A stretch of DNA of 32,071 nucleotides. It comes from a virus. Numbering within the stretch: the stretch's first letter is position 1; each line of letters begins with the position of its first letter. The stretch is taken from the IMG/VR virus record IMGVR_UViG_3300035127_000001, positions 1 through 32,071 of that record; one strand, 5' to 3'. The notes under the pieces are model-generated. The model had not been told where the DNA came from and did no database searches. It was given only the letters and a program-made list of their open reading frames with translations. Below, in pieces: positions 1 through 32,071 of the stretch. Both the position numbers and the translations under genes were made by a program.

Positions 1-1193
1 CACTTCAAAAAGAAGCCGCTGACCAAATAAAAGCAATTGAAGACCAAAAAGAAGCCGACGCAATCGAAGCCGCTAAAAAGAAAATGGAAGCGGACAAAGA
101 AGCCGCTGAAGCTGCGATTGAATTGGCAAGATTTGAATTAAGCGAATATATACGCGCGAATAAGTCGAAGCTTGATTCAGATAAATTCTTAACACAAGAA
201 GCGGTTGCAGAAGAAACGCGAAGGCTTGAAGCACTTGCCGAAAAGCGTCGGGAATATGAAGCTTTAAGACTTGAAGAAGGTCAGATTTCCCAGCTTGAAT
301 ATAATGAAGCTATTGCAACAATAAACGAAGAAAATCAAGCTTCTATTGACGAACTGAATCAAGCCAGAAAGGAAGCTGAAGCTGAACAAAGGGCAATCGA
401 CGCGGAAAACGAATTGATATTTCTGGAAGAACAAGCGTCAACGCAATTTGAAGCGTTAAGCAGAAGACTTGAAAACGAACGTTTGGCTGAAATAGCCAAC
501 GCCGAAAAGACTGGGGCTGACATAGATAAAATAAATCAGAAGTACGCGCAAAGAAAACAGAATCTTGACGAATCCGTAAAGACCGCGCAACTTCAAGGAA
601 CGCAACAAACGCTTGACGCCGTTTCTTCGGCTTTAGGAGAACAGACAAAAGCGGGGAAAGCCGCCGCGATTGCTTCGACTTTAATTTCGACCTATCTGGG
701 GGCGCAACAAGCTTTTACTTCTTTGTCTTCTATTCCTATTGTCGGAACTGTTTTAGGAGTTGCCGCCGCCGCCGCCGCTGTTGTTTCTGGTTTATCAAGG
801 GTAAGCAAGATAAGAAGCACCCCAGACAAATATTCAAAAGGAGACATTTTAAGGGGGCGAAGTCATTCACGGGGCGGAATACCTTTTTCAATTGCTGGGG
901 GTCTTGGTTTCGAAGCTGAAGGCGGCGAAGCTTTAATCAATAAAAAATCAACTTCAATGTTTGCGCCTTTGCTTTCTGCGATTAATGTTGCTGGCGGCGG
1001 AAAGAAATTCGCTGACGGTGGAATTGCTGGCGCAACTTCAAGTTTAAGTTCGAAATCATTAATTGATTACGACCTTCTTTCGTTAAGAATAGCAGAAGCA
1101 AACACGACATTACCCGCGCCAGTTGTAAGCGTAGAAGAAATAAACACAGTTAACAACAATGTAAGTGTTATCGAAACGCTTGCAACGTCTTAA
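1..1193 (+). CDS. Tail tape measure protein, 3' part (allele A)
   Basis: This is the C-terminal part of the tape measure protein, which sets tail length and sits in the tail lumen. The reading frame is open from base 3, so the gene begins outside the linear window and the first Met (84) is internal. The protein is a long charged coiled coil rich in Glu, Ala, Lys and Gln, then an Ala/Gly-rich hydrophobic stretch (about 640-800), then a conserved end containing GRSHSRGG and GGEALINKKS. It aligns with the gene at 29830-32071 at a constant offset of 31108, and joining that gene at 31108 to base 1 keeps frame (2472 nt, 823 residues). Allele A differs from the other end mainly in residues encoded by about 436-620. 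Downstream is a small membrane protein gene. The assignment is firm for the family; the junction is inferred. Confidence 0.88.
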   Translation, partial: LQKEAADQIKAIEDQKEADAIEAAKKKMEADKEAAEAAIELARFELSEYIRANKSKLDSDKFLTQEAVAEETRRLEALAEKRREYEALRLEEGQISQLEYNEAIATINEENQASIDELNQARKEAEAEQRAIDAENELIFLEEQASTQFEALSRRLENERLAEIANAEKTGADIDKINQKYAQRKQNLDESVKTAQLQGTQQTLDAVSSALGEQTKAGKAAAIASTLISTYLGAQQAFTSLSSIPIVGTVLGVAAAAAAVVSGLSRVSKIRSTPDKYSKGDILRGRSHSRGGIPFSIAGGLGFEAEGGEALINKKSTSMFAPLLSAINVAGGGKKFADGGIAGATSSLSSKSLIDYDLLSLRIAEANTTLPAPVVSVEEINTVNNNVSVIETLATS

Positions 1194-1239
1194 TTATAAA
1201 TTGTATATTAGCAAAAAATTAATATTTAAAAATTAAATT

Positions 1240-1632
1240 ATGAAAAAGTTTATTTTTGTACTATCAACATTGTTTATGTTGTTCGCTTTGCCTTTAACGG
1301 TGTTCTGTTCTGGCGGCGACGTATTGACAGAACCTTCAGGGCTTGAAGTTTACTTCGTTTCAATTGCCGCGCTTGCCGCGATTGTGCTTCCTGTAACTAA
1401 CTTTATTAAAAATCTGATTGGTTCTTCTGGGGGCTGGACGGTTGTCTTGTCTTGGATTGTTTCAATCGGGCTTTCTTTTATTGGTTGGTGGTTAAAACTT
1501 GGAATGTTTGAAGGAATAACGATTGTCTGGGTTTTGATTTACGGGGTTGCTGTTGGCATGGTTGCGAATTCGCTTTTCGATATTGGAATTGTAAACGCGA
1601 TTTTAAGCCTGTTTAAGCAAAACAAAGAATGA
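1240..1632 (+). CDS. Small membrane protein, holin-like
   Basis: A 130-residue hydrophobic protein. A signal-peptide-like start (MKKFIF, hydrophobic run to about residue 23) is followed by three likely membrane segments at roughly 36-58, 66-86 and 92-115 and a short basic tail (FKQNKE). No true lipobox is present, because the residue before Cys23 is Phe. Size, three helices and position as the last gene of the late block, just after the tape measure, fit a holin or other lysis/membrane protein, but no family motif is clear. A second, better holin candidate lies at 18292-18753. The gene ends 27 bp before a bidirectional terminator. Function is inferred from topology and context only. Confidence 0.6.
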   Translation: MKKFIFVLSTLFMLFALPLTVFCSGGDVLTEPSGLEVYFVSIAALAAIVLPVTNFIKNLIGSSGGWTVVLSWIVSIGLSFIGWWLKLGMFEGITIVWVLIYGVAVGMVANSLFDIGIVNAILSLFKQNKE

Positions 1633-1659
1633 ATGATATAAATATACTTGAAGACATAA

Positions 1660-1694
1660 AAAAAGCCGTCAGAAATAAAATTTGACGGCTTTTT
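1660..1694. terminator. Bidirectional terminator between convergent blocks
   Basis: A perfect 12-bp inverted repeat (AAAAAGCCGTCA at 1660-1671, its complement at 1683-1694) has an 11-nt loop. On either strand it reads as a GC-containing stem followed by a T-run. It lies between the end of the late plus-strand block (1632) and the end of the minus-strand block (1710), so it should stop both transcripts. Confidence 0.88.
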
Positions 1695-1709
1695 GTTTGT
1701 TTTACGAAG

Positions 1710-2120
1710 TTATCTGAACAAGCTTCGAAGTCCTTTTGATTTTTTTGTGTCGGTTTCTTGCTTTTCAATTATCTTACCAAGATTCAAAGCTTCTTCTTTT
1801 ATCTGGTCAGCTTTTTCTTGATGTTTATTCGCTTGTCCTTGCTTCTTCAGGACGGTAAGTTTCGCCTTCTTGATTTTATCCATTTCAGCGCGAAGGGCTG
1901 GAAATGTTTCTTCAGCGACTTCAATCATTGTTTCGTAATCAGAAAAGGCTTCACAAAGCTTTTTGAAAGTGTCGTCGTCCGCTTTGTTTCCGAATTTGTG
2001 AATTGCAAGGGTTGAATCAATCGAACACCTTTCAAGTTCCGACAATCTTTGTTCAACTGACCATTTAAGGAAGGTCAAGCCGTAAAGATAATTACGTTGT
2101 TTTCTTGTGTTAACACTCAT
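1710..2120 (-). CDS. Hypothetical coiled-coil protein
   Basis: A 136-residue protein rich in Lys, Glu and Gln. It is predicted mostly helical, with a long charged heptad-like region from about residue 75 to 125 and a basic end (LRSLFR). No enzymatic motif or membrane segment is visible. It is the last gene of the minus-strand block, three bases after the preceding gene and just before the shared terminator, so it should be the most promoter-distal early gene. I do not recognise the family; a DNA- or protein-binding accessory role is possible but unsupported. Confidence 0.7.
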   Translation of the reverse strand: MSVNTRKQRNYLYGLTFLKWSVEQRLSELERCSIDSTLAIHKFGNKADDDTFKKLCEAFSDYETMIEVAEETFPALRAEMDKIKKAKLTVLKKQGQANKHQEKADQIKEEALNLGKIIEKQETDTKKSKGLRSLFR

Positions 2121-2123
2121 TTG

Positions 2124-2357
2124 TTATTTGTTTTTATGACGCCCGTTGACTGTTAAAGTTGTATGTTTGAACTTCAGCTTCACGCCGTCGATATTAGTAA
2201 ATAAATTAAGATAAAATTCTTTTAATCGAAACGGTTTAAAATTGTCCCAAATATTCAAGGGTGAATCTTTGTTTCTAGTTGCGAATTCCTGAACTGGGTC
2301 GTCTTTTTCATTTCTTAAAAGAATTACTTCGTCAATAAGTTTTCGGTTTTTATTCAT
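2124..2357 (-). CDS. Hypothetical small protein
   Basis: A 77-residue basic protein starting MNKNRKLIDEV and ending in a Lys/Arg-rich tail (NGRHKNK). It has no cysteine motif, signal peptide or membrane helix. Its start overlaps the end of the upstream gene by 8 bp, as expected for a translationally coupled phage operon. The family is unrecognised, and it is called on operon context and coding compactness. Confidence 0.6.
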   Translation of the reverse strand: MNKNRKLIDEVILLRNEKDDPVQEFATRNKDSPLNIWDNFKPFRLKEFYLNLFTNIDGVKLKFKHTTLTVNGRHKNK

Positions 2358-2616
2358 CTTTTAAAAGGTCGCTTTCGTGAAGTATAACTTTTCTATTGCG
2401 TTTCGGCGCGTCTGGCTGTCTAATTTCAACAAAATTATAATTGACAGTTCGACCGAAGTCAACCTTTTCTTCTTTGAATAATTCCCTTAAAGCTTTTAAC
2501 ACGCGTCTTTTAATTTCCTTGTTTAATTCATGGTCAAGAACAAGGACGGGGAACTTTTTCGCATTGCGTTTTTGTGCGCTTAGTTCTTCGATAATTTTCA
2601 AGACTTGTTCTTTCAT
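2350..2616 (-). CDS. Hypothetical small helical protein
   Basis: An 88-residue, highly charged protein. The N-terminal half looks helical (MKEQVLKIIEELSAQKRNAK, then an LRELFKEEKVDFG segment) and the C-terminal half has a short beta-like stretch (VNYNFVEI). The start overlaps the stop of the winged-helix gene upstream by 4 bp (ATGA type), indicating coupling. No recognisable domain. Its pairing with a DNA-binding protein suggests a regulatory or replication accessory role, which is inference. Confidence 0.62.
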   Translation of the reverse strand: MKEQVLKIIEELSAQKRNAKKFPVLVLDHELNKEIKRRVLKALRELFKEEKVDFGRTVNYNFVEIRQPDAPKRNRKVILHESDLLKDE

Positions 2617-2906
2617 GCTTCAGGAATTCCGACTTGATTTTCTTTCAATTTCATATACAGGGAAACGGCGTCTTTTTTACTTTCAAGACTATATTGAACG
2701 TAAGTAATTTCACGACCGTATTTGTTATGTGAAGAAATTGGATTTGAAATAATTTTTAAACCCATATTTCGAAGGTTTGAAATTCTAGCGGTCAAGTTCC
2801 AGACGCCAGAAGATAACATCATTGTTCGGCGGTCAATAAAAAGCCGATTGATAAGTTCAAAAAGAACTTCTTGAACCTGACTTTCAGGTAATGGAATCTT
2901 TTTCAT
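2613..2906 (-). CDS. Winged-helix DNA-binding protein (HTH_39-like)
   Basis: A 97-residue protein. After an N-terminal helix (VQEVLFELINRL), residues about 30-50 carry the pattern LTARISNLRNMGLKI, which matches the recognition helix and wing entry of phage helix-turn-helix proteins that assort arginine/leucine as ARIxxLRxxG. It is followed by a beta wing around NKYGREITYVQYSLE. This is typical of small phage DNA-binding proteins (HTH_39-type) involved in control or replication; the exact role is unknown. The leader contains AATCAAT and AATTCAATTATTATG just before the start. It is followed at once by three coupled small genes. Confidence 0.7.
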   Translation of the reverse strand: MKKIPLPESQVQEVLFELINRLFIDRRTMMLSSGVWNLTARISNLRNMGLKIISNPISSHNKYGREITYVQYSLESKKDAVSLYMKLKENQVGIPEA

Positions 2907-2916
2907 AATAATTGAA

Positions 2917-3069
2917 TTAAATTGATTTGACTTTCTTTCTTGTAATTATATAAGCTTCAGGGCTTTCTTTGTGTTTTCGGAAAAGATAAGCGGCGAAGCT
3001 GAAGAACGCGACTAAATAAAGCACGTAGCCGACAATAAAAACGATAATAAATAAAAGAATTACTTTCAT
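2917..3069 (-). CDS. Single-pass small membrane protein
   Basis: A 50-residue ORF. It starts MKVILLFIIVF, a strong hydrophobic helix that runs to about residue 32 (YVLYLVAFFSFAAYLF), followed by a basic tail (RKHKESPEAY, TRKKVKSI). The topology is one or two membrane passes with a positively charged cytoplasmic end. The start ATG is 7 bp after a GTTTAATTTTAAACC element. Such tiny membrane proteins in early operons sometimes modify the host envelope or exclude other phages, but nothing here proves that. Confidence 0.6.
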   Translation of the reverse strand: MKVILLFIIVFIVGYVLYLVAFFSFAAYLFRKHKESPEAYIITRKKVKSI

Positions 3070-3085
3070 TTTTTAAGGTTTAAAA

Positions 3086-3184
3086 TTAAACAAATAAACT
3101 AAAAACAAAAATCCAGAATAACACACCTAACAAAAGAAGTGTTAAAAGGATTAGCAGACGGGTTCTTTTAGTGTACTTCTTCAT
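3086..3184 (-). CDS. Tiny membrane peptide
   Basis: A 32-residue ORF. A basic head (MKKYTKRTR) is followed by a single hydrophobic helix to the end (LLILLTLLLLGVLFWIF). It lies between the 53-residue gene and the other small membrane protein in the same direction, and its stop codon is part of the GTTTAATTTTAAACC element. A real gene is plausible from position and topology, but the size is at the limit of what can be called. Confidence 0.45.
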   Translation of the reverse strand: MKKYTKRTRLLILLTLLLLGVLFWIFVFSLFV

Positions 3185-3186
3185 AT

Positions 3187-3348
3187 CTATAAATTTAAAG
3201 ATTGTTGCGGGTTTTCAAGCTTTTCAATCATTTCGTCAACTTCTTTTTCAAGACGTTTCGCTTTGTTGAGGTCGTTAAAATTCCGCGTTCTGAAGTAAGT
3301 CTTTTGCGCCTTGCGCAATTCTTTAACCTTAATTAAAAATTCATTCAT
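3187..3348 (-). CDS. Small conserved helical phage protein
   Basis: A 53-residue ORF, all helical and charged. The pattern VKELRKAQKTYFRTRN then LNKAKRLEKEVDEMI resembles a short protein often met in early regions of Bacteroidetes phages and mobile elements; its function is unknown. The leader has AATCAATCAAT directly before the ATG, the same arrangement as other early genes here. The gene ends 3 bp before the next small gene. Confidence 0.65.
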   Translation of the reverse strand: MNEFLIKVKELRKAQKTYFRTRNFNDLNKAKRLEKEVDEMIEKLENPQQSLNL

Positions 3349-3358
3349 ATTGATTGAT

Positions 3359-3736
3359 TTAAAAAGGACAATCGGACGCGCCTTTGCTGGCGTTCTGTCT
3401 TAATGTCAATAATTGAATGTTATCAATTGTATAACCTTTTGAATTATCAATTCGGTCAATAGTAGCATTTTGCCCGCGCTTTCCTTTGCTTATAAGATAG
3501 CCAGTATCAGAACAGAACTTTCGGAATTGTGAAATTGTTATTTCGAAGGGCTTGTTCCTTCTTCTGGCATTACCTTTAAATTGATTGAAGCGCGTTCCAA
3601 CAGGGTCAAATTCACGGCGTTTTCTTGCATAGTGTTTATGACAAAGACCGCCTTTTCTTTTAATCGGTTCGTTTGTGCAATTATAAGCGCAACAATACCG
3701 CCCCGCTTTCTTTTTGGCTTCACTTATGCAAAACAT
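3359..3736 (-). CDS. HNH-type endonuclease-like protein
   Basis: About 125 residues from the ATG at 3736; an upstream ATG at 3772 would give 137 residues but overlaps the previous gene by 29 bp, so the shorter form is preferred. N-terminal cysteines and histidines (CCAYNC at 15-20, CHKHY at 32-36) form a zinc-knuckle-like unit. The C-terminal part holds ATIDRID, then SKGYTIDNIQLL and NASKG, the usual end of phage HNH proteins in which the final Asn-rich helix completes the metal site. A His before the IDRID segment is not obvious, so catalytic activity is uncertain. It is probably a free-standing HNH nuclease or a DNA-binding relative. Confidence 0.72.
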   Translation of the reverse strand: MFCISEAKKKAGRYCCAYNCTNEPIKRKGGLCHKHYARKRREFDPVGTRFNQFKGNARRRNKPFEITISQFRKFCSDTGYLISKGKRGQNATIDRIDNSKGYTIDNIQLLTLRQNASKGASDCPF

Positions 3737-3743
3737 AAGCTGT

Positions 3744-3944
3744 TTATTCGTCAGCCGAAGAAAGGTATTCAATCAAAGCCAGTTCAGGCTTCTTCCAGTT
3801 ACTAACACGTAAACGGGTGTAAAGCGTAACTTTAGACATTCCAAGCAAGTCGGCAAGTTCATTGTCGTTTTGTGCCTTCTGGCGCAAATCATAAGCCTTG
3901 TTTGTGGCTTCCAGTTGTTCAATAGATGCTTGTTTCTTAGTCAT
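3744..3944 (-). CDS. Small helix-turn-helix protein
   Basis: 66 residues from the ATG at 3944 (MTKKQASIEQLEAT); an earlier in-frame Met at 3986 would extend back over the candidate promoter and is less likely. Residues about 28-50 contain NDNELADLLGMSKVTLYTRL, a classical helix-turn-helix in which the GMSKVTL turn and recognition helix are clear. It is likely a small regulator or a subunit that recognises phage DNA. It lies directly after the DnaA-like gene with an AATCAATT leader and could control the distal part of the early block. Confidence 0.7.
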   Translation of the reverse strand: MTKKQASIEQLEATNKAYDLRQKAQNDNELADLLGMSKVTLYTRLRVSNWKKPELALIEYLSSADE

Positions 3945-3969
3945 TTTATTAAATTTATAATTGATTAAA

Positions 3970-3991
3970 GGTTTAAAATTAAACAAAAATA
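3970..3991 (-). promoter_or_regulatory. Candidate promoter/operator before HTH gene
   Basis: Read on the minus strand this stretch holds TATTTTTG (complement of 3984-3991), which fits the Bacteroidetes TAnnTTTG box, overlapped by GTTTAATTTTAAACC (complement of 3970-3984). The latter recurs at 3077-3091 and 9004-9019. No convincing -33 TTTG is found upstream, so activity is uncertain. Confidence 0.35.
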
Positions 3992-4471
3992 TTAAATATT
4001 TGCAGCCCCGCCGAAATATTTTCCGACGAAGAAAGAAGTTTCAATCGGTGTGTCGTCCCCTATTTCAGTTCTGAACCAGTCAAGGAAGGCGCAAAGTTCT
4101 TTTATTTTTTTATTCGTGCTTTCTTCTTTGACTTCAAGTTCTTTGATTTCGTCAAGGGCTTCAATAACTTGTTCGTAAACTTCGGGGCTTGTAAGCTGGT
4201 TAGTTTCATAAAGTTTATTGAATTCCTTTATACTGTGTAATACTGAAGCGTGGTCGTAAGTGCCGTTTAAGGCTCTGCCAATGGTAGCCAAAGAAGCTTT
4301 TGTCTTTTCCTTACAGATTTTACAATAAACCTTTTTCATGTCTGAAACAATTCGCTTCCTTGATTTCATCCCTATATCTGGAACGCCTGAAAACTGTTGC
4401 ACAAGGAATTTAATCCTTGTGCATTTATCAGTTAAAAACCTTTCGTAATCGACTGAATTATTCATTTTCAA
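3992..4471 (-). CDS. DnaA domain-IV-like DNA-binding protein
   Basis: A 159-residue protein. Residues about 38-85 match the DNA-binding domain IV of the bacterial initiator DnaA: a first helix (RKRIVSDMKKVYCKICKEK), then a SLATIGRALNG helix-turn-helix and the signature YDHASVLHSI at 72-81. The AAA+ ATPase of DnaA (Walker A/B) is absent, so the protein can bind DnaA-box-like sites but not hydrolyse ATP. It may recruit or compete with host DnaA at a phage origin. The C-terminal half is acidic and helical. The start overlaps the upstream nuclease gene by 14 bp; a second Met at 4465 is an alternative start. Confidence 0.82.
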   Translation of the reverse strand: MKMNNSVDYERFLTDKCTRIKFLVQQFSGVPDIGMKSRKRIVSDMKKVYCKICKEKTKASLATIGRALNGTYDHASVLHSIKEFNKLYETNQLTSPEVYEQVIEALDEIKELEVKEESTNKKIKELCAFLDWFRTEIGDDTPIETSFFVGKYFGGAANI

Positions 4472-5603
4472 TCATGTTTAAAGTGATGGTTTTATAATAT
4501 TCAACGCCTAATTTAACAGACGTCAAAAGAACTTCTTCAAGTTCATAATCGCGGACAAAAGAAAACGTTTTGACGCGTTCTTCTTTGGTATAAAGGTCAG
4601 AATCTTCGTAAAGATAATTACGTTTGAATTGTTCAATTGCTTCTTGATATTCTGGAAGCGTGTCGTCAATTATTCCGTGCTGAAAACAAAATCTTTTGTA
4701 TTCGTCGGCGAAAACATCGGGCGGGCAATCAACAAGGCAATGACGAAGGCGGAAAATATCAGCGTTATATAAATACAAATAAGCGCGCCCTTGCCATTCA
4801 TAGCCAGTTGTTAAAGAAGCTTGCATAAAAGTTCGGGGATTCCAAGAACATTTTGTGTCGTCAATTACAAGCGCGTCAACTGTTTTTTCGCTTCCTTCAA
4901 CTTCCATGTCTTTAAATTCGGTTATTACGTCGGCTTCGCCTGTAATATGATTTTTATATTCACGCTTTTCGTTTTTCACGTACATAATACCGTCAACGAA
5001 TGATATTAAATTGATTGCGTCTTCTTCAGCTTGAAGACCCTTGCGAAGCTTCTTGTCTGTTACTTCTTCTTTGAAACCCTTTTCGTTTTCAAGCCAGACT
5101 TCTTTTATATAAGTTTTTGCGCCTTGCGAAAGTTCTGGCGGTCTGGCGTTACGTTCTTTTAAGTCCCAAAGACGCGCGTTTTGTGTTGGTGTTAATCCTT
5201 TTGGTTGTTTAAGCCTGTTTTTGTAGTCGTCGCGCTTTTGCATTTGCGAAGGGGTCAAGGTCTTTCCGTCTTTTACTTTTGCGTTCCAGTCGTCAAGTTC
5301 AGCTTGTTGTTTTTCGGTTAAACCGATTGGCGTTCTTTTGGCAAGTTCTAAAGCTTCCATTTCTTCGCGTTGCTTTTCGGTTAAGCCGTGTCTGATTAAG
5401 CCGCCAGCAAGCAACCCGATTTTTGAACTTCTGAAGAAAATTTCTTCAATAGGGGTTTTAAAGTTTTTAGTCAAAAAATTTGAACATTCAATAACGTTAT
5501 CGTTGCCAACACCGTCGCCGAATTTAATGTTTTGAGAACCGCAAGTCGGAACGTCAAACATACACTTTTCACATAAATTTGATTTAGAATCTTTTGCTTT
5601 CAT
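4458..5603 (-). CDS. PD-(D/E)XK nuclease-like protein with LTxxQ repeats
   Basis: 381 residues from the ATG at 5603; a Met at 5654 would overlap the preceding gene and lies before the standard leader. The N-terminus carries four cysteines (CEKC at 11-14, Cys21, Cys near 37) that could bind zinc. A charged middle segment has repeated units starting GLTEKQ, GLTEKQ, TLTPSQ and GLTPTQ. The C-terminal half has GEAD (about 220) and VIDDTK (about 246-251) followed by a helix with YEWQGRAYLYLYN, the order expected of PD-(D/E)XK exonucleases of the Cas4/RecB/YqaJ type. Next to a Rad52-like annealing protein it is the likely 5'-3' exonuclease of a phage recombination pair. The central Asp-Lys core is seen; activity is inferred. 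Confidence 0.74.
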   Translation of the reverse strand: MKAKDSKSNLCEKCMFDVPTCGSQNIKFGDGVGNDNVIECSNFLTKNFKTPIEEIFFRSSKIGLLAGGLIRHGLTEKQREEMEALELAKRTPIGLTEKQQAELDDWNAKVKDGKTLTPSQMQKRDDYKNRLKQPKGLTPTQNARLWDLKERNARPPELSQGAKTYIKEVWLENEKGFKEEVTDKKLRKGLQAEEDAINLISFVDGIMYVKNEKREYKNHITGEADVITEFKDMEVEGSEKTVDALVIDDTKCSWNPRTFMQASLTTGYEWQGRAYLYLYNADIFRLRHCLVDCPPDVFADEYKRFCFQHGIIDDTLPEYQEAIEQFKRNYLYEDSDLYTKEERVKTFSFVRDYELEEVLLTSVKLGVEYYKTITLNMIENE

Positions 5604-5628
5604 TTTACTTGAATTTAATTGATTAATA

Positions 5629-5856
5629 TTAAGCTTCAATAAGTTTGTTTTCAAATATTGTTAGTCGTCCCGTGTGAACCCTTCTTGATTCAAAAGACGC
5701 GAAAGGCGTTTCGTCAAGGCTTAAAACTTGCGCTTCATTGCCTTTGTCGTTCCTTAGTTCTTCGGCTAATTGTGCCGCTTTGACCATTGCTTCACGGTCA
5801 TTTCTAGCGTGAATATATAAGTCGAGTGTTACGGTATATCGTTTTTCTTTACTCAT
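5629..5856 (-). CDS. Hypothetical conserved small protein
   Basis: 75 residues. It opens with a beta strand (YTVTLDLYIHARND), continues with a helix (REAMVKAAQLAEEL) and ends with a second strand-rich part (FESRRVHTGRLTIF). This ferredoxin-like alternation, with an N-terminal strand followed by an Ala-rich helix, is common in small phage early proteins of unknown role. It lies 5 bp after the 109-residue gene and 25 bp before the nuclease start, in the same transcript started by the promoter at 6217-6247. Confidence 0.65.
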   Translation of the reverse strand: MSKEKRYTVTLDLYIHARNDREAMVKAAQLAEELRNDKGNEAQVLSLDETPFASFESRRVHTGRLTIFENKLIEA

Positions 5857-5861
5857 AGGAA

Positions 5862-6191
5862 TTAAACTGAAGTTATATTTGTTTCGATTTCTCGAAAAAG
5901 AATAGTTTCTTGCTTATTTGTCAAGTGAATTTCTTCACCTTCTTTGTCGAAAACAAGTGCTTCAATGTTGTCAACGGTTAAACCGTCAGAAGAAAAACAC
6001 GGAGGCGTCAGATAGTCGCCAGCGTCATAAGTCCCAGTTTCAAAACAAGAAAAGCTTGCAAATATAAGGAACTTGCCAGCTTCAACTTCTTCGTCTTGAA
6101 CTTCCTTGCTTCCTTCTAATCCGTCCCAGTCAAGACAAACTTCAATTGAAGGAATGTTTTTTATAAGACTGTTAAATTTAAAATGATTCAT
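5862..6191 (-). CDS. Hypothetical conserved early protein
   Basis: 109 residues, acidic. Recognisable pieces are TYDAGDYLTPPCF around 55-67 and a C-terminal IEALVFDKEGEEIHLTNKQ segment. This arrangement recurs in early regions of Bacteroidetes phages, but no function is known to me. It is the first gene after a strong terminator and is served by its own promoter (6217-6247), with a 5' leader of about 25 nt containing ATCAATCAAT. It therefore heads a transcription unit that goes on to the nuclease and DnaA-like genes. Confidence 0.68.
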   Translation of the reverse strand: MNHFKFNSLIKNIPSIEVCLDWDGLEGSKEVQDEEVEAGKFLIFASFSCFETGTYDAGDYLTPPCFSSDGLTVDNIEALVFDKEGEEIHLTNKQETILFREIETNITSV

Positions 6192-6216
6192 ATTGAATTA
6201 TATTGATTGATAGGTA

Positions 6217-6247
6217 CAAATTTAAACCAAATAATTTAAAAAACAAG
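6217..6247 (-). promoter_or_regulatory. Minus-strand promoter of the 6191 unit
   Basis: On the minus strand, TAAATTTG (complement of 6217-6224) matches the Bacteroidetes -7 box TAnnTTTG, with CTTG (complement of 6244-6247) exactly 19 bp upstream as the -33 element. Transcription should start about 5 nt downstream, giving a short leader before the ATG at 6191. The -33 element lies inside the terminator stem of the preceding unit. Confidence 0.65.
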
Positions 6248-6281
6248 CGGAAACGGTAAAAAAATAAACCGAATCCGCTTG
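6244..6281 (-). terminator. Terminator after the Rad52-like gene
   Basis: The inverted repeat CAAGCGGA (6244-6251) / TCCGCTTG (6274-6281) has an inner GGT/ACC pair (6255-6257, 6268-6270). On the minus strand the stem is followed by six T residues. It lies 5 bp beyond the stop of the 6286-6978 gene and insulates it from the next unit. Confidence 0.8.
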
Positions 6282-6285
6282 CGTG

Positions 6286-6978
6286 TTATTTGCTTTCTTC
6301 AATGGACTTAACAAAAAGATTCAAATACTTCTTCAATAAATCCTTCGAAGCTTCAGTTTCTTCAGCGGTTTCAAGATACTTATTATAAGTGTGTTCAACT
6401 TCGCTGACTGTTGCGGCTTGTTTTAAGAAGTGGTCAAGTCGTTCAAGCTTCTTTTTATCGGCGTGGTTCATTTCTGGAATTTCCGCTTTCTTTTGGTCAG
6501 CGTGTTCTTGTCCGTAAATGTCCCAGCAAAAACCGAATTCGCTTGCGCACTTTTTAAAGGCGTCAGAAGCGGCGGCTTTATATCCGTTTCCAATATCAGA
6601 AGCGTAAGTTGTAGTAACATTTTTATTCACTTCTGTTTTAAGTTGAAGATAATGTTGTCCAAACTGTTCGCGTTTAATAGTCATTCCGTTCAGCCAGATA
6701 GTCAAACGACCGTGAACAATAACTTCTTTTGAAGATGGGATATATTCACGGGAAACAACTTCAAAACAAAAGTTCCCGCCAGTTACTAACGTTACAAGGG
6801 CTTTAACGTAAGCCGCCTTAACTGATTTGTAAGTAAAGCCGCTTTTGTCAGTCTTGATTTCAACTTCGCTGTCTGGCGTTTTGCGGTTGATAATCTTCAT
6901 TTGACTTGGGTCAAATACAGGTTTATGACCTTCGAATAAAGCCAGTTCTGACTTTGTGAAATAATTTGCTTTTCTCAT
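6286..6978 (-). CDS. Rad52-like single-strand annealing protein
   Basis: A 230-residue protein. The N-terminal two thirds have the order of a phage Rad52/Sak-type recombinase: YKSVKAAYVKALVTLV, a strand pair around CFEVVSREYIPSSKEVIVHGRLTI, and the signature DIGNGYKAAASDAFKKCASEFGFCWDIYG at about 127-155, in which the Gly-Tyr-Lys-Ala-Ala-x-Asp-Ala-Phe-Lys-Lys run is typical. Such proteins anneal complementary single strands made by an exonuclease. The C-terminal about 60 residues form a charged helical tail, likely for partner or ssDNA-binding-protein contact. The gene follows the Spo11-like gene by 11 bp and ends at a strong terminator. Confidence is good for the family; strand annealing is inferred. 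Confidence 0.8.
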   Translation of the reverse strand: MRKANYFTKSELALFEGHKPVFDPSQMKIINRKTPDSEVEIKTDKSGFTYKSVKAAYVKALVTLVTGGNFCFEVVSREYIPSSKEVIVHGRLTIWLNGMTIKREQFGQHYLQLKTEVNKNVTTTYASDIGNGYKAAASDAFKKCASEFGFCWDIYGQEHADQKKAEIPEMNHADKKKLERLDHFLKQAATVSEVEHTYNKYLETAEETEASKDLLKKYLNLFVKSIEESK

Positions 6979-6989
6979 AATTGAATTTA

Positions 6990-7868
6990 TTAATCGTTGT
7001 TTAATTCATCGTTTACAAATGACTTTAATTGAAGCCTATATTCAGAACGTTCTTCTTCTTCGGTTTCCATTAAGTAAGAATAAGCTTCTTCGTCAAATAT
7101 GTCGTTGATTGCATCAAGACAAAGACGTTGAAGTTTCTTAGGGTCAACCGCGTCAAGTTCAACTTGTCCAAGACCGTCCCAGTTCGCGGTTCTTGAATCT
7201 GTTTTTTTAGCTGGCGCGGGCGGCAAGTTCCATTCAACGACCTGTTCTTCAAGCAAGGCAATTCTTTTGACTTCAACTGTTACGCCTAAGTCAATAAAGT
7301 TTTGTTGAATACTTCGGGGAATATCTTCGCCGCTGGGGTCATAGTCCCCAAAATATAAAATAATTGGAATTTTGCCTTCGTTTCTGGCAAGCTTAAACCG
7401 CTTTGAAGCGTCGTAAAGAAAAGTTAAAGACGGATAACCTTTGCACGGGGAAAGCGCAACGTCCATTTCGTCGCAAGGGCTTTGAAAAACACCTTGAAGG
7501 GCTTTCTTTTCGATAAATACTTCAGGGTAATAAGATTGATTTTCCCAACGGTTTTTTGAATAGTGGTTCATCCATGCGCGAAGCTGGCGTTTTGCGTAAC
7601 TTACAGAACTTTCAACAGTTGTTTCTTCATAATCTGTAAAGCCAATTGTTTCGCGGTCGTTGTCTGAAAATGTGTCGAAGTCAACAAGACCTTGCCAGCG
7701 GGCTTGAATCATAGCGTTTACAACGCGTTTGTAATGCTGGATTGTGTTTGTCATTCCGCGCGCAACAAGTCTATAATGAAGCCCGCGAATAGTTAAAACG
7801 CCCTTTTCATATTGTTCAATTTCTTCAAGCGCGTTTTCAGTTATCCAAGTACGATTAAATTTATCCAT
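6990..7868 (-). CDS. Spo11/Topo VI-A-like Toprim protein
   Basis: A 292-residue protein with two recognisable parts. Residues about 22-70 form a winged helix with LTIRGLHYRLVARG, Tyr32 falling where Spo11 and topoisomerase VI subunit A carry the DNA-attacking tyrosine, followed by AMIQARWQGLVDFD. Residues about 116-215 form a Toprim fold with VFIEKKAL (Glu120) and ILYFGDYDPSG (Asp175 and Asp177), the metal-binding acidic set, then RIAL and a PAKKTDSR stretch. Family members cleave DNA with a covalent tyrosine link or are inactive relatives. The gene starts a unit with promoter 7898-7928 and precedes the Rad52-like gene, so a role in replication or break-directed recombination is likely but not shown. 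No subunit B (GHKL ATPase) is present. Confidence 0.76.
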   Translation of the reverse strand: MDKFNRTWITENALEEIEQYEKGVLTIRGLHYRLVARGMTNTIQHYKRVVNAMIQARWQGLVDFDTFSDNDRETIGFTDYEETTVESSVSYAKRQLRAWMNHYSKNRWENQSYYPEVFIEKKALQGVFQSPCDEMDVALSPCKGYPSLTFLYDASKRFKLARNEGKIPIILYFGDYDPSGEDIPRSIQQNFIDLGVTVEVKRIALLEEQVVEWNLPPAPAKKTDSRTANWDGLGQVELDAVDPKKLQRLCLDAINDIFDEEAYSYLMETEEEERSEYRLQLKSFVNDELNND

Positions 7869-7897
7869 AATTGAAAAATGATTGATTAATAATAGTA

Positions 7898-7928
7898 CAA
7901 AATTAAACTAAATAATTGAAACACCAAA
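7898..7928 (-). promoter_or_regulatory. Minus-strand promoter of the Spo11-like/Rad52-like unit
   Basis: On the minus strand TAATTTTG (complement of 7898-7905) fits TAnnTTTG and lies exactly 19 bp from TTTG (complement of 7925-7928). This is the best consensus promoter in the early block. The ATG at 7868 follows about 30 nt later, after a leader with AATCAATCA. Both this promoter and the one at 6217 continue with TAC right after the TTTG. Confidence 0.7.
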
Positions 7929-7944
7929 TAAAAACAGTAAAAAA

Positions 7945-8112
7945 TTAAACCAGATAAATATTCGGGTAAAACTTACCTTCAGGACTAAATTCAAATTGAA
8001 CTTCTTTTGTGTCCGAATAGATTGAAACTGTTGTTCCGATTAAAGTATTTACTGAAGTAAAGTTGCAATTCATTTGTTTCAAGGTGTCCTTGAAGCGTTC
8101 TAAGTCTGTCAT
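7945..8112 (-). CDS. Hypothetical 55-residue protein
   Basis: A short ORF from MTDLERFKDTLKQM to FYPNIYLV. It has an N-terminal helix followed by beta-rich segments (TLIGTTVSIYSD, KEVQFEFSPEGKF), suggesting a small alpha/beta fold. The start overlaps the stop of the upstream zinc-finger/HNH gene by 4 bp, and the stop (GGTTTAA) lies about 17 bp upstream of the -33 box of the next unit. Supported by coupling and gap-free packing; no family recognised. Confidence 0.6.
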   Translation of the reverse strand: MTDLERFKDTLKQMNCNFTSVNTLIGTTVSIYSDTKEVQFEFSPEGKFYPNIYLV

Positions 8113-8594
8113 ATATTTACGGTTGTTGAACGAATTAAAAAATCAAGTTTATAAGCTTTTGCTGGGTTCGCGTGAATCCATAAATGACCGCGACGGGACA
8201 CGGCAAGCCAGAAAGGAACGTAATTCAGAAGCTTTCCTTTTCGTCCCGCTTTGTGATGAACTTCACGGGCTTTTATTAAACCTTTATTCCTGAATATTTC
8301 ATTCGGATTGTGAACTTCTGACGGGTCAATTATGCCGTCAAATACAGCTTTACAGACAGGGCAATATTTATTTTCTTCCTTTGACAAAAAAGTCTTTCGC
8401 TTTTTTGTGTAAGTATAGGATTCGCGCCGCCTTTTATCGCTTACCTGTTTAATCGGTTTACGTTTCTTATGTGGCTTGTCCTTCTGGTCTGCATAAGCGC
8501 AAGCTGGGGAACAATATTTGTCGGTTGACCTGTAAAGTTTGAATTCTTTGTTGCAACCCTTACGGGCGCAAATTCGAGTTGTTTTAAATTTCAT
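8109..8594 (-). CDS. Zinc-finger / HNH-like nuclease (NinG-like)
   Basis: 161 residues, very basic. An N-terminal zinc finger is visible as Cys9, Cys14, Cys28 and Cys32; a second pair sits at KYCPVC. The C-terminal part contains EVHHKAGRKGKLLNY followed by VSRRGHLWIHANP, with the double His and final His spaced like HNH or NinG/Rap-type proteins that act on recombination intermediates. A metal-binding nuclease of the recombination group is the best call; which branch is uncertain. Start and stop are both coupled by 4-bp overlaps with neighbours. Confidence 0.68.
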   Translation of the reverse strand: MKFKTTRICARKGCNKEFKLYRSTDKYCSPACAYADQKDKPHKKRKPIKQVSDKRRRESYTYTKKRKTFLSKEENKYCPVCKAVFDGIIDPSEVHNPNEIFRNKGLIKAREVHHKAGRKGKLLNYVPFWLAVSRRGHLWIHANPAKAYKLDFLIRSTTVNI

Positions 8595-8734
8595 TTGCTT
8601 TCGTCTTTTTTAAATATTGGTTCGTTGTAATCTTTAGTCATTAATTCATAGAATTCAATTAAGTCGTCGATTCTTGAATTATCAATATTCGGATTCTTTT
8701 CGAGTTCCGAACGAATGTCTGAAATTTTAGTCAT
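8591..8734 (-). CDS. Hypothetical 47-residue acidic protein
   Basis: An ORF from MTKISDIRSELEKNP to FKKDESK, helical and acidic in the first half. Its start overlaps the stop of the preceding gene by one base and its stop overlaps the start of the zinc-finger/HNH gene by 4 bp. Without it a 140-bp gap would interrupt an otherwise gapless operon, which supports it. No function can be assigned. Confidence 0.6.
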   Translation of the reverse strand: MTKISDIRSELEKNPNIDNSRIDDLIEFYELMTKDYNEPIFKKDESK

Positions 8735-8955
8735 TATTTCAATATAGGGTATTTAATAAAGTAAAAGTCTTTTACATTATAATCAACGAACAAATCGGGG
8801 GTCGTTTTCCTTACTTCTTTTAAAAGACGGATATTATCAAGAAGGAAAAGCTTTTTGAAGAAGCGTTCTTTTAAATGTTCAGGAATAACAAGCTGACGCG
8901 TATATAATTCTATAAGCTGACGCTTGTTTATTTGGATTTTAACAAAGCTTATCAT
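8734..8955 (-). CDS. Hypothetical small protein
   Basis: A 73-residue basic helical protein (MISFVKIQINKRQL to FYFIKYPILK), rich in Phe, Leu, Lys and Arg. No metal motif, and the hydrophobic residues are scattered rather than forming a membrane helix. A 57-bp gap upstream contains the end of a long palindrome (9002-9021) and an AAATCAACC leader. Family unrecognised. Confidence 0.58.
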   Translation of the reverse strand: MISFVKIQINKRQLIELYTRQLVIPEHLKERFFKKLFLLDNIRLLKEVRKTTPDLFVDYNVKDFYFIKYPILK

Positions 8956-9001
8956 TTTGAATAAAGGTTGATTTATGTTGATTATACGTAAACGAACTTA
9001 A

Positions 9002-9021
9002 AAGGTTTAAAATTAAACCTT
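9002..9021. promoter_or_regulatory. 20-bp palindrome, possible operator
   Basis: AAGGTTTAAAATTAAACCTT reads as a 9-bp arm on each side of an AA/TT centre. It includes the stop codon of the RHH gene. Partial copies (GGTTTAAAATTAAAC) occur at 3077-3091 and 3970-3984, all in gaps between minus-strand genes. The symmetry suits a dimeric regulator such as the adjacent RHH protein; this is inference. Confidence 0.45.
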
Positions 9022-9192
9022 CTTTCGTAAATCAGAAATAAGGATTTTAGAACCGCTATGTTGTTTTATATAATTCCGAATGAATTTATAAAGTTCCTGA
9101 CTGGGGTTCGAAAAGTTTTCCTTGCAAAGTTCTTCAAATTGAATTTTGATTTCTTCTTCGACTTTGCAGTTGATTATTTTGTCTTTTGGCAT
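9013..9192 (-). CDS. Small ribbon-helix-helix-like protein
   Basis: A 59-residue ORF. The first strand (IINCKVEEEIKI), a helix (QFEELCKEN), a turn (SNPSQELYKF) and a second helix (IRNYIKQH) reproduce the CopG/Arc ribbon-helix-helix pattern. Members bind DNA as dimers and act as repressors or antitoxins. The start overlaps the end of the upstream gene by 19 bp. The stop lies within a 20-bp palindrome that could be its own operator. The fold call is by pattern only. Confidence 0.62.
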   Translation of the reverse strand: MPKDKIINCKVEEEIKIQFEELCKENFSNPSQELYKFIRNYIKQHSGSKILISDLRKKV

Positions 9193-9419
9193 GGTGTAAG
9201 CTGTTTTAATAAATTATGAATTCCACGACCGTCTTTTATTCCTTTTCCAGAGAACCAGCCAGTATAAGGAAAAACGGAAATTTCACTTCCTTTATAGTAG
9301 AATTTTAGTGTTGTATCACTGTGGTAATGTATTTCAAAGCCACGCGACACAATTTGTTCGTAAGCGTATTCAAGTCGCTTCGGTTGTTCTTCGGTCTTCT
9401 TGATTTCTATATGCGACAT
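9174..9419 (-). CDS. Hypothetical conserved early protein
   Basis: 81 residues. The core reads GFEIHYHSDTTLKFYYKG then a FPYTGWFSGKGIKDGRGIHNLLKQL end, an alternation of short strands and a conserved Gly-Lys-Gly/Asp-Gly-Arg-Gly segment. This pattern is frequent in Bacteroidetes phages near DNA-processing genes; function unknown. It follows the 117-residue gene with a 1-bp gap. Confidence 0.65.
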   Translation of the reverse strand: MSHIEIKKTEEQPKRLEYAYEQIVSRGFEIHYHSDTTLKFYYKGSEISVFPYTGWFSGKGIKDGRGIHNLLKQLTPCQKTK

Positions 9420-9420
9420 T

Positions 9421-9774
9421 TTACAGTTCTTTAACGGTTCTTAATTTTAAAGCCTTTATAAAGTCAGCGTTCATCTTTGGCGAATCTTCGGTATAAATTA
9501 AAAGGTTAAATCTTAAACCGAATAAGCTTGTTGATTCATTGACTAAAATAGTCGTATGATGTTTATTGACTTCTTTGAAGTGTTCGAAATGTTCTTCGTC
9601 ATTCGAAACGAATCCGATTATAAGACTTTTGCCTTCAATCGGTAATGAATGATAATTGTTCATAATAATTGATTCGCCGTTATAGTGCTTATGAAAAGCC
9701 CGACGCGCGTCGCCTTCTGTTCTTGCGCTAATGATAGAACCGTGAAAAGTTCCAGTAACTACATAAGTATTCAT
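9421..9774 (-). CDS. Hypothetical alpha/beta protein
   Basis: 117 residues. It opens with a strand (NTYVVTGTFHGSIISA), a helix containing DARRAFHKHYNG, a middle strand (GKSLIIGFVS), a His-rich section (EEHFEHFKEVNKHH) and a final strand/helix pair. No catalytic pattern is certain. The leader has AAATCAATTTAT before the ATG. It sits between the 50-residue gene and the 81-residue gene in the early block, and the family is unrecognised. Confidence 0.63.
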   Translation of the reverse strand: MNTYVVTGTFHGSIISARTEGDARRAFHKHYNGESIIMNNYHSLPIEGKSLIIGFVSNDEEHFEHFKEVNKHHTTILVNESTSLFGLRFNLLIYTEDSPKMNADFIKALKLRTVKEL

Positions 9775-9785
9775 ATAAATTGATT

Positions 9786-9938
9786 TTAATTATAAGATAC
9801 AGACCAATACAGAACAGCAAATTCTTTCGGGTGCTTGTCTTTCCGTTCAAAGAATTCAGCTTCATAGGAAGCCAGAAAAGCGAAATCCCGAAGAACTTGT
9901 TTGTCTGGAATACATTGTTTAAACCTAATGTTCGACAT
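9786..9938 (-). CDS. Hypothetical 50-residue protein
   Basis: A short ORF from MSNIRFKQCIPDKQV to LYWSVSYN with a helical middle (LRDFAFLASYEAEFFERK). It fills the gap between the DnaJ-like zinc protein gene (3 bp upstream) and the 117-residue gene (12 bp downstream) on the same strand. No known motif. Confidence 0.55.
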   Translation of the reverse strand: MSNIRFKQCIPDKQVLRDFAFLASYEAEFFERKDKHPKEFAVLYWSVSYN

Positions 9939-9940
9939 AA

Positions 9941-10234
9941 TTAAACTTTTGCTTGTTGCTTCACGCGGCTTTTATCAAGCTTTATGTCTTCGACCTGAAC
10001 AACAACAGGAAGTTCTTTTTCTTGTTCCAGTTCTTTCAATGCTTCCTTCAATGGAACTTCGAAAGAATTGACGAAGCGGGTTCTTCCTTCGCCGTTACAA
10101 GCTGGACAATCTTCAACGAACTTCATTTTGCGGAATACGCGCGTCTTTGTTCCAGTTCCGTCGCAAACAGCACAAGTCGCGTAAGTGAAGACTTTCTTCA
10201 CAACAACGAATTCATGATTATTATTTGACGTCAT
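9941..10234 (-). CDS. DnaJ-type zinc-finger small protein
   Basis: 97 residues. Two CxxCxGxG motifs, CAVCDGTG at 21-28 and CPACNGEG at 43-50, form one zinc ribbon of the kind found in DnaJ and in many small phage proteins. The J domain is absent. The C-terminal third is acidic then basic (LKELEQEKELP, DKSRVKQQAKV). It is the first gene of the minus-strand block, next to the divergent control region, so it is likely among the earliest expressed. Zinc binding is well supported; the partner is unknown. Confidence 0.72.
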   Translation of the reverse strand: MTSNNNHEFVVVKKVFTYATCAVCDGTGTKTRVFRKMKFVEDCPACNGEGRTRFVNSFEVPLKEALKELEQEKELPVVVQVEDIKLDKSRVKQQAKV

Positions 10235-10350
10235 TTTACTAATTTTTACTAAGGTTTGAAATTGAACCGAATAAAAATATTAATTCACAAACCTTAAAAA
10301 TAATAAACAATATTGTTAAAAGTTGAAATAACCTGAAATAAAGCACGTTA

Positions 10351-10390
10351 GCAAAACAACAGGTAAAACAACGTAAAACAAAGTAAAACA
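10351..10390 (+). repeat. 10-bp phased direct repeats (GTAAAACA)
   Basis: Three units of NNGTAAAACA at 10361-10370, 10371-10380 and 10381-10390 follow a related GCAAAACAAC unit at 10351-10360. The period is exactly 10 bp, close to one helical turn, so bound proteins would line up on one face of the DNA. Iteron-like or operator function is inferred. Confidence 0.7.
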
Positions 10391-10440
10391 AAAATAATGA
10401 AACCAACAAATTGACGTGAATAAATAGTTTAAAATTATTC

Positions 10441-10469
10441 TTGAATGTTTGTTTGTTAATATATATTTG
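10441..10469 (+). promoter_or_regulatory. Late promoter, probably leaderless
   Basis: TATATTTG at 10462-10469 matches the Bacteroidetes -7 box; TTG at 10441-10443 lies 18 bp upstream as the -33 element. The ATG of the protease gene is at 10475, only five bases after the box, about where transcription should begin. The start codon is fixed by the conserved beginning of the protease (MKATIYISGKIG). Confidence 0.66.
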
Positions 10470-10474
10470 CCTAC

Positions 10475-11845
10475 ATGAAAGCGACAATTTATATTTCTGG
10501 TAAGATTGGCAAGGGAACGACGCTTGTTGATGTTATTCGTCAATTCAAGTCGTTTGAAGACCCGACTGAAGTCGAAGCTTTTATTCATTCCGAAGGTGGA
10601 AACGTTGAAGAAGGCGACGGAATTTACAACTATTTAAAAGGTCTTGACAAAACGATTCCAGTTAGAACAGTTACAGACAAAGCTTATTCAATCGCTGCAA
10701 AGATTTTTGCTGCTGGACGTGAAAGGATTGTTGAAGATGTTGACAAAGCTTTAATGATTCATTTTGCTTGGGCTAAGGTTGAAGGTAACGCCGACAAGCT
10801 TGAACTTGTTGCTGAAGCTTTACGGGAACTTGAAGACGAATTCGCGACGTTTTATTCTGAATTTCTGGACGTGGACGAAATAACCGTTCGGAATCTTCTT
10901 GACAATGAAACTTTTGTTTCTGGAACTGAAGCGGTCGAACTTGGATTTGCTACACAAGTAAAAGTTGCCGCTGAAGCGGTGGCTGAATTAAATATTCATA
11001 AATCAAATTTTAATAAGATGACTGAAAAATCAAAGAAAAACAAAGGTTTGGCTTTGCTTCAAGCAATGGCTGAATTTGTTGGCATTGAATTAAAGACGAA
11101 AGACGTCGAAGTCAACGCTGAAATGACGCTTCAGGATTCTAACGGAACGGAAATTGTATTTCCTGACCTTGACAGCGGGGACACCCCGAAAGTCGGGGAC
11201 GCGGCAACAATTGACGGTTCAGCAATTCCAGACGGTTCTTATATTATGCCTTCGCTTGAAGAAGCAACGGTTGTATTTACCGACGGGAAAATTTCTGAAA
11301 TTATACCGAAAGAAGACCCTGAAGAAGAAACTGACACAGAAGCCCAAGCTTCAGCGAAAAAGAAAGGCGAAAAGAAGCCTGAAGTTAACGCTGAAGAAAT
11401 AAAAGAAGTTTCTATCTGGTCTGTTGAGGTTACGAATACAACGTTCGAAGTCGGCGAAACTGTAATGTATCAATACGACGGCGAAAGTTATCCAGTTTCA
11501 GCGGGTGAATTCCGATTGAATGACGGAACGAAAATTGTTACTGACGCGTCTGGCGTAATTGTATCAAAAGAAGAAGCTGGCACGGCTGAACCGCCTGTTG
11601 AAGCTGAAGCTTCTTTTGACAAACTACTTGAAAAGGTTACTGAAAAAGTAACTTCGAAAGTTACCGCTGAAATAAACGCTGAATTTGAAGCTAAGTTGAC
11701 CAAGAAGGATAACGAAATAAAAGCTTTAAAGGCTAAAATAGGCGGAAAAGAAATCAACGCTGAAGAAAAAAACGTTGATACTTCGAAAGAAGAAAAACCG
11801 AATTATCAAGCATCCGTTTTGTTAAGGCGGACAAAACAAAAATAA
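10475..11845 (+). CDS. ClpP-like prohead protease with scaffold-like C-terminus
   Basis: 456 residues. Residues 1-165 form a ClpP/S14-type protease: MKATIYISGKIG, HSEGGNVEEGDGIY (38-51), the nucleophile Ser72 in AYSIAAKIFAAG, and His96 in LMIHFAW; the usual late Asp is not obvious in VSGTEAVELGF. After about residue 185 comes a lysine-rich link, two small beta-like segments with VNAE repeats, an acidic stretch, and a C-terminal coiled coil (LLEKVTEKVTSKVTAEINAEF) that looks like scaffold. Such protease-scaffold fusions guide prohead assembly and then cut themselves and the capsid protein. It is the first gene of the late block, directly before the major capsid gene. Confidence 0.85.
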   Translation: MKATIYISGKIGKGTTLVDVIRQFKSFEDPTEVEAFIHSEGGNVEEGDGIYNYLKGLDKTIPVRTVTDKAYSIAAKIFAAGRERIVEDVDKALMIHFAWAKVEGNADKLELVAEALRELEDEFATFYSEFLDVDEITVRNLLDNETFVSGTEAVELGFATQVKVAAEAVAELNIHKSNFNKMTEKSKKNKGLALLQAMAEFVGIELKTKDVEVNAEMTLQDSNGTEIVFPDLDSGDTPKVGDAATIDGSAIPDGSYIMPSLEEATVVFTDGKISEIIPKEDPEEETDTEAQASAKKKGEKKPEVNAEEIKEVSIWSVEVTNTTFEVGETVMYQYDGESYPVSAGEFRLNDGTKIVTDASGVIVSKEEAGTAEPPVEAEASFDKLLEKVTEKVTSKVTAEINAEFEAKLTKKDNEIKALKAKIGGKEINAEEKNVDTSKEEKPNYQASVLLRRTKQK

Positions 11846-11870
11846 TTATTAATTAAAAAAACTTTGAACA

Positions 11871-12785
11871 ATGGCTTACGATGTTTCAAGCTTTACAGAT
11901 TATGTCGGTCGTGAAAATGAATTTCTGACCGCAACGCTTTTTTCTGGCGGTGATACAGGAAAGTTCGCCCGCTTTATGACGGGTGTAAAAGGAAAAGATT
12001 CGATTCCTAAAATCGACGGCGACGCAACAATTCAGAAAGGTACTTGCAAAACACCTTCAGGAACTACGACCGTAACTGAATACTTCATTGAAGTTCAGCA
12101 ATGGGAATATTACGAAGGATTCTGCGAAGACGACCTTCAAAAGAAATTCCCGAATACTGTATTCGCCCCCGGTTCTTCAAACGCTGACGCGCCCCCACAA
12201 TGGCAAGAAACCGTTGTTGACGTGAAAGTTGCTTCTATTCAGAAGACGCTTGAATTGACTTATTGGCAAGGCGACACAACTGGAACTTACACCTTATTTG
12301 ACGGTTTTATTAAGAAGATTGACGCGGACGGAAACGCAATCGACGGAAATACTTCTTCGGCAACCGCAATCACTAAGGCGAATGTTATCGGTCTTGTTGA
12401 CGACATGATTGTTGCCGCCCCTGTTGATACTAAGGAAGCGGACGACTTTCAAATTCTTGTCGGAAACGACGTGTTTGATTTATATATTCAGGCTGTAAAA
12501 GATGCAAATAACTACCATTACAACGCCGAAAATGACGGTAATACTTACATGATTGGCGGTTCTGGTAAAATGTTGCGTAAAGTTCGCGGCTTGAATGGAA
12601 CTGACAGAATGTTCGCGGCTCGCGGTGCTTTCTTCGTTGTAGGAATGGACGTTGAAGACGAACAGACTTTAATTAAAATCTGGTATTCTGAAGACGACGA
12701 CAAAGTTTACTTCAGGACAAAAGCGAAGTCTGGCGTTACCCCTGTGAATATTGACGAAATGGTTGAATTTACGCTTGTTCCGTAA
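11871..12785 (+). CDS. Major capsid protein
   Basis: 304 residues, of the size and composition of a HK97-fold capsid protein without a cleaved N-terminal domain. Features are a short helical start (MAYDVSSFTDYVGREN), an extended-loop-like region rich in Thr/Gly (GTCKTPSGTTTVTEYF), a central helix near KVASIQKTLELTYW, and a P-domain-like part containing ILVGNDVFDLYIQAV and GLNGTDRMFAARGAFF, ending VEFTLVP. Position after the protease-scaffold gene and before a terminator-like hairpin fits the most abundant virion protein. Family placement rests on context and fold-like pattern. Confidence 0.82.
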   Translation: MAYDVSSFTDYVGRENEFLTATLFSGGDTGKFARFMTGVKGKDSIPKIDGDATIQKGTCKTPSGTTTVTEYFIEVQQWEYYEGFCEDDLQKKFPNTVFAPGSSNADAPPQWQETVVDVKVASIQKTLELTYWQGDTTGTYTLFDGFIKKIDADGNAIDGNTSSATAITKANVIGLVDDMIVAAPVDTKEADDFQILVGNDVFDLYIQAVKDANNYHYNAENDGNTYMIGGSGKMLRKVRGLNGTDRMFAARGAFFVVGMDVEDEQTLIKIWYSEDDDKVYFRTKAKSGVTPVNIDEMVEFTLVP

Positions 12786-12811
12786 TTGGATTTATATTGA
12801 TTGATTGATTT

Positions 12812-12836
12812 GGAAGCCCGACGCGTTCGGGTTTCC
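12812..12836 (+). terminator. Hairpin after the major capsid gene
   Basis: GGAAGCCCGA (12812-12821) pairs with TCGGGTTTCC (12827-12836) with one G-T pair and a 5-nt loop, followed by TTTC. The T-run is weak, so it is likely a partial terminator or mRNA 3'-end stabiliser inside the late operon rather than a full stop. Confidence 0.65.
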
Positions 12837-12870
12837 TTTCAAAAGTTAAACCTTAAAAAAATTTGAAATT

Positions 12871-13449
12871 ATGGCTTGCGCTAATAAAGTAACAGCAGAC
12901 ATTTTATTTGATTGTGCAGACGCGCCGAAAAAAGGTATTGACGGCGGGAAAGCTGTTCTAATCAACTGGGACGACATAGACCGTGCCGCGTCAACTGTAA
13001 ACGGTTCGATTGTAACCGATTTAGTTTTGAAGTCTGGCACTTCAGGAATTTCGATTTCTTGGTATAAAGATTTAGCCAGCGCGAACAGTTCTTTCGCACC
13101 GAACACCGAAGACGTTGACGGATTCCTTCAGAACTTTCTTTGTAGATTGGCAACAACAACAGCCGAACACGCTGAACGTGCAAACGAACTGAAACAAGGT
13201 CGTTTTGTGGTTGTTTACGAATCGAAATACAAAGGCGTTGATTTAGACGACGCGTTCAAAGTTCGTGGCTGGGATTGTGGTTTAAAGCTGTCAGAAATGA
13301 CAGAAAACACCCTTGAAAATTCTGGAAGTATATTGTTTACCCTTGCGACTGAAGAAGGGGACGTTGAACAATATCCTTATAACATTTTCCTTGAAACTGA
13401 TTACGCAACTTCAAAAGCTTCTTTTGACGCTTTATTTGCGGTCGTATAA
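12871..13449 (+). CDS. Probable major tail tube protein
   Basis: 192 residues, beta-rich with few charged clusters. It begins MACANKVTADILFDCADAPKKG and ends with YNIFLETDYATSKASFDALFAVV. Segments such as RFVVVYESKYKG, WDCGLKLSEMTEN and GSILFTLATEEGDVEQYPYN are alternating strands consistent with a tail tube or other abundant virion protein. It sits directly behind the capsid gene and is flanked on both sides by hairpins, a layout used for very highly expressed structural genes. A decoration protein is the main alternative; tail tube is inferred. Confidence 0.55.
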   Translation: MACANKVTADILFDCADAPKKGIDGGKAVLINWDDIDRAASTVNGSIVTDLVLKSGTSGISISWYKDLASANSSFAPNTEDVDGFLQNFLCRLATTTAEHAERANELKQGRFVVVYESKYKGVDLDDAFKVRGWDCGLKLSEMTENTLENSGSILFTLATEEGDVEQYPYNIFLETDYATSKASFDALFAVV

Positions 13450-13452
13450 TAT

Positions 13453-13483
13453 AAAGCGGGATAACGTCAAATTGTCCCGCTTT
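13453..13483 (+). terminator. Hairpin after the tail-tube-like gene
   Basis: AAAGCGGGA (13453-13461) pairs with TCCCGCTTT (13475-13483), extendable by three more pairs towards a short loop, and is followed by TTTAATACTTTT. This is a good intrinsic terminator or attenuator between the probable tail tube gene and the next gene. Confidence 0.75.
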
Positions 13484-13497
13484 TAATACTTTTAATT

Positions 13498-14217
13498 ATG
13501 GGTTTCGAATTCGACAAGACACAAATGACAATCATTGAAATTCTAAACGGGACGGTTAAAGATATTCGCGAAAATATTGACCTTCTGGCAAAAGACTACA
13601 AAGCGAAAACAGGAAGGGACGTTTGTCGTTCTTGTCCTTCGGACATTCAATACATGATTTTATCACTTAAAAATTTGTATAAAATGACACAGTTTAAATT
13701 TAAACGTCATGCCGCTATGTATAAAAACAAGAAGGGCGACAAGGCGACAATTTCGAACGCCACAATGACGGACGAAAAAGCGATTGAATTCTTACGGACT
13801 AATCCTGAAAGAATCAAATTATTTTCAGATTACCCTTCAAACTGGGAACAACTTATAATTGACGGCGTTGATTCCGAAACCGCTGAAGAAAAAGAAGCCC
13901 GCCTTGCCGCTGAAGCTGAAGCGAAAGCTGTTGCTGAAGCTAACAAAAGTAAGGAAGAAGAAACAACAGAAGAAGCCAAAACCGACGAAAACGGTCAAGG
14001 TTCTGTTGAAGAAGAAAAGGCTGAAGATACTGGCGAAACTGACGCTGAAAAAGAAGCCCGCCTTGCCGCTGAAGAAGCGGTTCAGGGAAACGCGGCAAGT
14101 GAAGAAAAGCCTTCGCGCGACGAATTAATGAAAATGCAATTAAAAGACTTGCGCGTTAAATACCCAGATATTAAGGCAACGAACATAAAAGACTTTGTTG
14201 ACAAAGTTCTTGCCTAA
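13498..14217 (+). CDS. Virion-associated protein with acidic repeat linker
   Basis: 239 residues in three parts. The N-terminal 115 residues are a helical domain with RDVCRSCPSDIQYMILSL and WEQLIIDGVDS. The middle (about 127-200) is a low-complexity Ala/Glu/Lys linker with two copies of EKEARLAAE encoded by an identical 28-bp repeat. The C-terminal 35 residues (LMKMQLKDLRVKYPDIKATN) look like a small SAP/HeH-type helix-extended-helix unit that could bind nucleic acid or protein. Position among head genes suggests a capsid- or neck-associated protein. The exact role is unknown. Confidence 0.62.
   Translation: MGFEFDKTQMTIIEILNGTVKDIRENIDLLAKDYKAKTGRDVCRSCPSDIQYMILSLKNLYKMTQFKFKRHAAMYKNKKGDKATISNATMTDEKAIEFLRTNPERIKLFSDYPSNWEQLIIDGVDSETAEEKEARLAAEAEAKAVAEANKSKEEETTEEAKTDENGQGSVEEEKAEDTGETDAEKEARLAAEEAVQGNAASEEKPSRDELMKMQLKDLRVKYPDIKATNIKDFVDKVLA
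13888..14074 (+). repeat. 28-bp direct repeat inside the linker
   Basis: An identical 28-bp unit (beginning GAAAAAGAAGCCCGCCTTGC) occurs at 13888-13915 and 14047-14074, 159 bp apart (53 codons, in frame). Recombination between the copies would delete 53 codons without a frameshift. Confidence 0.8.
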
Positions 14218-14242
14218 TAAGTAGGTACTTTAAACCGAATCA

Positions 14243-14283
14243 AAGGGCTTTATTTTGCTTGTGTCAAGTAAAGTGAAGCCCTT
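14243..14283 (+). terminator. Hairpin upstream of the portal gene
   Basis: AAGGGCTT (14243-14250) pairs with AAGCCCTT (14276-14283); the loop itself can pair further (TTTGCTT with AAGTAAA). AATTTTT follows. It lies in the 86-bp gap between the linker protein and portal genes. Confidence 0.72.
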
Positions 14284-14303
14284 AATTTTTATACTCAAAG
14301 AAA

Positions 14304-15701
14304 ATGAAGCTATATTATAACCAAGTGTCAAGCACTATTCTTGACGTAAAAGTTGATAAAAGAAACGAATGTTTCAATTTTGGTTCTGACAACGCCTTTC
14401 CGTCATTGATTGAAGCCTTGATTTCAATGTCAATTACTTCAAAGAATTGCGCCGACCGTGTCGCAAAAGCTATTTACGGAAAATCATTCGGCGACGCTGG
14501 AAAAGTTAAAGTAAACAGCAAGGGTCAAAGCTTGAACGAAGTTTTAAGAATAGCCGCCCGCCAATATTCAAAACATAATAATTGTTATTTACAAGTAACT
14601 TATGACGCAAACCTTGACGTCAAAGCAATTGTTGTCGTTCCAGTAACAGACGTAAGAATCGGGAAAGCTGACGACAAAGGATATTCGGGGAAATTTCTTG
14701 TTTATGATAACTGGGATAAATCCAAAAGTAAAAAGATTAAGCCTTCAGATTTCAAGGTTGTTGACAAATACAATCCAGAAAAAAAAGTAATTGAAGGTCA
14801 AATTCGCGCGGCTTCAAAAGAAAAAGGCGCGAAAGAAGCTAAGATTGAAGACATCATTCAGAACTACAACGGTCAAATCTTGCACTTACGTAAAGACGAC
14901 GGATATATTTATTCATTAACAGATTTAAACCCCGCCTTATCTGAAGCACTTCTTGAAGCGAATTCGCAAACGTTCAGAAGTCGGGGCGCGTCAAAAGGCT
15001 TTTTAAATACAAAATTATTGACTGTTCAGCCGTTTAAAGACGACGACACAAGGAAAGAATTCAAAAAGGACTTAAATTCGCTTAGAGGGGCTGAAAATTC
15101 GTCTGACGTTCTTCTTCTTGAAACGTCCCAGCAATCGGACGACCTTTCAAAGCAAGTAAAACTTGACGACCTTTCGGGAACTTATAACGATAAACTGTTC
15201 GAATATTCAGACAAGCAAGCAGAAAAGAACATTTGTAAAGCCTTTACAGTTCCTTTAATGTTAGTTTCACAGACAGACAATTCGCTTTTCGGTTCTTCTG
15301 GGGAAATGCTGAAGGAAGCAAAGCTTCAGCTATGGGAAAACCGCGAAGAAGAACGCGACCAATTCGAAGAAGTGTTTTCTGGTATTATGAAACTTTTTCA
15401 AGAAGGCAAAAAGATTGAAGAAGGTTTGAAGATATTGAATCCTTATGTTGATGAACAGGAACAAGGAAGCGTAAATATAAATAAACAAGCACAAGCGACG
15501 CTTCGCGGTTCTGTTGGTGGTGTTACTGCAATTCTTGACGTTGTAAAAGCTGTAAAAGAACAGACAATTGACAGAGAAAACGCGGTTTCTATAATTGTAA
15601 ATATTTACGGATTCAGCGAAAAGAAAGCAAAACAAATGGTCGGCGGTTTTGACGGCGAAGGGAATCCAGTTGAACAGAATAGTAAAACAGTACAAAATTA
15701 A
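14304..15701 (+). CDS. Portal protein
   Basis: 465 residues, normal for HK97-type portals. Recognisable parts are NAFPSLIEALISMSITSKNCADRVAKAIYG near the start, a Tyr-rich section (NNCYLQVTYDAN), VVPVTDVRIG, and a C-terminal half with SDKQAEKNICKAFTVPLMLV and LFGSSGEMLKEAKLQLWEN, the conserved region of phage portals in which NIxxAFxVPxxL is typical. It forms the twelve-fold ring at the capsid vertex through which terminase loads DNA and to which the neck attaches. It lies behind a hairpin and 5 bp before the connector gene. The distance from terminase (about 7 kb downstream) is unusual. Confidence 0.85.
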   Translation: MKLYYNQVSSTILDVKVDKRNECFNFGSDNAFPSLIEALISMSITSKNCADRVAKAIYGKSFGDAGKVKVNSKGQSLNEVLRIAARQYSKHNNCYLQVTYDANLDVKAIVVVPVTDVRIGKADDKGYSGKFLVYDNWDKSKSKKIKPSDFKVVDKYNPEKKVIEGQIRAASKEKGAKEAKIEDIIQNYNGQILHLRKDDGYIYSLTDLNPALSEALLEANSQTFRSRGASKGFLNTKLLTVQPFKDDDTRKEFKKDLNSLRGAENSSDVLLLETSQQSDDLSKQVKLDDLSGTYNDKLFEYSDKQAEKNICKAFTVPLMLVSQTDNSLFGSSGEMLKEAKLQLWENREEERDQFEEVFSGIMKLFQEGKKIEEGLKILNPYVDEQEQGSVNINKQAQATLRGSVGGVTAILDVVKAVKEQTIDRENAVSIIVNIYGFSEKKAKQMVGGFDGEGNPVEQNSKTVQN

Positions 15702-15706
15702 ACAAA

Positions 15707-16243
15707 ATGGCTAATTTGATAACAGCAACGGAATTCGCGTCATTTAGAAATGTTTCAATAAAAAGGGACGACGCGAAGATTGACGAAGCGATTTCGCTGG
15801 CGCAACAATCCGACCTTCTTGAAATATTAGGGGAATTTTATTTTGACGTAATAAAAAACGCGGCTGAAGCTTCTTATTCCGAATTAATGAACGGTTCAGA
15901 ATTTGAATACAACGGCGAAAGCTTTGAACATGCTGGAATTAAAAAACTTCTTGCTGACTATGCTTATTCGCGTTATATCTATATGAAGCCAGTAAACGAC
16001 ACGGCTTTCGGGTTTATAGTTAAGGAAACACAAGACGGAACGCCAGTTGACAGGAATTATTTAAAAGACATGCAAAAGCAAGCGCAAGTTGACGCGGGTG
16101 TCAAGTTTAAATTCATTGAATTATACATTCTTGCAAATACAGCAACGTTCCCGCGATATTGCACAGCTTCAGACCGCGACAAATATTTGAAGGATAGGTT
16201 TTCGGTAGGTTCATTTTCAACCCAAAAATTTAGTAAATTATGA
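15707..16243 (+). CDS. Head-tail connector-like protein
   Basis: 178 residues, helical. The start ITATEFASFRNVSIKRDDAKIDEAISLAQQSDLLEILG resembles the adaptor proteins of Bacteroidetes phages that follow the portal, with the AQQSDL..LG helix and a second helix at IKKLLADYAYSRYIYMKP. These bind under the portal and form the first neck ring. The stop overlaps the next start by 4 bp (ATGA). The call rests on position and helix pattern. Confidence 0.68.
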   Translation: MANLITATEFASFRNVSIKRDDAKIDEAISLAQQSDLLEILGEFYFDVIKNAAEASYSELMNGSEFEYNGESFEHAGIKKLLADYAYSRYIYMKPVNDTAFGFIVKETQDGTPVDRNYLKDMQKQAQVDAGVKFKFIELYILANTATFPRYCTASDRDKYLKDRFSVGSFSTQKFSKL

Positions 16244-17229
16244 TAACCATTGAAAGAAGTTCAAAGAACGGTTTTTTTACTATTGACGGTCTTGACTACC
16301 ATCAAAACCACTATACAATTGAATACGACAACGAAAAGGGAACTGACGAAACAAGAAACTTTTCGCTTAGAAACATATTCACAGGAAATAAAATTGTTGC
16401 TTCGCGTGGTTATGCTGAAATAACAGACGTTAATTCATGGGGTGAATTAATGGAACTATTGAACGAAGTCGGGGCTTTGAAAAATAATGACGTTGCAATT
16501 TCAGACCAAACAAGCCCAGTCGTTATAAATCCGTTTAACACCCCAGTTGTTTCTTCAACTTCAACGGGCGCGGTTGCGATTGGTGAAAAAGACGTAACAG
16601 TTGCAAGTATTACAAGTTTTGCAGTCGGTCAACATTTAACTTTATTTAGTCCAGACGACAACCGTTTTTATTTAGGTGAAATTCTAGCTATTAACGGAAG
16701 TGTAATTTCAGCCGACACGCCTTTTGACTTTGATTTTCCAGCGGGTTCTTATGTTATAGGCGCAATTAAGAACATGAATGTCAACGGAAGTATAACGCCT
16801 GTTGCGTTTGGATTAAGAAATCCCGCTTTGATGCTTGGAACGCTTGAAACGACTTTTGATGTTACGCGTTTAATGTTTGTTTGTACGGCTGCAAGTGCTG
16901 TCGATTTATCAAAATTTGGCGACATTGTTGGCGGTCTAACGAAAGGAATTGTTATCAGGAAAATTGACGGAACTTACAGGAATATATTAAACGCCAAAAC
17001 AAACGGCGACCTTGCAAATATAATGTACGATTTTAATGTTCAGGCGGCTTCGAATCCAGCAATAGGACAAGACGGATTCACGGGACGTTTAACTTTTGCG
17101 GGTCAAAATAAAATTGGCGTTGCGATAAGGCTGGAAGCTGGGGAAGATTTACAAGTAATTATTCAAGACGACCTTTCAACATTAACGTCATTTTATATTA
17201 TTGCCGAAGGACATGAAGTTGTATATTAA
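16240..17229 (+). CDS. Virion protein, possible fibre or decoration protein
   Basis: 329 residues, beta-rich. The first 75 residues include GFFTIDGLDYHQNHY and FSLRNIFTGNK, with an FTIDG motif also found at the start of the SGNH fibre protein. A middle Ser/Thr-rich part (VVSSTSTGAVAIGEKDVTVAS) looks like a linker and strand. The C-terminal third has LTFAGQNKIGVAIRLEAGEDLQVIIQDDLS, a small beta-sandwich-like end. Such a layout suggests an exposed virion fibre or head decoration protein. Not recognised with certainty. Confidence 0.5.
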   Translation: MITIERSSKNGFFTIDGLDYHQNHYTIEYDNEKGTDETRNFSLRNIFTGNKIVASRGYAEITDVNSWGELMELLNEVGALKNNDVAISDQTSPVVINPFNTPVVSSTSTGAVAIGEKDVTVASITSFAVGQHLTLFSPDDNRFYLGEILAINGSVISADTPFDFDFPAGSYVIGAIKNMNVNGSITPVAFGLRNPALMLGTLETTFDVTRLMFVCTAASAVDLSKFGDIVGGLTKGIVIRKIDGTYRNILNAKTNGDLANIMYDFNVQAASNPAIGQDGFTGRLTFAGQNKIGVAIRLEAGEDLQVIIQDDLSTLTSFYIIAEGHEVVY

Positions 17230-17240
17230 ATCAATCAATT

Positions 17241-17675
17241 ATGAACACTTGGTTTGAAGTAAAAATAAAATTCAATAAGACAGGCGACGACGGGAAAGAC
17301 AAAACAGTTTCCGAAACATATCTATTTGACGCGAAAAGTTTCACAGAAGCCGAAGCGCGGACAATTGAAGAACTGACCCCTTACGTTTCTGGCGAATTGA
17401 AAATTGAAGCTATAAAGAAAGCGAACATTGTTGAACTTTTTCCTTACGATTCTGGCGAAATATGGTTCAAGGTTGCCGCCGAAATGATAACACTTGACGA
17501 AGGCGCGGGAAAGGAAAAGAAAGTAAAGCTTCATTATTTGATATTAGCCGACGACATTCAGCAAGCTTTGACGCGATTCACGAAGAACGTTGACGCTTCT
17601 GTTGTTCCTTACATAGTTACTTTAATTACAATGACTGGAATCATTGAAGTTTATCCTTATAACGAATCAGAATGA
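17241..17675 (+). CDS. DUF4494 family protein
   Basis: 144 residues that match the DUF4494 family of Bacteroidetes phages and conjugative regions: it opens MNTWFEVKIKFNKTG, then has TYLFDAKSFTEAEARTIEELTPYVSGE, the typical ANIVELFPYDSGEIWFKV block, an EKKVKLHYLI strand and the final MTGIIEVYPY. Function is unknown. The leader has AAATCAATCAATTATG, like early genes on the other strand. The stop overlaps the next start by 4 bp. Confidence 0.85.
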   Translation: MNTWFEVKIKFNKTGDDGKDKTVSETYLFDAKSFTEAEARTIEELTPYVSGELKIEAIKKANIVELFPYDSGEIWFKVAAEMITLDEGAGKEKKVKLHYLILADDIQQALTRFTKNVDASVVPYIVTLITMTGIIEVYPYNESE

Positions 17676-18289
17676 ACAGTATAAAATTAAACAAAGGCGT
17701 AATTTACAATTTGATAATAATTGCTTTAGTGATTTATATTGTATCGCTACGCCAGAAAGAAGAAGAACAGATTATTGTTCCTTCACAAGAAAACGAAATG
17801 ACAGTTGAAAACCCTATCGAAGAACAGCGTTTTGATACTGTTATTTATAAAGATTCAATCAGAAACATTGAAGTTGTAAAAGTTGTTAAGGTAGAAAACC
17901 CAGTCAATGAAGATTTGCTTGAAAAATATGAACAGGCAATAAAAGACAATGACAGATTGAAGCAAATTTCGCTTTATAAAGAAGCAATAACAGAACGGAA
18001 ATACAATCAGGTGTTCGAAGATTCAGTTCAAACAATAACGGTTAAAAGTGAAGTCATAGGGACTTTGAAAACTCAATCAGTCCATTATTTGACTAAGCCA
18101 AATATTATAAGCGTTCAAAAAGAACCCGAAAAAATATCCTTGTTTGCGGGCGGCTTTGCCTACGGATTCAAAGAACCTGCGTTCGGTTTAAATCTTAACT
18201 TGGTAAATAAAGAAAAAAATCGAATATTTATAGTCGGATATGACACGAAGAACGTTGTTCATATTGGCGTAACTTTTAAAATTTATTGA
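17672..18289 (+). CDS. Membrane-anchored periplasmic protein, spanin-like candidate
   Basis: 205 residues. One N-terminal transmembrane helix (about 9-26, GVIYNLIIIALVIYIVSL) follows a short basic head, so the rest faces the periplasm. Residues about 40-125 are charged and coiled-coil-prone, and the last 55 residues (SLFAGGFAYGFKEPAFGLNLNLV to VVHIGVTFKIY) alternate like beta strands facing the outer membrane. Next to the holin gene this topology fits an inner-membrane spanin or a related envelope-disrupting protein. No separate lipoprotein partner is seen. Function is inferred. Confidence 0.5.
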   Translation: MNSIKLNKGVIYNLIIIALVIYIVSLRQKEEEQIIVPSQENEMTVENPIEEQRFDTVIYKDSIRNIEVVKVVKVENPVNEDLLEKYEQAIKDNDRLKQISLYKEAITERKYNQVFEDSVQTITVKSEVIGTLKTQSVHYLTKPNIISVQKEPEKISLFAGGFAYGFKEPAFGLNLNLVNKEKNRIFIVGYDTKNVVHIGVTFKIY

Positions 18290-18291
18290 AT

Positions 18292-18753
18292 ATGGAAGAC
18301 ATTTTGAACTTTGTAAAAAGTTTGCTTTATGCCTTGTTTGTGTACTTGGGAATTAAAACGGGAATTGTGAAAGTTTTATTTTTATTAATGGTCATTGATT
18401 CGGTGCTTGGAGTAATTAAAGCCTTCAGGCTGGGTCAGAAGTTTAGTCTTAAAAGATTGGGCTGGGGAATGGTTTCGAAGCTTTCTATTTTAGTTATTCC
18501 GATGATAGTTGCTTTAATGGCAAAAGGCTTAAGTTTAAATTTTAACTATTTTGTTGTTGCCATCATCGACATAATAATTGTAAACGAAGGTATTTCATGT
18601 ATTACGAATATTCTGGCAATCAAGACGAAGAAACAAATCGAAAATACTGACTATATTACGAAGATGCTTGAAGCAATAAGGCGGGCGTTTATGTCGATTA
18701 TTCAGCGGCTTCTTTGTGCTATTGAAAAGAATAATATAACCGATAAAAAGTAA
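18292..18753 (+). CDS. Holin (phage_holin_4-like)
   Basis: 153 residues from the ATG at 18292 (a TTG at 18286 is less likely). Membrane segments are about 8-25, 27-45, 62-82 and 85-110. The loop after the second helix reads LMVIDSVLGVIKAFRLGQKFSLKR, the typical turn of the toxin-secretion/phage-lysis holins: an Asp in the membrane and a basic loop with small residues. Holins accumulate in the inner membrane and open it at a set time to release endolysin. The stop is 4 bp before the SGNH fibre gene, so fibre and endolysin share its transcript. Confidence 0.78.
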   Translation: MEDILNFVKSLLYALFVYLGIKTGIVKVLFLLMVIDSVLGVIKAFRLGQKFSLKRLGWGMVSKLSILVIPMIVALMAKGLSLNFNYFVVAIIDIIIVNEGISCITNILAIKTKKQIENTDYITKMLEAIRRAFMSIIQRLLCAIEKNNITDKK

Positions 18754-18757
18754 AGCA

Positions 18758-21211
18758 ATGATTTTAATTAATTCATACGACGAAAAGCACTTCACAATTG
18801 ACGGCGTAATGTTTGCGAAGATTTATCAACCATTGGCGCAAGGTTCACAAGGTATCGGAATTTATTCGATATATGACACAAAGCAAAGGCTTGTTAATTC
18901 AACAAAATACACAGAATTTTCAATTGACGGTAAAACTTACAGCACACAAGAAGCCACTATTTCGGCGATTCTTGCTGTTACTTGGTACGCTTTAAGTGAA
19001 AGCGACATTGAAGTTCTTTCAAACAGAATCGACAACATTGAAGAAAACCAATACACGGGCGTTGTTGTTTATGAAACTTTGGCTGAACTTCCTGTAACTG
19101 GGACGTTGCTTGTTTCTTATAAAGTTTCAAACGATTCGACTTCTTCAAATAATGGTTATTATCATTGGAACGGTTCGGCTTACGTAAAGGACGCAAGTCT
19201 TGTTTTATCTGAAATCGACCCGACAAATGAAAGCGAAGCACTTTCAGCGGCGGCAACTGACAGGTTTGTAAATAGAACGATATTGCCTTATAATTCCCGC
19301 TTTAATTCCGATACACCTGTAACGTTGTCAACGGCTGGCGAATTTGCAATAACTGTCGGAACTGGGAACTTGTATTTGTACGAAACGAACGCGCTTAGAA
19401 TCGAAAATACAGTTGCGGCGAACTTCGTTCTTGCAAATACTACAATCTTAGACGGTAACGACGGACAAACTTTATATTATAAGTTTTACGCGAAATGGAT
19501 TTCAGGAAGCAAGAAACTTTTTATTAGTGCTGGCGACACAGCCCCCGAAAGTGATTACACGGACAAGGTTACACTTTCAAGCGATTATCAGCTTTTCGAA
19601 GGAAGCGTTGAGGTCGGAACTGTTTACGCTGACAGGTTAGCGTTCTTGATTGTTGGCGCGGTTGCTGAAATAGCAATCAAAGACTTTCAAGTTCTTATTG
19701 ACGAACAAGGTTTCGGCGTAGGTGAACAGGATTTGCAGCAAGTTCAACTTCAAGTTGACGCTTTGAACGAAGAAATATTTGACGAAAATATTGTTCCTTC
19801 AGATTCAAGGTTTAACGAAGACACAAACATTGACGGAACGAATATAGGTGTTTTTGAATTTACGCTTGGGGCTGCAACCGTTGACGAAATCGCAATTGAA
19901 CAGGAAGGCGTAAAAATCGACATAACTGGAACGGGCGGGAATGTGAATTTCAACGATACTTCGATAATATCTTCAATTACAAACGGGAATGAAGTTCATT
20001 GTCAGTTCAAAATTAAATGGCTTGAAGGGAATGACAAGCTTTATTTTGCTGTTACAACTTCAACAACTGGCGCGGTTCAGATTGCACATTCGACAAGTTG
20101 GCAAATAGTGAACGCAAAATTGACAAAGGGTACAGAATACCCGAATCGCGTTGCTTTCTTCTGGGCTGGTACAACTGGAAAACAAACAGTAATTATCAAA
20201 GATTTAGTAATTGACGACACAGAAATTGTTTTCGGGGAAATAAGTAAGCTTAAAGACAGAGTTGACATAATTGAAACGCAAATCGGGATTGAAGACCCAG
20301 AAACGGAAAGCTTGAAGGTTTCAATTATCGGGGATTCAATTTCGACCGCTTCTGATAACAACGCCGTTGAAATTGAAGTTCTTTCTTCTGACGTAGGCGG
20401 AACAATTGAAGCTTATGTAACAAAATACGACGTTGACGCGGGCTTAACAATTGGCGGTTATACAGTTCAATCTTCAGACATTGGAGTTCTGAAGACATTT
20501 AGCCCCGATTCTGGCGACATTGGGAAGGTTGTCGGAAAGCCTTTGAATTATAATGCACTTACACAAAATCAACTTTGGTGGGGAATACTGGCGGAACGAA
20601 AAGGCTGGGAAATACTTCAAAATGTTTCTTGGTCTGGGGCTTCGATTAGTTCACACGAAGGAAGTATTGAACAATATAAAACGTCTTACGCGTGGCATCC
20701 AGCGCAAATAAACAAATTACAGAAGCGAAACGACGCGGGGGTTTACGAAACGCCTGACTTGGTTATTGTTTATCGCGGGACAAATGACTTCAGTCATACG
20801 CCCTACGCAAAATTAACTTCGTTCGACGCTTCTGAAACTGAAATTCCTTCTGACGACATTGTGAATGTTTCTGATTATGGTTACAAGGAAGCCTTGACGC
20901 TTTTGGTTAAAACTATACGCGAAACTTATCCTTTGGCTGAAGTTGTTCTTTGTACGCTGAACGTTTTTAAGCGTGTTGTTTACGACCATTTTCCAACACG
21001 TAACGGAACGAACACGCTTCCAGAATTCAACAACGCAATTCGTGAAGTTGCGAATCAAATGGGTTGTCGTTTGATTGAATTTGACAAAGACGGAATAACA
21101 TTCGAAAATGCTTATCCGACTTATATTTCGGATTCTGCAACGATACCAACACACCCGAACGCAACGGGTCATTCGAAAATGGCTGAAAAAGCAATCATTG
21201 ACTTATCATAA
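18758..21211 (+). CDS. Tail fibre/spike with SGNH hydrolase domain
   Basis: 817 residues. The N-terminal 80 residues start MILINSYDEKHFTIDGVMF, like the 16240 gene, and may anchor to the virion. Two jelly-roll-like modules follow at about 171-320 and 343-494; the second is closely related to a module in the gene at 26467. The C-terminal 300 residues are an SGNH/GDSL hydrolase: GDSIS with catalytic Ser527, a Gly block in SWSGASIS, GTND at 674-677 and HPNATGH with His799. The Asp normally three residues before this His is replaced by Ile796. Such domains de-esterify surface polysaccharide, so the protein probably binds and modifies host glycan during adsorption. It sits between holin and endolysin. 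Confidence 0.82.
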   Translation: MILINSYDEKHFTIDGVMFAKIYQPLAQGSQGIGIYSIYDTKQRLVNSTKYTEFSIDGKTYSTQEATISAILAVTWYALSESDIEVLSNRIDNIEENQYTGVVVYETLAELPVTGTLLVSYKVSNDSTSSNNGYYHWNGSAYVKDASLVLSEIDPTNESEALSAAATDRFVNRTILPYNSRFNSDTPVTLSTAGEFAITVGTGNLYLYETNALRIENTVAANFVLANTTILDGNDGQTLYYKFYAKWISGSKKLFISAGDTAPESDYTDKVTLSSDYQLFEGSVEVGTVYADRLAFLIVGAVAEIAIKDFQVLIDEQGFGVGEQDLQQVQLQVDALNEEIFDENIVPSDSRFNEDTNIDGTNIGVFEFTLGAATVDEIAIEQEGVKIDITGTGGNVNFNDTSIISSITNGNEVHCQFKIKWLEGNDKLYFAVTTSTTGAVQIAHSTSWQIVNAKLTKGTEYPNRVAFFWAGTTGKQTVIIKDLVIDDTEIVFGEISKLKDRVDIIETQIGIEDPETESLKVSIIGDSISTASDNNAVEIEVLSSDVGGTIEAYVTKYDVDAGLTIGGYTVQSSDIGVLKTFSPDSGDIGKVVGKPLNYNALTQNQLWWGILAERKGWEILQNVSWSGASISSHEGSIEQYKTSYAWHPAQINKLQKRNDAGVYETPDLVIVYRGTNDFSHTPYAKLTSFDASETEIPSDDIVNVSDYGYKEALTLLVKTIRETYPLAEVVLCTLNVFKRVVYDHFPTRNGTNTLPEFNNAIREVANQMGCRLIEFDKDGITFENAYPTYISDSATIPTHPNATGHSKMAEKAIIDLS

Positions 21212-21215
21212 AATT

Positions 21216-21704
21216 ATGAAAATCAGAAATAAATTCAGTTTCGGAAATACAAGCCAACAAAGAAGAAAAGGCGTTTCAAGGTATTTGATTTTAGCTTCAG
21301 ACCGCGCTTTGATGTGTTCACCTGTTGACTTCGGCGTTCCTATGGACGGCGGCGTCCGTGAAGCAAGTCGTCAAAATTGGATATTCAAACAGAAATGGTC
21401 TAAGTGCGACGGATATATAAAGAAATCATTTCACCAAAAGAAAGACGAAAACGGCGAAGGTCAAGCCCTTGACCTAGTTCCTTATATTGTTGGCGAAGGT
21501 CTTTGTTACGACGCTTTAGGTCGCTTCGGTGTTATTGGAATGTTAATGCTGGAAGCTTGGCAAGAATTACAAGAAGAAGGCAAGGTTCCAAAACATTTAT
21601 ATTTGCATTGGGGCGGACTTTGGAAGAAGAAAAAGAATAAAAGTCTTGGCTGGGATTTAGCACATTTTGAAATTCGGGAATATGAGCAAACAGAACAAGT
21701 TTAA
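21216..21704 (+). CDS. M15 peptidase endolysin
   Basis: 162 residues from the ATG at 21216 (5 bp after the fibre stop); longer in-frame starts overlap the fibre gene. The motifs of phage M15 peptidases are clear: DFGVPMDGGVR at 38-48, SKCDGY at 62-67, SFHQ with His73, GQALDLVPY with Asp86, and WDLAHFEI with His150; these three residues bind zinc. The enzyme cuts the stem peptide of peptidoglycan after the holin opens the inner membrane. No signal peptide is present, which fits holin-dependent export. It overlaps the small terminase gene by 23 bp. Confidence 0.88.
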   Translation: MKIRNKFSFGNTSQQRRKGVSRYLILASDRALMCSPVDFGVPMDGGVREASRQNWIFKQKWSKCDGYIKKSFHQKKDENGEGQALDLVPYIVGEGLCYDALGRFGVIGMLMLEAWQELQEEGKVPKHLYLHWGGLWKKKKNKSLGWDLAHFEIREYEQTEQV

Positions 21705-22284
21705 AAATGAACAAAATAAAAGAAACTTAACGCCCAGAACACTTGATAAATACAAACGAATCATTGATGAATGGTTTGTAAATAAATTCAACGGCGCGGC
21801 GGCTTACCGTGCCTTTTATCCAAAAATTAAGAAGGAAGAAACGGCGACAGTCAATTTCTCAAAGATTCAGGCGTTGCCAGAAGTAAAAGCTTATATTCTT
21901 GAAAAACATCAAGAAGCGGCGAAGGTTGTCAATATGACACATGAAGGAATTTTGAAAGAACTTCAAAACTGGATTGAAGCCGATATAACAGAAACAATTT
22001 CACTTTCAGCCGAACAAATAAAAGCTTTGCCTGTTGAAGTCCGTCGTTTAATTACAAAATACAAAACAAGATTAAAGCATTTTTACGACAAGGACGGTCA
22101 TTTGCTTAATACTGAAGAAACGATTGAACTTCATTTCGTATCGAAAGAACGTGCAATTGATATGATGAACAAACACTTGGGATTCTACGAAGCTGACAAC
22201 AAACAAAAGGCGACCGAAATCAATATTCACGCCAGTAACGAAAAGCACATGACAATTGTCAGTCAAATATTAAACGGTGAATGA
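21682..22284 (+). CDS. Terminase small subunit
   Basis: 200 residues from the ATG at 21682; an in-frame TTG at 21667 is unlikely. The N-terminus is basic (MSKQNKFKNEQNKRN), followed by a helix-turn-helix like that of TerS proteins (FVNKFNGAAAYRAFYP) and a repeat-like stretch VNFSKIQALPEVKAYI, where AAAYRAFYP plus LPEVKAYI is the typical Terminase_2 layout. The later half has IEADITETISL and ERAIDMMNKHLGFYEAD, the usual end before TerL. It recognises phage DNA and loads the large subunit. The stop overlaps the TerL start by 4 bp. Confidence 0.82.
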   Translation: MSKQNKFKNEQNKRNLTPRTLDKYKRIIDEWFVNKFNGAAAYRAFYPKIKKEETATVNFSKIQALPEVKAYILEKHQEAAKVVNMTHEGILKELQNWIEADITETISLSAEQIKALPVEVRRLITKYKTRLKHFYDKDGHLLNTEETIELHFVSKERAIDMMNKHLGFYEADNKQKATEINIHASNEKHMTIVSQILNGE

Positions 22285-23468
22285 GTTTAGCGGGTCAATA
22301 TAAAACAACGACCGCTTTTGAAAAGATATGTCAACTAAAAAAAGAAGTCAGAATCATTCAAGGCGGAAAAGGTTCTTCAAAAACGGTTTCGATTTTGATG
22401 TTGTTTATCTTGTTGGCTATTTCCAAGCGTCAAAATTTAATTCTTTCCGTCGTTGCTCAAAGCCTGCCGAATTTAAAATCGGGCGCAATTAGGGATTTTG
22501 AAAAGATTCTTAAAAGCTGGGGTTTATATGATAAGTTTCACGTCAATAAATCAGACCACACTTACACGTTCGGTTCGAATGTAATTGAATTCTTTTCCGT
22601 TGACGGCGAAGGGTCAAGGCTTGGTTCGAGAAGAACACACTTGTATATAAATGAAGCCGACTTTATAAAGTTTTCGACTTATATTGAATTATATTCAAGG
22701 ACTTCAGAATTCACAATTCTTGATTACAACCCGCGCCGACGCTTCTGGGTTCACAAAGAACTTATCGGCGAACCTCACGTTGATTATTTAGTTTTAAACT
22801 TCACACATAACGAATTTATTCCTGTTAAAGAAAAAGCTTCGATTCTTTGGTTTAAAAAGAAAGCCGACGAAGGTTCGAAATATTTTCAAAACAAGTGGCG
22901 TGTTCTGGGTCTTGGACTTCTGGGAATAACTGAAGGAATAATTTTCGAAAACTGGAAGGAAGCGAAACAAGTTCCTTCAGGCGCGCGTTATCTTGGGGCG
23001 GCTTTGGACTGGGGTTTTTCTGGCGACCCGACTGGAATTGTCAAGATTTACAAGTTTGATAATAAGATTTACTTGAAAGAATCGCTTTACAAGAAAGGTC
23101 TTTTGAATAGTCAAATTGCAGCCCACATAAAACAAGACAAAGAACTTATTGACGGAATAATAATCGCGGACGCTTCAGAGCCGAAGTCAATTGCGGAATT
23201 AAGAACTTACGGCGTTAAGATTAAGAAGTCAGACGTTAAAGACATTGACTTCGGAATTTCAGTCATGCAAGAATTTGAACTTGTCCTTATTGGTAAAAAT
23301 TTAATTGACGAATTTGAAAATTATTCTTATAAGTTCAATAAGGCGGGTGAACAGTTAGGCGTTCCCGTTGACGACTGGAATCACTTAATCGACCCGTCAA
23401 GATATTTCTTCGCTGAAGTGTTGTCGAAATCTTCTACAACTGGCGGCGACTTAAAATTTGTTAAATAA
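22281..23468 (+). CDS. Terminase large subunit
   Basis: 395 residues, of PBSX/Terminase_3-like type. ATPase motifs: Walker A GGKGSSKT at 28-35, Walker B LYINEAD at 121-127 with Glu125, and a coupling segment FTILDYNPRRRFWVH. Nuclease domain: LDWGFSGDPTG near 240, IIADASEPKS near 295, and DDWNHLIDPSRY near 365, which supply the acidic metal ligands. It pumps DNA into proheads through the portal and cuts the concatemer. The start codon lies in a 4-bp overlap with terS. Confidence 0.92.
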   Translation: MSLAGQYKTTTAFEKICQLKKEVRIIQGGKGSSKTVSILMLFILLAISKRQNLILSVVAQSLPNLKSGAIRDFEKILKSWGLYDKFHVNKSDHTYTFGSNVIEFFSVDGEGSRLGSRRTHLYINEADFIKFSTYIELYSRTSEFTILDYNPRRRFWVHKELIGEPHVDYLVLNFTHNEFIPVKEKASILWFKKKADEGSKYFQNKWRVLGLGLLGITEGIIFENWKEAKQVPSGARYLGAALDWGFSGDPTGIVKIYKFDNKIYLKESLYKKGLLNSQIAAHIKQDKELIDGIIIADASEPKSIAELRTYGVKIKKSDVKDIDFGISVMQEFELVLIGKNLIDEFENYSYKFNKAGEQLGVPVDDWNHLIDPSRYFFAEVLSKSSTTGGDLKFVK

Positions 23469-23483
23469 TTGTACTTTTGAATT

Positions 23484-24020
23484 ATGATAATAGATAATTT
23501 TAAACTAATTGAATATTTGAATCAACCGCCTGAAGTGATTGAACAATACTTGATTGCTTTAAGGTATTTGAAACCGAAGGAAACTGAACAACAGCTTTAT
23601 AAAATGAAGTTGAAGGAAGTTGAAGAAATTAAACAGGATATTGATTCGGGCGAAGATAGGGACTTGATTAAAATTGTTGCTTTAGTACAAAATTGTACAC
23701 AAGAAGAAGTTCTTGACTTCAAGATAATAGACTTCTTCGGGCTTTTAAATTCAATACGCGAACAAATAAAGGTTATATTGACAGCCGAAGAAAACGCTTT
23801 CACGCCTTCAAAATTAAATGTTAAATGGGAAATGGTTAACGGGGCTGAAAGAATGTCAAAGTTTGGTATTTACAACACGCTTGAAAGCCTTTCGAACGGG
23901 GACGCAACGAAATACGAATATTTTATGAACATGGAATATTCAGAAGTATTCACAATTCTATTAATGAGAAAGACCGCTTCTGATATAAGTCAGGAAATGA
24001 ACGAAATTAAAACGAAATAA
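23484..24020 (+). CDS. Hypothetical, possible tail assembly protein
   Basis: 178 residues, acidic and helical (MIIDNFKLIEYLNQPPEVIEQYLIALRYL). It has a mid-section with VALVQNCTQEEVLDFKIIDFFGLLNSI, which resembles the helical organisation of tail assembly chaperones, and an IYNTLESLSNGDATKYEYFMNM end. No slippery frameshift site is seen at its 3' end. It lies between TerL and small neck/tail genes, some distance from the tape measure. Tail chaperone is only a possibility. Confidence 0.5.
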   Translation: MIIDNFKLIEYLNQPPEVIEQYLIALRYLKPKETEQQLYKMKLKEVEEIKQDIDSGEDRDLIKIVALVQNCTQEEVLDFKIIDFFGLLNSIREQIKVILTAEENAFTPSKLNVKWEMVNGAERMSKFGIYNTLESLSNGDATKYEYFMNMEYSEVFTILLMRKTASDISQEMNEIKTK

Positions 24021-24022
24021 TT

Positions 24023-24436
24023 ATGTATGAAATATTAAAAGCTTTGGCAACGTCAAACGGCTGGGTCTTCGAATACGGACGACACGACTTTCAAAATCTT
24101 TTTAAAGCCGCTGAACAAAAAAATGTTTCTCATATATTTTTAGACCCTGTAAAAATCAGGGATATTGACAACGATTCGGGAATTACTGAAAAGAAAGTTT
24201 ATTCGGGTTCATTTATGATTCTTTTTTCTTCAGACATTGACGAACAGGATTACGATACGAGGTATCAGAATTATATTAAGCCGATTGTTTCGGGCGACCT
24301 TAAAACGATTAAAGACGAAATTCGTTGCGGTTACGACGTTGTGTTTGATTTATGGGAAACAACAGAAGTCGTAAATATATTCGATTACAATTTCGACGGT
24401 CTTATTTGTACTTATCAATTGACAATTGACGAATGA
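24023..24436 (+). CDS. Hypothetical small neck/tail protein
   Basis: 137 residues with a mixed alpha/beta pattern: MYEILKALATSNGWVFEYG, a strand HIFLDPVKIRDIDND, a KVYSGSFMILFSSD strand, a helix-like YQNYIKPIVSGDLKTIKDEI and final strands (VNIFDYNFDGLICTYQLTI). The size, the final ICTYQLTI strand and the position before the 157-residue gene fit a tail terminator/completion-type protein of siphoviruses, but no family is recognised. The stop overlaps the next start by 4 bp. Confidence 0.52.
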   Translation: MYEILKALATSNGWVFEYGRHDFQNLFKAAEQKNVSHIFLDPVKIRDIDNDSGITEKKVYSGSFMILFSSDIDEQDYDTRYQNYIKPIVSGDLKTIKDEIRCGYDVVFDLWETTEVVNIFDYNFDGLICTYQLTIDE

Positions 24437-24906
24437 CAGACCAAGAAGTAATAAAAGAAGAAATTGACGCTATATTAAGCGACATTTTGACGGTTTACGA
24501 ACAGTCTGGAAGGAAAGCTTCAGGGCAATTCGCCGAAGGTCTTGAAGCGATTTATTCGCCTTATCAGGCGACAATTCGCGGTTATGTTTATTTAGCTGGT
24601 CGCGGAAAAACGAAGAAGAAAGGAAAGGCGGGCGAACCGACACTTCAGCAATCAATTTTAAAATGGTTGCAAGTAAAAGGAATCAAGGCAATTGAAAGAA
24701 ATATAAGTCAAAAAAGTCTTGCATTTTTAATTGCTAGAAAAATACATGAAGAAGGAACGAACCCTTCTGAATGGTTAAGAATTTACGAACAAGTGATTAC
24801 GCCTGAAAGAATTGACAGAATTATTGATAGGGTTTCACAATTGAACGTGAATAGGATTATAACACAAATTAACGCCGAACTTGAAATTCTGGCTAAAAAC
24901 GTTTAG
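24433..24906 (+). CDS. Hypothetical neck/tail completion-like protein
   Basis: 157 residues, basic and helical in the N-terminus (QEVIKEEIDAILSDILTVYEQSG). A middle segment, YVYLAGRGKTKKKGKAG, and a helix SLAFLIARKIHEEGTNPSEWLRIYE are reminiscent of gp10/HK97-type completion proteins in which IARKIHEEGT is common. The final helix includes VNRIITQINAELEILAKN. It lies in a row of small genes before the large tail-tip genes. Function by position only. Confidence 0.52.
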   Translation: MTDQEVIKEEIDAILSDILTVYEQSGRKASGQFAEGLEAIYSPYQATIRGYVYLAGRGKTKKKGKAGEPTLQQSILKWLQVKGIKAIERNISQKSLAFLIARKIHEEGTNPSEWLRIYEQVITPERIDRIIDRVSQLNVNRIITQINAELEILAKNV

Positions 24907-24909
24907 ATT

Positions 24910-26463
24910 ATGGCTATTACATTAACAAAAGAACCTTACGGGATTTATCCAGCTTATAACGATTCATTTATTGAATTTACGTCGGATTTGCCAGACAATT
25001 ACAAAGCTGAAATAACTGTTTACCCAGTTGAAAAATTCCCGCGCGTATTCGTTATTTATCCAGACGAAAACGGCGTTTATTTATTCAATCTTAAAGAATC
25101 AGTAAAGGCAATATTCAACGAAAGCGGATTTGAAGACGACAATTATTTTACAGATTCGTATTATAAAACAATAGCGGGTTTATATCTTGAACAAAGTATT
25201 CAAGTTAAAGTCATTGGCGTTTCTGGGTCTGTTGAAGATGTTATTCCAGCGGGTTCAGAATTGGACGAAAACACGACAACAAACGGGACAATTGCGGGAA
25301 TATGGCAAATAAGATACCCGAATGCAAATAATTACATTGAAAAGTTAACTGACGAAGCTGAAGACTATTTCAAAATATCAATTAACCAAGACGGAGGAAC
25401 AAACCCTTCTTTATGGTCGATAAATGACTTTGACCCAGAATTAAGAGGGCGAAATATTAATCTTCGCGTATGGATTAAAGGCGACGCTTCTGGTGCTGTT
25501 AGATTAAATACAGACGGGAACAAAATTGTTTTGAATTTTACCGATACATGGCAGCAAATAAACACAGCGGTTGTTTTTGGTTCTTCATTTGGGGATATGC
25601 GTTTTCAATTTTACCTTCAGTCAACAAGTACGGTGTTTTATTTAAAGCAAATAGAACTTATTCAAAGCCTTGAAAATGAATTTGTAACAAAGGTTTACGA
25701 CTTCTTCAAGGCTGTTAAACAGATTGGCGAACCTATTCACGAAAACAATTATCAATTATTGTCATATTCGCCAGACGGAATAAATCACGACTTGACTTAT
25801 TTCGAAGGTTTTCCGTTTCATTTTGATATTCAGCAAATCGAAAGCGGAAAAACTGTAAAGGTAAAGAACTTTAATACTGGGAATGAATCTGAAGGAATGG
25901 TTTCAACAGGAAAGGAAGCTTTCAGAATTAACATTGACAGGGGCGGTCGTAATAATTGGACGTTTGACAATTTCCTTCCTTTAATTGTAGGATTGAACAG
26001 GCTGGGAATTTACGAAGGTTCAACTTTTAAGGCGAATGTTTTCTTGCGCAAAAAGAAAAATTGTTCAGGAATTTATTTAAAATGGTTTAACAGGAACGGC
26101 GGCTTCAGTCATTACTTGTTTGACGAATATTATATCAGACAATTAAAAGGTTCTGACATTGGAAAAGTAACGAACAATGAATTTAAAAACATTGGAGAAT
26201 CAACAAGTAATTATAAAAGCATTGGAAAGACGGCGGCGGGAACTGTAAACGTTAAAACAAAATATGAATCTTATGACTATGAACTTTTAAAAGACATTTT
26301 TGTCAGCCCTTTGGTTCAAATGTTTACGGCAACTGAAGCTTATGTTGAAGGTCGATTCATTGACGTTTTTGTTGACGGTGTAATTTCATTTAGTAATAAA
26401 AAGTCAAAAAATGAAATAGCGTTGACAATTGATTTGCCAGAAGTACAAACCGCAAAACTTTAA
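24910..26463 (+). CDS. Tail/baseplate protein with jelly-roll-like module
   Basis: 517 residues, beta-rich. Residues about 1-80 open with LTKEPYGIYPAYNDSFIEFTSDLP, a strand-rich domain; about 130-260 form a jelly-roll-like carbohydrate-binding-module layout (FKISINQDGGTNPSLW, RGRNINLRVWIKG, TDTWQQINTAVVFG, VFYLKQIELIQS). The last part has FLPLIVGLNRLGIYEGSTF and a Lys/Asn-rich end similar to tail-tip proteins of Bacteroidetes phages. It precedes the 1115-residue tail protein by 3 bp, so they are likely neighbours at the tail tip. Binding to host glycan is possible. Confidence 0.6.
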   Translation: MAITLTKEPYGIYPAYNDSFIEFTSDLPDNYKAEITVYPVEKFPRVFVIYPDENGVYLFNLKESVKAIFNESGFEDDNYFTDSYYKTIAGLYLEQSIQVKVIGVSGSVEDVIPAGSELDENTTTNGTIAGIWQIRYPNANNYIEKLTDEAEDYFKISINQDGGTNPSLWSINDFDPELRGRNINLRVWIKGDASGAVRLNTDGNKIVLNFTDTWQQINTAVVFGSSFGDMRFQFYLQSTSTVFYLKQIELIQSLENEFVTKVYDFFKAVKQIGEPIHENNYQLLSYSPDGINHDLTYFEGFPFHFDIQQIESGKTVKVKNFNTGNESEGMVSTGKEAFRINIDRGGRNNWTFDNFLPLIVGLNRLGIYEGSTFKANVFLRKKKNCSGIYLKWFNRNGGFSHYLFDEYYIRQLKGSDIGKVTNNEFKNIGESTSNYKSIGKTAAGTVNVKTKYESYDYELLKDIFVSPLVQMFTATEAYVEGRFIDVFVDGVISFSNKKSKNEIALTIDLPEVQTAKL

Positions 26464-26466
26464 GAA

Positions 26467-29400
26467 ATGGCTGAAAGTTTATTTTTAAACAAAACGAAAA
26501 TTGATATTTACGACAAGCCAATAACGCGGCGAATTCAAATCGGCGAAGTTACAAGCATGACGGAAAGAAAGTCTTCATTTTCATACACGATTAAGATTCC
26601 GAAAACTTCAAGAAACAAAGCTTTTTTTGAAATGCTTGGAACGATGGGGAATACAAGTCGCAAGCCTTACGAAGAAGTTCTTGCAGACTATGTTGTTGAC
26701 GGTGTTTATCTTGTTTCGAATGGTTATGCAATTATAAGGGAATCTTCAGGAGAAGACTATCAAATAAATTTAATTGACGGAATCAGAAGCCTTTCAGAAT
26801 TATTAAAAGACAAGAAGCTTTCAGATTTGCCGCTTGAAGATTTAAACCATATTTTAACAACACAAAATTACATTGACAGTTATTCAAATAAGGAAGGGTT
26901 TATTTATGCGATTGCGGACTTCGGGCGCGGCGTTTCTTCAGCGATTAAAGTTGAAAAACAAGCCCCGTCAATATTTACACATACTTTGTTCAGAAGGATA
27001 TTTGAAGCGAACGGACTAACGTTGCAAGGTGAATTCTTTACAACAAATGAAAAGTATTTAAATGAAGTTTTGACGCCTTCACGCGGTTATACTTTAGAAT
27101 ATTCGTCAGTAATATCAGAAGACAAAGGCGGAACGACTTCGAACACGGTTTCAGAATATGAAACTTCAAACGAATATTTGACACAAACTGAAAAAATTAC
27201 ATTAGTTAACAACAGTCTTGTCGGTGCTTCAATATCAGACGGCGAAATATTGTTTTCTGTCGCTGGAACTTATAGGCTTGACATTGCTGTTGATTACAAT
27301 CTTTATGAAACATACGCTTCGATTATAGTTAAAAAAAATGGTTCAGCTATAAGTTACATAAGCTTATTAACGGACGAATATTCAAAAACAAAAAAGATTG
27401 TGTTTTCGGTTAGTGCTGGCGACAAAATTTCGGTTTATATCACTGCAAGTTCTTACTATGATTACTATTATCAACAAGAAGGCGGCTATCAATATTATAC
27501 TTTGAATTATAGTGCAAGTATTATTTCGACTTTATATTTGCAAACAGGCGGTCAGGTAATTAGCCCGATTGACTATATCGGTGAAATGAATCAACTTGAC
27601 TTTCTGAAGGACGTTATCAACAGATATGGTCTTGTTTTGCATCCAGTGCAAAATACAAATGAGTTTAAATTTAAACGAATTGAAGCCTTGCTTTCTGATA
27701 GGGCAACGGCTGAAGATTGGTCTTCAAAATTAGTTTCGATTGATTCTGAAGATTATGTTTCGGGATATGCGAAAACAAACAAGGCTTCGTTTAAATACGA
27801 CGAATCAATTGTTGTTCCGACGAATGACGGTGAATTATTAATTGATAATGTAAACGCTGAAAGTGAAAAGACAATGTTTACAAGTCCTTTTGAAATTCCA
27901 GCGAAAGGAACGTCTTTATCTGGTAATTCAGTTTATAAAGTTCCTATCTGGGGCGAAGAAACGCAAACAGAAACGGAAGTTGAAACGCAATTGACTGAAG
28001 ACGGAATTGGAAAGCCAGCAATTTTAAAAACAGACGGTACCATTGAAATTGTGAACCTTGTTCCTTCGGATTCAAGATTTGATTCAAGCACGGTAATTGA
28101 CGGAACGGACATCGGTGTATTTTCTTTTAATTTAGGCGAGGCAAATGTAAATTCAATAGTTATTCAAGAAGGCGGAATAAAAATTGATATTACTGGAACT
28201 GGCGGGAATGTCATGTTTTCGGACACTTCAATAATTTCAGGAATTACAGTCGGGAACGACGTTCATACGAAGTTCAAAATTAAATGGCTTACAGGTTCGG
28301 CAACGATGTACTACGCTGTTACAACTTCAACTTCTGGGGCTTTATCAATAACACCTTCGACCGAATGGCAAGAAATAGACGTGAAGCTTCCAAAAGGTTC
28401 GGCTTATCCGAATAGGGTTGCGTTTTTCTGGGCTGGCGTTTCTGGTCAACAAACTGTTATCATAAAAGATTTGATAATTGACGACACGGAAATTGAAGAC
28501 AGAATCGAATATAAATTTTTAAATATAGATTTAGAAAATAAAACCTTTAAGGCTTCAGGACGCGTCAGAACTTCAGACAATGCTTTTGTTTGCTTTTATG
28601 ATTCTGACGACAACTTTATTTCATATCAGGGCAAAGGGTCAGGGTCAAATTTTGATTACACAAAAACAACGCTTTACCCGCCGTCAAATACAAGAACGAT
28701 AAGAATTTCGGGTTCGATTGACGTTGAACCAGAATTGTACTATTATGAAGATATACAATACACAACGGCGGTCAATGAAGAAACGGCTTTAAAAGTAATG
28801 TATATTGAAAGACACAACCTTTCAATTAATGCGAAGTTATTCGACGAATCAACAGGCGTTTCGGCAAGTGAAGACATTCCTTTTCTTGGTATTGAATTTA
28901 TGACAATGCAATATTTTTTGAATGTGTTTTATAGTGCCTTTCAGAATTTAATTGAAAACTACAAGAAAATGACATTCACAATCAATTTATCTGTTATTGA
29001 CATTTTTAATATTGATTTCTTTAAGCTTAAATTCCTGAAGCAAACAGGTCGTTTTTATTATCTTAACGCAATACAGAACACGCAAGGGAAACCGTCAAAA
29101 GTTGAAATGATTGAAATAAAAGAATTTCCTTCAAACAAGCCGCCGACGCAAATCGGAAACTTTTCTTTTAATATGCAAAGACTTGCAACGCGGACAATTA
29201 CCTTGAATAATTTAAAAACAGGTTATGAAGACCCAGAACTTGACGAACCTTTAAAAATCAAGATAATTGACGGATTCAATTCAAATGTATTATTGAAACA
29301 AGACGGCGTAACAATTACCGAAGAAACTGAAATATTAGCTTCTGAATTAGCGTTGACGGCTGTTGAAGTTCTTGGGGGTGTTGACGACTATGTTGAACAA

Positions 29401-29814
29401 TGGTCTTTTACAATTGCTGACAAAGGAAGCGGGACTTATCCCGAATTAACTGGAATATTAACCGCGAATGTTCTTGAATATACTAATTACGCGCCAAATG
29501 CTAACGCGGGCGAAGACAACACAGTATATTTGACGCCGCCTGAAGTTTATTCAGCCCCGTCTTATATTCAACTGAACGGTTCGGCTTCAAATGACAGTAC
29601 GGGCGAAATAGTTTCTTATGCTTGGGAAATATTATCGAAGCCAACGAATTCAGACGCGACACTTTCAAGCGAAAGCGGAACGATTGTAAGTTTGATTGTA
29701 ACAAACGACGAAGAAAACGTCGGCGTTTATGAATGTCAATTGACCGTAACTGACGAATTCGGATTGACTGACACAGACACGGTCAAAATAACTTGTTTAA
29801 TTAATTATGAATAA
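26467..29814 (+). CDS. Large tail-tip protein with binding module and PKD domain
   Basis: 1115 residues. The N-terminal about 200 residues (RRIQIGEVTSMTERKSSFSY, IPKTSRNKAFFEMLG) look like a tail hub/baseplate domain used in Bacteroidetes phages. A beta-rich region with YDYYYQQEGGYQYYT follows at about 335. At about 528-678 is a jelly-roll-like module closely related to residues 343-494 of the SGNH fibre. The C-terminal 110 residues (1008-1115) are a PKD/Ig-like domain: NANAGEDNTVY, IQLNGSASND, IVSYAWEI and LTVTDEFGLTDTDTV. It is likely the tail-tip adhesin that contacts the cell surface; the tape measure gene follows 15 bp later. Confidence 0.68.
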   Translation: MAESLFLNKTKIDIYDKPITRRIQIGEVTSMTERKSSFSYTIKIPKTSRNKAFFEMLGTMGNTSRKPYEEVLADYVVDGVYLVSNGYAIIRESSGEDYQINLIDGIRSLSELLKDKKLSDLPLEDLNHILTTQNYIDSYSNKEGFIYAIADFGRGVSSAIKVEKQAPSIFTHTLFRRIFEANGLTLQGEFFTTNEKYLNEVLTPSRGYTLEYSSVISEDKGGTTSNTVSEYETSNEYLTQTEKITLVNNSLVGASISDGEILFSVAGTYRLDIAVDYNLYETYASIIVKKNGSAISYISLLTDEYSKTKKIVFSVSAGDKISVYITASSYYDYYYQQEGGYQYYTLNYSASIISTLYLQTGGQVISPIDYIGEMNQLDFLKDVINRYGLVLHPVQNTNEFKFKRIEALLSDRATAEDWSSKLVSIDSEDYVSGYAKTNKASFKYDESIVVPTNDGELLIDNVNAESEKTMFTSPFEIPAKGTSLSGNSVYKVPIWGEETQTETEVETQLTEDGIGKPAILKTDGTIEIVNLVPSDSRFDSSTVIDGTDIGVFSFNLGEANVNSIVIQEGGIKIDITGTGGNVMFSDTSIISGITVGNDVHTKFKIKWLTGSATMYYAVTTSTSGALSITPSTEWQEIDVKLPKGSAYPNRVAFFWAGVSGQQTVIIKDLIIDDTEIEDRIEYKFLNIDLENKTFKASGRVRTSDNAFVCFYDSDDNFISYQGKGSGSNFDYTKTTLYPPSNTRTIRISGSIDVEPELYYYEDIQYTTAVNEETALKVMYIERHNLSINAKLFDESTGVSASEDIPFLGIEFMTMQYFLNVFYSAFQNLIENYKKMTFTINLSVIDIFNIDFFKLKFLKQTGRFYYLNAIQNTQGKPSKVEMIEIKEFPSNKPPTQIGNFSFNMQRLATRTITLNNLKTGYEDPELDEPLKIKIIDGFNSNVLLKQDGVTITEETEILASELALTAVEVLGGVDDYVEQWSFTIADKGSGTYPELTGILTANVLEYTNYAPNANAGEDNTVYLTPPEVYSAPSYIQLNGSASNDSTGEIVSYAWEILSKPTNSDATLSSESGTIVSLIVTNDEENVGVYECQLTVTDEFGLTDTDTVKITCLINYE

Positions 29815-29829
29815 TAAAATATTGTAGAT

Positions 29830-32071
29830 ATGCCAGAACAAGTAAATATTGCAAGCTTAACGATTAACGTTGACGACGTTATCAAAGAAAGTGTTCGACT
29901 TCAAAAGGAAATCGACAAGGTAAAAAACGCGCAAAAAGACCTTGACCGTACAACTGAAGAAGGGGCGGCGGCTTACGCGAAGTCTGAAGCACAATTAAAG
30001 AATTTGAATAAAGCTTACAGGGACAATCAGAACTTCGCGGCGGCTTTAGATGCTGCAAACACAGACCTAACAAAGACAATGCAAGTTCAAGGTAAGTCAA
30101 CGCAAGAACTTTACGACAGCCGACGTCAACTTCAGCAAATTGCGAAAAACATTGCAGGGGACACAGAAGAAGAAATTCAGCTTAGGGAACAATTAAACAC
30201 AGCCATTGACGAACAAACAGAAGCTTTGCGCGGTCAAAGTGCTGAATTTATTCAGGGAAAAGATTCAATTGGGGAATATACGAAAGGAATCAACGCTTCT
30301 GATTTAAGTCTTCAAAATATTATTACGGCTTCTTCTGAAGCTGGCGGCGCGACAAATCTTTTGAAGGGTGGATTGAAAGCCGCTACTTCTGGAATGATGG
30401 GATTTATTAAAGCTTCGCTTGCATTTATAGCAACGCCCGTTGGGATTGTTCTTGCTGCGATTGCTGGCGCGTTCTTATTGATTAAAAATGCAATGCAACG
30501 GAACGAGGAAACAATGAACAAAGTTAAAACGGCGGTGTCTGGCATTACTGGCGTTTTTAAAGGTTTGTTAAAATTCCTTGAACCGCTTGGGAAATTCCTT
30601 GTTGACGGACTTGTAAAAGGTTTTGAATTAGTTGAAAAAGGAATATTTAAAACAATGCAAGCCCTTGAAAAAGGTCTTCGTCTTGTAGGTCTTGACAAAG
30701 CCGCCGACAATCTTCACAACTTTACGGCGGCAATTGAAGAAACTGCAAAGGCAAACAAAGAACTTACGCTTGCTGAATTAGAATACACAAAAGCGCAAAG
30801 GCAAGCAAGAAAGACGCAACTTGAATATCAGAAACAAGCCGAAAAGCTTCGTCAAGTTAGGGACGACGAAAACAAGTCGATTAAAGAACGTATTGCAGCA
30901 AACGAAGAACTAGGAAAGGTTTTGAACAAACAGTTGAACGAAGAACTTGCACTTGCACAAAAAGCCCTTGACGTTGCGAATCTTAGAATTAAAGTTGAAG
31001 GCGAAACAACCGAAGCACTTGACGCCCGCGCCGAAGCTGAAACTGAAATTGCAGACATTCAAGAACGAATAACAGGTCAAACTTCTGAACAATTAACGAA
31101 TCGTGTTGCACTTCAAAAAGAAGCCGCTGACCAAATAAAAGCAATTGAAGACCAAAAAGAAGCCGACGCAATCGAAGCCGCTAAAAAGAAAATGGAAGCG
31201 GACAAAGAAGCCGCTGAAGCTGCGATTGAATTGGCGCGGTTTGAATTAAGTGAATATATTCGGGCGAACAAATCAAAGCTTGATTCAGATAAATTCCTGA
31301 CACAAGAAGCGGTTGCAGAAGAAACGCGAAGGCTTGAAGCACTTGCTGAAAAGCGTCGGGAATATGAAGCTTTAAGACTTGAAGAAGGTCAGATTTCCCA
31401 GCTTGAATATAATGAAGCTATTGCAACTATAAACGAAGAAAATCAAGCTTCAATTGACGAACTAAATCAAGCAAGAAAGGAAGCTGAAGCTGAACAGAAG
31501 GCAATTGACGCGGAAAACGAATTGATATTTCTTGAAGAACAAGGGAATAAAACCTTTGAAGTTATGCAACGGCGGCTTGAAATGGAAAAAGAAGCCGAAA
31601 TTGCAAACGCTGAAAAGACTGGGGCTGATATTGACAAAATAAATAAGAAATACGCCCAACGTGAAAAGCTTCTTCAGGATTCTATTTCAGACGCTAAACT
31701 TGCGGGTTTTCAATCGGTGTTTGATTCATACGCTTCAATTCTTGGGGAACAAACAAAAGCAGGGAAAGCCGCTGCGATTGCTTCAACATTAATTTCAACA
31801 TATCAAGGGGCGCAACAAGCTTTCACTTCGTTGTCAGGTATTCCAGTTGTCGGAACGGCTTTAGGTATTGCGGCGGCGGCGGCGGCTGTTGTTGCTGGTA
31901 TTCAGCGCGTGAATAAAATTAGAAGTTCGCCTGATAAATATTCAAAAGGGGATATTTTACGGGGAAGAAGTCATTCACGGGGCGGAATACCTTTTTCAAT
32001 TGCTGGGGGTCTTGGTTTCGAAGCTGAAGGCGGCGAAGCTTTAATCAATAAAAAATCAACTTCAATGTTTG
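29830..32071 (+). CDS. Tail tape measure protein, 5' part (allele B)
   Basis: The gene starts MPEQVNIASLTINVDDVIKE and runs off the window after 747 codons. Order: N-terminal coiled coil (29830-30300), a hydrophobic membrane-active segment (MMGFIKASLAFIATPVGIVL, then AGAFLLIK) near residues 190-220, a second coiled coil, and the C-terminal part that aligns with 1-963. Joined to 1-1193 the protein has 823 residues, predicting a tail of roughly 120 nm at about 1.5 angstrom per residue. Together with the absence of a sheath gene this points to a siphovirus. Allele B differs from A mainly in residues encoded by 31540-31730 and in the hydrophobic stretch. Confidence 0.9.
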   Translation, partial: MPEQVNIASLTINVDDVIKESVRLQKEIDKVKNAQKDLDRTTEEGAAAYAKSEAQLKNLNKAYRDNQNFAAALDAANTDLTKTMQVQGKSTQELYDSRRQLQQIAKNIAGDTEEEIQLREQLNTAIDEQTEALRGQSAEFIQGKDSIGEYTKGINASDLSLQNIITASSEAGGATNLLKGGLKAATSGMMGFIKASLAFIATPVGIVLAAIAGAFLLIKNAMQRNEETMNKVKTAVSGITGVFKGLLKFLEPLGKFLVDGLVKGFELVEKGIFKTMQALEKGLRLVGLDKAADNLHNFTAAIEETAKANKELTLAELEYTKAQRQARKTQLEYQKQAEKLRQVRDDENKSIKERIAANEELGKVLNKQLNEELALAQKALDVANLRIKVEGETTEALDARAEAETEIADIQERITGQTSEQLTNRVALQKEAADQIKAIEDQKEADAIEAAKKKMEADKEAAEAAIELARFELSEYIRANKSKLDSDKFLTQEAVAEETRRLEALAEKRREYEALRLEEGQISQLEYNEAIATINEENQASIDELNQARKEAEAEQKAIDAENELIFLEEQGNKTFEVMQRRLEMEKEAEIANAEKTGADIDKINKKYAQREKLLQDSISDAKLAGFQSVFDSYASILGEQTKAGKAAAIASTLISTYQGAQQAFTSLSGIPVVGTALGIAAAAAAVVAGIQRVNKIRSSPDKYSKGDILRGRSHSRGGIPFSIAGGLGFEAEGGEALINKKSTSMF
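31109..32071 (+). repeat. Terminal overlap with 1-963 (two tape measure alleles)
   Basis: This stretch and 1-963 align end to end with no net indel. Bases 1-127 equal 31109-31235 and bases 859-963 equal 31967-32071; between them the copies differ in many positions, densest around 436-620. Best explained by circular closure of a genome of about 31.1 kb that exists in two variants. A true long tandem duplication is a less likely alternative. Confidence 0.9.

Follow-up and report, generated by a model that had tools for sequence, protein, structure and literature searches.

Why should the two ends of a viral sequence record carry the same portion of a single gene, and why in two versions that agree at their edges and are heavily diverged in between? 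The question is posed by IMG/VR record IMGVR_UViG_3300035127_000001, which was analyzed here over its entire length of 32071 bases (the window). Our answer is an assembly seam at a strain polymorphism, combined with ordinary phage mosaicism. Very probably, the window contains a siphophage-like, circular-mapping genome once around (31,108 bases), followed by 963 bases of a second allele, with the circle having been cut by a de Bruijn assembler at a strain variant.

The End Overlap and the Tape Measure Gene

Positions 1-963 pair with 31109-32071 in a gapless alignment at an offset of 31108, with 151 mismatches (84.3% identity; 1078 bits by BLAST), and a repeat scan returned this pair as the sole long repeat in the window. 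The mismatches are unevenly distributed, with 0 in 1-127, 19 in 128-423, 132 in 424-858, and 0 in 859-963. Were they scattered at random, the chance of a clean first 127 bases would be 7e-11 and that of a clean last 105 bases 5e-9. The initial annotation had described a constant offset of 31108 with exact matches of 127 and 105 bases at the ends, and the gapless alignment agrees in each respect.

Read through the junction (29830..31108 plus 1..1193), the two ends form one tape measure protein (TMP) frame of 2472 nt, encoding 823 residues and free of stops with either allele, which bears out the earlier claim that the junction preserves a frame of this length. The product is large, contains long helices as well as hydrophobic segments, and matches PHROG 1538 and PHROG 3336 (tail length tape measure), and its gene sits among tail genes. 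The relevant features are as follows, with allele A denoting the copy at the start of the contig, allele B that at its end, and L003 a separate, related phage.

1..127, plus strand: contig start; these 127 bases recur exactly at 31109-31235 and are interpreted as the common k=127 vertex in the assembly graph
3..1193, plus strand: C-terminal half of TMP, residues 428-823, allele A; homologous to the TMP of L003 (5001-7472)
about 128..191, plus strand: first diverged patch of allele A, synonymous changes only
424..858, plus strand: main replaced tract of allele A, TMP residues about 568-713, 70% nucleotide identity to allele B
859..963, plus strand: final 105 bases of the overlap, matching 31967-32071 at the contig end exactly
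29830..32071, plus strand: N-terminal part of TMP plus allele B, residues 1-747; PHROG 1538, 3336
31109..32071, plus strand: allele B copy, overlapping 1-963
31532..31966, plus strand: segment of allele B that corresponds to the replaced tract, nearer to L003 than is allele A

The divergence was originally described as mostly silent in the first third, with a single Arg/Lys change, followed by about 55 largely replaced residues. The single change is there (R/K at TMP residue 557, the only one before 572), but the silent differences are patchy: after the 127 identical bases, 10 synonymous changes are clustered at about 128-191, beyond which come identical runs of 47 and 80 bases with one mismatch between them. 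A replaced part likewise exists, although it is longer and less complete than had been supposed, with 29 of 66 residues differing in TMP 572-637 and 10 more in 659-700; over the whole overlap, 40 residues differ between the alleles.

According to profile matches, the plus strand elsewhere in the window carries genes of head, portal, terminase, and endolysin, and the minus strand those of nuclease and topoisomerase. Comparison of window positions 10400-32071 with 50,697 phage records (megablast) gave no match, and a 29-base exact pattern from the shared part of TMP was not found in viral_contigs. A search of GTDB genomes returned no relative of the TMP, and therefore no prophage or host is named. 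Directly 3' of the TMP gene lies a plus-strand open reading frame of 130 residues (1240-1632) without a family match, a counterpart of which was not found in the locus of L003 or of a second relative, L004. Positions 26467-29814 encode a 1115-residue protein with a PKD domain at its C terminus; its homologues comprise 962 residues in L003 and 856 in L004, so that its length varies among relatives. The gene at 18758-21211, the 817-residue product of which has a GDSL lipase/acylhydrolase domain toward its C terminus, adjoins the endolysin gene (21108-21704), and a 239-residue gene without a family match contains a 41-base repeat, 88% identical, at 13875-13915 and 14034-14074.

Closure of the Circle

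An overlap of this kind could also arise if the window were a linear fragment of a genome in which part of the TMP gene had been duplicated in tandem and the copies had diverged afterward. Both copies are literally on the contig. However, the window begins and ends within a gene in one frame, and 0 differences in 127 plus 105 flanking bases are unexpected beside a tract in which synonymous change is saturated. L003 (contig of 29063 bases) has only one TMP, the gene for which is likewise exactly 2472 nt long, and L004 has one of 878 residues. Upstream of it, both carry homologues of window tail genes 24910-29814 (L003 also of 24023-24906), and downstream both carry minus-strand homologues of window open reading frames within 1710-2906. 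The same neighbors, drawn from both ends of the window, thus flank a single TMP, and gene order is continuous through the seam.

The contig that carries L004 (G002; IMGVR_UViG_3300028920_000211, 29538 bases) adds a further line of evidence, as its own ends overlap exactly by 127 bases (1-127 of L074 and 2374-2500 of L075), the length of the identical run at the start of the window. This overlap lies inside a homologue of window gene 24433-24906, and G002 probably represents a whole circular genome of 29411 bases, opened at a different place than the window. Taken together, the single TMP in both relatives and the exact 127-base overlap of G002 make a k=127 cut at a strain variant far likelier than a tandem duplication, which we regard as highly improbable. 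The proposal that the window closes into a circle is therefore upheld by the overlap, the restored TMP frame, and the single-copy TMP with continuous gene order in L003 and L004.

Phages with terminal repeats are known, and 963 bases falls within a usual length range for these. Such repeats are copied from each other during replication and stay identical, whereas the ends of the window differ. Furthermore, the ends fall inside the TMP gene, and on a common circular map the cuts in the relatives lie at other positions, that of L003 at a third place. That the overlap represents real terminal repeats that have diverged from one another is accordingly exceedingly improbable.

Two other records have matching ends. 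IMGVR_UViG_3300001278_000003 has an exact end overlap of 49 bases (L076/L077) and is probably a circle from an assembly that used a different k; two open reading frames, of 182 and 665 residues, share its TMP (L058). The ends of IMGVR_UViG_3300031951_000607 (L082/L083) share 70% identity across 1206 bases, in several registers, a pattern more like that of a repetitive gene than of closure.

Origin of the Assembly Seam

De Bruijn assemblers break contigs at positions with multiple paths, and metaSPAdes and MEGAHIT leave end overlaps of maxK (COBRA; PMC10914622). In one genome, assembly had ended short of circularization because the join existed in two sequence variants (Chen et al.; PMC7111523). 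The latter study gives end overlap lengths as n or n-1, and the two sources disagree by one base in the overlap (k or k-1) that they assign to each assembler.

In the window, 127 exact bases are followed immediately by a mismatch at 128, which, with the exact 127 bases of G002, fits k=127. The earlier suggestion of a variant bubble at this k is thereby strengthened, and 127 was probably the largest k used for this assembly. Two strains, presumably both present in one sample, would share the same sequence on both sides of the seam and differ in TMP versions diverged over about 430-730 bases. The contig would begin at the last 127-mer common to both, and the assembler path would run through allele A, around the circle, back to the starting 127-mer, and into allele B until the path stops. 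At the contig end, the terminal identity is 105 bases rather than 127. A vertex at which the alleles merge again at k=127 would occupy 859-985, so that the contig stops 22 bases short, at a vertex covering 837-963. This early stop may reflect a loss of coverage in the B strain or another branch, at its base 964.

Among nine contigs checked, a second record with an imperfect end overlap turned up. The first and last 709 bases of IMGVR_UViG_3300049595_000705 (G009; L088/L089) are 92.8% identical, with long exact runs at both ends, and this, too, is probably a circular phage genome cut at a strain variant. The overlap lies in an unrelated 223-residue gene, the family of which is not assigned, and the seam effect is thus not peculiar to TMP.

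Probable Recombinational Origin of the Replaced Tract

The replaced tract had been described as positively variable, a description that the substitution pattern contradicts. Over overlap codons 141-286, dS is 1.53 and dN 0.22, giving a dN/dS of 0.14; over codons 43-140, dS is 0.34 and dN 0.004; and in the flanks of the overlap both are essentially 0. In sub-windows of 10 codons, dN/dS does not exceed 0.86 where computable, and several others have saturated dS. Positive selection on the tract is ruled out by this saturation and by the dN/dS of 0.14. Saturated synonymous change together with so low a ratio instead points to an imported, diverged homologue under purifying selection, and the unchanged 127 and 105 bases on either side form the sharp boundary expected of recombinational import.

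Comparison with L003 separates the two alleles. The long flanks of TMP are the same in A and B, both being 66-69% identical to L003 at the nucleotide level. Within the tract, nucleotide identity is 70% between A and B, 70% between B and L003, and 60% between A and L003, and at the 40 residues that differ between the alleles, L003 shares that of B at 18 and that of A at 4. Allele A is therefore as far from B as B is from a separate phage, which indicates that one of the alleles holds an imported segment. The claim that a segment within the TMP coiled coil has been recombined is supported in this way, and import by homologous recombination with a related phage seems the most likely route; the identical flanks would serve as anchors, and their identity suggests that the exchange was recent. 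B is probably the resident type, with the tract of A coming from a lineage beyond L003, although the direction of transfer is deduced from these comparisons. A search with the tract only found no close relative in viral_contigs that might be the donor of the A tract (best about 47% amino acid identity), and the same search with the B tract found a moderate relative, L058, at 42%.

In the tract, the alleles (70% nucleotide identity) differ as much as separate phages do, as would be seen if another phage species in the sample had the 127-mer in common and supplied one of the contig ends. However, A and B agree fully once more in the 105 bases that follow the tract, as well as over runs of 47 and 80 bases in the first third; between L003 and allele B, by contrast, identity reaches only about 64-73% in most TMP segments. 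A mosaic strain fits such long identical runs better than a separate species, and we consider a chimera very unlikely.

Restriction of the variation to a defined tract might also call to mind programmed hypervariation of TMP by a diversity-generating retroelement or an invertible cassette. Against this, all 12 types of difference are present and adenine is not favored, the window holds no copy of the tract outside the overlap and no long inverted repeats, and no reverse transcriptase or invertase family match was found among the proteins searched. The absence of adenine bias, of a separate template repeat in the window, and of a reverse transcriptase match among the proteins searched leads us to reject the retroelement, and the absence of long inverted repeats the cassette, such that the probability of any programmed mechanism is practically negligible.

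Structure and Possible Role of the Segment

AlphaFold2, run with a four-row alignment, predicts helices at TMP residues 524-597 and 601-638, with pLDDT mostly 75-90. Hydrophobic helices C-terminal of 601-638 are predicted with less certainty, and the hydropathy peak lies at about 664-677. In this model, the replaced tract would be mainly a helical coiled-coil hairpin directly before the C-terminal hydrophobic helices.

The TMP of phage HK97 is said, in work attributed to Cumby et al. in 2015, to act in genome entry with an inner-membrane protein. By analogy, the membrane-proximal region of the TMP described here could face host-specific selection, and it is plausible that the tract would serve in passage through the membrane or in matching the host.

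Recurrence in Other Clades

An independent clade (L012, L013, L015, L016, and L021) has TMPs of about 764 residues that are roughly 86-94% identical. Synonymous divergence is saturated in residues 401-560 between the TMPs of L012 and L016 and in residues 481-560 between those of L012 and L013, with pS of 0.7-1.2 in these tracts and mostly 0-0.5 elsewhere. The left ends of the two tracts differ, and the right ends both fall just before the conserved motif GEQTKAGKA (residue 564), although many of the recurrence loci were found via peptides containing this motif. In the window, the dense part of the A/B divergence ends at TMP residue 637 and GEQTKAGKA is at 639. Judged from these alignments, the same coiled-coil segment has been swapped at least twice in the L012 clade. 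In a third cluster (L026/L032), identity dips less strongly ahead of GEQTKAGKA, and the N terminus diverges more.

The 12-kb loci of L012, L016, and L021 have regions besides TMP replaced, too. As other genes are also mosaic, any claim of a hotspot is restricted to within TMP, where the pattern gives a modest hint of one. A further scan for TMPs of the L012 type found almost nothing beyond the records already collected. It is conceivable, though we think it unlikely, that in this phage group the pre-membrane coiled coil is a hotspot ending at GEQTKAGKA, of which alternative versions coexist to match a host envelope or inner-membrane factor at DNA entry. Because an independent clade has exchanges at this same site, the idea of a TMP hotspot is open to testing.

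Comparison with Known Systems

In a large study of phage mosaicism (PMC10684548), TMPs were over-represented by a sequence-based measure, and recent cases in TMP were not confirmed. The window resembles what was found there in that mosaicism lies within TMP, and differs in that its alleles have identical flanks, marking a recent exchange, and in that the swapped parts are still homologous (about 70% at the nucleotide level). It thus provides a clear example of a tape measure gene in which an internal segment was exchanged recently.

As in the cases described by COBRA (PMC10914622) and Chen et al. (PMC7111523), a circular genome has been cut at a graph branch, with an exact k-length overlap and variants at the join. 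In contrast to those cases, the second allele is here on the same contig, and the overlap is imperfect (963 bases, 84%). A simple test for exact terminal repeats would miss the circle. Where the cut falls on a diverged allele, complete circular phage genomes may be overlooked because their ends match only imperfectly, and two haplotypes may be fused in one record.

Follow-up and report, generated by a model that had tools for sequence, protein, structure and literature searches.

Mini-A was reportedly named in 2020, and the abstract of that year is said to separate Mini-A, Topo VI and Topo VIII by a C-terminal motif. In outline, it is a truncated homolog of the Topo VI A subunit that is found in bacterial and archaeal viruses and comes without a B subunit. 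It is presented as a subfamily of type IIB topoisomerases in excerpts of four papers (PMC7614492, PMC8185306, PMC11302465, PMC8084294), and the protein of Pseudomonas phage NP1 is the exemplar named in a figure legend (PMC7614492). The excerpts of these four papers report no tested function. A search of the open-licence literature by title and abstract found no biochemical study of Mini-A and no link between Mini-A and an annealer.

Topo VI is an A2B2 enzyme whose B subunit is a GHKL ATPase. As described in excerpts of PMC13040014, the nucleophile of the M. mazei enzyme is Y106, its metal site consists of E202, D254, D256 and E342, and R102 and E342 form a clasp that restrains cutting. The active site is split over two subunits, with the tyrosine about 10 Å off in the resting DNA-bound state. 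Spo11 is a eukaryotic meiotic protein with B-like partners and a known role in making breaks: the double-strand breaks are linked to its tyrosine at the 5' ends, and recombination starts from them. MksG and JetD (Wadjet) also have a Toprim fold and no B subunit; their partners are the SMC-type MksBEF and JetABC, and the CAP domain of MksG is described in an excerpt as lacking the tyrosine (PMC10123090).

Identification of a Mini-A gene

The window, meaning the whole stretch of DNA analyzed, is a linear virus record of 32,071 bases that may be a fragment. A coding sequence at 6990–7868 on the minus strand, with its ATG at 7868, encodes a protein of 292 aa. The minus strand is open throughout this interval and the plus strand is closed by many stop codons. 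The protein matches phrog_6247, annotated as "DNA topoisomerase", with E = 2.3e-62. The gene is under purifying selection: comparison with the copy at locus L068 gave dN 0.232, dS 1.10 and dN/dS of about 0.21. The PHROG match, the phage relatives and the dN/dS show that this is not a chance ORF. Pfam and NCBIfam, queried with the window's own protein, returned no family of note. The sole phmmer result against PDB sequences, an actin-related match, was dismissed as meaningless.

The NP1 protein also falls in phrog_6247, and a single BLASTP comparison aligned it with the window protein at 36% identity over 263 aa (E 2e-43). Judged from sequence, the assignment of the gene to Mini-A is good. The two proteins share homologous sequence, PHROG, size, a virus-borne setting and the lack of a B subunit in relatives. 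The window copy differs from NP1 in a slightly shorter N-terminus, in the Rad52-like gene adjoining it and in its clade of phages, for which the hosts of the nearest named records are Bacteroidota. Sampled members of this clade are 48–73% identical to the window copy.

Relatives were found by tblastn in 76 of 50,697 phage records, and 62 of them cover at least 80% of the query. Among the matches listed (the best 60 of the 76), the nearest, at 60–63%, are from phages of Alistipes, Bacteroides, Elizabethkingia and Parabacteroides. Next in the same best 60, at about 25–39%, come Pseudomonas, Salmonella, Brevundimonas, Flavobacterium and other phages and the archaeal virus HCIV-1. The wider set of relatives was drawn from a viral-contig scan (70 loci), a profile scan (80 further loci kept of 585 confirmed) and bacterial and archaeal genome contigs (80 loci kept of 210).

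The earlier note on this DNA had proposed a little described, compact enzyme resembling Spo11 and Topo VI-A. The compact, Spo11/Topo VI-A-like character stood, as did the full catalytic set and the missing B subunit; the novelty did not, the family being the published Mini-A. Its description as smaller than Topo VI-A also held, with 292 aa against 356–445 aa in 11 archaeal copies.

A tRNA search of the window found none. A match to the Bacteroidetes-type promoter consensus at 7898–7928, upstream of the Mini-A start by 30 bases, was dropped, two chance matches being expected in the window. A slightly laxer pattern occurred upstream of only two (L003 and L026) of the nine relatives tried and was not used.

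Predicted fold

An AlphaFold2 model built from a 121-sequence alignment had a mean pLDDT of 95.1. About residues 104–258 (7095–7559, minus strand) form a Toprim fold. The top VIA-align match was Topo VI-A 1d3y (Z 10.9, 3.0 Å, 138 residues). Further Topo VI-A chains (9o0g at Z 10.7, 2zbk, 9o8p, 2q2e and 9o7o) scored Z 9.3–10.7, MksG 8b7f Z 10.3, JetD 7til Z 9.9 and Spo11 8uru Z 8.4 (2.9 Å, 129 residues). These superpositions cover the Toprim half only, about residues 103–258. By homology to Topo VI-A, Spo11 would also share the position of the nucleophile.

The N-terminal domain (residues 1–71; 7656–7868, minus strand) occupies the place of the Topo VI-A 5Y-CAP. Modeled alone, the N-terminal 104 residues gave a pLDDT of 86.9, and residues 1–71 matched winged-helix chains (Fur/Zur, histone H1/H5, PadR, RTP and others) with Z reaching 7.6 over some 60 residues. 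No Topo VI-A chain was among the structural matches listed for this model, and Foldseek returned nothing for it at E ≤ 0.001. The model thus supports the winged-helix class and not Topo VI-A in particular; the identification with the 5Y-CAP draws on sequence and position. The structure prediction and superposition called for in the earlier note were accordingly favorable for the Toprim half, which superposes best on Topo VI-A, MksG/JetD and Spo11, and for the winged helix at the level of its class.

With the whole model, Foldseek against the PDB ranked M. mazei Topo VI first (E 2.2e-3) with a poor global TM, which was put down to domain placement. Against viral predicted structures there was one clear match, A0A7U3MW70 (152 aa), taken by its length to be a fragment of the Mini-A of Parabacteroides phage PDS1.

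Profile comparisons point in the same direction at low scores. The only match of the family profile to PDB sequences was Topo VI-A 1d3y (E 0.37), and TP6A_N was matched by 9 of the 121 family members (best E 0.0013). Against a Topo VI-A profile, hhalign gave a probability of 11% and E 0.0027 for one comparison, with the Tyr region aligned only when the alignment was forced to be global. By itself this profile link to Topo VI-A is weak. The case is made by the profile matches, the structure and the shared invariant residues together.

Conservation of the active site

Residues were counted in a simple alignment of 247 related loci and the window (248 rows), in which gaps reflect broken frames, contig ends and start calling. 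Tyr32 (7773–7775, minus strand), the predicted nucleophile and counterpart of M. mazei Y106, aligns with the TIRDLYY of Topo VI-A; all 239 rows that have a residue there show Tyr, the other 9 of 248 being gapped. Arg28 (7785–7787, minus strand), the counterpart of the clasp residue R102, is kept in each of the 238 rows not gapped at its position, and Glu120 (7509–7511, minus strand), the Toprim acid equivalent to E202, in 246 of 246. The Toprim DxD, Asp175-Tyr-Asp177 (7338–7346, minus strand), corresponds to D254/D256; Asp175 is present in 248 of 248 rows and Asp177 in 247 of 248. The sole exception is the archaeal virus HCIV-1, with Asn for the second Asp.

Glu237 (7158–7160, minus strand) lies in VELDAV. 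This Glu, part of the ELDA motif, never varies across the alignment (243 of 243 rows with a residue) and aligns with the E of Topo VI-A KxEIEAL. From the alignment and the order of residues it is predicted to be the counterpart of E342. When six archaeal Topo VI-A proteins were aligned together with Mini-A, the invariant columns included T26, R28, Y32, E120, G144, D175, D177, G180, D224, E237 and A240.

The whole Topo VI-A active site, Arg/Glu clasp included, thus appears to be present in Mini-A, because the Arg28–Tyr32 spacing is 4, as for R102–Y106 in M. mazei Topo VI, E237 falls on the KxEIEAL Glu and the E and DxD are invariant. Mini-A and Topo VI-A have in common the winged helix followed by Toprim, the TIRxLxY motif, the E, the DxD and the C-terminal ExxA motif. 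They share 18–22% identity and differ in length and in the B subunit, which Mini-A lacks.

These results bear out the ORF and anatomy given in the earlier note, namely a winged helix with Tyr32 in RGLHY followed by a Toprim domain with Glu120 and Asp175/Asp177. Homologs lacking the tyrosine, which the note had named as evidence against its proposal, were absent from the rows with a residue. It had named a Tyr32 far from the Toprim metal site as well. Such a distance in one monomer model is no valid refutation, because the Topo VI active site, as described in the excerpts of PMC13040014, is common to two subunits.

ATPase partner and proposed activity

No HATPase_c_3 domain (PF13589) was found in any of 47 records (the window, 29 virus contigs and 17 phage genome records), and no HATPase_c domain (PF02518) in any of the 18 records searched. 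All 14 control genomes were positive for both. The earlier note had stated that no GHKL partner is encoded. The window alone, a possible fragment, as the virus contigs may also be, cannot settle this, and the 47 records taken together agree with it. Mini-A as sampled here therefore lacks the B subunit that defines the A2B2 Topo VI.

We infer dimerization, the cleavage chemistry, independence of ATP and the biological role: Mini-A probably cleaves DNA as a dimer, through its tyrosine and with neither ATP nor a B subunit, as an accessory in phage DNA metabolism. By homology it would form a homodimer with two shared active sites, in which the winged-helix Tyr32 of one subunit attacks DNA at the Toprim metal site (Glu120, Asp175, Asp177 and Glu237) of its partner. 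This would produce a staggered double-strand break with Mini-A linked to the 5' ends by phosphotyrosyl bonds, and the Arg28/Glu237 clasp would restrain cutting. Breaks would be made and perhaps resealed. No directional strand passage is expected, because the ATPase gate is absent.

With the Topo VI-A active site and clasp apparently kept and no ATPase partner found, Mini-A would be the Spo11/Topo VI cutting core reduced to a minimum. This analysis adds two points that did not turn up in searches of the open-licence literature: the match to the Topo VI-A active site with its clasp, and a recombination cassette that occurs naturally with and without Mini-A (below).

It is conceivable, if doubtful, that Mini-A is instead an ATP-independent topoisomerase that cuts and reseals, relaxing or untangling replicating phage DNA, possibly with host partners. 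Kinship with Topo VI-A and the position among replication genes fit such an activity, as does one Topo VIII reported in an excerpt to relax DNA without ATP (PMC7614492), but the lack of an ATPase partner in 47 of 47 records leaves no obvious strand-passage gate.

Gene neighborhood

The accessory cleavase preferred here lies in a region of replication and recombination genes, and the setting of Mini-A says no more than that. The next gene downstream, 11 bases from Mini-A, is at 6286–6978 (minus strand) and encodes a Rad52-like annealer of 230 aa (phrog_37405, E 4.8e-22). PF04098 (Rad52/Rad22) matched all four annealer homologs scanned at E ≤ 0.1 (best E 1.7e-6); the window's own annealer scored E 0.0059 and 17.0 bits, under the Pfam cut-off of 20.3. 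By these profile matches the neighbor is assigned to the Rad52 family.

The same cassette holds an exonuclease gene at 4458–5654 (minus strand; start codon TTG as called; phrog_5715, E 1.7e-28), which is kept in L003, L038, L068, L281 and L283. Upstream of Mini-A, at 8109–8594 (minus strand), is an HNH-type gene (phrog_7108, E 2.7e-9; phrog_1271 HNH, 1.2e-6). It is kept in five of five loci compared and forms the other edge of the site in relatives without Mini-A. At 3992–4471 (minus strand) the cassette also encodes a 159-aa protein that matches the DnaA C-terminal DNA-binding domain (PF08299, E 1.6e-8, above the cut-off) and is possibly an origin-binding protein. Beyond this DnaA-like protein, the annealer and the nucleases, Pfam and PHROGs recognized no polymerase, primase or helicase for DNA among the early genes scanned in window positions 1–10700 of this possibly incomplete record.

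The order HNH, Mini-A, Rad52, exonuclease is found in the window, in L003 and L068 and in L038, whose Mini-A is split over two frames. In the records of L273 and L275 the HNH, Rad52 and exonuclease genes are all kept; only small ORFs occupy the Mini-A site, and no Mini-A was found anywhere in their 29 kb. Mini-A is thus present in four and absent from two of the six annealer cassettes known here, and a profile scan for further ones found none. Relatives with and without Mini-A in one recombination cassette offer a natural comparison for its function.

Elsewhere the neighbors are diverse. In close relatives, 2 of the 127 neighbor proteins scanned matched the annealer family phrog_37405. Neither this set nor a second one of 130 neighbor proteins showed a common partner by PHROG, and a recombination gene was dominant in neither. 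PaMx25 and NP1, both Nipunaviruses, have a different annealer, Sak4, as the gene next to Mini-A. Microbacterium phage Fizzles has a Cas4-family exonuclease next to Mini-A and a recombinase three genes away. In other phages thymidylate synthase, endonuclease V or genes without known function adjoin it.

Mini-A and Rad52 as a fixed pair were rejected in view of the cassettes without Mini-A and the diverse neighbors across the family; the data suggest an annealer link that is neither universal nor exclusive. The neighborhood survey that the earlier note had asked for therefore recovered the Rad52 cassette in four loci and varied surroundings in the rest. Joint transcription with an annealer, as the note had it, is half sustained: the annealer is real and on the same strand, but co-transcription is suggested by the spacing only. 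The functional coupling it had drawn from this is weak, given the L273 and L275 cassettes and the low count of phrog_37405.

Breaks made by Mini-A could initiate replication. That it is the break-maker for recombination-dependent replication, with protein-linked breaks, resection by the exonuclease and Rad52-like annealing, is nevertheless unlikely. The complete catalytic set, the adjoining Rad52-like gene, the exonuclease in the cassette and Sak4 in the Nipunaviruses are consistent with this role; the persistence of the annealer–exonuclease cassette without Mini-A, the absence of a dominant recombination gene and neighbors such as thymidylate synthase and endonuclease V argue against it. The form of the idea in which Mini-A acts as a viral Spo11 in this phage group, making programmed protein-linked double-strand breaks from which a dedicated exonuclease and the Rad52-like annealer would launch recombination-dependent replication, we hold to be quite improbable. 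If true, recombination would here be started outside eukaryotes by three genes and without ATP, from a cassette that exists naturally with and without Mini-A.

A plain Toprim endonuclease of the MksG/JetD type, its winged-helix tyrosine not a nucleophile, is very unlikely: 8b7f and 7til superpose on the Toprim half about as well as Topo VI-A, with weak matches to DUF2399 (7 of 121 members) and JetD_C (1 of 121), but Tyr32 is invariant at the Topo VI-A spacing to Arg28, the MksG CAP domain has no candidate Tyr in the excerpt of PMC10123090, and the recognized neighbors are phage DNA genes in place of an mksBEFG or jetABCD operon.

Further observations on relatives

In place of Rad52, the gene downstream of Mini-A in several close relatives encodes a protein of about 220 aa with a very acidic tail (L077:12944–13603, L006:9088–9756 and similar). 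It falls in phrog_9513 and phrog_6141, each matched by 8 of the 127 neighbor proteins. Very acidic tails are frequent in single-strand-binding proteins.

Very divergent Mini-A copies occur in a Cellulophaga phage (L085:7118–8140) and a Chryseobacterium phage (L088:7974–9002). They read SSRGWAY or SSRGWCY instead of TLRQLYY, with Arg and Tyr kept.

The annotation of Parabacteroides phage PDS1 (L073:15138–16024) divides Mini-A into a "DNA topoisomerase" gene and a "DNA primase" gene. The two are a single Mini-A whose frame is broken, through a sequencing error or because the gene is dead; Bacteroides phage C1_85S2P has an intact copy that is nearly identical. Relatives are also found in contigs titled Nitrosopumilus or Nitrosopumilaceae, Streptomyces, Azospirillum, Paenibacillus and others (L192, L193, L204, L231 and many bacterial contigs), and some of these contigs are long and chromosomal.
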